A stretch of DNA of 64,000 nucleotides from contig NZ_CP058601.1 of assembly GCF_013402815.2 (NCBI RefSeq), positions 3,782,001 through 3,846,000 of the forward strand, read 5' to 3'. Positions 1 to 64,000 of this stretch are shown one piece after another. The DNA comes from Natrinema halophilum. Lineage in GTDB: Archaea; Halobacteriota; Halobacteria; Halobacteriales; Natrialbaceae. The position numbers and the translations under genes were made by a program. How positions within the stretch are numbered: position 1 is the first letter of the stretch; each line of letters begins with the position of its first letter. The notes beneath the pieces were generated by a model. The model worked only from the letters and a program-made list of their open reading frames with translations, made no database searches and had not been told where the DNA came from.

Positions 1-211
1 AGATGTACATGGGGATCGTCATCCTAAAACGCTTCCATTCGACTCGAGAGGCAGTGACAACGGTAATGAGCGATTAAATTTGTCCACCGTCTGCCCGAGA
101 ATTGGATGACGGCTTTGCTGTCCTGGGTGAGACGGGCAGTCGATCTGTTGTGGGATCACGCCTCGGTCGTTCAGCGACGCAGCGTTCTGTCCGTGCACTA
201 CGACTGGCCCG
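1..211. other. Left edge, no confident gene
   Basis: No gene is supported here. A 40-codon reading frame at about 109-231 on the plus strand has no recognisable relatives and overlaps the 3' end of the next gene, so it is not called. The stretch may be the downstream flank of a gene outside the window. Confidence 0.4.
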
Positions 212-1087
212 TCAGTCGGTGGCGGTGAAGTCGTCGGTGAGCTGATTCACGCACCCGACCGTCCGGTCGGGATTGAAGTAATCGCAGTGCTGTGGCACCG
301 ATTCCGTGACGTCGACCTCGTAGTAGTTGTCCGGAGTTGACCCGGTGGACCACCAGCCGCCGCAGTCCGAGCCTTCACAGCCGAGCCCGTTTTCGAACGT
401 GCTGAAGTCGTAGAGCGTACAGACGACGGTGTCGTCTTCGGAACGGTAGCTGTAGACTTCGTCGGCGGAATTCCGTATTCCGTCCGAGAACCGGCCGTCG
501 TTACAGACCGACGTATCCTCGACAGCAGCTCCGACCAGCGAGACGGTATCGAGGACGACGTCACCGTCGAGTTCTGAGAGGGCCTCGAGTATCACGCGGG
601 TCCCCAGGGAGTGGCCGATGAGTCGCAACCTCGTATCCGTCCGCCCCTGAAATGTTCTGCGAAGGCAGCGACCGAGACGAACGCCCGCGTCGTCGGCGTT
701 GCTCTCTGCGTCCCAGAAGTTGAGCGTATCCGACGCCCATGAAGCAGCCGTCATCGGCACGTCGTAGCCCGCCTCCTGAAGTGCCATATCGAGCGCGTAC
801 GTCTGGTCGTCGCTGGATTGCCTTCCGTTCCAGCCATGGACGTAGAGACAGAGCTCGTCCCCGTCCAGTTCCACTGGCTCTGGTCGTTCTCGTGTCAAAT
901 CGATCGTCGGATACGCCGTTGGCGAGTTGGGCCAGTTAGTGCAATCTTTGATATTACCTGCCGATACGGAACTGCTCGCTCCCACCAGTCCGGCCAGGCC
1001 GGCCGATCCAGCCGAGGCTGCCCTGAGAACTCGCCGTCGCGTCGGTCCACCCGGTTCCTCTCCACTATCCGTGCTACCGAACCCCAT
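212..1087 (-). CDS. Tat-exported alpha/beta-hydrolase-like protein
   Basis: A 291-residue secreted hydrolase candidate. The N-terminus has a twin-arginine signal (TRRRVLRAAS followed by a small-residue hydrophobic stretch), so folded export is expected. The mature part has an LYVHGWNG oxyanion-type strand and a GHSLGTR nucleophile elbow (Ser near residue 157), with a late His in QHCDYF as the possible third triad member. Six or more cysteines in the mature part suggest disulfides outside the cell. I chose the ATG at 1087 because it sits closest to the Tat motif; ATGs at 1102 and 1165 only add a non-signal extension, and the upstream DNA is AT-rich and promoter-like. Substrate unknown; lipase or esterase is plausible but unproven. 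Confidence 0.7.
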   Translation of the reverse strand: MGFGSTDSGEEPGGPTRRRVLRAASAGSAGLAGLVGASSSVSAGNIKDCTNWPNSPTAYPTIDLTRERPEPVELDGDELCLYVHGWNGRQSSDDQTYALDMALQEAGYDVPMTAASWASDTLNFWDAESNADDAGVRLGRCLRRTFQGRTDTRLRLIGHSLGTRVILEALSELDGDVVLDTVSLVGAAVEDTSVCNDGRFSDGIRNSADEVYSYRSEDDTVVCTLYDFSTFENGLGCEGSDCGGWWSTGSTPDNYYEVDVTESVPQHCDYFNPDRTVGCVNQLTDDFTATD

Positions 1088-1270
1088 GCCAATGCCCCCC
1101 ATACGTAATATATAATAATTACGTTTAGGTCTATATTTCTTTCTTACCATATACACTATTTTCATATTTTATATGTGAGTCCATGGAGCGAGAACGGGGC
1201 GCGGAGGGGCGTCGCGGCGTGGTCAGAGGCCCGATTCACCGAGTTCGAAAGCCGAGTATCCGCGACCGGG

Positions 1271-1280
1271 GGACTTATTC
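1271..1280 (+). promoter_or_regulatory. Probable TATA box for rnpB
   Basis: The motif ACTTATTC lies about 27 bases before the proposed first base of the RNase P RNA P1 helix, the normal archaeal TATA-to-start distance. The match is short, so confidence is moderate. Confidence 0.4.
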
Positions 1281-1301
1281 TCCAGAGGCTCCAATTATAA
1301 T

Positions 1302-1780
1302 TGGGAGAGAGAGCCCGGCTGCCGCGATGGTCTCGCTGGCAACGGCGCGGCCACCAGGTACCGTAGGTGCCCCTTCTGGGGAGCCTACTGTCCGCGAGGA
1401 AAGTCCCCCCACCTGTTTGGGCAGGTGACCGGGCGCAAGTCCGGAGCGGGAGACCGCTGGCTCTGGAACAGAAACGACACGTCTCGGCCCGACCGATGAC
1501 GCGTGCGAACCCGACCGCGAGGAAGGGGAGCTAACCCGCAGAGGGATCGGGTGACTCAGCGTGCGTATGACGTGAGTCGCCGAGCAGGCAGGTCGACCGA
1601 TCACGGTTCGAATCCGTCGATCGACCACCTCTAGACGGCCGAGGAACGATGGAACGGCGAATCCTCACCGGTGCAAGTCCACACCGTGGTAGCCTGAACA
1701 CCCCACGGCGAAGCCGTGGACGGTGTGGATGCTCAGCCGAATGCCGGGCCGAACAGAAGGGGGCTTACTCCTCTCACCCA
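1302..1780 (+). ncRNA. rnpB: RNase P RNA (type A, haloarchaeal)
   Basis: Catalytic RNA of RNase P, which removes 5' leaders from pre-tRNAs. Conserved region I is visible as GAGGAAAGTCC at about 1396. The central ACAGAAAC core is near 1470, the GAACGGCGAATCC / CACCGGTGCAAGTCC block is near 1650-1685, and conserved region V (GAACAGAAGGGGGCTTA) is at 1751-1767. The ends were set by pairing: 1302-1311 pairs with 1771-1780 (P1, one A.A mismatch) and 1312-1316 with 1761-1765 (P2). An internal hairpin at 1591-1626 ends in a T-arm-like GGTTCGAATCC loop (see findings). The gene ends 3 bases before the stop of the convergent propeller gene. Confidence 0.93.
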
Positions 1781-1783
1781 GTT

Positions 1784-3178
1784 CTATACCCGTTCAGAAC
1801 GACGATACGGTCTCGAACGTTGGTTTCGACGCTGTCGGTATTCGAAGCCGGTGTCGTCCTTCCTTCCCGTGACTTCGCTTTCAGCCTCGCTACCGCAGTT
1901 TCGCGTTCGTTCGTTTCCCTCGGTACCGTCTTCGCGATCGTCCGGAGAGGCCCGGATTGCGGTCAGTCCATCGTCGTCGATGTAGATGGTTCGGTCGGCG
2001 ACCGCACACCGCTCACCGACGTTGGCGCTCTCCGACCGAGAATAGCTCCACTGTTCCACTCCACTCTCGATGTCGAACGCAACGAGCGAATTTTCGTACT
2101 GTCCGCCCTGCAATCCGACGCTGACGAGCACCGTGTCGTGTGCGATTACGGGATCGCCAATCGCGTGGGAGTACTTCCCGATGGACCACCGCTCGTCACC
2201 GGTCTCGAGGTCGACCGCGATGAGTTTGTAGCGAGTGGCAAAGAGCAGCACGTCCTCGCGGACGGCCACCCGTCGAATACCGCCGTGCCAGATCTCGTCG
2301 CGCTCACCGGTCGATGAATCGTAGGCGGCGACAACTTCGGATTCCGTTCTGACGAATACTTTGTTTTCGGTCGCGACGAGATCGTACAGATAGTAATAGT
2401 CCGTCTCGATAGCCAGTTCGCACTCGCCCGTCAGCGGGTTGAGACAGGCGATAGTCCCTTCCTCGGCGATCGAAAAGATGCAGTCGTCAGCGGCAACTAC
2501 ACAGCTCTCGAGTGCGCGACTCGCGGCAGTTTGCGTTGTCCACGGGTCGCCGTCCGAAACCGAAATGGACTCACGCACCCATTCGACGGTGCCTGTCTCA
2601 CAATCGACCGCAGTCAGGCTCCCTCCGGCGAACGCGTAGACGATACCGAACGCAACCGTCGGAGATTCGATCGCGGCGCCGTCGGCGCTAGCGACCGCGG
2701 TCTGCCAGCGAACGTCCCCGGTTGCAGCGTCGAGGGCGGCCACGGTATCGTCACCGCTGACGTAAACGTTGCCGTACGCCGCCGTCGGCTGGCCATCGGT
2801 GGCTACGTCTTCACTGCGCCACTCGAGCGTGCCATCTGCTGCGTTGAGCGCCTGTACTGTCCCCTCGTCAGATAGGTAGGCTGTTCCGTCGACGACGACG
2901 GGGAGCGCTTCGGCGTCGGTCCTCCAGTCGGTCTCGAGCGCGTCGAACTCGTATCCTTCATCGAACCCATCGACGGTCCCGACAGCGGCTGTACGCCCGC
3001 AATCTCCACGCATCGTCGACCAGCCAGTGGCCGCTTCGGGGGGTTCCGATTGTAGTCCGCCCGTTTCTTTCTTACCGTCGACTGACGCACCCGCTTCGTT
3101 CGCTCCCGAAAGCACCCCGCTGGCTGCGACGGCCGTTGTACATCCTATCAGAAATTGCCGTCTCGTATTACTACGCAT
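1784..3178 (-). CDS. Tat-exported PQQ-like beta-propeller protein
   Basis: A 464-residue secreted protein with a Tat signal (RRQFLIGC at the N-terminus; the Cys could be a lipobox). It carries about seven repeats of the outer-membrane-assembly/PQQ propeller type, each ending in a strand such as ALNAADGTLEW, ALDAATGDVRW, AVDLETGDERW or AFDIESGVEQW. These predict an eight- or seven-bladed WD-like disc outside the membrane. Haloarchaea have many such proteins; they bind partners or ligands, and an enzymatic role is not shown. It converges on rnpB with 3 bases between the two ends. The C-terminal 45 residues are charged and outside the repeats. Confidence 0.8.
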   Translation of the reverse strand: MRSNTRRQFLIGCTTAVAASGVLSGANEAGASVDGKKETGGLQSEPPEAATGWSTMRGDCGRTAAVGTVDGFDEGYEFDALETDWRTDAEALPVVVDGTAYLSDEGTVQALNAADGTLEWRSEDVATDGQPTAAYGNVYVSGDDTVAALDAATGDVRWQTAVASADGAAIESPTVAFGIVYAFAGGSLTAVDCETGTVEWVRESISVSDGDPWTTQTAASRALESCVVAADDCIFSIAEEGTIACLNPLTGECELAIETDYYYLYDLVATENKVFVRTESEVVAAYDSSTGERDEIWHGGIRRVAVREDVLLFATRYKLIAVDLETGDERWSIGKYSHAIGDPVIAHDTVLVSVGLQGGQYENSLVAFDIESGVEQWSYSRSESANVGERCAVADRTIYIDDDGLTAIRASPDDREDGTEGNERTRNCGSEAESEVTGRKDDTGFEYRQRRNQRSRPYRRSERV

Positions 3179-3458
3179 GTTCTCCCAGAGTTATGTGATC
3201 ACTATCAGTATCATTGAAATAAGAAGTTTCACACGTGGAACTGATGCGCTGGTGTCGTTCTATTTTTGCAACATTCTACCAACGGGAGAGAGCTGGCGAT
3301 TGCGCTGTCACTGATAGCGAAATGTCGTCGATACGATCCCCTTCGACGCATCGGAATCAGCGACCACCGTGGACTCTCTATCTCTCTTCAGGAATCTCCT
3401 CGAGTCCGTTTCCCAGATACGGACGGCTCGCTCGGCTCACCGATCGTTGTGTCTGGGA

Positions 3459-3548
3459 AAACGTCCTGACGGAGTTCCACGCGAGCGGTAGCGAGCGTGG
3501 AGCACGTCAGGTCGTGATCGAAGTGAACGTCCTGACGGAGATTTGAAC
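3459..3548. repeat. 90-bp direct repeat, distal copy, with tRNA-Arg 3'-end sequence
   Basis: Exact copy of 3678-3767, offset by 219 bases. It contains GTCCTGACGGAG twice (3463 and 3529), the reverse complement of the tRNA-Arg 3' end. The second is followed by ATTTGAAC, so 20 bases of the tRNA 3' half are reproduced. Between them lies an inverted repeat around CCACGC...GCGTGG. Confidence 0.9.
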
Positions 3549-3677
3549 ACGCCAAGATGTTCCGGGCGTGCTGCCTCGCTTCGGTCGGCCGTTCCGGGCT
3601 GCAACTCGTCTGTTCAAATCTCCAGGGAGTTTCGCCGACACCAGCCGCTCGCTCCGCTCGCGGTTTGGTGTCAGCAG

Positions 3678-3767
3678 AAACGTCCTGACGGAGTTCCACG
3701 CGAGCGGTAGCGAGCGTGGAGCACGTCAGGTCGTGATCGAAGTGAACGTCCTGACGGAGATTTGAAC
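3678..3767. repeat. 90-bp direct repeat, proximal copy, overlapping tRNA-Arg
   Basis: Second exact copy of the repeat. Its right end (3748-3767) is the real 3' end of tRNA-Arg(GCG), so the repeat unit is tRNA 3' end plus downstream flank. The arrangement looks like tandem duplication of a tRNA-flank or serial insertion and loss at a tRNA attachment site. Confidence 0.9.
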
Positions 3768-3819
3768 TCCGGTCCCTGGCTCCGCAAGCCAAGAGGATAG
3801 TCCACTACCCTATCAGGAC
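3748..3819 (-). tRNA. tRNA-Arg (GCG anticodon)
   Basis: On the minus strand the acceptor arms GTCCTGA and TCAGGAC pair perfectly (7 bp). The anticodon stem is TTGGC/GCCAG with loop TTGCGGA, so the anticodon is GCG (Arg, CGC/CGU codons). The T-loop GTTCAAATC is present. No CCA is encoded, as usual in archaea. Length 72 without the discriminator base. Confidence 0.93.
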
Positions 3820-4129
3820 TCAACTCATCGTAGCCGCGTGGACATTAAAGCCCTTTCGAAAGGGCCCGGCTGCCGCCCGTCGATTTCTGTAGCCGTCGAC
3901 ACTGTCGTAGTCGTTGAACGTCATTGCACACCTCGCTCGCGAATTTGCGGACAGCAAGTATTCGCTGACCGCAGCAGTGCGAGCGGTGGGTGAGTCGTTT
4001 CAACGACTACTATCGGAGGATTCGGGCCCGGTATCGACTCGACCTTGGGCGTACCCGTCCACGGAACTGGTAGCCGTGAGTGCTCTGTGGTTGCTCTCGG
4101 GCCGATCCACCGCGGCGCCCACGCTGACA
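3820..4129. other. Intergenic region between tRNA-Arg and the RPA cluster
   Basis: No gene supported. The right half leads to the TATA box at 4130. Reading frames here lack family resemblance and codon bias typical of the neighbours. Confidence 0.4.
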
Positions 4130-4137
4130 TTTATATA
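4130..4137 (+). promoter_or_regulatory. TATA box (TTTATATA) upstream of the RPA gene
   Basis: A strong archaeal TATA match. The expected start point about 26 bases downstream is 4160-4161, exactly at an ATG opening a 55-codon frame, or giving a ~170-base leader for the RPA gene. A second weaker box (GCTTATG, about 4296) would give a leaderless RPA transcript. Confidence 0.5.
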
Positions 4138-4160
4138 CGAAGGAGTGGCCAGCAGCGGGT

Positions 4161-4328
4161 ATGAATTACCGCTCGAGGCCCCTCGGCGCGCTGTTTCGGC
4201 GTACTGATCCTGCGAGGCCGGTGACGATCGATCCGACCGATCCGATCGGTCCGTGCGACGGACGTCGAACGACGTCGAGGCGGCGAATGGATAACGCTTA
4301 TGCGGGGGCTACCCATGCACGAGCATAG
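4161..4328 (+). CDS. Possible leaderless leader-peptide ORF (55 aa)
   Basis: The ATG coincides with the predicted start point of the TATA box at 4130, and the stop TAG ends one base before the ATG of the RPA gene. The protein is Arg/Pro-rich and I recognise no family. If transcription starts at 4161, haloarchaeal ribosomes would start here by default, so it could couple or attenuate translation of the downstream gene. It may equally be untranslated leader. Confidence 0.25.
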   Translation: MNYRSRPLGALFRRTDPARPVTIDPTDPIGPCDGRRTTSRRRMDNAYAGATHARA

Positions 4329-4329
4329 A

Positions 4330-5778
4330 ATGAGCGACATCGAGGGCGTATACGAGGACCTCGAGGCCGACGTCTCCCTCGAGGAGTTTCGCGAGGCCGT
4401 CGAGGCGAAAGTCGAGCAAATGGGGGGACTCGCGGACGAGGAGACGGCGGCAATGCTCGTCGCTCACGAGATCGGCGAGAGCGAGGTCGGTGGCATCGCC
4501 GACATCGAGCCCGGAATGGAGGAAGCCAAGTTCGTCGCCAAAGTAACGTCGATCGGTGAGGTGCGTACGTTCGAGCGCGACAGCGAAGACGAGGACGGCC
4601 AGGTCGTCAACGTCGAGGTCGCGGACGAAACAGGTTCTGTGCGGGCGGCATTCTGGGACGATCACGCCGAAGCGGCTATCGAGGAACTCGAGGAAGGACA
4701 GGTTTTGCGCATCAAAGGCCGACCGAAGGAAGGGTTCAGCGGTGTCGAAGTGAGCGTCGACGACGTGGAACCCGACGACGAGACGGAGATCGACGTTACG
4801 ATTTCCGATACGCATACCGTCGAGGAGCTCTCGCTCGGTCTCTCGAACGTCAATCTCGTCGGAGTGCTTTTGGACACTGATAGCGTCCGGACCTTCGACC
4901 GAGACGACGGTTCCGAGGGGAAGGTTTCGAACCTCGTTCTCGGCGATCCGACCGGCCGCATCCGCGTTACACTCTGGGACGAGCGAGCCGATCAAGCAAC
5001 GAAATTGGAAGTTGGAACTACAGTCGAGGTGATCGACGGGTACGTGAAAGAACGTGACGGAACCCTCGAACTTCACGTGGGCAACCGCGGCGCCGTCGAG
5101 GAAGTCGACGAGGAGGTCGAGTACGTCCCGGAAAGCACGTCAATCGAGGATCTCGAGATCGACCAGACGGTCGACATCGCGGGAGTCGTCCGTTCGGCCG
5201 ACCCGAAGCGAACGTTCGACCGTGACGACGGCTCCGAAGGACAGGTCCGAAATATTCGCGTTCAGGACGCGACTGACGACATTCGCGTCGCACTCTGGGG
5301 CGAGAAAGCCGACATCGATCTTGGACCGGGCGACGAAGTCGCCCTCGGCGACGTCGAGATCCAGGACGGCTGGCAAGATGACCTCGAGGCCTCCGCCGGC
5401 TGGCAATCGACGATTACGGTCCTTGAATCCGATTCCAGTAGTACGAACGCTGGTGAGAGTGGCAGCGACTCGAGCGACGAGAACGCCGGGTTATCGGCGT
5501 TCGCTGGTGATACCGGAGCCGGCGAGGACACGGATGACGTCGGTGAGGACGAGAAAGACGGGGACTCGGTCAGCGCCGACGACAGTACGGATGACCCGGC
5601 AGACGGCGAAACGTTCGAATTCACCGGGGTAGTGGTACAGGCCGGCGATCCGATCGTGCTCGACGACGGCGAGAAAACCATGAGCGTCGCGACCGACGCC
5701 GACGTCGGTCTCGGTGAGGAAGTAACTGCACGAGGAGTCGTCCGCGACGGCCGCCTCGAAGCAAACGACGTGTTCTGA
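4330..5778 (+). CDS. rpa2: RPA-type single-stranded DNA-binding protein
   Basis: Replication protein A homologue that coats ssDNA in replication and repair. The 482 residues contain a short helical N-terminus, then OB folds at roughly 65-155, 165-260 and 275-365. The second and third carry the same TFDRDDGSEG loop, showing internal duplication. A very acidic Ser/Asp linker (about 375-430) precedes a small last OB-like segment. Start at 4330 gives MSDIEG; the ATG at 4300 is in frame but would add a non-conserved decapeptide. It stands 66 bases before the histone gene. From memory the same rpa2-histone-deacetylase order occurs in Haloferax; the symbol rests on that and on the multi-OB layout. 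Confidence 0.85.
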   Translation: MSDIEGVYEDLEADVSLEEFREAVEAKVEQMGGLADEETAAMLVAHEIGESEVGGIADIEPGMEEAKFVAKVTSIGEVRTFERDSEDEDGQVVNVEVADETGSVRAAFWDDHAEAAIEELEEGQVLRIKGRPKEGFSGVEVSVDDVEPDDETEIDVTISDTHTVEELSLGLSNVNLVGVLLDTDSVRTFDRDDGSEGKVSNLVLGDPTGRIRVTLWDERADQATKLEVGTTVEVIDGYVKERDGTLELHVGNRGAVEEVDEEVEYVPESTSIEDLEIDQTVDIAGVVRSADPKRTFDRDDGSEGQVRNIRVQDATDDIRVALWGEKADIDLGPGDEVALGDVEIQDGWQDDLEASAGWQSTITVLESDSSSTNAGESGSDSSDENAGLSAFAGDTGAGEDTDDVGEDEKDGDSVSADDSTDDPADGETFEFTGVVVQAGDPIVLDDGEKTMSVATDADVGLGEEVTARGVVRDGRLEANDVF

Positions 5779-5844
5779 TACCGCGAGCAACCTCGTCGCC
5801 CGCCTAGGAAAAGCGTTAAGGGAGTCAGCTTCGCCTATCATGAT

Positions 5845-6276
5845 ATGAACGTCGAACTCCCGTTCGCCCCGGTTGATACGATCATCCGGCGAAACGCGGG
5901 CGATCTTCGTGTGAGTGCCGACGCGTCGAAGGAACTCGCAACGCGGATTCAGAAACACGGGAGCGAACTCGCAATCGATGCGGCCGAGGAAGCAACAGCA
6001 GACGGCCGCAAAACGTTGATGGCGGAAGACTTCGGTGTCGAGACGGTCGTCGACAAAGACGACCTCGAGTTGCCGGTCGCACCGGTCGACCGGATCGCCA
6101 GACTGGAGATCGACAATCGGTATCGCGTCGCGATGGATGCCCGCATTGCCCTCGCCGACATTCTCGAGGATTATGCGGACAACGTCGCCCGAGCGGCGAC
6201 GATCCTCGCACACCACGCCGATCGGCGAACGATCACCGACGACGATATCGAGACGTACTTCTCGTTGTTCGAGTGA
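5845..6276 (+). CDS. hstA: Archaeal double-histone protein
   Basis: DNA-binding chromatin protein of 143 residues made of two histone folds in one chain (about 1-68 and 72-143). This is the haloarchaeal head-to-tail dimer form. Repeat starts are LPFAPVDTIIRRNAG and LPVAPVDRIARLEI, and the second fold ends in RTITDDDIETY. It is acidic, unlike eukaryotic histones. A TATA-like GCGTTAAGG about 30 bases upstream predicts a short or absent leader. The next gene, 4 bases after its stop, is a histone-deacetylase family enzyme, so the two are probably co-transcribed. Confidence 0.93.
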   Translation: MNVELPFAPVDTIIRRNAGDLRVSADASKELATRIQKHGSELAIDAAEEATADGRKTLMAEDFGVETVVDKDDLELPVAPVDRIARLEIDNRYRVAMDARIALADILEDYADNVARAATILAHHADRRTITDDDIETYFSLFE

Positions 6277-6280
6277 GCAA

Positions 6281-7312
6281 ATGCAGTTCGGCTACAGCGA
6301 GACCTGTCTCGCACACGATCCCGGTTCGCGCCACCCCGAGTCGCCGGACCGGCTACGGGCGATCCGGGAACGGCTGAAGAAGAAACACGGCGTCGAGTAC
6401 GTCGAGGCCGACCCCTGTGACCTCGAAACATTGGCGTCCGTTCACGACCGGGAGTATCTCGAGTCGGTCCGTGAGTTCTGTGTACAGGGCGGTGGGAGCT
6501 GGGATCCCGACACTGCCGCCGTCACGGAGACGTGGGACGCAGCCCGTCACAGTGCCGGCCTGGCTTGTTGGGCCGCCGAGGAATCGCTCGAGGGGGCATC
6601 GGGCCGTGAAACGCCGTTTTCGATCGGTCGACCGCCAGGCCACCACGCCGTCTTCGACGATGCCATGGGATTTTGCTTCGTCAACAACGTCGCCGTCGCG
6701 GCCCAGTACGCGCTCGATCACGACGCGTACGACGTCGATCGGGTCGCCATCGTCGACTGGGACGTCCACCACGGCAACGGGACGCAGGACCTCTTCTACG
6801 ACAGGGGTGACGTATTCTTCACCTCGATTCACGAGAAGGGGCTGTATCCCGGCACCGGCGCCGTCGACGAAACTGGCGAAGACGACGGCGAAGAGACGAC
6901 GATGAACGTACCGATGCAAGCCGGAGCCGGCGATTACGAATATCTAGCCGCGATCGACGGGCCCATCGCCGCCGCGATTACTGACTTCGATCCCGATCTG
7001 CTGTTGATCAGTGCTGGCTTCGACGCCCACCGCCACGATCCAATATCGCGAATCAGGCTCTCGACGGAGGCGTACGCGCTGATGTCCGATCGAATGCGAA
7101 CGCTCGCCAACGAGACCGACGCCGCGCTGGCGTTCGTCCTCGAGGGTGGCTACGGACTCGACGTCCTCGCCGACAGCGTCGCGTTAGTCCACGAGACCTT
7201 CGACGGACGCGAACCGATCGAACCCGACGACAAATCCGGTGAGGGAGAGAAGCCAACGTTCGACGACGTTCTCGACGCGCACGATCTCGACGTCGAACTG
7301 GACGAGAGATAG
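6281..7312 (+). CDS. hdaI: Histone deacetylase family (class II-like) enzyme
   Basis: Zinc-dependent amidohydrolase of 343 residues that removes acetyl groups from lysines or small acetyl-amines. Visible active-site elements are RPPGHHA (catalytic His pair), GFCFVNN, VDWDVHHGNG (Asp and His zinc ligands), SAGFDAH (third ligand Asp) and EGGYGL. The ATG at 6281 gives MQFGYSE, the usual start of this family, and lies 4 bases after the histone stop. A longer in-frame extension into the histone gene is not credible. In Haloferax the homologue is reported essential (from memory). Its in vivo substrate is unknown; the acidic histone is only a positional suggestion. Confidence 0.9.
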   Translation: MQFGYSETCLAHDPGSRHPESPDRLRAIRERLKKKHGVEYVEADPCDLETLASVHDREYLESVREFCVQGGGSWDPDTAAVTETWDAARHSAGLACWAAEESLEGASGRETPFSIGRPPGHHAVFDDAMGFCFVNNVAVAAQYALDHDAYDVDRVAIVDWDVHHGNGTQDLFYDRGDVFFTSIHEKGLYPGTGAVDETGEDDGEETTMNVPMQAGAGDYEYLAAIDGPIAAAITDFDPDLLLISAGFDAHRHDPISRIRLSTEAYALMSDRMRTLANETDAALAFVLEGGYGLDVLADSVALVHETFDGREPIEPDDKSGEGEKPTFDDVLDAHDLDVELDER

Positions 7313-7341
7313 GACTCGTCGGCCGCGTCGGCCGCGTCGGC

Positions 7342-8886
7342 TCAGGGACGGGGTTCGAAGTACGTTGCGAGTTCTGCAGCGAATTCGTCGAGCAGTGCCG
7401 TGACCTCCTCGCCGGTCAACACGTCGTAGCCGTCCCCGAGTGCCGTCTCGACGTGTGCGCCGAGACCCACATCGAAGAGTCGGTCGCTCTCGAGAAACGC
7501 CCGGGCGGTAGTGAACTCCCGGTCGCGTTCGGTCACGTAGCGGTCCCCCTCGATGAAGGGACCGTAGGCGTCAGGATCGTCGACGTACGCGGAATAGAAC
7601 CCCTTGGCGTGGTCGCGAACGGAAATCGGCGGCCCCTCGTGGCGCTCGAGCGCAGGTCGTTCGCTGACAGCAAGCTCGATAAAGACGACCGCAGTTTCGT
7701 CGGCGAACGTCGTTCCTCGGAAGGCGTCGAATCCACGGCCGTCAAGTTCACGCGTGATACCGTCGAGCGATTTTCGGAGTTGCGGGTAGAGCTGGTCTTC
7801 GACGAGGTCCGGAGACGTGAATCGGACGGCAACGGGGGTGGTTTTCCGGCGCTCGATGTGTGCGAGCAGGTCGGATTTCGACAACGGATCAGGCTCGTCG
7901 GGCCAGAACATATCCGGGCGTGGGGTCGTCAAGAACTCGCGAGCGTAGTGCTGGAGGCGAGCGACGTTGTCTGGCGAACAGACTGCGGCGACGTTGCGCT
8001 CGGGATCGGTGGGATCGATGACGATCAGCGGATCGTCGAACGGGAGGTCGGTGGTGCCGACCTTCTCGTTTCGAGATGGAGTTGCCGTCTCGCGTGCGCG
8101 GCCGTGATCTTCCGGGTCGAGTTCGACCGGGGGCTGCCAATCGGCAGCGGCCTCGAGAAACGGTCGGAAGCCGCCGTACTCGCAGACGAGTAACTCGGTG
8201 AGGTAACCGCTGAAACCCCGCGTCCGGAGGTCGCTGCCGTAGACCCCGATTCCCGTAAGGAACTGTTTCGTAACTCGAATGTCCCCTGCGAGGTCGTCGT
8301 CGAGTCGCGCCTGAAGATACCGGGTGTGGAACGGCGTTCGGTCGACGGCCGAACGGATTTCCGTGGCAGACTCGAGCCGAAAGCAGGGGACGACGTCGAC
8401 GTCGAATCCCTCGACCGTTCCTTTCACGTAGGGGTGTTCGGCGTACTCCTCGTGGCCCTCGGGGAGGGTCGCGTGGCCGACCTCGAGGCCGTACGTCTCA
8501 AGCGTTTCGCGGTCGAGATCCGGCGGGAAGCGCACGAAGATGTCGATATCCCGATCGCCGCTAATCCAGGTGTTTCTTGCCGTAGAGCCGACCTGCAAGA
8601 CGTCAGCGTCGGCACAGCGGTCGGTCGCGGCGCGTTCGGCTCGGTCGATGAGTCGCTCTGCAATCTCACGGAGATGTGACCGTTCGTCTGCGTCGGGGGT
8701 CACTTCGGCTCGAATCTCGGCGACGATCCGCTCGAGGGAGTGATCCGTGTCTCCATCCGACGACCCGTCTCGTCCGTCAGCGCGAGAATCGCGCTGGCTG
8801 CACGTCGAACCGTGGTCGACACCGTCGTTGGCCCGTGGTCGACCACTCGGATCGCGTTCGCCACTGTCGTCGTCCTCCTCACTCAT
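7342..8886 (-). CDS. cca: CCA tRNA nucleotidyltransferase (archaeal class I)
   Basis: Adds or repairs the 3' CCA of tRNAs, necessary here because none of the tRNA genes in the window encodes CCA. The 514 residues include the nucleotidyltransferase core GSTARNTWISGDRDIDIF with the metal-binding DxD pair (about residues 104-125), then the body and tail domains of the archaeal enzyme. The first 60 residues are an acidic, low-complexity extension; the conserved part begins around IVAEIRAEVTPDADER, so an internal start is possible. It converges on the deacetylase gene with a 29-base gap. I am confident of the family. Confidence 0.92.
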   Translation of the reverse strand: MSEEDDDSGERDPSGRPRANDGVDHGSTCSQRDSRADGRDGSSDGDTDHSLERIVAEIRAEVTPDADERSHLREIAERLIDRAERAATDRCADADVLQVGSTARNTWISGDRDIDIFVRFPPDLDRETLETYGLEVGHATLPEGHEEYAEHPYVKGTVEGFDVDVVPCFRLESATEIRSAVDRTPFHTRYLQARLDDDLAGDIRVTKQFLTGIGVYGSDLRTRGFSGYLTELLVCEYGGFRPFLEAAADWQPPVELDPEDHGRARETATPSRNEKVGTTDLPFDDPLIVIDPTDPERNVAAVCSPDNVARLQHYAREFLTTPRPDMFWPDEPDPLSKSDLLAHIERRKTTPVAVRFTSPDLVEDQLYPQLRKSLDGITRELDGRGFDAFRGTTFADETAVVFIELAVSERPALERHEGPPISVRDHAKGFYSAYVDDPDAYGPFIEGDRYVTERDREFTTARAFLESDRLFDVGLGAHVETALGDGYDVLTGEEVTALLDEFAAELATYFEPRP

Positions 8887-8981
8887 CGAATGGGGGTACT
8901 CGCGCCCCGCGTGAAAGAGTATCGAACCACGGGAAGCGAAAACGAAAGCCCTATCAAATCAACCCGGCTATCACAGGACGA

Positions 8982-9086
8982 GCCGAAGTAGCTCAGATGG
9001 TAGAGCACCTCGCTGTTACGGTGATGCAGGCCTGTCCTGTTCGCCGCAGATACGAGGTTGTCCCAGGTTCGAGTCCTGGCTTCGGC
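8982..9086 (+). tRNA. tRNA-Asn (GTT anticodon) with an intron
   Basis: Acceptor arms GCCGAAG and CTTCGGC pair perfectly. The anticodon stem CCTCG/CGAGG encloses CTGTTA plus an insertion, so the anticodon is GTT (Asn) at 9015-9017. The T-arm CCAGGTTCGAGTCCTGG is complete. The extra 33 bases lie at the canonical position 37/38. Confidence 0.93.
9019..9051 (+). other. Archaeal tRNA intron (bulge-helix-bulge)
   Basis: A full BHB motif can be drawn. The central 4-bp helix is CTGT (9013-9016) with GCAG (9046-9049). The three-base bulges are TAC (9017-9019) and ATA (9050-9052), and the intron helix is GGTG/CGCC followed by CAGG/CCTG. Cleavage after the second base of each bulge removes 9019-9051 and leaves a 7-base anticodon loop. 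Confidence 0.88.
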
Positions 9087-9244
9087 GCTTTTACGGAACT
9101 CTTGTCTCGCGAGAACCGTCCCGTCGTTCGAACGTAACCGCGGCTATATTCGCGACCAGCGGCGTCCAGTCGCCGAGCATACCGTCCGTCTACGGTCGCC
9201 GATTCGGGGGAGGGATTAACGTCGTCCGGCACCGACGTGATCAC

Positions 9245-9829
9245 ATGCCAAGCGACAGCGACGATCGTCGGAGTACCGACCATCACGGCCACGACATCGT
9301 AGATCCGCTCTACGTCGGGATCGTGACCGTCTCGAGTTCGCGCGCAGCCAAACCGGATCCCGACGATCCGGGTGGCGACACGATCCAGGAGGCGTTCGAA
9401 GCTGACGGCCACGAAGTACAGGAGCGATTGCTGGTCCGGGACGATTACTCGGCGATCCGGACCGCCGTCAGGAGGCTAGTCGCGCGAAGGGATATCGATG
9501 TCGTGTGTACCACGGGTGGCACGGGCGTCACCGCCGACGACGTTTCGCCGGAGGCGACCTCGTCGCTGTTCGAGCGCGAGTTACCGGGCTTTGGCGAACG
9601 CTTCCGCTCGCTTTCGTGGGACGAAGTCGGAACACGAGCGATAGCCTCCCGTGCGACGGCAGGTATCGCCGTCGATACGCCGGTTTTTTGTCTTCCCGGA
9701 AGCCAAAGCGCGTGCGAAACGGCCTGTGAAGAGTTGATCGTCCCCGAGACGCCACACCTCGCGGGGCTCGCGACGCGCCATCGCACCGGAACCGACGACC
9801 AGACGCTCGCCGATTATCAAACGGACTAA
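9245..9829 (+). CDS. moaB: MoaB/MogA-family molybdopterin adenylyltransferase
   Basis: Predicted to adenylylate molybdopterin before metal insertion in molybdenum/tungsten cofactor synthesis. The 194 residues hold the MoCF-binding fold, with the signature TTGGTGVTADDVSPEA (about residues 89-104) and a second conserved loop LPGSQSACETA. The first 20 residues are polar and not part of the fold. It stands alone, with no other cofactor genes beside it, as is common in haloarchaea. Confidence 0.88.
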   Translation: MPSDSDDRRSTDHHGHDIVDPLYVGIVTVSSSRAAKPDPDDPGGDTIQEAFEADGHEVQERLLVRDDYSAIRTAVRRLVARRDIDVVCTTGGTGVTADDVSPEATSSLFERELPGFGERFRSLSWDEVGTRAIASRATAGIAVDTPVFCLPGSQSACETACEELIVPETPHLAGLATRHRTGTDDQTLADYQTD

Positions 9830-9916
9830 TCGACTCGTTCGGCCACGGCTTCGGGCCGAGCAGTCACCTGCCCTGAACCAGGATTTTTTGGGTTCCATCG
9901 CGTGCGTTCGAATGCC

Positions 9917-10045
9917 ATGTGTCATCACTTCGAAATCGCGACCGAACTCGATGAAGAGGAACGCGAGGCGATCCTCGAGTCCCACGACGAAGCCGAACTG
10001 GAGGCAGCGTTGACCGACGACGAACTCGAGGCGCTAATCGCGTAG
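9917..10045 (+). CDS. Small acidic protein with MCHHFE start
   Basis: A 42-residue frame, MCHHFEIATEL..., almost entirely Asp/Glu/Ala/Leu helices with strong haloarchaeal codon bias (GAC/GAG/CTC) and a Cys-His-His start that could bind a metal. It lies between moaB and the CAU tRNA. I recall similar tiny haloarchaeal proteins beginning MCHH but know no function. A competing ATG at 9912 is out of frame and closes at once. Confidence 0.6.
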   Translation: MCHHFEIATELDEEEREAILESHDEAELEAALTDDELEALIA

Positions 10046-10124
10046 CGACTCCAACCGTCTCGGCTTTCTCGCGGGCGTACCGGACAGCAAGTGTTAATTA
10101 CTGCGCGCGATTTTTCCCGATTGA

Positions 10125-10198
10125 GGGCCCTTAGCTCAGTCTGGTGAGAGCGCTCGGCTCATAACCGAGTGGTCGATGGTTCGAATCCGTCAGGGCCC
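10125..10198 (+). tRNA. tRNA with CAU anticodon (Ile2 or elongator Met)
   Basis: Acceptor arms GGGCCCT/AGGGCCC pair perfectly. The anticodon stem is CTCGG/CCGAG with loop CTCATAA, so the anticodon reads CAT. The T-arm is GATGGTTCGAATCCGTC. The base after the acceptor is A. An elongator Met tRNA in Halobacteria usually carries an intron and this one does not, which favours the Ile tRNA whose C34 becomes agmatidine, but I cannot settle it. Its 3' end is repeated at 10280-10302 and in degenerate form at 30220-30242. Confidence 0.9.
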
Positions 10199-10302
10199 AT
10201 GGAGCGAGACGAGTATTCACGAGTCTCGCGGACTGGAACCCTGCGGATTCGAATCAGGAAGCGGCTTCGCCGCGACCGCGGTTCGAATCCGTCAGGGCCC
10301 AT
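10178..10302. repeat. Left flanking repeat (attL-like) of the 20-kb element
   Basis: The last 23 bases of the tRNA region (10178-10200) recur exactly at 10280-10302. The block from 10189 to 10302, including the 79-base spacer GGAGCGAGACGAG..., is repeated about 90% identically at 30128-30242. This is the expected structure for an attachment site at a tRNA 3' end. Confidence 0.8.
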
Positions 10303-10499
10303 CCGCTTACTACCCGAAGTGTGGCCGAAACGGATTCGGCCGATAAGGGGGGCTTGAGTTACTCGAGGGGCTTATACTCACTTTTCGAGTCACACCACTC
10401 TCAACCGGAGTCGAACCAGTCACTGGTTCCGGGTCGACGCCGTCTTGCGAAACTAGTAGCCGAAACGAGGTGGTCGGCGTGACGGTCTCGCCATGGTAG

Positions 10500-10709
10500 T
10501 CTGTCGACAAATCTACATGTCAGCACTGCGGAGCCCACGTTACCGACCGGTTCCGCCGCGTCTTTGGTGACGATGATGATCGAGCCCATCGCTGTGGTGA
10601 CTGTGATTCGTCCGCTCGTCTGAGCCGTGGCTCCGCTGCTGGCGTCGACGTTGCGGTTCCTGATCCGGAAACGTCGCCCGGCCGTCACGGGGGTGAGATC
10701 GATGCGTAA
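10500..10709 (+). pseudogene. DUF7563-like small zinc protein, start lost
   Basis: The frame reads CQHCGAHVTDRFRRVFGD...HRCGDCD, then a Ser/Gly-rich tail ending in TAA at 10707. It carries two CxxC pairs and closely resembles the DUF7563 zinc-ribbon proteins of haloarchaeal plasmids and proviruses. No ATG, GTG or TTG lies between the upstream in-frame TAG (10497) and the first Cys, so the start codon appears mutated. It marks the left end of the element as plasmid/virus-derived. Confidence 0.6.
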
Positions 10710-10912
10710 GGACGGGGTCGTGCCTGCGAGGAGACTGTACGACGTCGAGAGTCGAACGCCCATAGCCCATCCGGCCTATCAAGCGACGGACGCGGACGTT
10801 CGGCAGGCGCTCGAAAACCAGGAAATTCGAGCAGGTGGTGGACAATCCTCGATCGATTATAACTGGCCTAGTTCTGGACATCAGCTGGCCAGTTCAAGGG
10901 AAGAATTTGGGC

Positions 10913-11215
10913 TCAAAAAAGCGACTTCAGCCGATCAAATAAGCTATTTTCATCATCTGAGGATTTGTCATCTGAATCATCCACAGCGGTCTCTTCGCTC
11001 GTCGATTCTTCTCTTTGAGTTTGATCAGGTGTATCTAATCGCGAAAGCGCCTGGTCAAGGTCAAAGTCGTCTGTCCGTATCTCGTGTTTCTTGGTCCCTG
11101 GCTCAGAAGTTTCGACAGGCTGCATTACGCTATCTCCGCATCTGGGGCAAGTACGCGAATTTCGCATTACCACCTCTCCGCAGTTCTGACACTGAAAGCG
11201 GAGCGTGTCGGTCAT
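10913..11215 (-). CDS. Zinc-ribbon protein with acidic tail
   Basis: A 100-residue protein whose N-terminus is a four-cysteine ribbon, FQCQNCGEVV then CPRCGDSV, typical of haloarchaeal small zinc proteins. The C-terminal half is Asp/Ser/Glu-rich and ends in a short amphipathic helix, SLFDRLKSLF. It is transcribed away from the next genes. Function unknown; such ribbons often bind nucleic acid or protein partners. Confidence 0.65.
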   Translation of the reverse strand: MTDTLRFQCQNCGEVVMRNSRTCPRCGDSVMQPVETSEPGTKKHEIRTDDFDLDQALSRLDTPDQTQREESTSEETAVDDSDDKSSDDENSLFDRLKSLF

Positions 11216-11300
11216 TTACCCTCTGTGGTCGGCCATGTGATATAGTTCCAGCGTCGAGAGCAGTGGATTCGGATACCGACTCTAAGGGGAGTGATTCACG

Positions 11301-11420
11301 ATGAACTGCCTCGTCAAATCAGACGAGTGCGAGCGGTGCGGTGATCGAATCGACGCGCTCCGACGACTGTGTGCTGACTGTACGCGAATCGTCCGCGACG
11401 CGCGGGAGGGACCACTATGA
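11301..11420 (+). CDS. Tiny CxxC protein coupled to the winged-helix gene
   Basis: A 39-residue frame, MNCLVKSDECERCGDRIDALRRLCADC..., with two CxxC pairs forming a minimal zinc finger. Its stop overlaps the next start (ATGA at 11417-11420), which argues for translational coupling and for both being real. This kind of micro zinc protein is frequent beside replication or regulator genes in haloarchaeal elements. Confidence 0.6.
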   Translation: MNCLVKSDECERCGDRIDALRRLCADCTRIVRDAREGPL

Positions 11421-12304
11421 GTTCTCGAGCATCGGCGCTCGAGAGTCCGAAAGCTAGCGGCGACGCCCTCGAGGCCGAGATCGTCCAGGTTGTCGACGAA
11501 CTCGAGTACGTTGGTGATCGGACGGCTACCTGGCACGACGCCAGGACGACGGCTGTCCTCGAAGCGAGTCGGTCACTGCCGTTCTACGGGATCGTTCTCG
11601 TCGAGTCGGACGTTCCGATCGAGATCAAAGGCTGCCAGATCGAGACGAGCAACGGTGGCCGGTCGACTCGCGGTCGGTTCTACGTGAAGCGAGCGGCGCA
11701 CGAGCAACTGCTCGAGGCGAAATCGGATCACCTGTTGATGACAACGCTTCGGGACATGGGCGAGACTGCCCTCGACGTCACCGAACGAGTTGCGACCGAC
11801 GGTGGCGCGACAGTCGACGATCTCGCCGACCAGCTGGGGAAACATCCTGCGACGATCTACCGAGCGATCTCCGATCTCGGCGATGTCCTCGAACTCGACC
11901 AGGGCGATGTGTCGTTCCGTACCCGGAAGTACCGCGAGGAACTACGCGCACTCGTCGAGTCGGCCGAGTACGCGATCGAGAGCTATGCAGATCGGATGCA
12001 GCATATCATGGGCTTGGCCGATCACGTTGCGGAGTCGTCGCCGTTTCAGAAGTGGCTCGCGAAGAACGGCGCCGAACTCTCGTTCGACGACCAGGGCGAA
12101 CCCCGGCGGATGCGAATTGATACGATTCTCTCGAGGCTGAAGTCGGACAGCTTCGAGAACGTCCAGACACTGGCGAGTGAAGCTCTCGAAAAGTGGTCCC
12201 GATCGGGGAATGATCCGACGGTCCTTCGAGGAGCCGAGTTGACCTGGAAGACACCAGGCGGCGGAACGGAAACCGGGTTCGTCGGTGCTGTCGCCGACCG
12301 CTGA
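11417..12304 (+). CDS. Winged-helix DNA-binding protein of the element
   Basis: A 295-residue protein with a helix-turn-helix at about 125-165 (TVDDLADQLGKHPATIYRAISDL), shown here only by its ends: TVDDLADQL and HPATIYRAISDL. The N-terminal 100 residues contain a small beta domain (YGIVLVESDVPIEIKGCQI), and the C-terminal part is helical. I recognise it as a type common in haloarchaeal plasmids and integrated elements, with no assigned function; regulator or replication accessory are both possible. It overlaps the CxxC micro-gene by 4 bases and is followed by a structured noncoding region. Confidence 0.6.
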   Translation: MSSRASALESPKASGDALEAEIVQVVDELEYVGDRTATWHDARTTAVLEASRSLPFYGIVLVESDVPIEIKGCQIETSNGGRSTRGRFYVKRAAHEQLLEAKSDHLLMTTLRDMGETALDVTERVATDGGATVDDLADQLGKHPATIYRAISDLGDVLELDQGDVSFRTRKYREELRALVESAEYAIESYADRMQHIMGLADHVAESSPFQKWLAKNGAELSFDDQGEPRRMRIDTILSRLKSDSFENVQTLASEALEKWSRSGNDPTVLRGAELTWKTPGGGTETGFVGAVADR

Positions 12305-12687
12305 ACCGGTCCACGTAGTGGCAACACTTCCCCTACGTTTCTTTTCTACAACCCTACTTTCATCTGTAGCTGATTTTCACAACTCCGTTTGTATTCGCTT
12401 GTGGTAGCTACGGCGATCGCCGCGATCGCACCGCAACGCCTGCGGGGTCGTTTCGCGCTTTGCGCGAAACCCCCTTGACGGGTGTCCCCAAAGGGACTGA
12501 AACGAAAAATTACACCACCCCGCCCCCGCCTCCACACAGCGGCGTTCCAGTTGATCCATATGAAATAGGGGTGTCCCAGCGATGGTCAGAAACGACTTCT
12601 CTGCCGAAGACAGCCAGATGTATCACTACCCATATGTTTGAAAGCTATACTTAGTTTAACAGAGTTGGATAATTTGGGGCCTGAATT
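12305..12687. other. Structured noncoding region, possible origin or small RNA
   Basis: No gene. It contains perfect or near-perfect hairpins: CCAC-GTA-GTGG at about 12311; GTTTCGCGC/GCGCGAAAC with a 3-base loop at 12450-12470; GTCCC/GGGAC at 12484-12497; and a GCGATCGC palindrome near 12411. Two related CCCTAC(G)TTTC motifs occur at 12331 and about 12352; the first reads GAAACGTAGGGG on the minus strand, like the G-rich half of a haloarchaeal origin recognition box. Suggestive only. Confidence 0.3.
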
Positions 12688-13206
12688 TCAATTCACTATG
12701 CCTTTGTCCACCAAAACGGACAGGTTTCTCAATATCACCAAGAGATTCAATAGATAATGGGCTAACAAATAATATAGAAATCCAGACATTAATTCTATAC
12801 TGTGAAAGGAACTGCTACCAAAGTCTATTGACAAGTATACGATAAAAGAATACAAGAGAGTTATGAAGGAAATTAGAAGCGCATAAAGTGAACTACTTTT
12901 AGTAATCTCAATCGCTTTCTTTTCTTCATGAGGAAGCTTTGATGTATTGGTACCTGATAAGAGAATTGCTGCATTAAACGTAAAACCAAAAAGTATCGTT
13001 AGGGCTGTAACAACTAATATAATAAAGTTCACAGTCGCGGTGTAATATGGGACCAATAATACCGTTGCTGCTGGAAGGCCCAGAAGAATGAGAAGATCCA
13101 TCCAAGCAGCGGGTGAATCTTTGATAATATTCGAATAGTGGTTTCTGATTATAGGGGTGATGTTCACCAAGCCGAAATATTCGTTAAGATTCATGAGACT
13201 TTTCAC
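12688..13206 (-). CDS. Four-helix membrane protein of the AT-rich module
   Basis: A 172-residue integral membrane protein with four predicted segments at about 33-55, 57-83, 106-129 and 137-166, and a charged cytoplasmic loop (HEEKKAIEITKSS) between the second and third. The GTG start at 13206 overlaps the TGA stop of the upstream gene (GTGA), so the two are co-translated; an ATG at 13194 is an alternative. Base composition is far more AT-rich than the flanks, indicating recent acquisition. No family recognised. A small multi-pass protein paired with a soluble partner resembles sensor-plus-membrane-effector defence pairs, but that is inference. Confidence 0.8.
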   Translation of the reverse strand: MKSLMNLNEYFGLVNITPIIRNHYSNIIKDSPAAWMDLLILLGLPAATVLLVPYYTATVNFIILVVTALTILFGFTFNAAILLSGTNTSKLPHEEKKAIEITKSSSLYALLISFITLLYSFIVYLSIDFGSSSFHSIELMSGFLYYLLAHYLLNLLVILRNLSVLVDKGIVN

Positions 13207-14240
13207 TGAAAGTCAGAAATAGTAGTCTTTCGGTCATCTCGGCCCCTACTATCATCTACTTCTCCATATTCATATTCATAGTCACCATGCAGAATTGTTT
13301 CATCGCTGATGTGCAAATCATCGTACTCATCCAAGATGTAGTTCGCAAACTCTCTAGCTTTCACAGAAATTGTTTCTGGTGTGGGATGACCACCAATGAT
13401 GTCTACGTCTGTGTTATTTAGAATCATTCGCATATCTACTCGAGGGTTAACAGCAGAGAAAGTCAGTTCAGAGCCTCCTTGCTCTATAGTTATTTTCTTT
13501 TCATCAAACTCATCTAATTCAATCCCCGCATATTTTATTTCTTTGTTGAAAAGAGGTTTAAGCACCTCTGGAAGAAAGGTAGTCGTTTGAGGACGCAACA
13601 CAAATTCTCTATTGATATTTTGTACATTTGCACTCTCGCCATCAACCTCATCAATAGATCTTAACTTCGACTTCCCTTTCAATCGAATTTTCTTTATGCG
13701 ATCGGCTCTTTGGATTGCTGACCAATAATCTTCAGTAACTGCTCTAGAATCCTCGTAGATCCCAGACTGGGTGACGCCTTGGAGGATTTTTTGAAATCGG
13801 TCTGTGGCAATTCGTTTTACACCCTTATTTTCAAACTCCCGTAAAATAAGCAGAGCGCGGTCTGTGTTATTGCTTGGAAGGTAAAATAAAAAGTAGAATG
13901 GAATCTCTTCGGAGATATCCGTCGTCCGCGCTTCATACTCTCTACTACCTTTTCTTTTATCGAAATGGTTTGCGATGACGCCAGAATCTCCTTTTAAATA
14001 TTGACCTTCAATCAGATTCCCTGACCTTTCGTAAAATTCTACAGTAAATGTTTCATCATTTGCTTCATCCACGTATGTATAATCCGTGTAGCACCTACAA
14101 ACGTCCTCAAAAATATCTACGATTGAACCATAATAGAGCCCCACCTCATGATCCCTTAATTCAGACAAATCCCAATAATTTTTATCTGATCCTCTTTCCT
14201 TCAATTGTATCCAATACGCAACTAATTTATTAGATGACAT
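13203..14240 (-). CDS. Unknown soluble protein of the AT-rich module
   Basis: A 345-residue soluble protein opening MSSNKLVAYWIQLKERG. The N-terminal half is predicted beta-rich, with a segment EIPFYFLFYLPSNNTDRALLIL that resembles a recurring motif in bacterial hypothetical proteins of similar length. The C-terminal 170 residues are mixed alpha/beta. No nuclease, ATPase or methylase motif is visible. It is the first gene of a two-gene operon with the 4-TM protein. A TATA-like CTTAAGAT about 25 bases before the ATG predicts a leaderless message. The DNA is roughly 40% GC against about 60% around it, so it came from a different source than the rest of the element. Confidence 0.8.
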   Translation of the reverse strand: MSSNKLVAYWIQLKERGSDKNYWDLSELRDHEVGLYYGSIVDIFEDVCRCYTDYTYVDEANDETFTVEFYERSGNLIEGQYLKGDSGVIANHFDKRKGSREYEARTTDISEEIPFYFLFYLPSNNTDRALLILREFENKGVKRIATDRFQKILQGVTQSGIYEDSRAVTEDYWSAIQRADRIKKIRLKGKSKLRSIDEVDGESANVQNINREFVLRPQTTTFLPEVLKPLFNKEIKYAGIELDEFDEKKITIEQGGSELTFSAVNPRVDMRMILNNTDVDIIGGHPTPETISVKAREFANYILDEYDDLHISDETILHGDYEYEYGEVDDSRGRDDRKTTISDFQ

Positions 14241-14596
14241 TGTGGCGATAAGTTAGAAATCTTAAGTTGGCCGTCTGTTGGTAACCAAGGTGATATGCAA
14301 GTGGCTTAATTCTAACGGGTCTACAGGATCACAGATCAAATGTAGATAGTTTCAGATTTTATCACTCACTCCCGCCTGTCGTCTGAGGGAGTTACGTGCA
14401 GACACTCCCCCTAGAGGTTGCACGTCGACAGAATCCGATTCCCGAATATGCACACGAGACGGGAGACGTCGTGGGCAGATCTCGAGGTGACCCATCACCG
14501 AACCCGCCGTTCTTCTCTGGCCGGCCGACACGTACCGCCGATTTCAGGCCGAAATCGGCCGTCCAGTGAGTCGAAAAAACGAGGATTTCGGGGGTC
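14241..14596. other. Intergenic region with a perfect hairpin
   Basis: No gene supported. A perfect 9-bp stem with a 5-base loop, GCCGATTTC-AGGCC-GAAATCGGC, lies at 14535-14557, about 40 bases before the next start, and could be a regulatory or recombination site. Composition changes back from AT-rich to GC-rich near 14390. Confidence 0.4.
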
Positions 14597-14863
14597 GTGT
14601 GTACGAGCGTGCGAATCCGAACTGACGGCGACGACGCGTATCGACGAGATGCGATCGAACGAGCCGCCGACTTCGACGACTGCAACAAGACGAAAGCTAT
14701 TGTGAGTGCCTGTGACGACGTTCCCCACTTCGTACAGGCTCTTCACCAGGTCCTCGAGCGCGACGATCTTACGCTCGAGCAGCGTCGGGAGATCGCTGAG
14801 ACGCTGTCGACGCGAGCGGTAAGCGTCGAGGTCGACACCGAGATCGTTACCGAGACCGAGTAG
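14597..14863 (+). CDS. DUF7692-like small protein
   Basis: An 88-residue protein with the pattern VRIRTDGDDAYRRDAIERAA followed by NKTKAIVSACDDV and an acidic coiled segment LEQRREIAETLSTRAV. This is the layout of the haloarchaeal DUF7692 family, found on plasmids and genomic islands. The start codon is GTG (14597), or a GTG four codons later that gives the shorter form. It lies 50 bases upstream of the antitoxin-like gene and might belong to the same transcript. Function unknown; a ribbon-helix-helix-like fold is possible. Confidence 0.6.
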   Translation: MCTSVRIRTDGDDAYRRDAIERAADFDDCNKTKAIVSACDDVPHFVQALHQVLERDDLTLEQRREIAETLSTRAVSVEVDTEIVTETE

Positions 14864-14913
14864 TGACTCACACCATCAGCAGGCTTTTGCGGAGGGGCCC
14901 GTAATAGTGGACC

Positions 14914-15066
14914 ATGAGCCTCACTACTGACGACTTCGCCGAATTCATGGCTGGCGATCCGGAGGACGATGAGGCGGTTCCGCTGGGCGACGCGCTCAAC
15001 GAGCTCGCTGTCGACGTCGAGGTCGACGCCGTCGAAGAGGTCCGTGACGTCCGCGAACGGCTATGA
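14914..15066 (+). CDS. VapB-like antitoxin
   Basis: A 50-residue acidic protein, MSLTTDDFAEFMAGD..., whose stop overlaps the ATG of the PIN toxin by four bases (ATGA). Size, position and coupling are those of an antitoxin that wraps around its PIN partner, though no DNA-binding motif is clear in it. It would neutralise the toxin and possibly bind the operon promoter with it. Confidence 0.6.
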   Translation: MSLTTDDFAEFMAGDPEDDEAVPLGDALNELAVDVEVDAVEEVRDVRERL

Positions 15067-15452
15067 AGATCTTTCTCGATACGAACGTTATCGTCGCGGC
15101 GGTCACGAAAGACACGGAACGGTCCGAGACGGCCGTTCGTGTTCTCAACGAGTTCGACGAGACGTACACGTCCGTTCTGAATCTCATGGAGCTTCGGAGC
15201 GTTCTGACGAAAAAGAAAGCCATCGAACGTGAACGCGTCGAACAGATCGAGCAGCGGATCAGTTCCCGAGCTACCGTGACGTTCCCCGACGCCTCAGACA
15301 TGGTCGCCGCCAATCAGCTACAGAACGAAACACTTCTCTACCCGATGGATGCTCTCATCCTTGCTGCAGCCGATGCCGTCGACGCCACTCTCGTTTCGTT
15401 CGATGGTGAACTGAGAGAGCACGGTGCAGAGCGACCGCAAGATCTCGTCTGA
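15063..15452 (+). CDS. vapC: PIN-domain toxin (VapC family)
   Basis: A 129-residue PIN ribonuclease. The acidic metal-binding residues are visible: D6 in MKIFLDTNVI, E43 in NLMELRSVL, D near residue 98 in YPMDALILAAA, and a last D in VSFDGEL. VapC toxins cut tRNA or rRNA when freed from their antitoxin, giving growth arrest and plasmid or island maintenance. Here it is coupled to the small gene upstream and fits an addiction module of the element. All catalytic positions appear intact, so it may be functional. Confidence 0.85.
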   Translation: MKIFLDTNVIVAAVTKDTERSETAVRVLNEFDETYTSVLNLMELRSVLTKKKAIERERVEQIEQRISSRATVTFPDASDMVAANQLQNETLLYPMDALILAAADAVDATLVSFDGELREHGAERPQDLV

Positions 15453-15472
15453 ACCGTCACCAATCCGTCTCG

Positions 15473-15876
15473 TTACACTATCGAACTGATCGAGATCTTT
15501 GCCTGTGCCGTGCCTCGATGATCGCCATCACCATGCCACCTGAGTAGTGGAAGACTGAGTAGTGGAAGATCGCTCGAGCGGACCATCTTGTCCCGAAGGA
15601 TCGTGAGACCGGAGCAGCCGTGTGGCTTGTAGACGACGAAGCAATACCAGCCGTCGTGACGGCGGAGTTCCTCGTGATACTCTGATAGACGTTCCAGTTA
15701 CCCGGCTGTCCGTCGGCGTGTTCGTGCATCGTCGATTTGATCTCGACGGGCGTCCCGTTCCCGAAGGTGGCATCGTGCCAGCTCGAGCGGTCGAGATCGA
15801 ACCGTCGCTTCTCGGCCATCCGTTTCTCGACGAGCGCGCCGAAGTGGTTCGCTCGCCTCGAGCGGGATCGACTCAC
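15473..15876 (-). pseudogene. Frameshifted PD-(D/E)XK-like protein of haloarchaeal elements
   Basis: From a GTG at 15876 the frame reads SRSRSRRANHFGALVEK..., then DRSSWHDATFGNGTPVEIK. It has to shift frame near 15690 to continue as EYHEELRRHDGWYCFVVYK and end ...GTAQAKISISSIV at 15473. The Asp-x(n)-VEIK spacing resembles a PD-(D/E)XK nuclease core. A 15-bp tandem duplication (ACTGAGTAGTGGAAG twice, near 15543-15572) inserts five residues close to the C-terminus. Both lesions show it is decaying. Confidence 0.6.
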
Positions 15877-15897
15877 GCGGACCACACATGTCGTGCG

Positions 15898-15978
15898 CCG
15901 GTCTCCATAAAGAAACACAGTTGGTCGCATCACCATTCCCTCCCGCGAAACCGATTACAAACAGGAAGAAACAGATAG
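15898..15978 (-). pseudogene. Short diverged copy of the serine hydrolase membrane tail
   Basis: About 80 bases here align with 16193-16272 inside the neighbouring serine hydrolase gene. On the minus strand the copies read MRPTVFLYGDR versus MRPTAFLSGDR, and both contain the same AAACAGGA(A/G)GAAACAG run. It is the remnant of a second, paralogous gene of which only a transmembrane-region fragment survives. Confidence 0.6.
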
Positions 15979-15992
15979 CAGTTATCCGGCAG

Positions 15993-17945
15993 TCACAGCT
16001 GGTACCAGAGAAGATTCCAGTACCAGAGCAGCCATGTAAACACGATTGCAGCGAGCGCGACCACTGTGTAGTGAACCCGCGTCCAGCATCCCCATTCCCG
16101 GTTCCGTATGGCGATACCGGCGAATACCACCGTCAAAACGCTCGCTACTGCCCCGACAAGTGAGGGGATCGTGAGGAGCCGAAACAGTAGCCGGTCACCG
16201 GACAGAAACGCAGTCGGTCGCATCGCCAGCGCTCCTGCGAAACCGATGATAAACAGGAGGAAACAGGTACCAGCTATGCCGCCTGTCCACTGTGCAAATC
16301 GGAGTGGGGAGTCCACCCTGGATCGTTTCGCACCACGATACCAGCGCCAACTGGCTGCTCCCGACCATCCAACAGCGGCCGTCATGAAGACCACCACACA
16401 GAAAGCAACGATCGCACCGTGAACCCGTGGTTGTTCTCGTATCGGAAGTCGTTCGTACGCTGACGCTGGACGACTCCCGAGAAACAGGTGTGTGATGTGT
16501 CCCTCGGTTTCACGAAAAGCGAGTTGGTCGGGACCGTCGATTTCATGGAAGTAGAGAGGTTCCGCTTCACCCCATCGCTTCGTCTCCTCGCCGTGTGTCG
16601 TTACCAGCCGTCCGTGATCGTCGAGAGAGACGGAGACGGACTCGGTGACGCCGATGAACTTCTCTGAGGTCGTAGACGGAACCCTGAGTGTTCTGTACGT
16701 CCCTTCGAGGTCGGTTCCTCGCGTTGGTATGCTATCCGGAACCGCCACCGACGGATCTTCCGTGTCAAAGTACCGCTCTATAAATTCGTCTATGAACTCC
16801 TCTCTGGCATTGCTCCCGCCTCTACTGTTGTACGAAACGAACACCCCCACGTCGCGTTCGGGAACAAGAAAGAGGAGGCTGTGAAACAATTGTGTATCCC
16901 CGGCGTGACCAATCACCCGGACACCGTGACGACTCATCTCATAGAAACCGAAGCACATTCCGTTCACTCGTTCGTCGTTGGTGAACCGACGGCGGTGCAT
17001 CTCCGCGATCGTTTCCGGTTCGAGTATCCGATCATCATCGATTGTTCCGCCCTGAAGATGTACCCGGACGAATCGTGCCATGTCGGCCGCGGTCGCACTC
17101 ATTGCACCTGTAGGCGCCATACCAACGAATTCGAAGTCGCCTTCTCGGAACCCGTCCTCTGTGGCTGTGTATCCCTTTGCAAGATCTGCCCGGAGACCGT
17201 CTGGAACCGGCTGGGCGAACGTGCTCCGATTCATGGAGAGCGGATCAAAAATTTCCGCGGCAACGTAGTTCTCGAACGACATCCCAGCGGTGGTTGCCGC
17301 GATGTGACCGGAGAGGCCAGCGCCGTAGTTCGAGTATGCAGTAAATTGTCCCGGTGGACGGACGCGAGCAGGTTGCTCTTCGACAAGGGCCTGCTCCAGT
17401 GGTTGGAGGTCGGTTTCGTCTAAGACGAACGTCCCGTGGACCCGATCCTCGAACCCGGGTGTCTGCGTCCCGAGATGGTCGAGTGTGACCGGTTGCTCGT
17501 CCGTCCCGGGAACGTCGATTTCATTGAGATACTGGTTTACATCGGCGTCGAGATCGAGCCGCCCACGTTCGACGCCCTGCATCACGGCTGTCCAGGTGAG
17601 CAGTTTCGACACCGAACCGATACGAAAGAGCGTTTCATCGGCACGAACCGGTGTCTCTGAACGACTGTCACTGACGCCGTATCCCTTTGCAAACTCCGAA
17701 TTGCCATCGACGACAGCGACTGTCGCCCCTGGAATCTCGTGAGCGTCCAGTTGCGCACGTACGAGACCATCGAGAAACGACTCGAAAGCGTTCGGATCGG
17801 TGAGCGGCCCTGTTTCAGGCTGGGCAACGGCCCTACTCGTAGTATCCGTGCTAGCAGTTACGGGTGTCGAGAAGACGGCAGCACTGACCGCGAGTCCACC
17901 CAGAACGTCCCGGCGCGAAACGGAGTCCATTGGACTGTCGCTCAC
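15993..17945 (-). CDS. Tat-exported serine hydrolase (beta-lactamase class C / DD-peptidase family) with membrane tail
   Basis: A 650-residue enzyme. After a Tat signal (SRRDVLGGLAV), a class-C beta-lactamase-like domain spans about 50-400. SxxK is S111-VS-K114, the Y-x-N motif is YSN near residue 208, and HAGDT takes the place of the third (KTG-like) motif. The C-terminal 150 residues form about five membrane helices, ending in WYQL. Archaea lack murein, so the natural substrate is probably a peptide or ester. Start: Met1 at 17945 or Met6, both before the Tat motif. It overlaps the DUF998 gene upstream by four bases, so the two are one transcript. Confidence 0.8.
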   Translation of the reverse strand: MSDSPMDSVSRRDVLGGLAVSAAVFSTPVTASTDTTSRAVAQPETGPLTDPNAFESFLDGLVRAQLDAHEIPGATVAVVDGNSEFAKGYGVSDSRSETPVRADETLFRIGSVSKLLTWTAVMQGVERGRLDLDADVNQYLNEIDVPGTDEQPVTLDHLGTQTPGFEDRVHGTFVLDETDLQPLEQALVEEQPARVRPPGQFTAYSNYGAGLSGHIAATTAGMSFENYVAAEIFDPLSMNRSTFAQPVPDGLRADLAKGYTATEDGFREGDFEFVGMAPTGAMSATAADMARFVRVHLQGGTIDDDRILEPETIAEMHRRRFTNDERVNGMCFGFYEMSRHGVRVIGHAGDTQLFHSLLFLVPERDVGVFVSYNSRGGSNAREEFIDEFIERYFDTEDPSVAVPDSIPTRGTDLEGTYRTLRVPSTTSEKFIGVTESVSVSLDDHGRLVTTHGEETKRWGEAEPLYFHEIDGPDQLAFRETEGHITHLFLGSRPASAYERLPIREQPRVHGAIVAFCVVVFMTAAVGWSGAASWRWYRGAKRSRVDSPLRFAQWTGGIAGTCFLLFIIGFAGALAMRPTAFLSGDRLLFRLLTIPSLVGAVASVLTVVFAGIAIRNREWGCWTRVHYTVVALAAIVFTWLLWYWNLLWYQL

Positions 17946-18640
17946 TCGCCTCGATGTGCGGTTGCAACAGGTCGGTCAGGACTCCCGAGCAGGGAGCCAC
18001 CGAAGGCTACCAGCCAGAGCATCACTGGGTAGACGATCATTCGTTCGGTCCCCCCGTGGCCGATGGGGCCAAACGCCGCCGTATTGCCGGCATCACCCAC
18101 CGCCATGAGCACGACGAACACGAGTCCAATACCACCGGCGAGTATCGATATCGCACGCATTACCCCGGAGAGTCGAGTCGCAGTCCCGAGGGCCTGCACG
18201 TTGAAGAACACGAATGCGAGGAGCGCGAACAGCGAGTGGAGGCCGCCGGTATCGAGCGGGAAGACGCCGGCGCCGATCGCACCAATACCGGCGAGTGCGA
18301 AGATAGCGAAGAGCCAGCGTTTTCCGTGGGTCCGGTAGAAGTAGAACCCGCCGAGGAGGTTGAACAGGCCTGCGATGGTGAGCGAGATATTGAACACGAG
18401 CGCGGTCTCGGCGATGACGCCGAGGTCACTGATGGCAGCCCCACCGAAGTCGTAGCCCGGGGCCATCGCTGCTGCAAGCATGATGACCGTTATAAACTGG
18501 GCGGCGAGTGCGACGAAGAAAGCACCTGCCCGTTTCCGGTTATCTAACGCCGTTCCATGGATTTCACCAGCGGCCTGGCTATACGCGGTACTCCGAGTCA
18601 TGGTCTGGTCACTGAGTGTTCGTTCGATCCCAGAGAACAT
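17942..18640 (-). CDS. DUF998 family membrane protein
   Basis: A 232-residue (or 219 from Met14 at 18601) polytopic protein with six hydrophobic segments and the family signature PGYDFGGAAISDLG after the first one. DUF998 proteins are widespread in haloarchaea and of unknown activity. Its end overlaps the start of the serine hydrolase gene by four bases, tying it to that exported enzyme. The N-terminal 35 residues are hydrophilic. Confidence 0.75.
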   Translation of the reverse strand: MFSGIERTLSDQTMTRSTAYSQAAGEIHGTALDNRKRAGAFFVALAAQFITVIMLAAAMAPGYDFGGAAISDLGVIAETALVFNISLTIAGLFNLLGGFYFYRTHGKRWLFAIFALAGIGAIGAGVFPLDTGGLHSLFALLAFVFFNVQALGTATRLSGVMRAISILAGGIGLVFVVLMAVGDAGNTAAFGPIGHGGTERMIVYPVMLWLVAFGGSLLGSPDRPVATAHRGE

Positions 18641-18834
18641 ATAGTAGCTCTACTGCAATCCGCAGAGAGTTACAGCTCCGGCCGACAGTCCGTTCAGATG
18701 GAAATCGTCCCGTAATCATAGTCACTGCGATCCGTTAAGACGGTGTTACACCGCGTTCGGCGAGCCGGTTCTCGGTAATTGCTTCATCCGCTGGACGGCC
18801 AAAACAGGGAGGAGTGAACACAATCGGAGCTGCG

Positions 18835-19707
18835 CTATCGGTCGAGAGGAAGCGGTGGTCGTGGCACTTCTTCAGCATTTGTCAGGGTCTTCGCTCCCCA
18901 GATTGCTGTAAGCAGAACTGCGAGCAGCACCCAGTGAGAGTAATAGATTACGTCCGCAACCTCGATCGTTTCGGAGACGAAATTGACCCACCCGTGCATC
19001 AGGATGATGCCGAGAATGCTGCGCGACGTGTGGTTGTAGACCCACGTGAACGCCACCGAGAGGGCTACAGTCCCGACCATGAACAGCCAGAATCCCAGCG
19101 TTCCGAATCCAACCATCTCACGCTGAAATGTTCCTTCGATAAAGAACAGCGGGAGGTGCCAGACCGCCCACACCGCTCCCAAGATCACACTGGCATTCAA
19201 CGCAGACCAGTTCAGCTGAAGCCGGTCCAGTGCATAGCCTCGCCATCCTAACTCTTCGAGGATGGGCGGGAGCGACGCAAAGAATAGCGCTGGCAGGATT
19301 GCAAGTGGATTTCCGCCAAATTCCTGTACCCCTTCGCCCCACGTTGCGCCTGGACCACCCAATAGCAGATCTACCACTGCAGCTACGGTCGTCACGGCCA
19401 GTGGGAGCAGAAGAAGTACCAGAAACCACCGGCTGCCGATTCGGCGAACCTGCGTGATGCGACTCCAGAAATCCGATCGCCCGCGGTCGTCGTAGACGAG
19501 GTACACGAACCCGATGCCCGCAATCCCGGGGCCAACGAGCCCCGTTAGTAGCAACACGAGCCCTGCAGCGCTGGAAAAGCTCACCTCAAGGACGATAGCC
19601 GACAGCCAGAAGCTCCACGTTATGAGGAATGTCACGCCAAAGAACAGCCACGGGTTTGCGACAGAGACGGTCGTCGTACCGATCGTGAACCGTGATGGTT
19701 CGTTCAT
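18835..19707 (-). CDS. CPBP-family intramembrane metalloprotease (first of three)
   Basis: A 290-residue membrane protease with about eight helices. The CAAX-protease/bacteriocin-processing motifs are EELGWRG (near residue 150), the His of HLPLFF (near 184), and a final HGWVNF (near 238), which together bind the catalytic metal. Members process prenylated or other membrane proteins or protect against peptide toxins; the target here is unknown. Two more homologues lie at 23.6 and 28.1 kb. It is separated from the DUF998 gene by about 195 bases with no evident gene. Confidence 0.85.
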   Translation of the reverse strand: MNEPSRFTIGTTTVSVANPWLFFGVTFLITWSFWLSAIVLEVSFSSAAGLVLLLTGLVGPGIAGIGFVYLVYDDRGRSDFWSRITQVRRIGSRWFLVLLLLPLAVTTVAAVVDLLLGGPGATWGEGVQEFGGNPLAILPALFFASLPPILEELGWRGYALDRLQLNWSALNASVILGAVWAVWHLPLFFIEGTFQREMVGFGTLGFWLFMVGTVALSVAFTWVYNHTSRSILGIILMHGWVNFVSETIEVADVIYYSHWVLLAVLLTAIWGAKTLTNAEEVPRPPLPLDR

Positions 19708-19934
19708 CGTGCGATAGTTCCGTTCGTGAAGGCAGCCCCGTTTCCGGGTACCGTCTTACTGAATCCTGTCTCACCCGCTTCCGGTTCAGTGATCAACGTG
19801 CTTTTTCTGCGGTTCATTGTTCTCTTCTCCCTCGCTTGGCAGTAGTAGATCATATTCGATGATAAACGAAATCGGCGGTCCACAGGACCTTCTCTCTCCC
19901 CAGTACCTACCGAACACAGTAGCGACGCCGATCC

Positions 19935-20300
19935 TCACTTCCGACCGAGTACATACCCGAAAACGAAACACAGACCAGCCACTACCGCACGCTTGCGTGT
20001 GTCACCGAACGGTATGAACCGGGTCTCCTGGTTCGTTATTTCCACGACACCGATCGGAGTAGCCCAGACACCGCCGCCCATCCCGCCTCCCTCGCCGGCG
20101 TCTCGGTTCTCGCCTGCAGTATCGACGTCCTCGCGGCCCTCCGATTCGTATCCGCCCCCGAATCCATACGCTACCTTTGCGACGGGAACGATCGTTTTCC
20201 CGTCGTGTTCGACGGGATCGCCGTACACCTGGGTGACGCCCGCATGGTCCTGAATTCGATCACCGATTGCCGAGAGTCGTTCTCTATGGTTCATACGCAC
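19935..20300 (-). CDS. GerW/YtfJ-family protein
   Basis: A 121-residue protein with the pattern VYGDPVEHDGKTIVPVAKVAYGFGGG, a Gly-rich stretch (GEGGGMGGGVWATPIGVV) and a C-terminal hydrophobic helix (AVVAGLCFVFGYVLG). This matches the sporulation-named GerW/YtfJ family, which is common in non-sporulating archaea and of unknown function. Met1 and Met3 (20294) are both possible. It faces away from the CPBP gene's upstream side with about 230 bases between. Confidence 0.8.
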   Translation of the reverse strand: MRMNHRERLSAIGDRIQDHAGVTQVYGDPVEHDGKTIVPVAKVAYGFGGGYESEGREDVDTAGENRDAGEGGGMGGGVWATPIGVVEITNQETRFIPFGDTRKRAVVAGLCFVFGYVLGRK

Positions 20301-20378
20301 GTACCGACGAGACTCACCGATATAGCTTCGTCACCCCGATACGACCGGTCGCGTCGAAATCGAGATTCGAGTTGATAG

Positions 20379-20708
20379 TATCAGTACGGATATTCGACCG
20401 AAGCGGGCCGTGCGCAAGCGGCGGAATACGTCGACACGTTCCTCGAGGACACGGACCGCCAGCCCGACCGGATCGGCCTCTTCGGCGGCGCGCTTCCGTA
20501 CTCGAAGTGCGGCTTTCTCAAGCGACTGATGATGAAACAGATTGCCAGGCGAATGATCTCCGAGATGCCCGAGGCGGACGCATCCGGAGACGGTGAATTC
20601 ACAGACTGGGTCGAAGTGGAAGCGTTCGCTGCCGATGTCGCTGCATTCGTCGAGGGATGTCTCGGTGTACCGTCGCCGGCTGTCAGTGAATCAGAACTGA
20701 GCGAGTAA
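20379..20708 (+). pseudogene. C-terminal part of a flavodoxin-domain protein
   Basis: The frame opens directly after an in-frame TAG with YGYSTEAGRAQAAEYVDTFL, followed by RIGLFGGALPYSKCGFLKRLMMK and a C-terminal SSE-rich tail. This matches the second half of haloarchaeal flavodoxin/protoporphyrinogen-oxidase-like proteins. The FMN-binding N-terminus (normally T/SxTGxT) is missing and no start codon fits, so the gene was truncated at its 5' end by a rearrangement near 20375. Confidence 0.6.
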
Positions 20709-20940
20709 CGTGGCGTCGCATGGCTCCTCCTTGCAGCTGGGATCGTACCGGCGAGTCTGCGGATCCGACTGATGGATACCTGTTCGGTATGTAACTGAAA
20801 TAGCGATAATGGCAATATACTCACAAGTAATCGCTCAGACACATAAGAATGTGGTGAATTCTGCTACTGCCTATAACGATACTTCAGAGAGCCTCAAACA
20901 TATTTGAGTTACATTCCTGCCAATATGTAGAATCGGAGAC

Positions 20941-20949
20941 AATATTTAT
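20941..20949 (+). promoter_or_regulatory. TATA box for the MFS-like gene
   Basis: AATATTTAT is a good archaeal TATA element. Its spacing puts transcription start near 20971, four bases before the ATG at 20975. This is why that ATG is preferred over the ATG at 20948, which lies inside the box. Confidence 0.5.
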
Positions 20950-20974
20950 GCCAGATTGTGGAGTACAGCACCCT

Positions 20975-22252
20975 ATGAAACTTTTCGAGTTCGCCCGTGA
21001 GCGCGAGTGGGTTCCCATCACTGGATATCTGATCTACGTATCTGCGCTCACGGCAGGGTACTATTACAACCTCACGTTCGTCCAACTGGGACTGACCGAT
21101 CTCGGAACACAGAAGATCGGTATGCCCCCCGGAGACGTGTCGATAGTGATGGCCATACTTGCGCTGCTCACCCTCGTCGCAGCCGTCGTCAGCGGCGTCC
21201 TGATGGACCGGCGTGGATGGAGCACTGACCTGTACGTGAAGTTCCGGTTGCTCTTTCTGATTGTTCTCACTCAACTGATTCTGACGGTCGCTGCCCCACA
21301 CGTGAGTACGATCGAATTGTTCGTGCTCTGGGTGATCGTCTGTTCGATTGCACTCGGCGTCGGAATTCCAGTGTCCTTCAGTTTCATGCTCGATTTCGTT
21401 CCTGTGAGGGACCGCGGATACGTCGCTGCCGTCGTGGCGGGATTGTCGTTCTTCGTCGCGGCCCTGTATCCGATCGAGTGGCGAATCGACGAGTTTAGTC
21501 TCGTCATGAGCGCGATGATGGTTCCAGCTGTCCTCGTTCTCGCCATTCTCTCAGTCAAGCGATTCCGATTCGTCGATACCCTCGCCAGTCAACACGAACG
21601 CGATGCGTTCGGAACTGGCCGATTCTGCCGACCGATATCGGTCCGAACGGCGAGTTTCGCATTCTGGGGCCCTGTTCTACTGATGTTCGGCGTCTTCTTC
21701 ATCGATAGCCTGGGCTTTCTCCGGATTATCGAGACGACGCTGTACATCTACACGTCCTGGCAATCTCCCGACCTGAGTGTCCGGTTGTTTATCGCTGTCT
21801 TGCACGTTGTCGGGGCGCTCGCCGCTGGCGTCATCTACACGAATTTCGATCGAAACTGGCTGTTCCTCTGGGTGTTCGGCCTGTTCGCGTTCACGCACCT
21901 CCTGTATGTCTTCCATATCCAGTTTGGAGCGGGTGATACCCCACCACTGGTACTGCCGATGTTCTACGTGCTCGCCGTCAGTTTCTACACGACGCTCAAC
22001 TTCGCACTCTGGCCGGATCTCTCCACGCCCGAGACGATCGGCACGCACACGGCCCTCGGTGTCGGAATCGCAGGGTGGCTGGCGACCTTCTTGAGTACCT
22101 CGCTAGCGCTGTACTCCGAGGGGATCGGACTCTCATTGCTGAGCCATCTGACGTACGTGAACGCGCTGGCACTGCTGTTCGTCGTCACACTGCCAGTGCT
22201 GCTATACGTGCATCGGATGGTTGAATTGGCTCGTGGGGGGCTGACGCCATGA
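20975..22252 (+). CDS. MFS-like 12-TM transporter
   Basis: A protein of 425 residues with about twelve hydrophobic segments in two halves. The major-facilitator loop between helices 2 and 3 is visible as SGVLMDRRGWSTDLYVKFR. No substrate signature is recognised. The start at 20975 (MKLFEFARE) follows the promoter position. The stop overlaps the start of the bactofilin-like gene (ATGA), so the two are co-translated and probably work together at the membrane. Confidence 0.7.
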   Translation: MKLFEFAREREWVPITGYLIYVSALTAGYYYNLTFVQLGLTDLGTQKIGMPPGDVSIVMAILALLTLVAAVVSGVLMDRRGWSTDLYVKFRLLFLIVLTQLILTVAAPHVSTIELFVLWVIVCSIALGVGIPVSFSFMLDFVPVRDRGYVAAVVAGLSFFVAALYPIEWRIDEFSLVMSAMMVPAVLVLAILSVKRFRFVDTLASQHERDAFGTGRFCRPISVRTASFAFWGPVLLMFGVFFIDSLGFLRIIETTLYIYTSWQSPDLSVRLFIAVLHVVGALAAGVIYTNFDRNWLFLWVFGLFAFTHLLYVFHIQFGAGDTPPLVLPMFYVLAVSFYTTLNFALWPDLSTPETIGTHTALGVGIAGWLATFLSTSLALYSEGIGLSLLSHLTYVNALALLFVVTLPVLLYVHRMVELARGGLTP

Positions 22253-23112
22253 ATCTGGAACTCATCCCGCTTTTGATAATCGCGCTGCTCATGATTTCGG
22301 CGGGTGGAGCAGACGTCGAAACCACCGAATTCGTTATTGAGGGCGACCACGAGATAACCGAACACCGGGGCGCGTTGATCGTCGGGGATGCGACGGTCAC
22401 GGTGCCGGCCGACGAAGCGGTGTCCGGTCCGGTCTACGTTATCGGCGGCGAGTTCCGGGTCAATGGAACAATCGAAGGTGACGTAACACAACTCTCCGGA
22501 TCACTCGTCGTCGAGGACGGTGCAACGATTGGTGGAGAACTCCAGCACATTAGTGGGAGCGAAGAACTGTCCACCGAGGCAACCATTACCGAGCGGACCA
22601 CTGTCGCGTTTGAATCCTCTGAACCCGGCCCGATCGCCGCGTATACGCCGTTCGTGCTGACGACGTTGATACTAGCGCTCGGAGGAACGTGGCTCTCCCG
22701 AAAACATGAACTACTGCTCGATACTGTCGGGGCAGCCGCGCAAGATCATCCACTGATCAGCCTCACCGTGGGCGCACTCCTCTCCGTAACGTTCCTCTCC
22801 GTGTTCGTCTTCATGGCGTTCACCCTGATCCTCCTCCCCGTGAGCATACTCGGTCTTCTGGTAGGATTGGTTACAGTTGCTTACGGAATCATCGCACTGG
22901 GATATCTGGCTGGTCAACAGTTGAACACCCCACGAGTCGGTCTGGCGACCGGTTTCGGAGTCGTTGTTGTCATGGTGGTCTTACAGGTAATCGGAGCGAT
23001 TCCGATCCTCGGGGATCTGATCGCGGGTGGGCTTCTTCTGACCGGACTGGGGGCTGTCATACTGACGTACTTCGGACTCCAGGAGTTCGAACCGGTATCG
23101 CTTCCGGAGTGA
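22249..23112 (+). CDS. Bactofilin-like polymer-forming domain with membrane domain
   Basis: A 287-residue protein. A signal-anchor-like start is followed by a right-handed beta-helix segment of the polymer-forming type (VYVIGGEFRVNGTIEGDVTQLSGSLVVEDGATIGG, seen as short repeats VIGGEFRVNG / GDVTQLSGSLVV / GATIGGELQ). Four membrane helices follow from residue 128 onward. The beta-helix would lie outside the membrane. Such proteins in haloarchaea are annotated only by the polymer-forming domain. Translationally coupled to the MFS-like gene, a pairing I do not know as described. Confidence 0.7.
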   Translation: MNLELIPLLIIALLMISAGGADVETTEFVIEGDHEITEHRGALIVGDATVTVPADEAVSGPVYVIGGEFRVNGTIEGDVTQLSGSLVVEDGATIGGELQHISGSEELSTEATITERTTVAFESSEPGPIAAYTPFVLTTLILALGGTWLSRKHELLLDTVGAAAQDHPLISLTVGALLSVTFLSVFVFMAFTLILLPVSILGLLVGLVTVAYGIIALGYLAGQQLNTPRVGLATGFGVVVVMVVLQVIGAIPILGDLIAGGLLLTGLGAVILTYFGLQEFEPVSLPE

Positions 23113-23146
23113 TACTGAGGGTCACAGGCAAGGAATAGACGTGCGT

Positions 23147-23190
23147 TTGACATCCTCCGCCGCCTGAAGGCGGAGGAGTCCCGAGCGGTG
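23147..23190 (+). mobile_element. IS200/IS605-type end remnant (hairpin)
   Basis: The sequence TTTGACATCCTCCGCC...GGCGGAGGAGTCCCGAGC contains a perfect 8-bp stem, 23154-23161 with 23169-23176. It looks like the conserved right-end structure left by TnpB-carrying (IS1341/IS605) elements of haloarchaea. No tnpB reading frame is present next to it, so only the end remains. Confidence 0.45.
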
Positions 23191-23269
23191 AGATATTACG
23201 GTTTGCAGCCTCCCTGCTCTTTCGGTGTGAACCGTCCGCTCTCGCGGTCGAACAGGATGACTCCGGGCT

Positions 23270-23551
23270 GTGCCACCCAGCCGTTACTCATATCCCCAGT
23301 CGGGGGACTCCGAGTTCTACCGACACCCACGCCTGCCCATCGTCGGTGTCGAGTATCAGGTGTTCTGGCAGATGTGGCTCAACGAGGCCCGGATCGACCG
23401 GCCGATTAGCGAAGAGACCGTGACGCCAGCCCATAAAGAGCGAAACGACCATCCTATCCGTTTCCTCGATTTCTGTGATACAATATTGTATCGACAGGTA
23501 ATTGCGCTCCCAACCGCTCGGTTCGTCGGAGTCGTGAGCGAAGGACTGTGA
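23270..23551 (+). CDS. Hypothetical 93-residue protein or fragment
   Basis: The frame contains a coherent stretch, YPQSGDSEFYRHPRLPIVG and VFWQMWLNEARIDRPISEE, that looks like real protein with haloarchaeal codon use. The start is unclear and the C-terminal part less convincing. It may be the tail of a truncated gene exposed by the neighbouring IS-end remnant. No family recognised. Confidence 0.3.
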   Translation: MPPSRYSYPQSGDSEFYRHPRLPIVGVEYQVFWQMWLNEARIDRPISEETVTPAHKERNDHPIRFLDFCDTILYRQVIALPTARFVGVVSEGL

Positions 23552-23586
23552 CCCACCCTTAAGATATCCGACGCAAAGGGAGGGAT

Positions 23587-24537
23587 ATGGATTCTCATGC
23601 GACTCCTGACCGGGGAACGAGCGAGTCCAGAATACACACTCGAAAAGTAGGGCTCTTTCTCGCGCTTGCGTTCGGTATCGCCTGGACCGGTGCCATCGTC
23701 CTCTCCCTCGTTGGGATTGAACTCAGGACGTTCGCCGGACTCGTGTTGGTGGTCGTGGTGGTCATGTGGGCACCGGCGTTCGCTGCGATCGGAACACAAC
23801 TCCGGTACGGTGAGTCTATTCGGAAGGGGTGTGGACTCGCTCTGGGACGGCTTCGATGGGTCGGACTCGCGTGGGTAACGCCGGTTGCTCTCGTTGCCGC
23901 CACGATAGGTGTCGGAACCGCCTTTCCGGGTGTGTCGTTTACCACGGATTACACAGCGTATCTGCTTGAGTTGGGGTTACCACAGGAACAAGCCGCCGAG
24001 ACGGTCGCGCAACTGGAAACGGTGCCTGTTCCACCTGCTGTTCTCTTCGTCGTTCAGGGTCTCGTCGCGGGTTTGACGATCAACGCCCTCGCGGCGCTGG
24101 GCGAGGAACTCGGATGGCGCGGGCTACTACTCACGGAACTCGCTCCGCTCGGATTCTGGAAATTTTCCCTATTCACAGGCGCGGTCTGGGGCATTTGGCA
24201 CGCGCCGATCATCCTTCAGGGCCACAACTTTCCCGACGCACCGCTTGCGGGTGTGTTCGTAATGACTGCCGCGACGATTGCGATGACGCCGATCTACACG
24301 TACTTGACCCTCCGCGCTCGATCCGTACTCGCTGCGACCGTCCTTCATGGATCGTTCAACGGACTGGGAGCACTGTCGCTGGTCTACCTCACGGGAGCCG
24401 GAAACCTCGCAACCGCTCCCGTCGGCGTCGCTGGCATCGGTGCTGCGGTGTTCATTACTGCGCTTTGCGTCGTCCACGACAGAATCATCGCAGACGAACG
24501 TATTATGACTGGACGCCCGCTGTCTCCGTGGGTGTGA
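23587..24537 (+). CDS. CPBP-family intramembrane metalloprotease (second)
   Basis: A 316-residue protease with eight or nine helices. Active-site motifs are EELGWRG (near residue 172), HAPII (near 204) and HGSFNG (near 253). Compared with the 18.8-kb homologue it has a longer third loop and similar motif spacing, so the two are paralogues or independent acquisitions rather than fresh duplicates. It reads away from the IS-end remnant and faces the convergent hydrolase gene with a 30-base gap. Target unknown. Confidence 0.85.
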   Translation: MDSHATPDRGTSESRIHTRKVGLFLALAFGIAWTGAIVLSLVGIELRTFAGLVLVVVVVMWAPAFAAIGTQLRYGESIRKGCGLALGRLRWVGLAWVTPVALVAATIGVGTAFPGVSFTTDYTAYLLELGLPQEQAAETVAQLETVPVPPAVLFVVQGLVAGLTINALAALGEELGWRGLLLTELAPLGFWKFSLFTGAVWGIWHAPIILQGHNFPDAPLAGVFVMTAATIAMTPIYTYLTLRARSVLAATVLHGSFNGLGALSLVYLTGAGNLATAPVGVAGIGAAVFITALCVVHDRIIADERIMTGRPLSPWV

Positions 24538-24567
24538 GAGACGAAACAGTGGTCTTCGAGGACTCAC

Positions 24568-25461
24568 TCACACCTCGGCAATCGATCGCTGGATGTGAGT
24601 CCGTAGTGCGGCAGTGGCGAGTGAGCCGGTGACGTGGCCTTTCTCCACAACCGCAATATCGATCCCGTCGTATGCTGATCGTTGCTTCTCGAACTCGATG
24701 ATCCGATCGTAGCGAGCGAGTAGCGGATCACAGTCGTCGGAATCGGCGTCGGTGAAGCGGTCCTCAAAGTCGAGGACGTTGCGAAGTACTTCCGGGTTGG
24801 TTAGCGCCGGTTCAGCTGCCATTTTCCGATAGATTGACGATACGAACATTTCTCCAAGTCGTGCCCCCGCAAACATCGGGATGTGCCGATCGATACCCGC
24901 ACAGTAGGTGCGATGGAGATTGACAGCCCAGCCACCGAGGCTGATACCCGCGGCAAGGATAGCAGGGCAGCCAGCCTCTCGCAATCGATCGGCCAGTGCC
25001 TCGATGAGCGCAGCCGACGTAGCGAGCATCCCAACGAAGTTTTCGAGGTCGCGCATCGCTCGTATGTACTCCCTGTTCGAGCGGTCGTGAAACGGGGCTC
25101 GGAGGGCAATCAGGTTGACGTCTGGGTCGGCGTTTGTCCCAAAGAGACGACGGAACGAGTTTGAACTGAATCGCCCGAAGTCGAACGGCTGTTCGCCGCT
25201 TCCGTGATGGTACAGGAGAGTCGGTACGTCTGGTCCTCGCCACTGAGCGACGAGATATGCCGCCTGAAACGTCCCAACTGGAGTGGATGCAGATACTTCC
25301 TGAACACTCCCGGTTCGAACGCCTTCGATATCGATCGCGGTACCACTGACGACATCACCAATCGGAGCGCTGGAGAGTGACCGCGAAAAGAACATGGAAT
25401 TTCGCACGAGTAGCCCACTCATCGAGATCGTCGCAACGTCAATGAGTTCGTGTCTGTTCAT
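24568..25461 (-). CDS. Alpha/beta-hydrolase fold protein
   Basis: A 297-residue protein with a central LLYHHGSGEQPFDFG oxyanion strand, the nucleophile elbow GISLGGW (Ser about residue 170) and a late His in EKGHVTGSL as triad candidate. The N-terminus carries no export signal, so it is probably cytoplasmic. No specific substrate family is recognised. It lies 51 bases from the next gene on the same strand, but the order and spacing do not prove an operon. Confidence 0.7.
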   Translation of the reverse strand: MNRHELIDVATISMSGLLVRNSMFFSRSLSSAPIGDVVSGTAIDIEGVRTGSVQEVSASTPVGTFQAAYLVAQWRGPDVPTLLYHHGSGEQPFDFGRFSSNSFRRLFGTNADPDVNLIALRAPFHDRSNREYIRAMRDLENFVGMLATSAALIEALADRLREAGCPAILAAGISLGGWAVNLHRTYCAGIDRHIPMFAGARLGEMFVSSIYRKMAAEPALTNPEVLRNVLDFEDRFTDADSDDCDPLLARYDRIIEFEKQRSAYDGIDIAVVEKGHVTGSLATAALRTHIQRSIAEV

Positions 25462-25512
25462 CGGTCTCGTATCCCCATCTCTTCGTAGCTCATCATACGT
25501 TACTCTCTACTG

Positions 25513-26190
25513 TCAGTAACCCGTGACCGCGACAATCTGGCTGGCTTCGCGGAAGTTCGCGACCGCGAGGAGTGCGATACCTGCTACGAGAACGACGAGT
25601 TCACGGCGAGAAACGGTCCAGTCCCTCGGGGAACGGACGCGCTCGAAATCCTCACGCCACCGGGGCGGCGATCGCTGGTGCCAGATCATCACTTCTCTCG
25701 TGGCGACTGCGATGAGCACGAACGCGGACAATTCGAAAGTTCCGCTCCGCCCCAGTACCGTCGCCAGCGATGGTTCGATCCGTCCGGTTCCGAGTGCGAG
25801 CGATCCAGTCCCCCAGACGAGCGCGCCGTTCACGGTACTGACCAGGACCACCAGATATCCCAGTGGCGTGTTCACCGACCGGAACATATTGGCTATGACG
25901 GTAATTCCGCCGGCAATGAAGAGATTCCACGCAAAGATCCGCAGGAACGCCCTTTCGGCATCGCCGGTTTCGACGGGGGTGAAGTAGGCCAGCGACGTAC
26001 CTCGCAGGAGTCCTTCCGGGAGGAGGTGATAGCTGCCGGTCCACGTGACGAAAAATACGATTGCACAGAGTCCCCAGAACGCGACGGCTCTCACGAAGAC
26101 GTTCTCGTTATTGACGTATCTACTGATAATTCCGGGAAAACGTCGATACCGCGTTCTCATCGATGGAGCGGTATTCTGGCCGTCTGTCAC
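25513..26190 (-). CDS. SpoIIM-like membrane protein
   Basis: A 225-residue protein with about five hydrophobic segments. The middle part, AWNLFIAGGITVIANMF ... GYLVVLVSTVNGALVWGTG ... SGTFELSAFVLIAVATRE, follows the pattern of stage-II-sporulation-M family proteins (Asn-rich helices and a G-x-F/I-E-L motif), which occur widely in archaea with unknown roles. The N-terminal 30 residues are basic and hydrophilic. The start overlaps the end of the DUF2892-like gene by four bases, so three small membrane genes form one operon here. Confidence 0.55.
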   Translation of the reverse strand: MTDGQNTAPSMRTRYRRFPGIISRYVNNENVFVRAVAFWGLCAIVFFVTWTGSYHLLPEGLLRGTSLAYFTPVETGDAERAFLRIFAWNLFIAGGITVIANMFRSVNTPLGYLVVLVSTVNGALVWGTGSLALGTGRIEPSLATVLGRSGTFELSAFVLIAVATREVMIWHQRSPPRWREDFERVRSPRDWTVSRRELVVLVAGIALLAVANFREASQIVAVTGY

Positions 26191-26444
26191 GGTCGGTCTT
26201 CGGGACTACGTTCGTCGTAGGTGTTCCGACCCAGTGCACGGTTCGCCGGACACTTTTCAGCACCCGCTGTCCCCAACAGTACGAAGGCGACGAGTAGCAG
26301 GACGGCGGCAACGATTCCTTGCGTAGGTTCGCCGAGTGGGTCTCCGAAGGCAATCGTCGCTATCATCGTTACGACTAGAACGAGGCCGACAGTGATTCGA
26401 ATCGTTCGATCCGTTCCGCCGACGTTCTTCTCCATGGCAGTCAT
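26187..26444 (-). CDS. DUF2892-like small membrane protein
   Basis: An 85-residue protein that begins MEKNVGGTDRTIRITVGLVL, contains two membrane helices and ends with a conserved Cys (AEKCPANRALG). This is the YgaP-like inner-membrane (DUF2892) pattern. Met1 and Met4 are both possible. It overlaps both neighbours by four bases, showing tight coupling. Haloarchaea carry many copies; role unknown. Confidence 0.75.
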   Translation of the reverse strand: MTAMEKNVGGTDRTIRITVGLVLVVTMIATIAFGDPLGEPTQGIVAAVLLLVAFVLLGTAGAEKCPANRALGRNTYDERSPEDRP

Positions 26445-26653
26445 TCCGTGTGTTCTCTACCGCTGGACAGTAGCCGCCAGAGCGTGACAAACATCACGAC
26501 GAAGACAACTACTCCCTGGAGGAACTTGGTTCGGCGTGATTTCGAATCACTAATTGGCTCTTTTTCGTCCGTTGATTGGTCAGACATTTCGTCAGTTGTA
26601 CGCTCGAATTTGTGCAGGAGTTTCATATTTGACGTATTACTTGTCGCGTGCAA
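26441..26653 (-). CDS. Small single-helix membrane protein
   Basis: A charged N-terminus is followed by one membrane helix (FLQGVVVFVVMFVTLWRLL) near the C-terminus. The start may be ATG 26653 (70 aa), 26626 (61 aa) or 26587 (48 aa); the last gives a compact MSDQSTDEKEP start. Four-base overlap with the DUF2892-like gene places it first in the three-gene operon. No family recognised. Confidence 0.5.
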   Translation of the reverse strand: MHATSNTSNMKLLHKFERTTDEMSDQSTDEKEPISDSKSRRTKFLQGVVVFVVMFVTLWRLLSSGREHTE

Positions 26654-27189
26654 TGGTAAGTATAGGAGTCAATTCTACGCCATTGGGAACGATCGTCTTT
26701 CTCACACCGACACGTGGCCCGGTGAACAGACACATGCTATCCGACGATTTCGGCGAGTACGATGAACGCAAAGCCGGCCACCTCGTGTGAGTCGTAGACG
26801 ATTTGTGACACAGTACACCACACTAGCGAATCGAAGCGGTGTGGAACGCGTAACACCTGTTCGAGTAGCCGAGAGCGAGCATAGAGGACGAACGAGTACG
26901 GGATACCGTGAATCGGAGCTTCGTGAATTGATGCCGGTGGAAGGTGCCAGAGCCGCCGATACCGTGTTATATGCCACAGGAATTCTCGATCGCAAACTAC
27001 ACGGGGCGAATCGTGCCGACCCTCGTTGGCGGGGTTTCGCAAATAATTCTACTGGGGGATTGGTTGCCCCCGACTAACGGCATTCATCAAACTAGTCTGA
27101 ACCTGATCGTCGCACCGTACGCTGAATCGGAGTTGTTCTTCCACCGGGATCACTACGGTAACGACGTCTGATTCGTCCAGTTCGATGTT
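26654..27189. other. Probable remnant region, no intact gene
   Basis: On the minus strand, 26737-27000 reads as coherent membrane-like sequence (IHGIPYSFVLYARSRLLEQVL ... GFAFIVLAEIVG). On the plus strand, 26968-27171 starts MPQEFSIANYTGRIVPTLVGG with one hydrophobic helix. Neither matches a family or has a clear promoter, and each looks truncated. I treat the area as decayed gene sequence. Confidence 0.35.
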
Positions 27190-27926
27190 CTAATCGGAGA
27201 GCGCTGGAAGCATTTCCCATATGGGCGTAGTCGTTACCTGTACACTGTTATCCCAGTACCGAGAACCCACCTCGGGGTGGCGGAGAAATGCGATCTCTAT
27301 TGGTGCGGAAAGTCTTGTCCCACACTGCTGGCAATCACAGACGACGAGTACCGCTACAGGTTCGGCTTCTGATCCCGAGAGGAATTTCAATATCGAAGAC
27401 CCGCCACAACGTTGACAGACGCCGTCAAGCGCTGAACTGACTTCTGCACGCATCTGTCGGTCGGCTGCTTTCAACGCCTGGAGGGAATTCCGGTCCGCCA
27501 CGTGTCCAGGCCGTAAATCGTATCGCAGGACTGTATTTCCACACGAAAGACAGTCTATCGTGGCGAGTTGTCCATTGGACGTCGCTTCTGCCGACGTTCC
27601 ATCACAAAACGGGCATGAGTCGAAACTTCTACGGGTTCGAATTCTGGATGAAGCGTGTATTCACCCGCTTTGACCGATTGGACGATACGACGACCGTCGT
27701 TAGAAATGACATATCCCTCATCAGTCTGCTGTACGTACCGACCAGTGAGTTCCTTCAAATGGTAGGATAACTGTGACGTGTTTGAGCTATCGACCGCCTC
27801 GTACAGTTCCGTGAACGACAACGGTTCCTGGTCGGAGTCGTCCGCGAGCGCCTCCAATATCTGAACCCGGAGGCGGTTCCCTCACACGGAAAACGCGTCC
27901 TCGACGTTCGAAATCTCCTGACCCAC
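27190..27926 (-). pseudogene. Winged-helix/zinc-ribbon regulator with stop and frameshift
   Basis: From a GTG at 27926 the frame runs GQEISNVEDAFSV, hits TGA (27882-27884), then continues as GNRLRVQILEALADDSD and an ArsR-like winged helix. After VEVSTH a one-base shift (about 27615) is needed to continue as CPFCDGTSAEA ... CLSCGNTVLRYDLRPG. The last part holds another pair, CQRCGG and CQQCGT. Intact homologues are haloarchaeal regulators with an N-terminal HTH and C-terminal zinc ribbons. Two independent lesions make it inactive unless sequencing errors explain them. Confidence 0.65.
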
Positions 27927-28081
27927 TGTCAATAGCAGGAAGCATGCTGAGGAAGTGTTTTCGGTGCGATCCCTATCCTTTCGCGTCAATAAATGAACTC
28001 AAACACAGTAACGTGATATGGCTGACCAACTGTTAAAAATTCGATATATTTATCAGCGTAGTCTACACTATCTTCGGCATA

Positions 28082-28954
28082 ATGAGCAGTCAGATACCAT
28101 GGATCGAAGCGCATCCAGTCGCAGCGTTCTTCGTCGGCGCATACGCCTACACGTGGATTGTTTCGGCACCGGCCGTGTTCATGGAAGCGAGCTGGACCGC
28201 TTGGATTCTCGTCGTCATTGGCAGTTTCGGGCCACCGGTGAGCGCAGCAATGGTAACGTGGTTGCGGGGCGACGACGTCAGGGCCTGGGCACGCCAGATC
28301 GTTCACTGGCGAGTCGGCTGGCCCTGGTGGGTCGCCGCCTTTGGGCTACCGGTTGCTATCGTCGCGGTCACCACAGTCGTTCTCATGGCTATCGGCGGTC
28401 CGGTCGATCTCGATCACCCCCTCCAGTCACCCGTTCTTATCCCCATTATCTTCCTCTTCGGACTCACGGTCAGCGGTGGGTTGAATGAGGAACCAGGGTG
28501 GCGAGGGTTTGCACAACCTTATCTGAACGATCGGTACAGTGCGCTGACGGCGAGTCTCATCATCGGCGTGGTCTGGGCTGTCTGGCATCTCCCATACTTT
28601 CTCATTCCCGTCACACCCCACTCCGGATTCACGATCGCAAATCAGGTCGGGTGGTTTGCTGGTATCATCCTGTTGTCGGTTATTCTTGGATGGGCCTACA
28701 ATAACACGGGCAGCGTGCTTATCGTGATGGTCCTCCACGCCATGGTGAACACCGCTGACGTGCTCCTCCCACTGGCACCGGATGTACTCGTCGTCGATGG
28801 CGTCATCGATGAGACCGCCGTCGCAACAGTCACGGCAACACAACTGGGGGTCCAACTACTCGTCGCCCTCGCTATTGTGGCGTACTTCGGTCGGGAATCT
28901 CTCGCTCGCGGTGAGATACCGGGCATAGCACAACTCAGAGGAGAGAACCGATGA
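28082..28954 (+). CDS. CPBP-family intramembrane metalloprotease (third)
   Basis: A 290-residue membrane protease with about eight helices and the motifs EEPGWRG (near 135), HLPYF (near 170) and HAMVNT (near 219). It starts with MSSQIPWIEAHP after a TATA-like ATATTTATC about 30 bases upstream, implying a short leader. Its stop overlaps a 19-codon frame that leads to a truncated ABC ATPase gene. CPBP proteases next to ABC transporters can belong to peptide-export or immunity cassettes; here the transporter has been destroyed. Confidence 0.85.
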   Translation: MSSQIPWIEAHPVAAFFVGAYAYTWIVSAPAVFMEASWTAWILVVIGSFGPPVSAAMVTWLRGDDVRAWARQIVHWRVGWPWWVAAFGLPVAIVAVTTVVLMAIGGPVDLDHPLQSPVLIPIIFLFGLTVSGGLNEEPGWRGFAQPYLNDRYSALTASLIIGVVWAVWHLPYFLIPVTPHSGFTIANQVGWFAGIILLSVILGWAYNNTGSVLIVMVLHAMVNTADVLLPLAPDVLVVDGVIDETAVATVTATQLGVQLLVALAIVAYFGRESLARGEIPGIAQLRGENR

Positions 28955-29010
28955 GCGCGAATGCACCTCGCCGAAAGCACAACCGCAACCCAATGATGGA
29001 GGGACTGTAA
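28951..29010 (+). CDS. Nineteen-codon ORF between protease and ABC remnant
   Basis: The ATG overlaps the protease stop (ATGA) and the TAA is followed two bases later by the ABC ATPase start. The product, MSANAPRRKHNRNPMMEGL, is basic. It may only bridge translation through the operon, or be the stub of a lost gene. Confidence 0.25.
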   Translation: MSANAPRRKHNRNPMMEGL

Positions 29011-29012
29011 CC

Positions 29013-29163
29013 ATGGCTACGATCGAAATCGACGACGTTCAACTCGCTTACGGCGACGTGACGGCACTGGACGGACTCTCAATGAGATTTGATCCGGGGT
29101 TCAACGTCGTTCTAGGGCCGAACGGATCGGGCAAAACGACGCTGTTCCGCGTCGGAGCCGGCA
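29013..29163 (+). pseudogene. ABC transporter ATPase, truncated after Walker A
   Basis: The frame MATIEIDDVQLAYGDVTALDG ... VVLGPNGSGKTTLFRVGAG is a normal ABC ATPase start with an intact Walker A motif. About residue 50 it runs into sequence that is the opposite-strand integrase gene, so signature motif and Walker B are gone. The junction is at about 29161-29166. An internal deletion of the element probably fused the two. Confidence 0.75.
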
Positions 29164-29165
29164 AC

Positions 29166-30022
29166 GAGGAAGGACATGCATATGAGTGCTCGGTAGGCAT
29201 CGCGTCGCAATTGTCGAAGTCCCGGTCGTGAGGGCAACTATCCCGGTCGTGAGGGCAACTATCGGTGTACACGCACGGGCGCGCGTACTGGTCGACGATC
29301 GTCCAACCACGGGTCCGGCTCAACCGATCGATTTTCGTCGCAAACAACGGTTCACGGTCATACTGATCAACGACTCCTGGATGATTGACCGACAACCAGT
29401 CATCTAACACCTCGCAGACTGGGTCACTCAGTGCAGCGAGCCGTTCGCTCTTTCGACCATTCTTGAGCGCGGTGCCTTCCTCAGGTCGATGAACAGGGCA
29501 GAGATACTGCTCGTCGGCGATGTAGCCGTTTTTATCAAGTCCGATGGCTGCTCCAATGCGCAGGCCAGTGTGCCAGAGGACTTCCATCAGCGCATGTTCT
29601 CAGCGCGCGTAGCGATATTGGTCGAGAACTGTCAGTATCTGCTGGGCACGCTCAGGATTCAGCAATTCTGTTCGAGTATCATCCTCGGTTGTTGTCGGGA
29701 GGATAATCTTCTCGTCGAGTCCTGGTTCGACTGCATCGATTGTCCCACAGAAGCGGAGGAACATTCTCAGGGTTGCCAGCTAGCCCTTCATGCTGGCTGT
29801 TGCGAGCCCGTCCTCGTTTCGTCGTTTCACACGGAACCGGTGGATGTCTCGCCCGCTAAATTCGGTGAGATTATTGATGCCATCCTGTTCACACCACTGG
29901 ACGAACTGCCTGAGACGGTACCGTTGCGATTGTATCGTCGCGTCCGCAAGTTCGTGGCGTCGCTCATCGAGGTCCATTTGCATCGCTGCTGCTGGCGCGA
30001 GGGGTTCGAGCTCGTCTGTCAT
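29166..30022 (-). pseudogene. Tyrosine recombinase (integrase) with two stops and lost C-terminus
   Basis: The N-terminal SAM-like core-binding domain begins MTDELEPLAP and includes YRLRQFVQWCEQ. A TAG at about 29780 interrupts it (TASMKG-stop-LATLRMFLRFCG), and a TGA at about 29599 precedes the catalytic domain (YRYAR-stop-EHALMEVLWHTGLRIGA), all in one frame. The first catalytic Arg is in HTGLRIG; the zinc-like CVYTDSCPHDRD segment follows, carrying a 21-bp tandem duplication (SCPHDRD twice). The sequence ends at ACPSS, so the R-x-x-R / H-x-x-Y end is missing. It would have integrated the element at the adjacent repeat. Confidence 0.85.
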
Positions 30023-30127
30023 GGTTCTCTCACCGAAGACCCGAGACGGAAATCTCTAAACGCCGGTCTAAACGCTTCTCGCATGCACTAACAGCTGGCT
30101 GAAAACCTCGAACTTTCTGGACGTTCC

Positions 30128-30242
30128 CCGTCAGGGCCATGGAGCGAGACGAGCATTCAAGCGTCTCGCGGACTGGAACCCTGCGGATTCGAATCAGGGA
30201 TCGACTTCGCCGCGACGGCGGTTCGAATCCATCAGGGCCAAT
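30128..30242. repeat. Right flanking repeat (attR-like)
   Basis: About 115 bases matching 10189-10302 at roughly 90%: CCGTCAGGGCCAT, then the GGAGCGAGACGAG spacer, then GGTTCGAATCC(A)TCAGGGCC. Both tRNA-derived ends carry changes relative to the intact tRNA (one C lost, G to A), as expected in an old non-functional copy. Confidence 0.8.
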
Positions 30243-30370
30243 AGAGTGCTACGAGCGAAGTTGTGGAACGAATTCTTGGCGCGCTGGCGATCGAAGAGGG
30301 AGACGCTGCGTTCCGTCGATTCGAGACTATTCGATCGAATCGGTGTTCGAGTAGTGACTATCAGTGTGGT

Positions 30371-31114
30371 TTACTGCCGTCGCTGGCCGAGTGCGAGCAA
30401 TGTGGCTATTCCCGCTATTGCGCCGATAATTCCGAAGCCGGGAATCCTATCGTTGGCGTCATCACTACTCGAGTTTGATGAGTTCGAATCACCACCGGTG
30501 TCGGACCCTGAATCGGCGTCGGATTCTATAGCCGATTTGACTGACAAATTATCAGGTGGCCCGTCGCTAAAATTCCACGTGACTGTCGTTCCATTACTTA
30601 CCTCCCCATTCGTTTGCGCTATCTCAGTGGGCATATGGACGACCGTTTCGTATTCGTCAAGCCCGCCTACTGCAGCGGGATCGAATGGGGTGTCCTTGTG
30701 AGCGGCTATCGTATCGCCCGTTGTCGTCACGTTCCAATCGTAGTGGGACGGGTCCGCAGTACCGAAGCCGATTTCGATAACGTAGCCGCCCTCAATCCGT
30801 TTGTCCTCGGCTTTCACTATTTCTTCTCCCTTTTCAGAGAAATTAGCGGCTATCGCAGCAGATACGTTGTCGTAGCCGTTGCTGCGAACGCCTATTTTCA
30901 TGAGTTCGTACGTTTCGGCATCTAATTCGTACTCTATTTCCACCGTTTTGAATTCCCCATCTGCTGTCACCACGTATTCCGTTTTCATCGATTCGAAGAG
31001 TTGGGCTTCTCCCGCTGGGGGACCATCCTGAGCGACTGCTGACAGCGGTACCGCTGCGATTCCAGCGACAACTATAACGACACATATCGGAACGATTATT
31101 TTCTTCTCCCGCAT
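30371..31114 (-). CDS. PGF-CTERM-type exported surface protein
   Basis: A 247-residue protein with a classical signal peptide (MREKKIIVPICVVIVVAGIAA ... AVAQDG). A beta-rich ectodomain with several N-x-S/T glycosylation sites follows, then a Ser/Asp/Asn-rich linker. The C-terminal sorting signal is IPGFGIIGAIAGIATLLALGQRRQ, shown by its core PGFG, a hydrophobic helix and a basic end. This is the archaeosortase-processed PGF-CTERM layout, although the motif reads PGFG within IPGFGI. It lies just outside the element's right repeat. Ectodomain family not identified. Confidence 0.75.
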   Translation of the reverse strand: MREKKIIVPICVVIVVAGIAAVPLSAVAQDGPPAGEAQLFESMKTEYVVTADGEFKTVEIEYELDAETYELMKIGVRSNGYDNVSAAIAANFSEKGEEIVKAEDKRIEGGYVIEIGFGTADPSHYDWNVTTTGDTIAAHKDTPFDPAAVGGLDEYETVVHMPTEIAQTNGEVSNGTTVTWNFSDGPPDNLSVKSAIESDADSGSDTGGDSNSSNSSSDDANDRIPGFGIIGAIAGIATLLALGQRRQ

Positions 31115-31494
31115 GCCTCCTGTATCTATTTTCTGTATCTATTGATTACTATTGTTTCAATAAGATACTACAGCTATTCAAACGGCACACTTTGCCGATG
31201 ATCGGGCGATCATCCCTAGCCTTCCGTCGGGAATCCAACCGATGTACACGGGTGTAATAGAGCACGGTAACACGTCCGTAACAAGGGACGGGATGAGTCA
31301 CAGTCACCGCCATCCCGCTTGCTCGACCTGGTAGGGAGTGACGTGGACATGGGTTCGGCGCTCATCGATCACTCTACAATCCCGACAAGTAAGACGACGT
31401 GCCCGGTCCGAAGACGACAGGCCGAGCGAATCGGACCAGAACGTCTCACGCAGGTGACCATGGGTCGACGGAGATTTGTCACCGGCGCTCACAT
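31115..31494. other. Intergenic/degenerate
   Basis: No gene supported. A minus-strand frame at 31304-31498 ends RARRLTCRDCRVIDERRTHVHVT, which could be the tail of a lost small gene, but it has no plausible N-terminus. Confidence 0.3.
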
Positions 31495-31896
31495 TCATCT
31501 TGGTTGTGTTCGGTAGCCGCTCATCTGTGATCCACGACCAATTCGCGCGACCAGTGAATCGACCATCGTTCCAGCCGCGAAACCGGGTCCAAAAGAGATG
31601 GCGGGAACGATGAGAACGGCACCGTGAGGAGAGGCGAAGACGAGCGCGCGAATCACGAGGGGCGGTAAGGCTGCAAACGCCAATAACGGAGTATCGACAC
31701 CCGAAGTAAGCAAGGCTCCGAGCGAGATTGCGGTTGCTGCGGAGACGAACGACACGGTCACGAGACGTTCGGCCAGAGTGAGCCCAACCGAGTCACCGAC
31801 CAGTAGCGCTGTGGCAGCGCCGACCCCCCTCCGAAGTCGACAACGATGGCCTGCGTACAATCGGTCCCAGAAAGCGGGAGGTCCGGCAACTGGCAC
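31495..31896 (-). CDS. Possible membrane protein fragment
   Basis: A frame of up to 133 codons contains three or four hydrophobic segments (VTVSFVSAATAISLGALL, PLLAFAALPPLVIRALVF, AVLIVPAISFGPGFAAG) and a polar end. The N-terminal 25 residues are arginine-rich and look like out-of-frame sequence, so the true start may be lost. Upstream, another frame (GQRLPNKWGELGGNNIGREPFYIITYADSR, here given as the ends GQRLPNKWGEL and FYIITYADSR, near 31990-32060) may be an earlier part of the same broken gene. Confidence 0.3.
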   Translation of the reverse strand: MPVAGPPAFWDRLYAGHRCRLRRGVGAATALLVGDSVGLTLAERLVTVSFVSAATAISLGALLTSGVDTPLLAFAALPPLVIRALVFASPHGAVLIVPAISFGPGFAAGTMVDSLVARIGRGSQMSGYRTQPR

Positions 31897-32814
31897 AGCC
31901 GCTGATCGCTAAGTATCGTACCCGTGCGGATCGCGAATTCACCGTCGCCGACAACCAACAGCATCGCAAGCCAGAGGCACCGCGAATCGGCGTAGGTGAT
32001 GATGTAGAACGGCTCCCTGCCGATATTGTTGCCGCCCAGTTCCCCCCACTTGTTCGGAAGCCGCTGTCCTCACTTCAACGGACGTAGCTCTGACCGATGA
32101 GACGGAAAACCCGAACACAGGAGAGAGACGCTTTGTTTCGGCTGGTAGCTGAAGAGATCGAAATTGACGAAAATCGCTCCTCCCCCGACCGTGGCGATTC
32201 CGCCGTTCTCTCATCCATTGCACATGCGTACTGACCCAGGAGACCCGTAACATCGGCTGCATTCGCGTGGCTCCCGAACGTCGAAAGAACGACTGCGGAC
32301 ACGGTCGGCGGGTACATCTCCCGTAACCAACCACATCATTTCACACAATTTCAACTGGAATGTATTGGCTGCACGCAATGTTCTTGGTCGATTCCCGACC
32401 CTGGTCTCGGCTTTCGAGGTATGTGCTCTATCATTCGAACCAGTGTGCTTTTCCTCTACATACCGACGAAGCCATTTCGGTGCCGGTAGCGAACACGCTG
32501 CCATCGCTGTGGAGGTCGGGGCATCTCCCGGGGGGCGTCGACTCCGCTTGTGGCTACGACTCGAGGTTACAGGTCTGAACGGAGGACCGGGTCGGCACGA
32601 TGGTGTGGGTGCTGTCTGGATGCGAAATTCCATGCGGGGTTTTGAGATGATCGCTCACCCCAAAACCAGTGATCAGGATGCTTATTTCAAAGAGCGAGTC
32701 CAGTTTGAGGGACCGGCAAGTGACCGCTCGCGGGTTGGGAACGTGCGTTCAGTTGCGTCTCTGCAGTGCGGGATGTCTTGCCGGCAGGAGGGCCATCGCA
32801 TAACGAGCTCGCGG
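31897..32814. other. Long region without an intact gene
   Basis: Several short frames exist on both strands, but none has a continuous domain, a convincing start or a promoter. Some minus-strand pieces (AADVTGLLGQYACAMDERT, and the segment near 32050) read like protein, so this is most likely decayed coding sequence next to the element's right end. Confidence 0.35.
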
Positions 32815-33087
32815 TTAGTCGACGTACTGTTGTTCCCACTCTCGTCGTTGCTCGATAGCCTGTTGACCCTGATCGCTGATCATGTAATAGTTCGTTCGCC
32901 GATCGAGTTGGCCTTTTTCGACGAGTTCTTTGTTGACGAGGGTGTCGAGATTGGGATACAATCGACCGTGATTTATCTCGCTGTTGTAGTACGTTTCGAC
33001 TTCGTCCTTTACGTCTTGGCCCGACGGTTGATCGGCTCCTGCGATCACGTACAGCAGGTCTCGTTGAAACCCTGTCAGATCGTCCAT
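32815..33087 (-). CDS. PadR-family transcriptional regulator
   Basis: A 90-residue winged-helix protein, MDDLTGFQRDLLYVIAG ... GQDVKDEVETYY ... HGRLYPNLDTLVNKELVEKG, with the usual PadR recognition helix and wing (RRTNYYMISDQG). It lacks the long C-terminal dimerisation helix of larger PadR proteins, as usual for haloarchaeal members. I chose ATG 33087 because the extra ten residues from 33117 are not part of the family. No adjacent transporter suggests its target. Confidence 0.85.
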   Translation of the reverse strand: MDDLTGFQRDLLYVIAGADQPSGQDVKDEVETYYNSEINHGRLYPNLDTLVNKELVEKGQLDRRTNYYMISDQGQQAIEQRREWEQQYVD

Positions 33088-33117
33088 TGTTGTATTCAGG
33101 TGCACGAACGGGAACAC

Positions 33118-33475
33118 GACTATTTGTTATCGATTTCGTATCAACCGTTTCCCATGCGTTTAGTGGGGCTAATTGAACACGATCTGTCACTGTCTCACAT
33201 TTCGCGGAGTAATCAGAGGTTACAGTAACCGGTTTTCGCCCTCGTTCGACCGCATTTCTGTAGATAACCGGATGGCGAATCTTACTGATTTGACTAATAA
33301 ATCGTCACGGAACGTATTGGTTGAAATGAACTGACTCAGCGTTGAGAGTTATCGTTTGCAGTTCGGTTTCGGAGCGAACGATGTCGACTACAGATACTGG
33401 TTGCCACTGACAGTGATAGTGTTCCGAAGAATGAAATTCGAATGTGAAACCCGTTACCGAACGTAAAAAGCCGTA
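33118..33475. other. Intergenic region upstream of PadR and downstream of the cold-shock gene
   Basis: Nothing gene-like is visible. The segment is relatively AT-rich and probably holds the PadR promoter. Confidence 0.4.
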
Positions 33476-33670
33476 TTACAGGCGGGTGACGTTGGTGGCG
33501 CGGGGGCCTTTTGGGGCCTGTTCGATGTCGAATTCGATGTCTGTGCCTTCTTCGAGGTCCGGACCGCCAACGTCTTCCATGTGGAAGAATACGTCATCGT
33601 CCGCGTCGTCCGTCGAAATGAAACCGTAGCCGCCTGTGTCGTTGAAGAAATCAACGTTTCCTTTCGCCAT
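33476..33670 (-). CDS. cspA: Cold-shock-domain protein
   Basis: A 64-residue single OB-fold protein, MAKGNVDFFNDTGGYGFIS ... DVFFHMEDV, ending GPRATNVTRL. Both RNA-binding motifs are present (GYGFIS and VFFHM, corresponding to RNP1 and RNP2). Such proteins bind single-stranded RNA/DNA and act as RNA chaperones. Very acidic, as in other haloarchaea. It stands alone with a pyrimidine-rich stretch after its stop that could terminate transcription. Confidence 0.95.
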   Translation of the reverse strand: MAKGNVDFFNDTGGYGFISTDDADDDVFFHMEDVGGPDLEEGTDIEFDIEQAPKGPRATNVTRL

Positions 33671-34112
33671 TGCATCTCAAGAGAGACCACCGATACGTAT
33701 AACAGTTTTGCTATAGATCGATTGTCGAAACAAAATATCCGGCGTGCAAAATACGACAATGGGGCGCCACAAATCGTTGAAACAACGAGTCCGATTTTTC
33801 TATTTCACCGAGATATTCGAGCGACGAACTTCGCCTGTTACGCCCTCGAGACAGCACCACTGCCACCTTACTGCCGGTCAGGGGTGTGTCGTCGATGGGG
33901 AAACCAGCCGAGAGACGGCCGACATTGGCGCTCTAGAACCGACTCTAACCGACCGTTCGTCCAGAACGGCTGATCGTACCGCTGGTCGAGTGAGTCGGAT
34001 CGAGAGTGACAGTCGTGAATCCTCGCTCTCGAATATCTTGTACGGGCGCTATTCATACCCAGGCAATCTCCAAATAGTACCGTTTAGGTGGGTACAATGG
34101 ATACGCCGTGGT
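33671..34112. other. Intergenic region
   Basis: No gene supported. The open frame that runs into the transporter gene from 33744 lacks family resemblance before the ATG at 34113. Promoters for the cold-shock gene and the transporter must lie here. Confidence 0.4.
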
Positions 34113-34838
34113 ATGTCCGAGGCACAGATCCGCAACGTACCGACGATAGCGCAGGTTGCGTTGATCGGGCTCTTCGTGACGGCGCTGGTGACTGCACAGT
34201 TGACCGCGTCGAAAGTGCTCGCATTCGAACTTCCGTTCGCGTTCCCGATCACCGGGACGCAACTCGCGCTTCCCGGTGCGGCACTCGCCTACGCGCTTAC
34301 CTTTCTCGCGAGCGACTGTTATACCGAACTGTACGGCAGGCGTGCCGCCCAGATCGTCGTCAACGTTGGATTCGTACTGAACTTCGTCGTCCTCGCGCTC
34401 GTCTGGTCGACGATCGCCGCACCGGCGGCCGACTCGAGCGTCGACCCCGATGCGTTTTCCACGGCGCTTGGCGCGTCGACGAACGTCGTCGTTGGAAGCC
34501 TACTCGCCTATATCGTCAGCCAGAACTGGGATGTGATCGTCTTCCACCGCATACGAGCGCGCACTGGTGCCGAGATGCTCTGGCTTCGTAACATCGCGTC
34601 GACGGCGAGCAGCCAGGCGATAGATACCGTCATCTTCGTCGCGGTCGCGTTCGCTATCGCACCCGCCGTTCTCGGTGTCGGTGTCGTTCTTCCCACGAAC
34701 GTCATTCTCTCGCTCATCGTGGGACAGTACCTGCTGAAACTCGTGATTGCCGTCCTCGACACGCCGATCGTGTACGCCATCGTCGCGCTCGTGCGCTCTC
34801 GAGAGGGCCTCACGGCCGAAGATGCTCCGTTCGTTTGA
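34113..34838 (+). CDS. Queuosine-precursor transporter (YhhQ/VUT family)
   Basis: A 241-residue protein with about six or seven membrane helices. The family signatures are LTASKVLAFELPF, the acidic helix SDCYTELYGRRAA and VVGSLLAYIVSQNWDV. YhhQ-type carriers import preQ0/preQ1-like deazapurines; in haloarchaea this would feed archaeosine or related tRNA modification. The ATG at 34113 (MSEAQIRN) fits the family, and upstream sequence in the same frame is non-conserved. It is 87 bases before the aminopeptidase gene. Confidence 0.85.
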   Translation: MSEAQIRNVPTIAQVALIGLFVTALVTAQLTASKVLAFELPFAFPITGTQLALPGAALAYALTFLASDCYTELYGRRAAQIVVNVGFVLNFVVLALVWSTIAAPAADSSVDPDAFSTALGASTNVVVGSLLAYIVSQNWDVIVFHRIRARTGAEMLWLRNIASTASSQAIDTVIFVAVAFAIAPAVLGVGVVLPTNVILSLIVGQYLLKLVIAVLDTPIVYAIVALVRSREGLTAEDAPFV

Positions 34839-34925
34839 TTTCCGTCCCGGGTTGCAGTCGTCGTTGGTCGTTCCCGTTGCACATCGAACGAGGAGCGTTT
34901 AGTAGCCCGCTCGAGAGTGACGAAT

Positions 34926-36023
34926 ATGGACGAACGAGTACGCGATCATGCCGCGGTGCTTGTCGACTGGAGCGCTCGCGTCGAGGCTGGCGACAACGTC
35001 GTCTGCTCCGTGGGACCGGATGCCCACGAACTGGCGGTCGCAGTGGCGGAGAAACTCGGTGAGCGCGGTGCGAATCTGCTCGCGACCTACAGTTCGGGTG
35101 AGATTATGCGGGCGTATCTCCGTGGCCACGATGGCGACTTCGATACGGATCCGGCCCACGAACTCGGCTTAATCGAAAACGCAGACGTCTATCTCTCGCT
35201 TGGCGGGGGGCGAAACACGAGTGCAACGGCCGATATCCCCGGAAAGCAGCGACAGGCGTATGATAGTGCCAGAACGGAGATTCGTGAGACCCGGTTGGGG
35301 ACGCGATGGGTGTCGACGGTGCACCCGACACGCTCGCTCGCTCAGCAGGCCGGTATGGCCTACGAGGAGTACCGGGAGTTCGCATACGACGCGATCCTTC
35401 GTGACTGGGAGTCCCTGGCCGAGGAGATGGCCCAGCTCAAAACCTTGCTCGACGACGGCGACGAGGTGCGCCTCGTGTCGAACGACACCGACCTGCGGAT
35501 GCGGATCGACGGTCGCACGGCGGTCAACAGCGCGGCGTCTGTCGCGTACGACTCCCACAACCTGCCCAGCGGGGAAGTCTTCACCGCCCCCGAGGCCGCC
35601 GCCGGTGCGGTGACCTTCGACGTACCCATGACGATTCGGGGCGAATCGGTTCGAAACGTCCGTCTCGAGTTCGAAGCGGGCGAAGTCGTCGACTTCGAAG
35701 CTGAACGAGGCGAAGAGGTACTCGATGCCGTCCTCGAAACCGACGACGGCGCACGCCGACTGGGTGAACTCGGGATCGGAATGAACCGCGGTATCGACCG
35801 GCACACCGACAACATTCTCTTCGACGAGAAAATGGGTGATACCGTTCACCTGGCGCTCGGTCGAGCATACGACGCCTGTCTCCCCACCGGAGAGACCGGC
35901 AACGAATCGGCCGTTCACGTCGATCTGATCACAGACGTGAGCGAAGATTCTCGTCTCGAGATCGACGGGACTGTCGTCCAGCGGGACGGAGTCTTTCTAT
36001 TTGAGGATGGTTTCGAGGGGTAG
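34926..36023 (+). CDS. M29-family aminopeptidase (AmpS-like)
   Basis: A 365-residue metallopeptidase that would release N-terminal amino acids from peptides in the cytoplasm. Family elements seen are the N-terminal domain with LEAGDNVV-like RVEAGDNVVC, the substrate-domain motif LPSGEVFTAPE, and the C-terminal metal site around GELGIGMNRG, HTDNILFDEKMG and VHLALG. The ATG at 34926 gives MDERVRDHA; a GTG at 34917 would add three residues. Convincing family match; the exact metal ligands were not individually checked. Confidence 0.88.
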   Translation: MDERVRDHAAVLVDWSARVEAGDNVVCSVGPDAHELAVAVAEKLGERGANLLATYSSGEIMRAYLRGHDGDFDTDPAHELGLIENADVYLSLGGGRNTSATADIPGKQRQAYDSARTEIRETRLGTRWVSTVHPTRSLAQQAGMAYEEYREFAYDAILRDWESLAEEMAQLKTLLDDGDEVRLVSNDTDLRMRIDGRTAVNSAASVAYDSHNLPSGEVFTAPEAAAGAVTFDVPMTIRGESVRNVRLEFEAGEVVDFEAERGEEVLDAVLETDDGARRLGELGIGMNRGIDRHTDNILFDEKMGDTVHLALGRAYDACLPTGETGNESAVHVDLITDVSEDSRLEIDGTVVQRDGVFLFEDGFEG

Positions 36024-36341
36024 GGCCCGTGCCGGATAGATCGGGCGACGGATCGTAGGGGCCGCGTACGATCCCGAAGGCCGGGCCGAAGCACCGAAGC
36101 CGATCCATACTGATACGTACGCTCCCTCGAGTACCACCATACGGTAGTCGCTCCTTCTCGGTCGTCGCGTTCGAATCGAGACGTCGTATCTACCTTCGTC
36201 TGCAGGCCTGCAGGAAGTGGACCCGTCGATGACGCGTGACCGCTACGCGGCGTCGTTTACTGCCAGAACGGCCCGGGTGTGCCCGAGAGCCTCTCCAATG
36301 ATCGTCGGTTTCGTCACGTTCTCGGGTCTCGAGGCCGAACG
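36024..36341. other. Intergenic region
   Basis: About 320 bases with no gene. It contains CCTGCAGG palindromes near 36205-36215 and a possible promoter for the DUF309 gene. Confidence 0.4.
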
Positions 36342-36962
36342 ATGAGTATGCGCGATCGGCTCAAAGCAGGCGTCGCTATATTCAACGACGGCCACTATCA
36401 CGCGGCCCACGACGCCTGGGAGGACCATTGGCTCGACCTCGAGTCCGGCACTGACGACGAGCGATTGCTCCACGGCCTCATTCAGTACAGCGCTGCGGTC
36501 TATCACGCTCGTGAGCGAAACTGGCAGGGCGCAGTCGGGTTGGCCGAGAGCGCCGGAGAGTATCTCGCGGACCTGCCCGCTGACTATCGCGATCTCCAAC
36601 TCGAGCCGGTACGGTCGTCGTTATCTCGACTTGCAGCCGATCCCGAAGTAATCGAGCGACGGCCGCCGACGCGGATCGAACATGAGGGCACTGCGCCGAG
36701 GCTGGCGGATATTGGATTCGAGCCGACGGCGATAGCGGCGGTCGTCCTTGCCGAGGAATTCGGTTACGAAGAGGAACCCGTCGAACAAGCGTGTGCGTAC
36801 GCACGACAGGACCTCCAGGATGGCGCAGACGGCAGCCGATTCATCACGCTGTTGTTCGATTTCGTCCGTGAGGCGGAGCATCGGGGGATCGTCTTCAAAC
36901 GACTCACGGCTCACGTCGGAAGGCGACAGGCTCGAGAAGCGGACGTAGACGGTCTGTTCTAA
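36342..36962 (+). CDS. DUF309-domain protein
   Basis: A 206-residue helical protein with the DUF309 motif near its start: FNDGHYHAAHDAWEDHW, then LLHGLIQYSAAVYHARERNW. The pattern of His, Asp and Glu suggests a metal or small-ligand site. The second half (about 120-206) is a haloarchaeal extension. Function unknown. The ATG at 36342 gives MSMRDRLK; the longer frame from 36279 is not conserved. Confidence 0.8.
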   Translation: MSMRDRLKAGVAIFNDGHYHAAHDAWEDHWLDLESGTDDERLLHGLIQYSAAVYHARERNWQGAVGLAESAGEYLADLPADYRDLQLEPVRSSLSRLAADPEVIERRPPTRIEHEGTAPRLADIGFEPTAIAAVVLAEEFGYEEEPVEQACAYARQDLQDGADGSRFITLLFDFVREAEHRGIVFKRLTAHVGRRQAREADVDGLF

Positions 36963-37470
36963 AGAACTATCGAGGGCAAGTTCCACGTCGGAGATACCCT
37001 TTCCGAATCCCTCAGCTCTGGAATACTCGTCACGAAGCTCCGAGTAACGTTCAAGCAAGTGCTTCCCGGAGTGTGGTTTAAACTGACGAGCGATAGTATA
37101 GTGACAGTATTTCGATCGCGCCGACCGGAAGGCGACGGTGAGTCTGGCAGGGGCTCGAGACGGCGCCCCTCGGCGAAATCCAGTCTGATTACCGCCCTCT
37201 AAGACCCCTCCCACGGGTTCAGTCAGTGCGTCTGTCTCGGCCGAGGTTGGTGAGCCGTTCAACCACGTCCACCGCGCTTGCCACGAAGGGAGTGTGAGTA
37301 GACAGCTACGGGAACCAGGAAAACGCTCGGCCTGCAGCGTCTGAGGTCGTTTACTCGATTCGCAGTACTCGTGATGTCGTATTGTCGCGCGTGATAGATA
37401 CATGATACCACCGACCGTTCGACAGCCGAATCGCATGGTACTTATCGCCGCTTTCCCTCACACCGAACGA
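36963..37470. other. Intergenic region with a short protein-like remnant
   Basis: On the minus strand, about 36975-37130 reads KYCHYTIARQFKPHSGKHLLERYSELRDEYSR (here split: KYCHYTIARQFKPHSGKH and LLERYSELRDEYSR), which has convincing codon use but no start, stop or family that I can name. The rest holds the azf promoter (TACTTATCG near 37440). Confidence 0.35.
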
Positions 37471-38220
37471 ATGGCACAGTCAGTCCTGCTCACGGGGGCT
37501 GCGGGGCGGGTCGGAGAGGCAATTCTCGGCGGCCTCGCGGATGATCACGAGTGGCGGTTGTTGGATCGCGATCCGCCGACGGACGACCAGCCGGGTGAGT
37601 TCGTCGTTGCAGATATCTCCGATGTGGATACCGTCCGCGACGCGATGGACGGTATCGACGTCGTGGTCCACCTGGCGGGCGATCCCCGACCGGAAGCGCC
37701 GTGGGACAGCGTCCTGGCCAACAACATCGACGGCACGCAGACGATATTCGAAGCGGCTGTCGACGCTGGCGTCGAGAAGGTCGTCTTCGCCTCATCGAAC
37801 CACGCCGTCGGTGCCTACGAGACAACTGAACGGACGCCGGAGCTGTACCGGACGCACGACGATTACCGTCTCGACGGGACGGAACTCCCCCGACCGAGCA
37901 ACCTCTATGGCGTCTCGAAAGCGGCTGGCGAAACGCTAGGGCGGTACTACCACGACGAACACGGCATTTCCGTCGTCTGCGTGCGCATCGGAAATCTCAC
38001 CGAGGGCCACCCGCCGATCGACTACGAGCGCGGACAAGCGATGTGGCTCTCCTACCGGGACTGTGCGCACCTCTTCGATCGCTGTATCCGCGCTGACTAC
38101 GACTACGAGATCGTTTACGGTATCTCCGACAACGACCGGAAGTACTATTCTCTCGAGCGTGCCCGCGACGAGCTGGGCTATGACCCGCAGGACAATTCTG
38201 CCGAATTCCTCGACGAGTAG
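37471..38220 (+). CDS. azf: NAD-dependent glucose-6-phosphate dehydrogenase (Azf-like, SDR)
   Basis: A 249-residue extended short-chain dehydrogenase/epimerase. Motifs are the Rossmann loop LLTGAAGRVGE, HLAGDPRP, the catalytic Ser region VFASSNHAVG and the Tyr-x3-Lys pair YGVSK. It closely resembles the Haloferax glucose-6-phosphate dehydrogenase Azf, which belongs to this family rather than to Zwf; in haloarchaea it starts the oxidative pentose phosphate pathway. Uronate dehydrogenase is the main alternative. A TATA-like box at about 37440 precedes the ATG at 37471 by about 30 bases, indicating a leaderless or nearly leaderless message. Confidence 0.75.
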   Translation: MAQSVLLTGAAGRVGEAILGGLADDHEWRLLDRDPPTDDQPGEFVVADISDVDTVRDAMDGIDVVVHLAGDPRPEAPWDSVLANNIDGTQTIFEAAVDAGVEKVVFASSNHAVGAYETTERTPELYRTHDDYRLDGTELPRPSNLYGVSKAAGETLGRYYHDEHGISVVCVRIGNLTEGHPPIDYERGQAMWLSYRDCAHLFDRCIRADYDYEIVYGISDNDRKYYSLERARDELGYDPQDNSAEFLDE

Positions 38221-38552
38221 GGGTCACAGCAACGCCTTTATGGGATTGAGGTACCGTGTTTGCTGGTTACATTTCGCCTCCTTTCTTCGTCGTCGTGCGC
38301 GGCGTATTGGTGGCAGTCGTATCGGCGGTTGCCGCCATCGGCTGATTCGCCCATGATTTCTCACGTGGACTATCCATTTCCTTCGTTGTCTATCGTCGGG
38401 AGGGTATTTCGAAAGCTCAGTTTCCTGGCCGTGGGTGAGCGATGCGAAACAGCGACCCGAGGAGCAGTCGACCCGAGAGCATCCCAGCCGATCAAGGCTG
38501 AGGGCCGATAACCGGTATTTTGCCAGTAAGCGATACGCTACTGGTGGAGGCC
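38221..38552. other. Intergenic region
   Basis: No gene seen in about 330 bases between the azf-like stop and the convergent lipoprotein gene. Confidence 0.4.
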
Positions 38553-39551
38553 TTAACAGACCTGTGTATGCACCTTTGTCCTGGCAATCCTGCTACCGTC
38601 GCGGTAAAGCCCGAGCTTCTGGTCGGTGTCCATGTTCACCCAGATCGTCTTGGATCCATGCTTCGGGACTGAGACAGTGCCCGTTTGCATAGTCCCAAGC
38701 ACCTTCCACGTTACCGTCACCTCCCTCTTTTCGTAACTCTCGATCCGGAACTGCGCTTTTTTCTTCTCTTCCTTGTAGCAGACGCTATCGAGGTCAACTG
38801 CGATCTCGCGGTTCTTCTCGTCCGTTTGATCATCTTCGTCTCGGTCGCCGTCGCCGTTGTCGTCGCCGTTGTCGCCGTCGCCGTTGTCGTCACCGTTGTC
38901 GCCGTCGCCATTGTCGTCACCGTTGTCGCCGTCGCCATTGTCGTCACCGTTGTCGCCGTCGCCATTGTCGTCACCGTTGTCGCCGTCGCCATTGTCGTCA
39001 CCGTTGTCGCCGTCGCCATTGTCGTCACCGTTGTCGCCGTCGCCATTGTCGTCACCGTTGTCGCCGTCGCCATTGTCGTCACCGTTGTCGCCGTCGCCAT
39101 TGTCGTCACCGTTGCCATCATCAGGGACGCACTCTCCGCCACTTATCGTAAGGACGGCGTTCCCCGCCTCCCCAGAGAAAACAACTGAAGCACTACTGAT
39201 CGTCCCACCTCCGCTTTTGTACACGTCAAAATGGATTGCTCCCTGGTCCCCACCGGGGCGGTACCCCTCTACGGAATCAGCTGTCGAGCCATCGTCAAAT
39301 GTCACGTGGAGTACCGCGTCCTGTATGGTAGCTTGCCCCCCTGGCGTCAGTATCCAGTGCCAGTATCCCTTCTCTTCGGGGCAATTCTGTGTTGCATGCT
39401 CACTCCCGTTTTGTCCGTTCCAATCAAGCGTTGTCTCTCCATTGTCATCGGCAGGGGCACCCTCTTGAGCGCTTCCTGTACAGCCGCTCAATCCTGCTAT
39501 TGTCACTCCACTGGCAAGCAGCACCTCTCGTCGGCTTGGCTTCTGAGCCAT
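38553..39551 (-). CDS. Tat lipoprotein with ten Asp/Asn/Gly repeats
   Basis: A 332-residue exported protein. The N-terminus has a Tat motif (SRREVLLASG) and a lipobox (LSGC near residue 23), so lipid anchoring is likely. A beta-rich domain follows (about 40-165). Then come ten nearly identical nine-residue units of type NGDDNGDGD, and a C-terminal domain with KREVTVTWKVLGTMQTG. The repeats are so acidic that they could bind calcium, as DxDxDG-like loops do, or act as a hydrated spacer. Function unknown. Confidence 0.8.
   Translation of the reverse strand: MAQKPSRREVLLASGVTIAGLSGCTGSAQEGAPADDNGETTLDWNGQNGSEHATQNCPEEKGYWHWILTPGGQATIQDAVLHVTFDDGSTADSVEGYRPGGDQGAIHFDVYKSGGGTISSASVVFSGEAGNAVLTISGGECVPDDGNGDDNGDGDNGDDNGDGDNGDDNGDGDNGDDNGDGDNGDDNGDGDNGDDNGDGDNGDDNGDGDNGDDNGDGDNGDDNGDGDNGDDNGDGDRDEDDQTDEKNREIAVDLDSVCYKEEKKKAQFRIESYEKREVTVTWKVLGTMQTGTVSVPKHGSKTIWVNMDTDQKLGLYRDGSRIARTKVHTQVC
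38847..39113 (-). repeat. 27-bp tandem repeat array, about ten units
   Basis: Ten copies of a 27-base unit (plus-strand core GTCGCCGTCGCCATTGTCG) that keep the reading frame of the lipoprotein gene. Only the first two units carry a G in place of A at one position, so the array probably expanded recently by slippage or unequal recombination. Confidence 0.9.
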
Positions 39552-39776
39552 AGACTCCTGAATTCTCCCCTAATACATTGTTAATAGCAGCAGATTGGAA
39601 TTATTATGTACGCCGAATTAAGGTGTGGCTTTAATTACTTGACCGGTATTTGACCAATAACTACACGACAACTGATCGTACTTTCACTTCTGTCTGATCG
39701 TCACGGGGCGATCGAGAGCCGGCAACCCCCTCGGACGAGCCGCGCCCTTTTGCCATTTGGCGTCGGACCAGTTCGC

Positions 39777-40748
39777 ATGGAGTACACCACCCTCGGTTCC
39801 ACGGGGATGACGGTCAGCCGCATCTGTCTTGGCTGCATGAGTTTCGGCACCGGTCAGGAGTGGATGCTCGACCCCGACGAGAGTCAGGCCCTCATCGACC
39901 GCGCGATCGACCTCGGAATCAACTTTTTCGACACCGCGAACGTCTACTCGACGGGCGAATCCGAAGCAATTCTGGGCGAGGCTCTCGAAGGATACGACCG
40001 CGATTCGCAAGTCGTCGCCACCAAGGTTTTCGCCGAGATGGATTCCGATAACCCGAACGCGAGTGGTCTCTCCCGCAAAGCGATCGAGCAGGAACTCGCG
40101 GCAAGCCTCGAGCGGCTGGGGATGGAGACGATCGATCTGTACCAGACCCACCGCTGGGATTACGAGACGCCGATCGAACAAACGCTGCGCGCGCTCGACG
40201 ATGCAGTCCGGCGTGGACAGGTTCGGTACGTCGGCACCTCCTCGATGTGGGCCCACCAGTTCGCCGAGGCGCTGCAGACCAGCGACACACTGGATCTCGA
40301 GCGGTTTGCAACGATGCAAAACCACTACAACGTTCTGTACCGCGAGGAGGAACGCGAGATGCTGCCGCTGTGTGAGAAAGAGAACGTTGGCGTCGTCCCG
40401 TGGTCGCCGCTAGCCCGTGGCGTCGCAGCTCGGTCCCATCAGGACATCGAGTCCACTACGCGCGGACGGACCGACAAGTACCTCGAGCAGATGTCCTATC
40501 TCCAGGGCGGCGGCGAGGAAATCAACGAGCGGGTGCAGGAACTCGCCGACGAGAAGGGCGTTTCAATGGCCCAGATTTCGCTCGCCTGGCTGCTCCACAA
40601 GGACTGGGTCGACGCGCCCATCGTCGGCACGACGAGCGTCGAGCATCTCGAAGACGCGGTCGAAGCCCTCGAGATCGATCTGACAGAATCGGAGATGGAG
40701 TATCTCGAAGATCCCTACGAGCCGCTTCCCGTGGCGGGCCACGAATAG
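39777..40748 (+). CDS. Aldo/keto reductase
   Basis: A 323-residue NADPH-dependent reductase of the TIM-barrel AKR superfamily. The catalytic tetrad positions are visible: Asp and Tyr in FFDTANVYSTG, Lys in VVATKVF and His in YQTHRWD. C-terminal cofactor-binding residues are in PIVGTTSVEHLEDAV. Substrate unpredictable; haloarchaeal members are often annotated as sugar or general aldehyde reductases. The ATG at 39777 gives MEYTTLGSTG, the normal family start. Confidence 0.9.
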   Translation: MEYTTLGSTGMTVSRICLGCMSFGTGQEWMLDPDESQALIDRAIDLGINFFDTANVYSTGESEAILGEALEGYDRDSQVVATKVFAEMDSDNPNASGLSRKAIEQELAASLERLGMETIDLYQTHRWDYETPIEQTLRALDDAVRRGQVRYVGTSSMWAHQFAEALQTSDTLDLERFATMQNHYNVLYREEEREMLPLCEKENVGVVPWSPLARGVAARSHQDIESTTRGRTDKYLEQMSYLQGGGEEINERVQELADEKGVSMAQISLAWLLHKDWVDAPIVGTTSVEHLEDAVEALEIDLTESEMEYLEDPYEPLPVAGHE

Positions 40749-40832
40749 GGTCGTCTGTGGCAGTCGATACGAACCGAACGCGGTAGCGTCGTCGTTCTCG
40801 ACCTGCGATCCCAATTCGACGCCGCGCGTCGG

Positions 40833-41705
40833 TTAGAGTAGGTCGGCATCTTGCAACACTTCGGCAACCCGCTCGAGGTGAGCCGTATGCTCCTCGGCCT
40901 CGAGCTCGTGGTACATCGTCGTGATCGAGAGGTAGTCGGCACCGAGGTCGTGCCAGGCCTGGGCCCGATCGATCCACTCGTCTTCTTCGTCCGGGACTGC
41001 GTACATCCGACCGCCGAGGCCGATCTCGTCGGGATCGCGACCAGCCTCTTCGGCGTATTCGTAGAGATCCGCGAGGTGTGCCTCAGCCTCGTCTCCGGGC
41101 TGGAATTGCGGGAGCCAGCCGTCGGCGAGTCGGGCGACGCGCCGCTTGACCGGGTCGGCCATCCCGCCCATCCAGATCGGAATCGGCTGCTGGATCGGAA
41201 GCGGCTTGATTCCGACATCTGGAATCTCGTGAAACTCGCCGTCGTATTCGACGAGTTCGTCCGTCCAGAGTCGTCTGAGCAACTCGATCTGTTCCTCGAT
41301 CCGTCGGCCGCGCTGTGAGAAGTCTTCGCCCAGCGCGACGTACTCGGGTTCGTTCCAGCCGACGCCGACGCCCAAGCGGAACCGACCGTCGGTAAAGCGA
41401 TCCACCTGAGCGGCCTGCTTTGCCACCAGCGCGGTCTGGCGTTGCGGAAGGACGAGGATTCCGGGCATGAACGCCAGGTCCTCGGTCTGACCCGCCAGGT
41501 ACGAATAGGTGGTCAGCGGTTCGTGGAACGTATTCTCGTAATCGTACGGCCCGTCCCACCCCTCGCGGTCCGGATTCACGCCGAGGACGTGATCGTACGC
41601 AACGACGTGTTCGTATCCTGATTCTTCGACCCGCTGTGCATAGTCGGCGATCGTCTGCGGGTCGTGTCCAATCTCGAGTTGCGGGAAGACAGTCCCAATC
41701 TCCAT
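40833..41705 (-). CDS. LLM-class F420-dependent oxidoreductase
   Basis: A 290-residue luciferase-like monooxygenase-fold enzyme, MEIGTVFPQLEIG ... VVAYDHVLGV ... GRFRLGVGVGWNEPEY. The GVGVGWNEPE motif is typical of coenzyme-F420 users in this class. Substrate unknown. It converges with the aldo/keto reductase gene (gap about 85 bases), and the two could form a redox pair only by proximity. Confidence 0.88.
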   Translation of the reverse strand: MEIGTVFPQLEIGHDPQTIADYAQRVEESGYEHVVAYDHVLGVNPDREGWDGPYDYENTFHEPLTTYSYLAGQTEDLAFMPGILVLPQRQTALVAKQAAQVDRFTDGRFRLGVGVGWNEPEYVALGEDFSQRGRRIEEQIELLRRLWTDELVEYDGEFHEIPDVGIKPLPIQQPIPIWMGGMADPVKRRVARLADGWLPQFQPGDEAEAHLADLYEYAEEAGRDPDEIGLGGRMYAVPDEEDEWIDRAQAWHDLGADYLSITTMYHELEAEEHTAHLERVAEVLQDADLL

Positions 41706-41849
41706 ATCACGTCTTCACCGGAGACGAACTTGAAAGTGCACCAACCTGATGAGACGAGATTGGTGGTGACGGGATATCGGATCCACGAACGCGGCTACGA
41801 CCGCCGTCGCACCGCAATCTCCTTTCCGACGGCACCCGTTCACTCAGCC

Positions 41850-42224
41850 ATGTCTCCTGATTCAGCGCCATCCGATACCACGCCAACCGACGCCGAATCT
41901 GCCTGCTTCGAGGCCGGCATCAAGTTCGGTTCGCTCTATCACCAGTTCGCAGGGACGCCGATCTCACCCGAAAGCGTCTCGAGCCTCACGACTGCGATGG
42001 AGCAATCGATCGAAAACCAACCCCACTGCAGCGACGTCACCGTCGACGTCCGAACCAACGAACTCGAGACCGCACTCGCCGACTCGAGCGCAGATTACAC
42101 TGAACTGACGGGTCGCTTTCTCGAAGTCGAGATCGTCGTCGACTACGAGGGCTGTGAGGTCGTCACCCGCATGGAAATGCAAGACGGCTATCCGCTGATG
42201 CGACTCGAGTCAGTCCGTAGCTGA
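41850..42224 (+). CDS. mptD: Archaeal dihydroneopterin aldolase (MptD, DUF381)
   Basis: A 124-residue protein with the MptD pattern EAGIKFGSLYHQFAGTPIS, then AMEQSIENQP and late VVTRMEMQDGYPLMRLE. The family splits 7,8-dihydroneopterin to the 6-hydroxymethyl pterin in archaeal folate/methanopterin synthesis. The ATG at 41850 gives an acidic Ser/Pro/Thr-rich leader of about 18 residues before the fold. It diverges from the LLM gene, so both promoters lie in the 144-base gap. Confidence 0.82.
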   Translation: MSPDSAPSDTTPTDAESACFEAGIKFGSLYHQFAGTPISPESVSSLTTAMEQSIENQPHCSDVTVDVRTNELETALADSSADYTELTGRFLEVEIVVDYEGCEVVTRMEMQDGYPLMRLESVRS

Positions 42225-42549
42225 AAGTAGCGTCGCTGGCGATCGGTCGACACTCTCACTCCACGCTCGGCCTCCCGCTCACGCTCACGCTCACCCACAT
42301 CCTCACGCGCTTCCTTCCTCCCTCTGCGATAGCGAAGGAAAAAGTGGACCGTTCAACGTCAGCTTTCCGGTTCAACGCCGGTATCGCTCCGTTCGACGAC
42401 GGAATTATTCGAGCCGACGTACACGCATCGTCTCGAGGACCTTCCTTTCGAAATTCGTTCACCGTTCGACCGATATCGGGCCGCTCTCCGCCAGTTTCAC
42501 TTTCACTTTCGGGCTATCTTTTAACCTCGCCGGCAGCAAAGACGGTGAT
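42225..42549. other. Intergenic region
   Basis: No gene supported. A run of CTCACGCTCACGCTCACCCAC near 42275 is a short imperfect CTCACG repeat. A TATA-like CTTTTAAC at about 42521 serves the next gene, 29 bases before its ATG. Confidence 0.4.
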
Positions 42550-43002
42550 ATGAGCCAAGCGACGTTCGGTGATGACGAACTGTTCGGAGAAGCGGCCAAC
42601 GAAATGCGCGAGGACGTCGAAACCTCGCTTGCGGATGCCTGGGCTGCGCTTCCCGACGCCGACGACGTCTGGGAGGCGGACGCCGACAACGTGTTGGGCG
42701 TTCTCAACGGCCTCAACTCCGCGCTGAACGCCGGCGATGCAGAGGACCATCTCCGCGACGCGAAGAAGTGGTTTACCATGGGTCAGCGAGCCGACGCCTT
42801 CGACGATGCCGATGATCTCGAGGCGGAAATCGCCGATCTCGAGGATGCCATCGCGGACATCTCGGACGCCGAAGAGCAGGTCGGTGAACTCACCACGACG
42901 ATCCCGGCGCTTCGCGGAACGCTCGAAGACGCAGGTCCCGATACCGAAGCAGACGACGAAGCGGATGCTACAGACGAGGACGGGGACGAAGCCGAAGCAT
43001 AA
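42550..43002 (+). CDS. DUF5790-family protein
   Basis: A 150-residue acidic helical protein (MSQATFGDDELFGEAANEMR, then long Asp/Glu/Ala helices and a disordered acidic tail). It matches the haloarchaea-restricted DUF5790 family, whose function is not known. The central repeat-like segment LEAEIADLEDAIADI predicts a short coiled coil. Leaderless start inferred from the TATA spacing. Confidence 0.8.
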   Translation: MSQATFGDDELFGEAANEMREDVETSLADAWAALPDADDVWEADADNVLGVLNGLNSALNAGDAEDHLRDAKKWFTMGQRADAFDDADDLEAEIADLEDAIADISDAEEQVGELTTTIPALRGTLEDAGPDTEADDEADATDEDGDEAEA

Positions 43003-43070
43003 CCGATCTCGTCCAGTTCCACGACCGCGACAGTTCGTCATCTCGCGTCTCGAACGGCGTTCAGGTCCAG

Positions 43071-43808
43071 CTATCGGCGCTCCGGCCGTGTCACGTCACG
43101 CTCGGCGACCGCTCCGAGTAGCTGGCCCAGGGCGTCGGCGGCTAATTCGAGTAGTTCGGTCCCCCGGTCGGCGTCACCATCGCCCGGATCGCCGACGACA
43201 CCGTTTTCCGTAAACTCCGCCGAATCGTAGGCTAGATTAACGTATCCCGTCCAGTCGCCCCAGCCGTCGGCCGCGTCCGTGCGTGCCTCGTCGATCCGAT
43301 CCTCCCGGATCGATTCCGGCTCGAGGTGACGGAGAAGTGCCGTTTCGAGGGGCCCGCCGTGGCCCATATCGGCGGTGTGCTCGCCGACGCACTCGAACCA
43401 GGTGAACGGGACGACGTACCCGTCCCCGTCCCGAGTGAGACGGCCGCCGACTTCTCGAAGCGCGGCGACGTTACCGCCGTGGCCGTTAACCAAGACGATG
43501 CGGTCGAAACCGTGGTAGGCGAGACTTGAGACGGTTTCGCCGACGTAGTCGCGGAAGGTGTCTTCGGAGACCCACATCGTCCCGGGGAACTGACGGTGTT
43601 CCGCTGCGATCCCGACCGGAATCGCCGGCGCCCGGACGACCTCTCGATCGACGCGCTCGATCCCCGCATCGGCTACCGCTTCGGCGGTCACGACGTCCGT
43701 TCCGAGAGGCGCGTGCGGACCGTGTTGTTCCGTACTCCCGACGGGTACGACCGCGAGATTCGTCTCCAGATTTCGCACGTCAGTCCACGTCGCGTCGGAG
43801 AGATCCAT
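43071..43808 (-). CDS. Creatininase-family amidohydrolase
   Basis: A 245-residue metal-dependent amidohydrolase. Family landmarks are VVPVGSTEQHGPHAPLGTDV (metal-binding Glu, His and Asp), PGTMWVSEDTF, VLVNGHGGN and MGHGGPLETALL. In archaea a member (ArfB-like) removes the formyl group in riboflavin/F420 synthesis, while others cleave creatinine or mycofactocin-type peptides; I cannot choose. The ATG at 43808 (MDLSDATW) is preferred because ten extra residues from 43838 fall outside the fold. Confidence 0.85.
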   Translation of the reverse strand: MDLSDATWTDVRNLETNLAVVPVGSTEQHGPHAPLGTDVVTAEAVADAGIERVDREVVRAPAIPVGIAAEHRQFPGTMWVSEDTFRDYVGETVSSLAYHGFDRIVLVNGHGGNVAALREVGGRLTRDGDGYVVPFTWFECVGEHTADMGHGGPLETALLRHLEPESIREDRIDEARTDAADGWGDWTGYVNLAYDSAEFTENGVVGDPGDGDADRGTELLELAADALGQLLGAVAERDVTRPERR

Positions 43809-43946
43809 GCGCGAATATGTCGACCGTACGGGCATCAAACCCCCGGTACTGACGGGCGGGATGCCGATCCCACGATCGGTGCCGTCCGACTACCCAGTTG
43901 CGAACGCAGGGCGAACCCGTTTCCGCGCCGTCACAAACGATCACGT

Positions 43947-44291
43947 ATGCCCGACGATAGTCGTGAACTCGGCGTCGAATTCGGCGACCTTCAGGAGACC
44001 CTCGAGAACGAGGAGTATCCGATCGGCCACGACGAATTGCTCGAGAAACACGGCGACGAGGAGATCGAAATGAGCGGTGAAACGACCACGCTCGAGGACC
44101 TCATCGGACCGCTGGGGGAAGACGAGTATCGCGACTACGACGCGGTCGAGGGGGCGATCATGAACATGGTGAGCGACGAGGCTATCGGACGGAAAAATTA
44201 CAGCGATCGCACGCCGCCGGCGGCGGGCGAAGACAGGCAAGATGAAGGTGCGCCGGATCAGGACGATCAGCGAGACCAGGAATCGTTCTGA
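43947..44291 (+). CDS. DUF5789-family protein
   Basis: A 114-residue acidic protein with ELGVEFGDLQETLENEEYP, then the segment GETTTLEDLIGPLGEDEY and MNMVSDEAIGRKNYSDR. This matches the DUF5789 family of haloarchaea. The tail is Asp/Gln-rich. It ends 48 bases before the ABC exporter stop (convergent). Function unknown; the compact fold contains a possible mini winged helix. Confidence 0.8.
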   Translation: MPDDSRELGVEFGDLQETLENEEYPIGHDELLEKHGDEEIEMSGETTTLEDLIGPLGEDEYRDYDAVEGAIMNMVSDEAIGRKNYSDRTPPAAGEDRQDEGAPDQDDQRDQESF

Positions 44292-44339
44292 AACGGCGAG
44301 TGAGGGAGATCGGTCGTCGCTCCGCATGGACGGGTGACC

Positions 44340-46277
44340 TCAGTCGTCTCCGACCTCGGTTCGTGCCTGCCGACGCTGGGCGCGCTCGATGAACTCCTGT
44401 GGGAGTTCGTCAATTTCTCCGGCCTGAACGCCCCAGAGATGCGAGTAGAGCCCGTCGTTTTCGAGCAGTTCCTCGTGGGTTCCGTGTTCGGCGATCTCAC
44501 CGCCCTCGAGAACGAGGATGTGGTCCGCGTCTTTGATCGTCGAGAGCCGGTGAGCGATGGCAAATGTGGTTCGATCAGTGGCGAGATCGTCGATCGATCG
44601 CTGGATGAGCATCTCCGTCTCCGTATCGACGTCGCTGGTGGCCTCGTCCAGCAGGAGAATATCGGGGTCTCTGAGGATCGCACGGGCAATCGAAATCCGC
44701 TGGCGCTGCCCTCCCGAGAGCTTGACGCCGCGTTCGCCGACTTCGGTGTCGTACCCCTCGGGCAGGTTCTGGATGAATTCGTGTGCCTCGGCCATTTTCG
44801 CCGCTTCGATGACGTCATCGCGGTCGGCGTCGAACGTCCCGTACGTGATGTTCTCCGCGACGCTGCCGTAGAAGAGGAAGGTGTCCTGACTGACGTACCC
44901 GAGCGACTCGCGGAGGCTTCGGAGCGTAACGTTCTGGATGTTCTGGCCGTCGATGCGAATCTCTCCCTCGTCGACGTCGTACATCCGCAGGAGGAGCTTG
45001 AGGACAGTCGATTTGCCAGCCCCGGTGGGTCCGACCAGCGCGACCGTTTCGCCGCTATCGACCGTGAAGTCGATCCCCTCGATGATCGCCTCGTCCGTGT
45101 CGTACCCGAACGCTACCTCGTCGTACGTCACGCGCCCGCCGGTTACATCGAGATCTGGAGCGTCTGGCTCTTCGCCGACCCGATTCGGTTGGTCCATCAG
45201 ACCGAAAATACGGGCGCTCGAGGCACGGGCGCGCTGATACATGTTTATTATCTGTCCGAATTGGGCCATCGGCCAGATGAACCGCTGGGTGTAGAGGATG
45301 AAGACGACGAACATCCCGGTGCTGAGATCGCCCGAGAACGGTCCCGGCGGACCGCCGATGACCCAGAGCCCGCCCACGAGGAAGGTGATGACGAAGCCGA
45401 TGCCAGCGAGGACCCGCAGGCCGGGGAAGAACTTGATCCGGGTGCGAATCGCGCTCCAGTTGGCGTCGAGGTATTCCTGCGAGACATCTTCGACGCGGTC
45501 GGATTCGTAGGACTCGGTCGTACTCGACTTGATGACCTGGATACCCCCCAGGTTGTTCTCGAGTCGGGAATTGACCTTGCCGACGGTCGAGCGCACCGCG
45601 GCGTATTTTGGCTGAATCGTCCTGATAAACAGCGTCGTGAAGACGGCGATCAGCGGTACCGGCAGCAACGCGATCAGCGCGAGTTGCCAGTTGATCGCGA
45701 ACAGTAAGCCGCCGATTCCGAGTATCATCACGAGCAGCCGAAACAGGGAGTTCATCCCGTCGTTGAGGAACTTCTCGAGCCTGTTGACGTCGTTCGAGAG
45801 GATCGACATCATCTCACCGGTCTGCTTGTCGGCGAAAAACCCCATGTTCAGCCGCTGCATCTCGTCGTAAGTGTCGGTTCGGACGTCGTGTTGGACGTGC
45901 TGGGCGAAGGTATTGAATCCCCAGTTTCGGGTCCAGTGAAAGACCGCCGAGAGGAGAAACGCCCCTGCGATGATTCCGATCGTCAGCCAGAACTGGGCCA
46001 TCCGCCCGTCCGGAACGTACGGTGCGACGAGGCTCCCACCGATCGGGAACGCCTCGACGTATCCGATTTCCTGACGAATCACGGCGTCTATCGCGACACC
46101 TAACATAAGCGCCGGAAGCAGGTCCAGAATCCGTGCAAAAATACTCGCGATCACGCCGATCGTCGCAGCGCCCAGATAGTGCGACCCGTACTCGAGAAAC
46201 AGCCGCTTCATCGGGTTCTCGATGTCTTCGCGCTGCTCCTCGAACGGATCGTCCTCGTCCAAGTCGGCGCTACTCAT
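44340..46277 (-). CDS. ABC exporter, fused permease and ATPase
   Basis: A 645-residue half-transporter. Six membrane helices (about 35-340) are followed by the nucleotide-binding domain with Walker A GPTGAGKST, the Q-loop, ABC signature LSGGQRQR, Walker B ILLLDEATSDVD and the switch His in IAHRLSTI. It is a type IV exporter that works as a homo- or heterodimer for lipids, drugs or peptides. I chose ATG 46277 (MSSADLDEDD); the frame continues upstream into the DUF192 gene region without family support. It is 10 bases downstream of the DUF192 gene, so they share a transcript. Confidence 0.92.
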   Translation of the reverse strand: MSSADLDEDDPFEEQREDIENPMKRLFLEYGSHYLGAATIGVIASIFARILDLLPALMLGVAIDAVIRQEIGYVEAFPIGGSLVAPYVPDGRMAQFWLTIGIIAGAFLLSAVFHWTRNWGFNTFAQHVQHDVRTDTYDEMQRLNMGFFADKQTGEMMSILSNDVNRLEKFLNDGMNSLFRLLVMILGIGGLLFAINWQLALIALLPVPLIAVFTTLFIRTIQPKYAAVRSTVGKVNSRLENNLGGIQVIKSSTTESYESDRVEDVSQEYLDANWSAIRTRIKFFPGLRVLAGIGFVITFLVGGLWVIGGPPGPFSGDLSTGMFVVFILYTQRFIWPMAQFGQIINMYQRARASSARIFGLMDQPNRVGEEPDAPDLDVTGGRVTYDEVAFGYDTDEAIIEGIDFTVDSGETVALVGPTGAGKSTVLKLLLRMYDVDEGEIRIDGQNIQNVTLRSLRESLGYVSQDTFLFYGSVAENITYGTFDADRDDVIEAAKMAEAHEFIQNLPEGYDTEVGERGVKLSGGQRQRISIARAILRDPDILLLDEATSDVDTETEMLIQRSIDDLATDRTTFAIAHRLSTIKDADHILVLEGGEIAEHGTHEELLENDGLYSHLWGVQAGEIDELPQEFIERAQRRQARTEVGDD

Positions 46278-46287
46278 TGAACGGGTC

Positions 46288-46938
46288 TCAGGGACCGCCG
46301 GCAATAAGAATTTTCGACGAATCGAAATTGGTCGCCCGACGGGCCGCTCGTTGGGTGGCTGTGTCGCTGTTCGCCGTCGACGCGACACCTGCCATCCCAC
46401 CGGTACTTGCTCCAGCCCAGCCGATGATCGTCCGTTTCGACTCGAGGTCGATTTCGACCTCGTCGCCGACTTCGATACCAGTCTCGTTCGTGTATCCGCG
46501 GGGCACTTCGAGAACCCACTTCCCGCGGCCCGAATATGTGAGATCGTTTCCGTCCTCGCCGGGTTCAGGTGCACGAGCGTGGTGAATCGACGTAATCTCG
46601 CGGTCCGCACCGATGTATATTATGTCGATGTCGAAGTTCATCTCTCGCATCACGTACGTCAGGTCCTGCTCGTGGTCGTAGACGAACAACATCCCGTTGC
46701 CTGACTCGAGGGATTCGTGATCGCTCAACCCAGTGTACCGTTCCCGATAGGAGTCGGCGATTTCGACGTCGACAACCGCTTTTGGTTCGTCGGTGTCAGT
46801 TCCGGGATCGACGATACGGGCCTCTCCCTTCTCCGGGCTCCAGGGTCCCGAAACGATGCCGGCCTGTACGAGGGCGACGCCACTGATCGAGAGGATCGCG
46901 ACGACGAGGAGGGCTTTCCGACCACGCCCGACTGACAT
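46288..46938 (-). CDS. DUF192-family secreted or anchored protein
   Basis: A 216-residue protein with an N-terminal signal anchor (ALLVVAILSISGVALVQAG) and the DUF192 core: VEIADSYRERYTGLSDHESL, GMLFVYDHEQDLTYVMREMNFDIDI (split here as GMLFVYDHEQ and MREMNFDIDI) and VLEVPRGYTNETGIEVGD. The C-terminal 40 residues are an Ala/Thr/Arg-rich extension with low conservation. DUF192 proteins are small beta proteins of unknown function outside the membrane. The ATG at 46938 is closest to the signal. Confidence 0.85.
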   Translation of the reverse strand: MSVGRGRKALLVVAILSISGVALVQAGIVSGPWSPEKGEARIVDPGTDTDEPKAVVDVEIADSYRERYTGLSDHESLESGNGMLFVYDHEQDLTYVMREMNFDIDIIYIGADREITSIHHARAPEPGEDGNDLTYSGRGKWVLEVPRGYTNETGIEVGDEVEIDLESKRTIIGWAGASTGGMAGVASTANSDTATQRAARRATNFDSSKILIAGGP

Positions 46939-47000
46939 GGACGGTACCTGCACCGCGAGAAAGTAAAGGTTATTCGGACGGGGGCACTCATCTCGAGTGC

Positions 47001-47074
47001 GGGCTCGTGGTCTAGCTGGTCATGACGCGGCCTTTACAAGGCCGAGGTCGGTGGTTCGAACCCGCCCGAGCCCA
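47001..47074 (+). tRNA. tRNA-Val (TAC anticodon)
   Basis: Acceptor arms GGGCTCG/CGAGCCC pair perfectly. The anticodon stem CGGCC/GGCCG encloses TTTACAA, so the anticodon is TAC. The T-arm GGTTCGAACCC is intact and the discriminator base is A. No CCA encoded. Confidence 0.93.
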
Positions 47075-47298
47075 TTTCTCTGGCGAACAACAGTGAGTCA
47101 GAGAAATGTATGCGAGGGCGGTTCGAATCAGGGAAGAGCGTCGCTCCGACCGTGGTTCGAACCCGCCCGAGCCCACTTCGATTCTGCGACGAACGGACGG
47201 AAAGAGGGAATTGTGGCGCGAGCGGCGTGTTCACAGCCCTATAAGTCGCGCGCAGTGAAGGAACACGTCTGATTTCGGTTCGAACCCGCTCGGGCCGA
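47053..47298. repeat. Three copies of the tRNA-Val 3' end
   Basis: GGTTCGAACCCGCCCGAGCCC occurs in the tRNA (47053), exactly again at 47154, and diverged (GCTCGGGCC) at 47277. The interval before the second copy contains GGTTCGAATCAGGGAAGAGCG...GACCGTGG, closely similar to the spacer next to the CAU tRNA repeats at 10.25 and 30.2 kb. It suggests repeated use of this tRNA as an integration site. Confidence 0.8.
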
Positions 47299-47661
47299 TT
47301 ACTGTCGCGAAAAATTTGATAGCGACAGCAACACGATCTGCTGGAGATTCGATCTGAACCGAGATTCTACGACCGGAATGAAGAGAATCTCGAGGTGTTT
47401 CGCATCCACTCGAAATCATCTACGGCTATCCGACCTCGTTGGCGTCGGCCGGACGCCACCGGTATAGACGGAACCTACCAGTGACCGATACCGGACAGCA
47501 TTCCTTCGCAAGAGGGACAACCGGACACCATTCCTTCGCAAGAGGGTCAGTGTCTCTGTGGATGCACCACGAAAACGAACGTAAGCACTCGAGTCCTCGA
47601 GTCCGATCGGCGCGACTAATTAGCTACTATTCACGAATCAGACTGGTTCGTCCGAGAGTAG
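47299..47661. other. Intergenic region with a 30-bp tandem duplication
   Basis: No gene. 47491-47520 and 47521-47550 are two copies of a 30-base unit containing CATTCCTTCGCAAGAGGG, differing at three positions. The rest is featureless. Confidence 0.55.
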
Positions 47662-48108
47662 TCACTGCTTGAGACGCGCGACGTTCTCGCGGATCTGACC
47701 GAGCAGTCCCTCGCCCGATTCGGTCTGTAATGCGGCATGCAACGTCGAATTCTCCGGTTCGTCTTTGACGACGACCTGAAGATACGGCTCGAGTTGGTCG
47801 AAGTTGTCCGACAGGATGACGGTGTGATTATCCTCGTCGTGATCAACGACGCCCGCGTCGTCCAGTTTCGGGACGTGACACTGGACCGACGAGACGTAGA
47901 CGCTTTTGTACTCGTTTTTCGCTACTTCATCAGGCGGAACGTCGTGTTCCCATCCCGCGACCGTTTCCGCTAACGTCGAGAGTTCGATGGGGTCTTCTCG
48001 CCCACGCAATGCATAAAGGAGGTAGCGACGCCGCCGGTTCGCCAGTAACTCGAGAATGGTGTCGGCGGAGAGTTCTTCCTCTGTTTGACTCGAGGCAAGT
48101 GCTTCCAT
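47662..48108 (-). CDS. DUF7344 winged-helix protein
   Basis: A 148-residue protein of the haloarchaeal DUF7344 type: ILELLANRRRRYLLYALRG, LSTLAETVAGWE and YVSSVQCHVPKLDDAGVVDHD. These elements form a winged helix with a clear recognition helix. It presumably regulates transcription; many such genes exist per haloarchaeal genome and targets are unknown. Promoter region upstream (48109-48370) also holds the tRNA-Phe promoter on the other strand. Confidence 0.82.
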   Translation of the reverse strand: MEALASSQTEEELSADTILELLANRRRRYLLYALRGREDPIELSTLAETVAGWEHDVPPDEVAKNEYKSVYVSSVQCHVPKLDDAGVVDHDEDNHTVILSDNFDQLEPYLQVVVKDEPENSTLHAALQTESGEGLLGQIRENVARLKQ

Positions 48109-48341
48109 AACACGATATTACCGTGCAGGGCGGAAAAGAGTGTCTTGAATATCCGATAATCCAACAGACTGTGGCCAATCATGTGTAAGCGTGATCGTAT
48201 TCATAGTGTAACATCTGTTTCGAGTACCTTATGTGACGTTTCGTTGCACAGTGCCCTAATTTTGCGTGGCAGATAGAACGTATGTCACTTGGAGGTGTGT
48301 ATCACATCTCGAGGGCGAGACGGCGCTCTCGATTCGAAATC

Positions 48342-48350
48342 CTTTTTTAT
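48342..48350 (+). promoter_or_regulatory. TATA box of tRNA-Phe
   Basis: TTTTTTATA lies about 27 bases upstream of the tRNA 5' end, the standard spacing. Confidence 0.55.
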
Positions 48351-48373
48351 ACCATGGACGGAGAGTGGAGTAG

Positions 48374-48446
48374 GCCGCCTTAGCTCAGACTGGGAGAGCA
48401 CTCGACTGAAGATCGAGCTGTCCCTGGTTCAAATCCGGGAGGCGGC
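48374..48446 (+). tRNA. tRNA-Phe (GAA anticodon)
   Basis: Acceptor arms GCCGCCT/AGGCGGC pair perfectly. The anticodon stem CTCGA/TCGAG encloses CTGAAGA (anticodon GAA). The T-arm CCTGGTTCAAATCCGGG has one G-T pair. No CCA encoded. The accessory island begins just after it. Confidence 0.93.
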
Positions 48447-48974
48447 ATCATACTCACGGTTCAAATGCCCACGGAGCGGTGCGTGGGCAACCTCTCCGGA
48501 TATTCCTCACGACCTATTCGTTAAACTCGACTCGGTACTCTCCCCGTCCCGCGCGGATCCTCAGATGAGGGCACCGACGTCACCAATGAGATGAAGACGG
48601 GGAGTCCCTTGCCGAGCGCTCAAGAATACGCTGTGCTCAAAGACCAGTACGTAATCACATAATCTACCATCGGCTCAAGTACGTCTCTGGGTACGTACTC
48701 GTGTACATGAATGAGTACGTCCACAAGTACGTGAGTACGTACATTCTTCCGAACGCTAGAATCCCCACTGGAGATCCGATATTGAGGTACTGATAGCGAT
48801 CATGGTGAAAGAACGCGACCGGACTCATCATGCCGTGTTTTCAACTCAACGATCAGTAGAAGAACGCTCATTTGGATTCTGACGGTCCGTAGGTGTATAC
48901 CTCCGGACTTTCGAATCGCGTATCTGGAATCCGGCGAGGTGCTTGGAGTCGATCAAAGATTTAAACAGAACCCA
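48447..48974. other. Junction region between tRNA-Phe and the island
   Basis: No gene. It contains a partial T-arm copy (GGTTCAAATGCCCACGG at about 48460) and the AGTACGT array described separately. It is more AT-rich toward the right, where the island operon ends. Confidence 0.5.
48647..48742. repeat. Iterated AGTACGT motifs
   Basis: AGTACGT occurs at 48647, 48678, 48714, 48726 and 48734, with GGTACGTACT (palindromic GTACGTAC) at 48690, all within about 95 bases. The spacing is 31, 36, 12 and 8 bases. Such short iterated sites are typical of protein-binding arrays (iterons or recombinase arm sites). Confidence 0.65.
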
Positions 48975-50618
48975 TTAATCAAGACTCTGAACGCCAGTCG
49001 AATCTCCCTCTCCGAAATCAGCCGATTCTGACTGCGTCGGTTCGCGTTGTCGTTCGTCGTAGGCTTCACGCCATTCTTCGATGACTGGCCGGCTTCCAGC
49101 ACCGTGCGGTGTGCGTCGCTGTCGAACTTGTATCAGTGCCGGCGTGTTCATCGCGTCACCAGACACGACCGCTTGCCCCGGGGTTAACCCGGGCAACTCT
49201 CGAAGTACGTCTTCGCCGGCGGCTTCCACGGAGTTTTTGATCGCATCCTGGTCATTCGGGTTCTTGATCTGCATTGAGATCTGCGTTCCGCACTGCGACA
49301 GAACGTCTTGGTCGATTTTCGACGGGCGTTGACTGATAATCCCGAGTCCGAATCCGAACTTGCGGCCTTCGGATGTGATCGTTCGCATGATCCCTAGCGA
49401 TGGGGCTTCACCGGAGGCTGGAGCGAACCGGTGTCCTTCTTCGAACAAGGCGAAAATCGGATGCTCGATATCCGAGTCTCGGTCTCGCACGTCATCAAGT
49501 CGCTCTCGATACATCCGCCGGAGAAGAACGGTCGTGATAAGTTGCTGATCCCGCCGGTCCAACGTATCCATCTGAAGGACGGTGCACTGCCCTGGGTCCA
49601 CGATTTCATCCAGCGGCACGTTCTCTTCAGGGTGGAAGAGATCATTTCGCTCGATAGACCGGCGGAGCCGCCACTCTAGTGCGCCGACGCTCGCGTCATC
49701 ATCGCCGTAGATCCGCTCCATTTCACCGATCAGTTCATCAATCCCCCATGTTCGACTTTCCTGGCGTTGCATGGCCTGCCATGCCGTCGAAAGTCGCTCT
49801 TGCATCCGGTTGCTCGGATTATCCAAGATTGCCATGACATCGCCGATTTCCAGTTCAGAGATGCGAACGCGGAGCCGTTCCGGATCGTAGTACTCGATTT
49901 CTGGTTCATACCCATCTTCGCCCTGAAATGCCTCTTCACCCTGCATTTCTGCCAAGGTATCGTACTCACCGTGCGGGTCAAACACGAGCAGTGATGCGCG
50001 CGAGCTCGGACGCATCATCTCCTCGATCAGGACCGACGCTGTGTAGGATTTCCCGCTCCCGGTTGATGCGAGGATCGCTAGGTGTGTCGAAGCGAATTCT
50101 TCGATTGGAATGTATAGGTTTGTCGCCTCTGCCGGGCGATTCAACAGCCAGCCGACGTGCGCGACTCCGTCAAGTGTTGTGACATCTGTGCTGTCAGTTT
50201 CACAGCCGAGGTTCGGCAATACGGTTTCGAGTTGTTGATGCGGTGCGATCGACAGTGGTGTCCCCGGGTCAGGCAGCTGGCGAGGATTAGCGAACGTCGT
50301 CATATTCGTGTCGTAGTACCCGATGACCGTTGCTGTCAACCGGTACAACTCGGTATCATCAGTTGACACACCGAGTGTCGCTGCGACCGTCTCCGGCCCG
50401 ACTTCCGGATCCGCAAGGAACCCTTCAGGAAGCCCTCGAATCAGTTCACGGTTCGTCACGCGAGCGAACACCGAGCGTGGCTCACCTTCAACCGAGACAG
50501 TGTACGTGATGAACTCACCGGTCTTGATCGACTTGTCTGATGGAGTTACGAACACGAATTCGTTCGGATCGTCACCCGGTCCAGCGACGGTTCCAACCAC
50601 GTTTGATCGGTCAGCCAT
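48975..50618 (-). CDS. herA: HerA-like DNA helicase/translocase
   Basis: A 547-residue hexameric FtsK/HerA-type ATPase that pumps DNA and drives NurA in end resection. An N-terminal HAS-barrel (about 5-85, VGTVAGPGDDPNEF ...) is followed by the RecA-like core: Walker A ASTGSGKSYT (near 188), Walker B FALFEEGHRF (near 405) and the sensor/arginine region ISQRPSKIDQDVLSQCGTQI (given as ISQRPSKID and LSQCGTQI). It is the last gene of a five-gene operon and shares a base with the preceding lone HAS-barrel gene. Whether it serves housekeeping repair or defence is open. Confidence 0.88.
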   Translation of the reverse strand: MADRSNVVGTVAGPGDDPNEFVFVTPSDKSIKTGEFITYTVSVEGEPRSVFARVTNRELIRGLPEGFLADPEVGPETVAATLGVSTDDTELYRLTATVIGYYDTNMTTFANPRQLPDPGTPLSIAPHQQLETVLPNLGCETDSTDVTTLDGVAHVGWLLNRPAEATNLYIPIEEFASTHLAILASTGSGKSYTASVLIEEMMRPSSRASLLVFDPHGEYDTLAEMQGEEAFQGEDGYEPEIEYYDPERLRVRISELEIGDVMAILDNPSNRMQERLSTAWQAMQRQESRTWGIDELIGEMERIYGDDDASVGALEWRLRRSIERNDLFHPEENVPLDEIVDPGQCTVLQMDTLDRRDQQLITTVLLRRMYRERLDDVRDRDSDIEHPIFALFEEGHRFAPASGEAPSLGIMRTITSEGRKFGFGLGIISQRPSKIDQDVLSQCGTQISMQIKNPNDQDAIKNSVEAAGEDVLRELPGLTPGQAVVSGDAMNTPALIQVRQRRTPHGAGSRPVIEEWREAYDERQREPTQSESADFGEGDSTGVQSLD

Positions 50619-51283
50619 TAGACCACCCCTCGCTGTTCACGCGCTTGCCACTGTACGTTCTGTTCAACCACATCTAGTACTCGGTGGTTCGGATCGTCTT
50701 CCGGTAGCACCCCTCGCAACCGGTCGATTAGTGCGACGATGACCTCCGACCCGAGGTCACCAGCAATATCCAAGAGCCGATCCATGTACGCCAGCTGAAT
50801 ATGCTCATCGACGGTATGGAAGGAAACCGTGACCTGATCCGGACAGTGGAAGACGGTATCCTCAACTTCTAACGTCCACCGCGGCATTTGATGCGTTGGA
50901 TTCTGTATTGTCCCGTCTTCGGCGATTTCTGCAGTACCGAGAAGCGCCACGCCAGCGAGCGTGGTGCGCTCTTCGATGTACCCCGGCGTGAATTGAGCCT
51001 GGTCGTCCTGCGCTAATCGCGGCCCGGTTCGCCCTTGATCAGGATCGACTAACTGTGTGTCGTAAATCACGCCAATGACTGCGTGCTCGGTTCCGTTGAC
51101 GGTTTTTTTGATGAAGACTGGTTGCCCGAACTCGCGTTCGTGAAGTTCCGGTGGGCGATCACAGTCTCGTTCCTTGTAGACCTCGACGACGTAATCCAAG
51201 TGGCTGTTCGAGGACACGATACTGCCAATCCGAACGCACGAATCGAGATCCGGACTCTCTCCGTCAGGTGGTGTAGCTGTCAT
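50618..51283 (-). CDS. Stand-alone HAS-barrel-like protein between NurA and HerA
   Basis: A 221-residue protein whose first 100 residues (CVRIGSIVSSNSHLDYVVEVY ... GQPVFIKKTVNGTEHAVIGVIYDT, seen as VRIGSIVSSN and HAVIGVIYDT) resemble the HAS barrel that HerA uses to dock NurA. The rest is helical (DRLLDIAGDLGSEVIVALIDRL). It has no ATPase motif. The start at 51283 gives MTATPPDGESP; the longer frame from 51325 is not conserved. A separate HAS-barrel subunit beside a HerA that already has one is unusual, and it may adapt the complex to another nuclease. Confidence 0.6.
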   Translation of the reverse strand: MTATPPDGESPDLDSCVRIGSIVSSNSHLDYVVEVYKERDCDRPPELHEREFGQPVFIKKTVNGTEHAVIGVIYDTQLVDPDQGRTGPRLAQDDQAQFTPGYIEERTTLAGVALLGTAEIAEDGTIQNPTHQMPRWTLEVEDTVFHCPDQVTVSFHTVDEHIQLAYMDRLLDIAGDLGSEVIVALIDRLRGVLPEDDPNHRVLDVVEQNVQWQAREQRGVV

Positions 51284-51356
51284 AGTTCCGTCTCCGTACT
51301 GTCGTCTGGTTGTCGCGCGGTGCATCCTGCTGGTGCGTGTGGGGTGTGGTGGTGAA

Positions 51357-52622
51357 TCATCGTCGGCGAAGTTCCTTGCTTAGTGCTTTGGCGTCCCATT
51401 CCAGCGGCACGTCGTTCGATTCAGCCCAGCGTTGAACGACGCGCTGGAACTGTTGCCGGTCCTGATGGTCTAACACAGCGTCGCTGTCGGCCTGTTGGAG
51501 GATTTCGGGATAGCCACGTCCGATGCCTGCTTCTGCCCGGACAATGTCAACGGTGTACTCGTACATTGACTCGTACCCGTCGGGGCCGTTACTTCGGCAC
51601 AGCCACCCGGGGAATTCGAGTCGGTCGAGTCCAGCGCCCGGCGGCACGTTCAGGTACGAGAACAAGATGTCATCGCGGAATTCGTACGCTTGACCGTTGT
51701 ACGTTGTCTGCAACGCGTCGATGCTCCCATCTCGTTTCGAGATGAACGGGATTGTCGTGTCACCCCACGGGCTCATTAACTCTGTCAGGACGTGCGCATC
51801 TGGGATGACGCGATCTGTCCCGAATTCCTCGCGTAACAGGAGTCGCGTCATCTTCACGAGTTCAGTCGCGCTCGACCCTGCAACGTACCCGACCAGGGGG
51901 ATTTCGTGGTGCTGACTCGCTGCAATAACTCGACTCAGCGTGGAGATGTATCGCTCTCGGGTTTCCGGCTTCAACGGGTTCGCAAACGATGCGATCAACG
52001 GCCCGTCGTAGAACACGACCGGCGTGTTGTCGATGTCACCTGCATCACGCGCGTCAGCTAACTCCGAGAGTTGGTCGATAAGTAGCTGTCCTTCGTGTTC
52101 GAACCGGTGATGGCCCACGAGTTGGGAATCCACAAACCGGTAGTCCCCGTCCTCTGATTCCTGTGTGACCTCGTCAGGCGTCAGGAGTCGCCCCTCAACA
52201 CCGCGATCAAGCCTCCCTTCTGAGTGATGATGGTTGACTGCCCATGCCGCTTGGACGTACGCGAGCGGAACGTTGAATTGCGTTGTCGGCGGGAGTTGTG
52301 ACCCATCGACAGCCATCACCGGCACGTCACGAATAATATCGCGCGCCCACTGGTTCACCTCCTCGTGATTTTCCCACCCGTCACTCTCCGGGTATGGGAC
52401 GATGAGACTGTCCACGTCATCAAAATCGTCCGTTGGATACGCCCCCGGGTATGACGCGTCCTGAAGCGACGCTCGAATCTCCTCGCTTGTCCACTCGTCG
52501 GGCAACCGCTGAAACGCGTCTTGATACCGTTCTACAATCCCCGTATCGTCTTCGAGATACGTCTTAATCGTGTCAACGTTCGCCTCCAATTCAGACGCGA
52601 CACCGCGTTTATCGATCGGCAT
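51357..52622 (-). CDS. nurA: NurA-family nuclease
   Basis: A 421-residue 5'-3' nuclease partner of HerA. The RNase-H-like metal site is recognisable: VMAVDGSQLPP (first Asp, near residue 104), VVFYDGPLIASF (second Asp, near 207) and a late DAHVLTELM region with acidic residues. NurA dimers sit on the HerA hexamer and degrade DNA as it is pumped. Its ATG overlaps the rad50-like stop by one or two bases (TAATG). Longer than typical archaeal NurA, mainly by an N-terminal helical region of about 90 residues. Confidence 0.85.
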   Translation of the reverse strand: MPIDKRGVASELEANVDTIKTYLEDDTGIVERYQDAFQRLPDEWTSEEIRASLQDASYPGAYPTDDFDDVDSLIVPYPESDGWENHEEVNQWARDIIRDVPVMAVDGSQLPPTTQFNVPLAYVQAAWAVNHHHSEGRLDRGVEGRLLTPDEVTQESEDGDYRFVDSQLVGHHRFEHEGQLLIDQLSELADARDAGDIDNTPVVFYDGPLIASFANPLKPETRERYISTLSRVIAASQHHEIPLVGYVAGSSATELVKMTRLLLREEFGTDRVIPDAHVLTELMSPWGDTTIPFISKRDGSIDALQTTYNGQAYEFRDDILFSYLNVPPGAGLDRLEFPGWLCRSNGPDGYESMYEYTVDIVRAEAGIGRGYPEILQQADSDAVLDHQDRQQFQRVVQRWAESNDVPLEWDAKALSKELRRR

Positions 52623-55333
52623 TAATTGACCGACACCTCTGATGTCTGCCGGTCTTTCTCGATGGTGATCGTGTAGTCAGTCATCGAATCGAACGTCTGG
52701 TCGTGACTAATCACCGTGAGTTGTTCGAAGCTATCCAGCTGCTTGAGCTGGGTGACCAGATTCCGTTTCTTTTGCCGGTCGAGGTTCGCCGTCGGTTCGT
52801 CCAAGAACGCGATCCCCACGGACGCTAACTGTTCGAGAATAGCCAGCCGCACCGCAAGTGCAGCTGCCATCTTCTCCCCGCCACTCAGCGTCGAAAATGA
52901 CTTTCGGACATCCGCATCGTGCACGACGATTTCGTAGTCGCTCGTCCACTCCAGCGTCTCAGCCGACGCGCCGCGAATCGACCGGAACAACTCATTCGCC
53001 CGGGACCCAATTCGGTCAGTGATGATCTCCCGCATTTTTGGTCCGGCCTCGCGGACGTTCTCCCGCACCCAGTCGGCGAACTGCTGATCCGCTTCCAGTT
53101 CCTTCAATTGCTGGAGCTTCTCCTGACGCTCCTCTAAATTCGTCTCCAGTTCTTCGATCGTTTCACGAACCGCCTCCAGGCTCTCCTTCTTATGCTCTAA
53201 TGACCGCCGGTCACCTGCCAGTTCCTCCCGGAGTTCCTCGATGTCTGACTCCAGCGTCTCGAATCGCTCTTCATCGAACGACGCTTTCGTCTCCTCCAGT
53301 TCTGCCTCCGTCTCTTCGAGATTCGTTTCGAGGTCTGCAAGCTCGCTTTCCAGGTCTTCGACTCTCTCCTGCCGCTCTTCCACTTGCGACGCTTGCTGCT
53401 CGTGCTTGATATACGTTTGATGTGCCGACTCCGTTTCTTCCAGCGTTTCCTTGACTTCCTCCAACTCCTCATCCAAGCCCTCGAACTGCTCTAACTCGTC
53501 CTCGATCTCCGCCAGCGCCGACTGTTCCTCCTCTAATTCCGCTCGTTTTGCCTCCAACTCATCAGGGACATCAGCATGCTCCTTCACTCGGAATTCAGCA
53601 GTCTGATACTCGTCGTACGCCTCCTCCAAGTCATCTCGCTCGGCTTCGAGATCAGGGAGATCCGCCAATTCGTCTTCCAAGTCCGCTAACTCCGCCTCTG
53701 TCTCTTCCTTCTCGGCGCGCAGATCTTCGATGTCAGCTTCCAACGACTCGATTTTCTCCCGATGCACAGGGAGCTTATCAACACGCTGCTTGACCTCCCT
53801 CGCAGTGTCACGCCGCTCACGCAAGGCATCAAGCTCGTTGGCGAGTTCCTCACGTTCCGCTTCGATTTCCTCGATGCGGGCTTCACGCTGCTCAATCGTC
53901 TTCGACCGGTGATCCTCGTCTAACGGACGATCACACGTCGGGCACGGCGCATCAACATCCGTGTCACGCAACCGATCCAACTGCTCTTCAAGCCGCTCAC
54001 GCTCGCTCTCAAGTTGCTTCCGGCTCGCCTCCCGGTCATTGATCTCCTCGGAGAGCGCTTCCGGATCCGTCGTCGCTTCCCACTCGTCCTCTATCTCCGC
54101 AATTATCTCCTCTTTGGCCTCGATTTCGCTCTCTTTCGATTCAATCTCCTCGGTCAACTGCTCGATTTCTTCCTCTAACGCATCGACGTCGTCCTTGCGG
54201 TCTTTCAGCGATTCAATACGGTCATCAAGTTCTTCATACCGCTCTTTCTCTTCTTCACGCGCCTCCAACGTCTCCCGAGAAGCCTCCAGTTCTTCCAAGT
54301 CCTCTTCCAGTTGTTCGACCTCGAATTCGATCGCCTGGATCGTGTCTTCTTGTTCGTCTCGATCCTCGATGAGAGCGTCGCGTTCGGTCTCTTGGTCCTC
54401 TAACTCGTCCTGTCGCTCGCGGGCCTCCTTGTACCGACGGTACCCCTCACGGTTTTCTTCGCACTTCTCCTGTGCCTCTTCAGCAGCCGCGAGTTCCTCC
54501 TTCGCCGTCCCCAAATTGTCTTTAGTCGAGTCGATGTCCCCTTCTAGCGACTCAACCTCCTGGTCAAGGCGGTCGATTTCCTCTTCAACAGCTTCCAACT
54601 CTTCGTACTCTTCTTCTTTCTCCGACAACTCGCCGGTTTTCCGTTCGATTCCGGCTTCAATTTCCTCAACGTCGTTGGCCAACGACTCCGCTTCCGCTCG
54701 CTCGTCCGGCAACCCCTGCACCTCGCCGGTGAGCGTATCGATATCCCTCCGAAGATCCTGCTGCCGACTCTCGATTGCGTCCGGCACGTCCTTGAGTGCC
54801 TCCCACGATTCCTCGTACGCGTCCAGATTCAGGAGCGCATCGAACGTTGCCTTGCGGTTTCGAGGTGTTTGCGAGAAGTCCGAGAGGAATCGCGTTTGGG
54901 GGACTCCGATGCTGGAACTCCAGAGACTGCTAAGCTCGTCTCCATCTTCAACATCGAAGCGCGCACACAACCAGTCCACCAACTGTGTCTTAGAATCGAT
55001 GTCCTGATCGATCCACTCGTCAGAATCGGGATCATACCGGTGTACACCGTACTTCGACCGGCCGACCGACCGAACAACTTTGTACCTGTCCGTCCCGTTC
55101 TGCGTGTCCTGCTCAAATGTGACTTCGACCGTTCCTGAACTCGCACCTTCCCGCACGAACTCCTTGTTGTTGAACGGGAGCGAGTCGAACAGCGCGAATC
55201 CGATGGCCTCCTGAACCGTCGATTTCCCCGCGCCGTTCTCACCGAGAATCGCCGTCACACCGCCTTCGATCGGCACGACAGTCCGATCCTCATACGACTT
55301 GATGTCTTCCAACGCAACTTCCGTGATTCTCAT
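52622..55333 (-). CDS. rad50: Rad50/SbcC-like SMC ATPase with zinc hook
   Basis: A 903-residue ABC-type ATPase with long coiled coils. The ends form the head: Walker A GENGAGKST (near 31-39), the signature LSGGEKMAAAL (near 815), Walker B IAFLDEPTANLD and the switch His in VISHDQTFDSM. The arms run about 170-450 and 475-740 as Glu/Lys/Leu coiled coil, and the zinc hook CPTC is near residue 461. With Mre11 it would open and trim DNA ends. Its stop overlaps nurA and its start overlaps mre11, so the operon is tight. Shorter hook region and position in an island suggest a paralogue of the chromosomal Rad50. Confidence 0.9.
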   Translation of the reverse strand: MRITEVALEDIKSYEDRTVVPIEGGVTAILGENGAGKSTVQEAIGFALFDSLPFNNKEFVREGASSGTVEVTFEQDTQNGTDRYKVVRSVGRSKYGVHRYDPDSDEWIDQDIDSKTQLVDWLCARFDVEDGDELSSLWSSSIGVPQTRFLSDFSQTPRNRKATFDALLNLDAYEESWEALKDVPDAIESRQQDLRRDIDTLTGEVQGLPDERAEAESLANDVEEIEAGIERKTGELSEKEEEYEELEAVEEEIDRLDQEVESLEGDIDSTKDNLGTAKEELAAAEEAQEKCEENREGYRRYKEARERQDELEDQETERDALIEDRDEQEDTIQAIEFEVEQLEEDLEELEASRETLEAREEEKERYEELDDRIESLKDRKDDVDALEEEIEQLTEEIESKESEIEAKEEIIAEIEDEWEATTDPEALSEEINDREASRKQLESERERLEEQLDRLRDTDVDAPCPTCDRPLDEDHRSKTIEQREARIEEIEAEREELANELDALRERRDTAREVKQRVDKLPVHREKIESLEADIEDLRAEKEETEAELADLEDELADLPDLEAERDDLEEAYDEYQTAEFRVKEHADVPDELEAKRAELEEEQSALAEIEDELEQFEGLDEELEEVKETLEETESAHQTYIKHEQQASQVEERQERVEDLESELADLETNLEETEAELEETKASFDEERFETLESDIEELREELAGDRRSLEHKKESLEAVRETIEELETNLEERQEKLQQLKELEADQQFADWVRENVREAGPKMREIITDRIGSRANELFRSIRGASAETLEWTSDYEIVVHDADVRKSFSTLSGGEKMAAALAVRLAILEQLASVGIAFLDEPTANLDRQKKRNLVTQLKQLDSFEQLTVISHDQTFDSMTDYTITIEKDRQTSEVSVN

Positions 55334-56847
55334 TGCTCCACCACCTCCCCTGCCTCCGCCTCTCCGTCTGCTTCGTCGCCGTCTGTCGTGTTATCAGACG
55401 CTTCCTCGCCTGTGTTGGCATCGGCGAACGGATCTTCTTCAATGTCCAGCACGACGTCGTCTGTCAGTTCTGGGAACAACTCCTGACGCGCCGAACTCAC
55501 CGAGTCACGAATGTCCTCGACGGCTTCGTCAGCCTGCGCCATCTGATGAGCGTTCCCCAACACGTCAGCGACATCGGCTGCGTGGTCATCGTAGATTGAT
55601 TCCTTCGCAATCGTCTCGAAAACGCGGTTTTCTAAGGCAGCCGTGTTCAACTGCCCATCCTTGAACACTTCATCCTCATCGATCTCCGAGAGGAGTTGCT
55701 GCACGTTCGCCGTCCGAATCCCCGTATTCACCTGCACGTACAACGCATCGCACGCCTCTTCCGCCCACTCTGCAAGTTCATCCGTCCGGAAATCCCCACG
55801 GCTAAACTGCAACGTCCCCGTGAACCGAAGGTCGATAATCGGTTCTCGCGGCTCGCCTCGTGCCGTGAACTCGTCCTGACTACAGTACTCTGTTATCGCA
55901 GCCTGCTCGTCCCGGACGTGGTTCTGAAACGCGGTTTCGAGATCGCCCGGAGACTCATACGCGGTAACATCGAATTCAATCCGGTAGTACGGCCGTCGCT
56001 TCGTCGGATGGTGCTCCGCATCGAAATCAATCGCATCACCACCAGCCTCGGATCCTCCGGCGTCGAGTGCGACCGAGCAGTAGCCGTGGTCCCACTCAGA
56101 CCGCCCTTCCCGCGTGTTATGCGCTTCCGGCGACCCGGGATTGTAGATCCACCCGCCCGACTCGTACCGCTTGTGAATGTGCCCGAGCGCCAGGTAATCC
56201 ACGACATCCTTCACATCTCGTAGTTCGCCATGGGTTACTGTCCCGCCGAGCGTCGGCACCTCGTCTTCAATTCCGAAATGTGCCAGTAACACGGTCCACG
56301 CCGGCTCACCATGCATCTCATTCGTTTCCTGAATCCCCTTCGCCACCTGCTGGAGCGCCTGGTCCGTCTTCGCGCCGCGCCACTGCAGGCCGAACACGCG
56401 AATCGGTCCGTCTACGTCCGCGGCATCAATATCATAAAACCCTGCAGACTGTCCCGGCTCTTCCGGATCGTACGGGTTGAGCCACGCTGTCTCGGGATCC
56501 GCATTCAGGTTGGCTTGCAAAAACACGATATGTCCGCGCTGATGAAGGTAATTCAGCCACGTCACGTCACGCGGCGTCAGATTCTCGTCGTGGTTACCGC
56601 GCGAGACTAACACCGGTACCTCATCGGGGATCTGTTCGAGTTCCTGTTCGATCTGATGCAGGATCTTCGGGCGCAAATCCCGTGAGTGGAACAGGTCACC
56701 CGGTAACAGAATCGCATCCGTCCCGCGCTCTTCAATCATCTCTTGGAACGCAGCACGCGTGGTCGATACCATATCGTCCTCGCGTTGTTTTAACCCGTAT
56801 TGTCGATGGCCGAGGTGCGTATCAGCAATGTGTGTAAGTGTCAGCAT
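55330..56847 (-). CDS. mre11: Mre11/SbcD-like exonuclease
   Basis: A 505-residue metallophosphoesterase nuclease. The five phosphoesterase motifs are in order: IADTHLGH, LLPGDLFHSRD, VSRGNHDENL, LLAHFGIE and LALGHIHKR, giving a complete two-metal site. The C-terminal part (about 330-505) is helical, probably the Rad50-binding region, and ends in a Glu/Asp-rich tail. It is the first gene of the operon; its stop overlaps the rad50-like start by four bases (ATGA). All catalytic residues appear intact. Confidence 0.9.
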   Translation of the reverse strand: MLTLTHIADTHLGHRQYGLKQREDDMVSTTRAAFQEMIEERGTDAILLPGDLFHSRDLRPKILHQIEQELEQIPDEVPVLVSRGNHDENLTPRDVTWLNYLHQRGHIVFLQANLNADPETAWLNPYDPEEPGQSAGFYDIDAADVDGPIRVFGLQWRGAKTDQALQQVAKGIQETNEMHGEPAWTVLLAHFGIEDEVPTLGGTVTHGELRDVKDVVDYLALGHIHKRYESGGWIYNPGSPEAHNTREGRSEWDHGYCSVALDAGGSEAGGDAIDFDAEHHPTKRRPYYRIEFDVTAYESPGDLETAFQNHVRDEQAAITEYCSQDEFTARGEPREPIIDLRFTGTLQFSRGDFRTDELAEWAEEACDALYVQVNTGIRTANVQQLLSEIDEDEVFKDGQLNTAALENRVFETIAKESIYDDHAADVADVLGNAHQMAQADEAVEDIRDSVSSARQELFPELTDDVVLDIEEDPFADANTGEEASDNTTDGDEADGEAEAGEVVEQ

Positions 56848-56985
56848 GATCAGTGTGTTGTGGAGGGTACTTGTTCAGCCAAGCGTGCTACCAAATCACG
56901 GGCCTGAAAGTATGTGACTACGTGTAACCGGACGACTATTAAACACCATCCAACCAGAGTGGAAGTGAAGTAAAGACGACAGACA
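56848..56985. other. Short gap upstream of mre11
   Basis: Presumably contains the operon promoter: on the minus strand an AT-rich stretch (TTTAATAGTCG region near 56940) lies about 90 bases before the mre11 start. No gene. Confidence 0.35.
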
Positions 56986-57189
56986 ATCGTCAACCGCGCT
57001 CGTGACGCCGTCAAACAAGGCCGCAAAGACGAACTCGGCTTCTTCATGATCACCCAAAATCCCGAAGACATCGACGGCGACATCTTCAAACAAACCAACA
57101 CCAACATCTTCCTCGGGCCGTCGAAGTCCACGGCCTTCCCTACTGCCTCACCCAACACAGCAACTGAGGCTAAGCAAACCGTCATTTAA
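56986..57189 (+). pseudogene. C-terminal fragment of a second HerA-like ATPase
   Basis: The plus-strand frame reads RARDAVKQGRKDELGFFMITQ, NPEDIDGDIFKQTNTNIFLG and then a Ser/Thr/Pro-rich end stopping at 57187-57189. This is the sensor-2 / arginine-finger segment of HerA/DUF87 ATPases (F-M-I-T/S-Q-x-P plus KQTNTxIF). Everything before it is missing and it lies on the opposite strand to the intact herA, so it is the scar of a different HerA gene. Confidence 0.65.
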
Positions 57190-57228
57190 TGGATAGAATT
57201 AAATGACTATTCTGCCACATAACGCAGT

Positions 57229-57441
57229 ATGAAACGGGTCCCCGTCTCCTCAAGTAACCCCAGTAGTGTTGGGTATGATGAGTCGAATCAAGTTCTAGAG
57301 ATTGAGTTCCACGGTGGAAGAGTCTACCAGTATTTCGATGTCCCCAAACGAACTCACCAGGAACTCATGAACGCCAATTCGCACGGGAAATACTTCCATC
57401 AGAATATCGAAGATAAATACCGATACGATCAGATCAAATAA
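57229..57441 (+). CDS. KTSC-domain protein
   Basis: A 70-residue protein of the KTSC family: MKRVPVSSSNPSSVGYDESNQ, VLEIEFHGGRVYQYFDVP and SHGKYFHQNI. KTSC domains are small beta folds often found beside phage or RNA-related genes, with suggested nucleic-acid binding. It is 52 bases upstream of the OLD nuclease gene on the same strand, so co-transcription is likely. Complete for the family. Confidence 0.85.
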   Translation: MKRVPVSSSNPSSVGYDESNQVLEIEFHGGRVYQYFDVPKRTHQELMNANSHGKYFHQNIEDKYRYDQIK

Positions 57442-57493
57442 TGCGTATCAATTTAGTCCGTGTCCAAGATCCCCGAATCGAGAGGGCGGAGCC

Positions 57494-59380
57494 GTGAGTG
57501 ACGGATGGACACACGTTTCACGACTCTCAGTTGAGAACATCGGGAAATTTGAGGATTTAACACTCCAGCTGACCCCGTTCACACTCTTGGTGGGCCCTAA
57601 CGACGCTGGAAAAACTACTCTCTTGGAGGCATTACAGACTGTATGCGATCATTCGAGTCTGGACATTAAGCAGATCCGGCGTGATATGGCACGAGACACC
57701 GGAAGAGCACCCGACGCCTCAATCGAGGCGATCATTGAAAACCCGCCGGACGATCTGGCAGATCGTGCCAATCTTGAGCATGGCGATGCTGCAGGGCTGA
57801 AGATGGAATGGGAAGTAACTGGAGATTCAGAAGAAGATGTCTATTTGGAGTCCCCAGACCACTATCTCAGAGAGCGGGTTCCCGAAGATGAGCGGCTCCA
57901 CGAATGGGACTATTATGCGGATGGCGAAAAGGAGATTCTGAAGGATTACGATATTGAGCCAGGAAGCAACGCTGATGAGCGGGAAGAACAGTTCGAGGAA
58001 TTGAAGGCTGAGATCCTTGAAAATCCCGAAGACACCTGTCTTGATTGGATATCTTGCGGAACCAGAGAATTCGGTCGTTTAGCTCCAGCCAGTGAGCAAA
58101 TCGATACCGAGGATGTAGACAGTCCAATCAAGTTACTCTCAAAACTACTCCGTCAAGAAACCAAATCGTTCCTCTATGCCGAGGATGAGGATGGTGAGAA
58201 GAGTGGAGTTGATGAGCTTGTCGAAATTGAAGAACAGGCGACGGATGCGCTTAATGAACGACTCGAAAGTCTTTCCGACAGGATGGTGCGATACCTCCCC
58301 GGTCTGGACCAGATCACAGTAGATCCTGATTGGAGTTTTGTCAACGGGGCAGATCTCTCTAATATCGTGCTTCGCCGGGATGGTGAACAGATCCCGCTTC
58401 AAGAACTGGGTGGGGGAACTAATGCCCGCTCGGCCCTCTCAATGCTTGAATGGAGCGCAGAGGCCAATGAAGGAAAAGGATCTGTCATCCGGACGATGGA
58501 TGAACCGGATCACCGGCTCCATTTTGACGTCCAACGGAGGCTGATCAATCTTCTCCGGAGTGATATCTCGGGTGAAGATAGTTATCTCTCCCAGTGTATC
58601 GTCTCGACTCATAGTTTGATTATGGTCGATGGTACTCCCTTACATGAAGTAGTATATCTCCCTGAAGAAGTGAATACGAACGACGAAAGGGCTCCGCTAG
58701 TTTCGAAAGACGAGGCAGAGGCTGAGGATTTCATGGGCAACATCATGGCCGGTTTGGGCCTTTCTGCTAGCTGGGTCTATCTCGAACGAGCGATGATTGT
58801 CGTAGAGGGGGCAACTGAACACAAATATATCGAAGAACTATACCACCAAGTCACTGGTAGCACCCTCGTAGAGGATGGCGTCCAAGTCTGGGATAGTCAG
58901 GGGTGTGGTCATATCGTAAAAACCCTTGAGCGCCTTCAGGACAGTGGACGAGCACGAACGTTCGTTATCCTAGATTCCGACGCAAAAGAGCGAACCTATT
59001 CTGAAGATACTCTTGAGGACCATCTTGAAGAGATGTACGAAGTCGGCGGTTCGGAACCAGAACTCGTCTGGGTCGGTGACAAGGAACTTGAAGACACGTG
59101 GGAGAAAGACGACTTAGCCCGACTCGCTGAAGAACATTGGCCACGTGCAGATGGCAATGACTGGGATGAAATCCATTTCCAGTCAATAGACGAGGCAGAG
59201 AAACCAAGTGGAGAAATCGTTAACATCATTCAAACTGGTTGCGCGCGGAATATCCAAGACTGCCCCAGTGTGACTAAACCAAACATCGGGCTTAAGATGG
59301 GGAGATTAGACAGCGTGGAACACCCAACCGAGATCATCGATATCATGCAACACGTGCATGAATACTGTAACCAAAACTGA
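57494..59380 (+). CDS. OLD-family ATPase with TOPRIM nuclease domain
   Basis: A 628-residue protein. The N-terminal ABC-type ATPase has Walker A GPNDAGKTT (near 34-42), a signature-like ELGGGTNARSAL and Walker B-like IRTMDEPDHRLH. The C-terminal TOPRIM domain has the catalytic Glu in VVEGATEHKYIEELY (near 435) and the Asp pair in FVILDSDAKER (near 493). OLD proteins are nucleases in antiphage systems such as Gabija (GajA) and the P2 exclusion protein; no GajB helicase gene follows, so it is probably a stand-alone (class 1) type. GTG start. Confidence 0.85.
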   Translation: MSDGWTHVSRLSVENIGKFEDLTLQLTPFTLLVGPNDAGKTTLLEALQTVCDHSSLDIKQIRRDMARDTGRAPDASIEAIIENPPDDLADRANLEHGDAAGLKMEWEVTGDSEEDVYLESPDHYLRERVPEDERLHEWDYYADGEKEILKDYDIEPGSNADEREEQFEELKAEILENPEDTCLDWISCGTREFGRLAPASEQIDTEDVDSPIKLLSKLLRQETKSFLYAEDEDGEKSGVDELVEIEEQATDALNERLESLSDRMVRYLPGLDQITVDPDWSFVNGADLSNIVLRRDGEQIPLQELGGGTNARSALSMLEWSAEANEGKGSVIRTMDEPDHRLHFDVQRRLINLLRSDISGEDSYLSQCIVSTHSLIMVDGTPLHEVVYLPEEVNTNDERAPLVSKDEAEAEDFMGNIMAGLGLSASWVYLERAMIVVEGATEHKYIEELYHQVTGSTLVEDGVQVWDSQGCGHIVKTLERLQDSGRARTFVILDSDAKERTYSEDTLEDHLEEMYEVGGSEPELVWVGDKELEDTWEKDDLARLAEEHWPRADGNDWDEIHFQSIDEAEKPSGEIVNIIQTGCARNIQDCPSVTKPNIGLKMGRLDSVEHPTEIIDIMQHVHEYCNQN

Positions 59381-59419
59381 GAGGTTAGCGTGGCGTGTCT
59401 CGTCAGTCGTGATGTTTCG

Positions 59420-59571
59420 AGTTAATGTCGGTTTGAGGGGCCAGTCTGCGAGCGAAATCCCACCGCGGCACAACGTCCGGCTTGCTCATCTGTGAGCGTT
59501 ACCTCCGCTGCGTAATATAGGTGCGGAGTTCTGCGGCCGCGATGATCGGCAACGGCGTCGTATAATGCCTC
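59420..59571 (-). pseudogene. C-terminal copy of the 63.4-kb unknown gene
   Basis: Directly after the TAA of the HhH gene, and in the same frame, the sequence reads EALYDAVADHRGRRTPHLYYAAEVTLTD and then 20 unrelated residues to a stop. The gene at 63379 ends EALNDAIFEYRGRRTPHL-YAAEV-type with the same order. It is a truncated paralogue whose front half was replaced by the HhH gene. Confidence 0.65.
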
Positions 59572-60369
59572 TTAGAAGATCGCATCGGCATCACTCTCTG
59601 TCCAGTTCGTATCGTAGCTTGAGAACACTGCGGCGTCGAAGACACAGGGGAGCACATCGGCTGTTGAACAGCCGTCTTGAACGATGTCCATGATGAAGTG
59701 GTAATACTCCGGGGTGCTGAGTCCTGACCCGGAAACGTGGTAGGGAAGATCAAAGTTCTTGTTCAGCCACTTCGTGATACGAGAGTCGAGTGGAATCTCG
59801 AACCTTGTCAGACCGAGAATCTGGAGGATGTTCCGCGCTTGCTTTGACCCCACCCTGTGGAGTCCATCACCAGCGAGTCGCTCGGACAGGTAAGTCGCTG
59901 CTTCACGCTCCGTTCCCGGATCGCCGGCTTTCGGCTCTCGCGTTCGTGCCTCCCGTAACAGCTCTAGTTCACTCCACAGTTCGTCCCACCCTCCTGAGTC
60001 CAGTCGTTCGAGATTCGTCTCACATGCGTCACCGATGTTGTTGTAGTACCGAATCCCTCCGTGTTCTTCGAGCGTCTCGGAAACGAATCCACTGACGTCA
60101 TCCACATTCCGACACTGGCCGAGACCCACTGTCTCAATTTCGTTTTTCAGAAATTTGGAGACGTGACTGTCCGGTCCCGAGCGCTGCTGGGAGGTGAGTA
60201 GTGCTGCGAGATGCGCATTCCAGAACTGATCCGGAGTGAGTTCGATCTCGGCTTTGTTCACGTTCTGTTCCCGTCGTTTCTGCACGAACGGGTCGTCTTC
60301 TTGATCGGAGATGATCTCAAGAACGTTGCCGATCTCCTCGTCTGAGAACGTCCACTCGACCTGAGCCAT
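59572..60369 (-). CDS. HhH-type DNA glycosylase/lyase-like protein
   Basis: A 265-residue helical protein. A helix-hairpin-helix element is visible in RVGSKQARNILQILGLTRFEIPLDSRITKWL (given as GSKQARNILQILGLTRFEIP and DSRITKWLN, near 175-205), the part that in base-excision enzymes holds the DNA backbone and the catalytic Asp (D of PLDSR). The N-terminal 130 residues are not recognised. It may cut or deglycosylate DNA, consistent with the neighbouring restriction genes. ATG at 60369 (MAQVEWTF) is preferred over 60438. Divergent from the GmrSD-type gene with a 103-base gap. Confidence 0.6.
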   Translation of the reverse strand: MAQVEWTFSDEEIGNVLEIISDQEDDPFVQKRREQNVNKAEIELTPDQFWNAHLAALLTSQQRSGPDSHVSKFLKNEIETVGLGQCRNVDDVSGFVSETLEEHGGIRYYNNIGDACETNLERLDSGGWDELWSELELLREARTREPKAGDPGTEREAATYLSERLAGDGLHRVGSKQARNILQILGLTRFEIPLDSRITKWLNKNFDLPYHVSGSGLSTPEYYHFIMDIVQDGCSTADVLPCVFDAAVFSSYDTNWTESDADAIF

Positions 60370-60472
60370 ACGCATCCGTCTTATGTACCGCCGAAAAATC
60401 TGTTGAGGATACTTTAACTCCAGTAGCGTGATTCCCACAGGAACTTTCTGCCTTCTCTGAGCAATCAGGTGT

Positions 60473-62602
60473 ATGGAATCGGGAAAGAAATCGTTAGAAG
60501 AACTGACGACAGCAGGGGTGTTCCATGTTCCGGAGTACCAGCGGTACTACTCGTGGACCGAGCCGGAGTGGGACGACCTCTGGACTGACCTCTACACGCT
60601 ACCTCCGGACAAACAGCACTACTTCGGGACGATCATCATCCAGAAGACGGACGAAACGGAAAGCGGCGGGAGTACTGGTGGATACGGCTCTTCCAGAGAG
60701 AAACCGATCAACCTCCTCATCGATGGCCAACAGCGCCTCACCTCACTTGCACTGCTGGTGCGCTCAATGACGGAGTGTCTGGAAGAGATCGCACCGGAGA
60801 CGGATCACGAGGCCGAGATACTCGGTGACGTCGAAGAGATGCGCGAGACGCTTCTCATTGAGGACAACATCTACCAGCTCCAATTACTTGACGAGGAGGA
60901 CAACAAGTATCTCGAATGGCTGCTTACCGGGCACGACGTTCACGAACCGGAGCGCCCGTCCCAGCGGAAGATGATCGAGGCGAAGGAATACTTCGACGAG
61001 CAACTCGATGATCTCACTGCGTCCCCTGATGTTAATCCTGTAGACGTCGCCACCGAACTCAAGCAACTCTGGGAGACCATCCTCGAACTCGAACTGATGG
61101 TGTACGTCGTTGACGCAGCCAACCCGGAGAAGGCGACACTCATCTTCGACAGCGTCAACGACCGCGGCCGGTCACTCTCAACGTTCGACAAGACGAAGTC
61201 CTTCCTGATGCGGATGGCATACCTCGCTGCTGACGACGAAGGTGAGGCCCAAGCCACCATTCGCCGCATTCGGCAGTCCTTCGGAGAGATGTACAACGAC
61301 CACCAGACGATGCTGGAGTCACCGTACGTCACCGACATCAGCGACGATGCGGTTCAACGGTACCACTTCATCTCGTACTTCGACTGGTCGAACTCCGACG
61401 AGTACAGCGATCCCGCCTTCCTCACCGAACTGAAAGAACACGTTCGCACGCTTCGAAGGGAAGACCCTCAAGCGTGCTTGGAATACATCCGCAACTACAC
61501 CAACAGCTTGGAGCGCGGGTTCAACGCGTTAGCGAAAGTACTCGACCGTACTGGCGACGACGACATCTCGACGCTTGTCCAGCGGATACATCGCCTGCGT
61601 CATGCGACGAAGTTCTACCCGTTGCTCCTCAAAGCCTAGCCGAACCTCGATGAGGACGGGAGACAGGATCTCCTGAACGCAATTGAGACGTACATCTTCC
61701 GCGTCTACTCTATTGGGAACCATCGGAGCCACACCGGTGAATCCAGCCTTTACGTCCGCACTCGGAACCTCAGCAAGGACAGCCCTGCCGATGTCTGGGT
61801 GAGCAAAGTCGTCTCCCTGATGAATCGATACGAGGACGACTCACAGTTCCGACGGTCACTGTCCGCTGCTGACCTCTACTCGAAAGCAAGCTCACAGGAT
61901 CTCCGGTACCTCTTCTACTTCTACAACGAACACCGAGCTGACGAGAAGGGTGAACGTGGGGGCCCGACGCTCTCGGAAGCAATGAGTAACGAATACACGG
62001 TCGAACACATCTGGCCACAGAGTCCTGACGGACTCCCTATCGAGGATGCCGACGAGTATTCTAGTCCCGAAGCTCGATATGACGCATATGTTCACCATCT
62101 CGGAAACCTCACATTGGCGAGCAGATCGTGGAACTCGAAGTGGGGAAATGCTGCGTTCGAGACAAAGCGCGACGACGGGTATGTAGAGTCGAAGCTCTGG
62201 GTGCAATGGGACATCCAAGACAACTACGACGAGTGGTCCGTCGCAAATATCGAGGACCGCGAGAAGGCGATAATCGAGTTCGTTCTCGAAGAATGGGCGA
62301 CCCCTGAGACACGCCTTGGCGGCGTTGAAGAACCTGCAGACGCCATTGACCGACTCACGACGGAGGAGCAGTTCGTCCTCAAGGCACTCCGCCAGAACAC
62401 CGGTGGCGCGGTTCGCCGTGTCATCCATGGAGATGTGTGCGAACTTTCCGATTCACCGTTTGACGATCCAAACTCGAACGGTACAGAACGAAACGAGGTG
62501 GGTTCGATTCTGAGTCGCCTCCAAAACGTCGGTCTCGCTGAGCAGAACAAGCATACCTGGTCACCCACCGACGAGGCGCTTTCAGTGGAGGCTCCTACCT
62601 AA
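60473..62602 (+). pseudogene. GmrSD-type restriction gene (DUF262-DUF1524) with an internal TAG
   Basis: One continuous frame of 710 codons interrupted once by TAG at 61637-61639. The first part has the DUF262/ParB-like core: VPEYQRYYSWTEPEWDDL and LLIDGQQRLTSL (the D-G-Q-Q-R NTPase motif). After the TAG the same frame gives PNLDEDGRQDLL, then the DUF1524 HNH nuclease with NEYTVEHIWPQSPDG and HHLGNLTLASRSWNSKWGN. A C-terminal winged-helix-like region follows. The intact type IV enzyme cuts modified (often glucosylated) phage DNA. A single nonsense change would split it; read-through or sequencing error are alternatives. Confidence 0.85.
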
Positions 62603-62887
62603 CGTTCGGTTTCTTCAATCCTTCTAAACCTCGCACTCCGAATTTTCGTTGGTGTCTGTGATCGGTGTGGTGGACTATGTGCCCCTGCCCTGAATCCACA
62701 GTGTCACCAGCACGGAACAACGAATCGCTGTAGAGACCCCACACGAGACTCAAGCAACGGGGTTTCTCTAGCAAAGACACTTGCCCGACTGAACAGATGA
62801 TAGGGAGTGATATATCGCCGTTGTCAAAGCTAAGCGGCGCTACACTGCTCCCCGTCGGTTTAGTTACTGTAGCGTCATGGGTGGCGT

Positions 62888-63355
62888 ATGAACTTGTGGC
62901 TCGTGCCTGTCGACGAAGCGTCTTTCCAGCGGACACTTGCTAAGCCAATCGACCTGTCGGACTGGGATGACCGGCCCGACACATTCCCCGAGTCCACCCG
63001 CGTTTGGGGCGTCCGGACTGATCCAGAACAGGGTTCTTGGGAGCGTAACCGTCGAAATCTTGAACGAATAGAGCGTGACGATCCGCTCCTGATCTACCGC
63101 AACTCGGAGAGCCGATACACCGCAACTGGGCGTGTCGGGCCAATGACCCATACGGACCACGTCCGCGACGAGTATTGGGACGGGGGCCCAGCACTCGACA
63201 TCTACGCCGTAGAGGACTACGACGACTCCATCGATATCGATCCGAAGACCGTTAATCGGTTGCTCGGTTACGAAGAGTCATTCTGGCCACAAGGATTCTG
63301 GCGAGTGAGTGACGATCGTCCAACGGAACGAGTCGTTCGGAAGTTCGACATCTGA
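62888..63355 (+). CDS. EVE/PUA-like domain protein
   Basis: A 155-residue protein, MNLWLVPVDEASFQRT, TRVWGVRTDPEQGSWERN, DPLLIYRNSESRYTATGRVG and EESFWPQGFWRVSDDRP. This is the fold order of EVE-type domains, which read modified bases in DNA or RNA and are often fused or adjacent to modification-dependent restriction enzymes. Its position just after the GmrSD-type gene supports such a role. The gap of about 285 bases upstream suggests its own promoter. Confidence 0.65.
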   Translation: MNLWLVPVDEASFQRTLAKPIDLSDWDDRPDTFPESTRVWGVRTDPEQGSWERNRRNLERIERDDPLLIYRNSESRYTATGRVGPMTHTDHVRDEYWDGGPALDIYAVEDYDDSIDIDPKTVNRLLGYEESFWPQGFWRVSDDRPTERVVRKFDI

Positions 63356-63378
63356 ATTGCCGGCAGGATTCTAAAATA

Positions 63379-63936
63379 TTAGTCTTTGAGCATCACCTCC
63401 GCTGCGTAGTCCAGATGTGGGGTTCGACGACCGCGGTACTCGAAAATGGCGTCGTTCAATGCTTCGCGGTAGATGTCTTGGATGGTCGCTTCGACTTCGT
63501 CACTCACATCACCGGTGACATGCTCGTCGATGAACCACGTCGTGGCTCTATCTGCTTCAAGATAGATGGCTGCGTCTTCGTACGCGGTCCATGCTGTGCG
63601 TCCGGTCCATCCGGCAATCCCTTCGTGGAGCCGCTCACCGACGACATGTTCGGCTGCGGTTTGCCATCTGGTTACGAGGTCGTCCGTGACCTCCGCAGCA
63701 TTCCGGACGATAGTAGTGAACGGTTGGACGGGTCGCCCGACCGCTTCGTGCGTGTCGATCGCGTCAAGCGCTTCGCTGCAAATGCGGTCAGCGATGAGAT
63801 CACGGTCAAGTTCCAGCGCTTCCAATTGAAGCGTCCCGCCGTGGTCTTTGACCGTGAGGCCGCTTCCGCCGCCAGCCTCCGCCCACGTTCGAACCGCGAT
63901 CCACAGCTCGCCGGTTCTAATGAGGTGGTTAGTCAC
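63379..63936 (-). CDS. Unknown helical protein with C-terminal paralogue fragment at 59.4 kb
   Basis: A 185-residue protein, MTNHLIRTGELWIAVRTWAEAGG ..., mostly helical, with HVVGERLHEGIAGW, IYLEADRATTWFIDEHV and the ending YRGRRTPHLDYAAEVMLKD. No family recognised. The same C-terminus appears as a truncated copy after the HhH gene. It converges on the EVE-like gene with 23 bases between the stops. The first 60 bases upstream run to the window edge. Confidence 0.55.
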   Translation of the reverse strand: MTNHLIRTGELWIAVRTWAEAGGGSGLTVKDHGGTLQLEALELDRDLIADRICSEALDAIDTHEAVGRPVQPFTTIVRNAAEVTDDLVTRWQTAAEHVVGERLHEGIAGWTGRTAWTAYEDAAIYLEADRATTWFIDEHVTGDVSDEVEATIQDIYREALNDAIFEYRGRRTPHLDYAAEVMLKD

Positions 63937-64000
63937 GTTCCCGTCGGAATTCCGATCGCGGTTATGCGCGCGAACGGTAACCTCGCAGGGCTTCTTCGGA
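63937..64000. other. Right edge of window
   Basis: Too short to interpret. It holds the upstream side of the unknown gene at 63379. Confidence 0.3.

Follow-up and report, generated by a model that had tools for sequence, protein, structure and literature searches.

A candidate RexAB-type virus-exclusion gene pair, divergent in sequence, in a mobile element of Natrinema halophilum

Two overlapping genes of the archaeon Natrinema halophilum probably constitute a stand-alone, sequence-divergent virus-exclusion (abortive-infection) system of the RexAB type. The pair lies in the window analysed here, a stretch of 64,000 nucleotides on contig NZ_CP058601.1, and comprises gene A, which encodes a soluble protein and is very probably of RexAB type by descent, and gene B, which encodes a small protein with four transmembrane (TM) segments. 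As far as we have searched, this is the first archaeal instance of a type of gene pair known so far from Proteobacteria and actinophages. A DefenseFinder survey recorded RexAB in Proteobacteria only, with a caution from its authors about limited models (PMC9090908), and the portion available of the main text of a 2026 survey of 7747 archaeal genomes contains no word starting with 'rex' (PMC12988326). The literature searched, in which subscription journals and preprints were thinly covered, yielded neither a report of archaeal RexAB nor functional data for a close relative of the pair; an earlier description is possible.

RexAB, whose trigger and membrane effect are still unsettled, was the first abortive-infection system to be tied to phage defence, and a 2026 study in P. 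putida counts five described systems (PMC12894663). Members of the divergent family reported here occur in haloarchaea and in archaea outside that group, on plasmids of Acinetobacter and Serratia, and in a Pf phage. They would give RexAB a second domain of life, and their natural diversity would offer many variants in which to test the signal sensed by RexA and the action of RexB. Having been missed by the PADLOC version searched, the family would also be an addition for defence-finding tools.

The gene pair and its host element

Gene A (soluble product) comes first and gene B (4-TM product) second on the minus strand, and the stop/start overlap between them is consistent with translational coupling (Table 1). 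GC content is 0.39 in gene A and 0.36 in gene B, against a window mean of 0.57 and values of 0.58-0.63 in the six 1-kb blocks at 6001-12000. On plasmid NZ_CP084471 of Natrinema salinisoli the pair recurs with amino-acid identities of 90% (A) and 87% (B), and the substitutions that separate it from the window copy are distributed over codon positions 1/2/3 as 18/15/100 in gene A and 17/15/66 in gene B. Identity to remoter relatives falls to 22-33% for A and 18-30% for B. The coding-type substitution pattern and the existence of distant relatives together argue that A and B are not chance open reading frames (ORFs).

The pair resides inside an element of about 20 kb bounded by tRNA-Met repeats, the left and right copies of which share exact blocks of 17 and 36 bases. 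Just inside the right repeat lies a tyrosine-integrase-like remnant, of which only the ORF at 29048-29587 has a Pfam match (PF00589, E 8.6e-5, 22.8 bits, under the Pfam cut-off of 27.1), the stretch up to 30022 having been recognised by eye. An ORF at 11417-12304, 0.4 kb beyond gene B, appears helix-turn-helix-like by eye and has no Pfam match. These observations agree with what an earlier note, made from the letters alone, had described at this locus: two AT-rich genes in a GC-richer region that overlap as GTGA, the second encoding four membrane helices (recovered here as four hydrophobic segments and an AlphaFold2 helical bundle), within a tRNA-targeted element whose tRNA-Met repeat indeed returns at the far end, and close to a toxin-antitoxin pair, the toxin half of which is identified here as a PIN-domain gene.

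Table 1. Features of the gene pair and its host element, in positions of the window
Feature	Position	Strand	Basis or predicted role
Gene A, RexA-like soluble protein, 345 aa, ATG start	13203..14240	-	predicted DNA-clamp-fold sensor/activator
Gene B, RexB-like membrane protein with four TM segments, 172 aa, GTG start	12688..13206	-	predicted pore/channel effector
GTGA stop/start overlap of A and B, 4 bases	13203..13206	-	ORF coordinates
Putative own archaeal promoter of the pair, TATA-like AACTTAAG, 21-28 bases before the gene A ATG	14241..14300	-	by eye
Left attachment-type repeat, its start overlapping the final 3 bases of tRNA-Met (10125-10199)	10197..10258	+	direct repeat
Right attachment-type repeat, copy of the left	30137..30198	+	direct repeat
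Tyrosine-integrase-like remnant, just inside the right repeat	29048..30022	-	PF00589 match to ORF 29048-29587
PIN-domain gene, toxin half of the toxin-antitoxin pair noted earlier	15063-15452		

Fold and profile relationships of the two proteins

The AlphaFold2 (AF2) model of gene A is of moderate confidence (mean pLDDT 69.7, with several loops below 50) and points to a soluble protein of the RexA/RdgC fold. A Foldseek search of the PDB placed lambda RexA (8twq) first, with an E-value of 1.9e-5 and a probability of 1.00, the next entry being Iml3 at 1.3e-2; the TM-scores of 0.34 and 0.40 and the rmsd of 18.5 against RexA amount to no good global superposition. Re-ranking with VIA gave RexA a Z-score of 9.2 (222 aligned, rmsd 15.7), two units above Iml3 (4kr1) and RdgC (2owy), which followed at 7.0 each. 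This ranking is coherent, since the RexA structure paper names RdgC, IML3 and CHL4 as structural relatives of RexA (PMC11077077). In BFVD, the four best matches of the model were uncharacterised phage proteins and the fifth was annotated as 'Recombination associated protein' of Xanthomonas phage FoX4.

Profile comparison indicates that gene A is homologous to the RexA-like members of two gene pairs whose role in defence has been tested. With hhalign, a pooled profile of archaeal and bacterial A proteins (28 rows) aligned to the corresponding proteins of CarolAnn, Sbash and Sejanus (3 rows) over 295 columns, with a probability of 96.1 and a score of 71.1; the E-value of 2.8e-9 refers to this one comparison, and the addition of four bacterial rows brought it to 2.5e-10. 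Against the score of 71.1, the reversed profile reached 14.5, the best of 100 column shuffles 18.1 and the best of 13 unrelated single proteins 20.3, and the CarolAnn, Sbash and Sejanus proteins taken singly scored 43.8-59.1. The link depends on the pooled profile: when subsets were compared with the same three proteins, the probability was 86.6 for haloarchaea, 17.7 for other archaea, and 2.0 (5 rows) or 80.0 (9 rows) for bacteria.

As judged by sequence, the pair lies outside the lambda-type Rex families of Pfam and PADLOC. Pfam, PADLOC, NCBIfam and PHROGs returned nothing usable for A and B of the window, and PF15969, PF15968 and the PADLOC RexA and RexB models gave zero matches to them at E<=10; lambda RexA and RexB, used as a positive control, were both recognised by Pfam and PADLOC. 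The lambda-type families were likewise absent from the Pfam matches of 18 A relatives and from the 25 inspected of the 28 Pfam families matched by 14 B relatives. Direct comparison of lambda RexA with gene A by hhalign, using single-sequence and richer alignments, reached at best a probability of 4.1 (E 0.01), and sequence searches of the PDB with the gene A sets A1 and A7 produced only a chance-level match. The Pfam matches found among A and B relatives were weak and scattered across unrelated families, and window gene B had two sub-threshold Pfam matches. Pfam and NCBIfam presumably include an RdgC model, and Pfam one for DUF4747. Neither library's RdgC model matched gene A, the likeness to RdgC being one of fold only, and DUF4747, which has been a weak HHpred label of RexA-like proteins (PMC6426606), was absent from the 13 Pfam families matched by 18 A relatives at E<=1.

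The AF2 model of gene B is a helical bundle (mean pLDDT 88), for which a PDB fold search retrieved generic helical bundles only. Its invariant columns are I19 in the N-terminal helix, P45 in TM1, G74 in TM2, T102 and Y108 in the TM2-TM3 loop and TM3, and S141, H150 and Y151 in TM4, a helix in which one position is mostly polar (H, Q, N); in Sbash gp31, substitutions in the central loop are inactivating (PMC6426596). By hhalign, B reached probabilities of at best 2.2 against lambda RexB and 13.5 against the membrane proteins of the CarolAnn set. A RexB-like role of B is suggested by its topology, size and position only. That B matches no RexB does not weigh heavily, because the known RexB proteins also fail to detect one another (lambda RexB against the CarolAnn set, probability 0.1) and RexBpp of P. 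putida had no probable homologue by HHpred (PMC12894663).

Distribution, pairing and genomic setting of the family

Gene A was found in 19 of 391 Halobacteria genomes, at 20 places, and its profile had matches in 11 genomes of a phylum-wide sample of 392, six of them known before and five outside Halobacteria. A B-type gene lies directly downstream in 19 of the 24 archaeal genomes with gene A (14/19 in Halobacteria and 5/5 outside that class), encoding a membrane protein of 164-212 aa at a distance of -8 to +4 bases from A in the 19 pairs; two of these partners (L003 and L005), with only three TM segments at the hydropathy threshold, were counted by alignment. Two of the 24 genomes carry an intact gene A and no B (L014 and L016), which counts against the RexAB-type reading. 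The remaining three were not judgeable (L004 and L006 at contig edges; L018 a fragment), and L036, a degraded copy carried by a Halobellus plasmid, stands outside the count. In the reciprocal direction, the haloarchaeal B profile produced four matches in 294 genomes, a drawn sample that need not contain the other known-pair genomes; three fell at known pairs, and the fourth (G511), weak and inside a 749-aa frame, is probably due to chance. Scans of viral contigs with two queries and of phage records with queries P0001 and L028 returned no relatives, as did a first scan of genome contigs with P0001; a separate genome search did find relatives.

Bacterial members were reached from the archaeal relative L028, which as a query led to Acinetobacter plasmids and, with these as a start, to further Acinetobacter and Serratia plasmids and to Pf phages. 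A genome scan revealed two more bacterial contigs with gene A, and a search of 390 genomes from the order of the Acinetobacter one two further genomes (three matches including the query's own). All nine distinct bacterial loci opened (L034, L035, L039, L040, L041, L048, L049, L092 and L093) present a 4-TM gene behind A, so that the pairing about which the earlier note had asked recurs in both domains; two copies were left uncounted, namely L042, whose A is identical to that of L041, and a second ANC 7933 plasmid (H28). At L035, gene A is shortened.

Profile comparisons among the haloarchaeal, other archaeal and bacterial members gave E-values of 3e-20 to 3e-34 for A and of 1e-9 to 4e-22 for B, and by this measure the three groups are one family. 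On the maximum-likelihood tree (33 rows), the archaeal L029 groups with the bacterial clade (97/99), which suggests transfer between archaea and bacteria; neither the haloarchaea nor the other archaea form a single group on the best tree. The A and B proteins co-evolve: in a mirror-tree analysis of 25 pairs their distances correlate with r 0.94, a value that 2000 permutations did not approach (0.27 at most), and for the 14 haloarchaeal pairs only with r 0.94 against 0.70. The fragment L018 was left out of set A1 and later sets, L006 and L035 out of the tree, and L035 out of the mirror test.

Copies of the pair are located on plasmids, in one Pf phage and in integrative elements, and Phage_integrase was matched by 5 of 125 neighbouring ORFs in a Pfam scan confined to the near set. 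Neighbouring ORFs matched 110 PADLOC models and control ORFs 17 (125 ORFs each), these being counts of models and not of proteins, many of which may sit on the same few proteins. The ORFs, of at least 110 aa, were called by a rough heuristic, 125 being drawn at random from the 155 near ones and as many from the 146 controls, and the best 25 of the 110 neighbour matches were inspected. At the bacterial locus L093, gene A is preceded at a distance of 30 bases by a gene that carries a LexA/UmuD-type domain (E 1.7e-5), an order of repressor-like gene, A and B that resembles lambda cI-rexA-rexB; the upstream gene has no BLASTP match to lambda CI (E 0.24). The third gene at L058 has no PDB relative.

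Proposed mechanism and comparison with known systems

The analysis shows the coupling and co-evolution of the pair, the predicted 4-TM topology of B, the predicted RexA-like fold and the profile homology of A, and the mobile-element settings; we infer DNA binding by A, contact between A and B, pore formation and defence. With its predicted RexA/RdgC fold, A would probably act as a dimer clamped on DNA that senses infection, the trigger being a DNA-protein complex of viral replication or recombination, or else a protein of the virus. Triggered A would engage the charged, presumably cytoplasmic TM2-TM3 loop of B, and B, probably as an oligomer, would open a pore or otherwise damage the membrane, whereupon growth would stop and the infection would be aborted. 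We consider A-triggered membrane damage most likely because the archaeal family retains an A predicted to form a clamp and a conserved B, by analogy with lambda, CarolAnn, Sbash and P. putida, in which a RexA-like sensor is thought to activate a 4-TM RexB-like effector, so that the membrane is damaged and growth stops (PMC6426606, PMC6426596, PMC12894663). The term 'ion channel' may be too specific for B, since RexBpp of P. putida permeabilises a subpopulation of cells with no depolarisation detected (PMC12894663). On balance, we lean towards B as the effector and A as its activator.

The polarity could be the reverse, with A as a growth-blocking effector and B as an antitoxin that tethers it to the membrane until infection, as in phage Butters, where the RexA-like gp30 is sufficient and gp31 restrains it (PMC12894663). 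Weak kinship with that system is possible (A profile against gp30, probability 10.6; B profile against gp31, 23.5), and the intact lone A genes of L014 and L016 suit an effector acting alone, but such an A would be unrestrained. Moreover, gp30 scores 29.0 (with a slightly larger profile) against the range given above for CarolAnn-type single proteins, and activation of B by A is what the authors on CarolAnn and Sbash propose (PMC6426606, PMC6426596); we regard the reversed polarity as quite unlikely. Alternatively, the pair may have no part in antiviral defence and instead serve mobile elements as a stabilisation or toxin-antitoxin-like module, or it may regulate the lysogeny or excision of its own element; its occurrence in integrative elements, on plasmids and in a Pf phage would also suit such a role. 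Lambda RexA modulates the bistable CI/Cro switch independently of exclusion (PMC11077077), L093 adjoins its LexA/UmuD-domain gene, and the helix-turn-helix-like ORF stands near B in the window. Many archaeal copies, however, are found on chromosome-sized contigs, and the neighbourhood leans to restriction and defence models according to the PADLOC model counts, so we judge a role of this kind unlikely.

The earlier note had been reminded of Kiwa (KwaA/KwaB) by length and topology, and the likeness is real insofar as both comprise two genes of similar sizes, one of them with four TM helices. The gene order of Kiwa is the reverse of that of the window pair. Pfam and PADLOC presumably include the Kiwa models, and the window pair matched neither KwaA nor KwaB in PADLOC nor DUF4868 in Pfam, in line with the note's own failure to see DUF4868; this family was also absent from the Pfam matches inspected for the 18-member A and 14-member B alignments. 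The best fold match is RexA, and Kiwa was rejected, a Kiwa-like system with reversed gene order being highly improbable; the absence of Kiwa and other families from the Foldseek and VIA lists was not counted as exclusion. What the note had proposed in general terms, a coupled soluble and 4-TM module fitting the layout of a sensor with a membrane effector, is supported, and the pair recurs elsewhere. Its suggestion that the module may be undescribed stands insofar as none of the four libraries searched has a model for it, and falls insofar as the pair resolves to the RexAB type, gene A having led to RexA rather than to a housekeeping or phage structural family.

Under the RexAB-type reading, a defence function of the pair is likely. 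A broader proposition, which we offer tentatively and hold to be doubtful at present, is that RexAB is at heart an old, free-standing two-gene immune module of archaea and bacteria, mobile on plasmids, islands and filamentous phages, and that the cI-tied lambda version is a captured, tamed descendant. If that were true, the archaeal copies would be the first sensors of the RexA/RdgC/Iml3 fold known from archaeal immunity.

Among known proteins, RdgC and Iml3/Chl4 share the fold class of gene A, differing in that A has no match to the Pfam family of RdgC. They have cellular functions and, to our knowledge, no membrane partner. Lambda RexA-RexB resembles the window pair in presenting a soluble gene first and a small 4-TM gene second at short spacing, and among PDB folds RexA matches A best; the lambda proteins are shorter (279/144 aa, against 345/172 aa), neither is matched by sequence, and the window pair has an archaeal host and no identified cI-like gene upstream. 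RexABpp, encoded by P. putida prophage P1 (PP_5643-PP_5644), likewise joins a soluble protein to a 4-TM partner, gave no function by BLAST and found its best structural match in 8TWQ, with a Dali Z of 8.8 against the VIA Z of 9.2 obtained here; the RexBpp residues named in that paper (PMC12894663) fit none of six bacterial B proteins checked here. CarolAnn gp44/gp43, Sbash gp30/gp31 and Sejanus gp46/gp45 differ from the family in their phage setting, in a B that is unrecognisable by sequence and in a long branch on the tree. They are nevertheless alike in an A that is related over about 295 columns (E 2.8e-9), in similar lengths, in gene order and in the membrane partner behind A. For two of them, CarolAnn gp44/gp43 and Sbash gp30/gp31, which share the soluble-then-membrane layout, defence has been tested (PMC6426606, PMC6426596).

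The tRNA-Met element and adjoining features of the window

The integrase-like gene within the approximately 20 kb tRNA-Met element is apparently broken, and the element is therefore probably no longer mobile by itself. The same element carries two Rce1-like CAAX protease genes, identified by Pfam, and a further gene resembling them by eye.

Features of the tRNA-Met element
Feature	Window positions	Setting	Basis
Integrase-like gene, apparently broken	29048-30022	within the ~20 kb element	
Repeats of the ~20 kb element	starts at 10197 and 30137		
Rce1-like CAAX protease gene	23587-24537	inside the element	Pfam
Rce1-like CAAX protease gene	28082-28954	inside the element	Pfam
Gene resembling the Rce1-like CAAX protease genes	18835-19707	inside the element	by eye

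Beyond the 4-TM gene of the pair, the open reading frame at 11417-12304 contains a stretch that appears helix-turn-helix-like by eye, and a Pfam search of this frame returned no match. Elsewhere in the window, a 90-base exact direct repeat adjoins tRNA-Arg (3459-3767, copies starting at 3459 and 3678).

Variation and decay of the pair

On the Natrinema salinisoli plasmid NZ_CP084471.1, the 4-TM gene behind the RexA-like gene (97184-97702) is missing from the PLSDB gene table. That table is incomplete, but annotation may tend to miss short genes that begin with GTG and overlap a neighbor. At two loci (L014 and L016), the RexA-like gene is intact but no 4-TM gene accompanies it; these two form a separate clade with support of 100/100 in the RexA-like protein tree. 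In the Halobellus plasmid NZ_CP134948.1 (L036, about 6004-8260), the pair has decayed, with a short RexA-like gene and an IS1595-family transposase gene splitting the 4-TM gene.

In four haloarchaeal genomes (L008-L011), a gene of ~390 aa lies 3' of the 4-TM gene (for example, L058:10830-12020), its product resembling type I restriction HsdR at the N-terminus by eye, and the three genes could possibly form a cassette. Among the 125 pair neighbors scanned with Pfam, five matched HSDR_N_2, and these five may include some of the ~390-aa genes. One contig (G057:C1) carries the pair twice, ~22 kb apart (L007 and L020), with identical ORF coordinates at both loci. Proteins of ~220 aa, with N-termini alike by eye, adjoin the pair in two distant haloarchaea (L007:277-954 and L012:3047-3712).

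Bacterial plasmid and phage settings

In the Acinetobacter plasmid NZ_CP026418.1 (L035), the pair, with a shortened RexA-like gene, has BrnT/BrnA in its vicinity and a resistance gene, tet(39), at a distance of ~2.4 kb. In filamentous Pf phages of Pseudomonas (L041 and L042), the pair, annotated as hypothetical, occupies an accessory slot adjoining the repressor gene.
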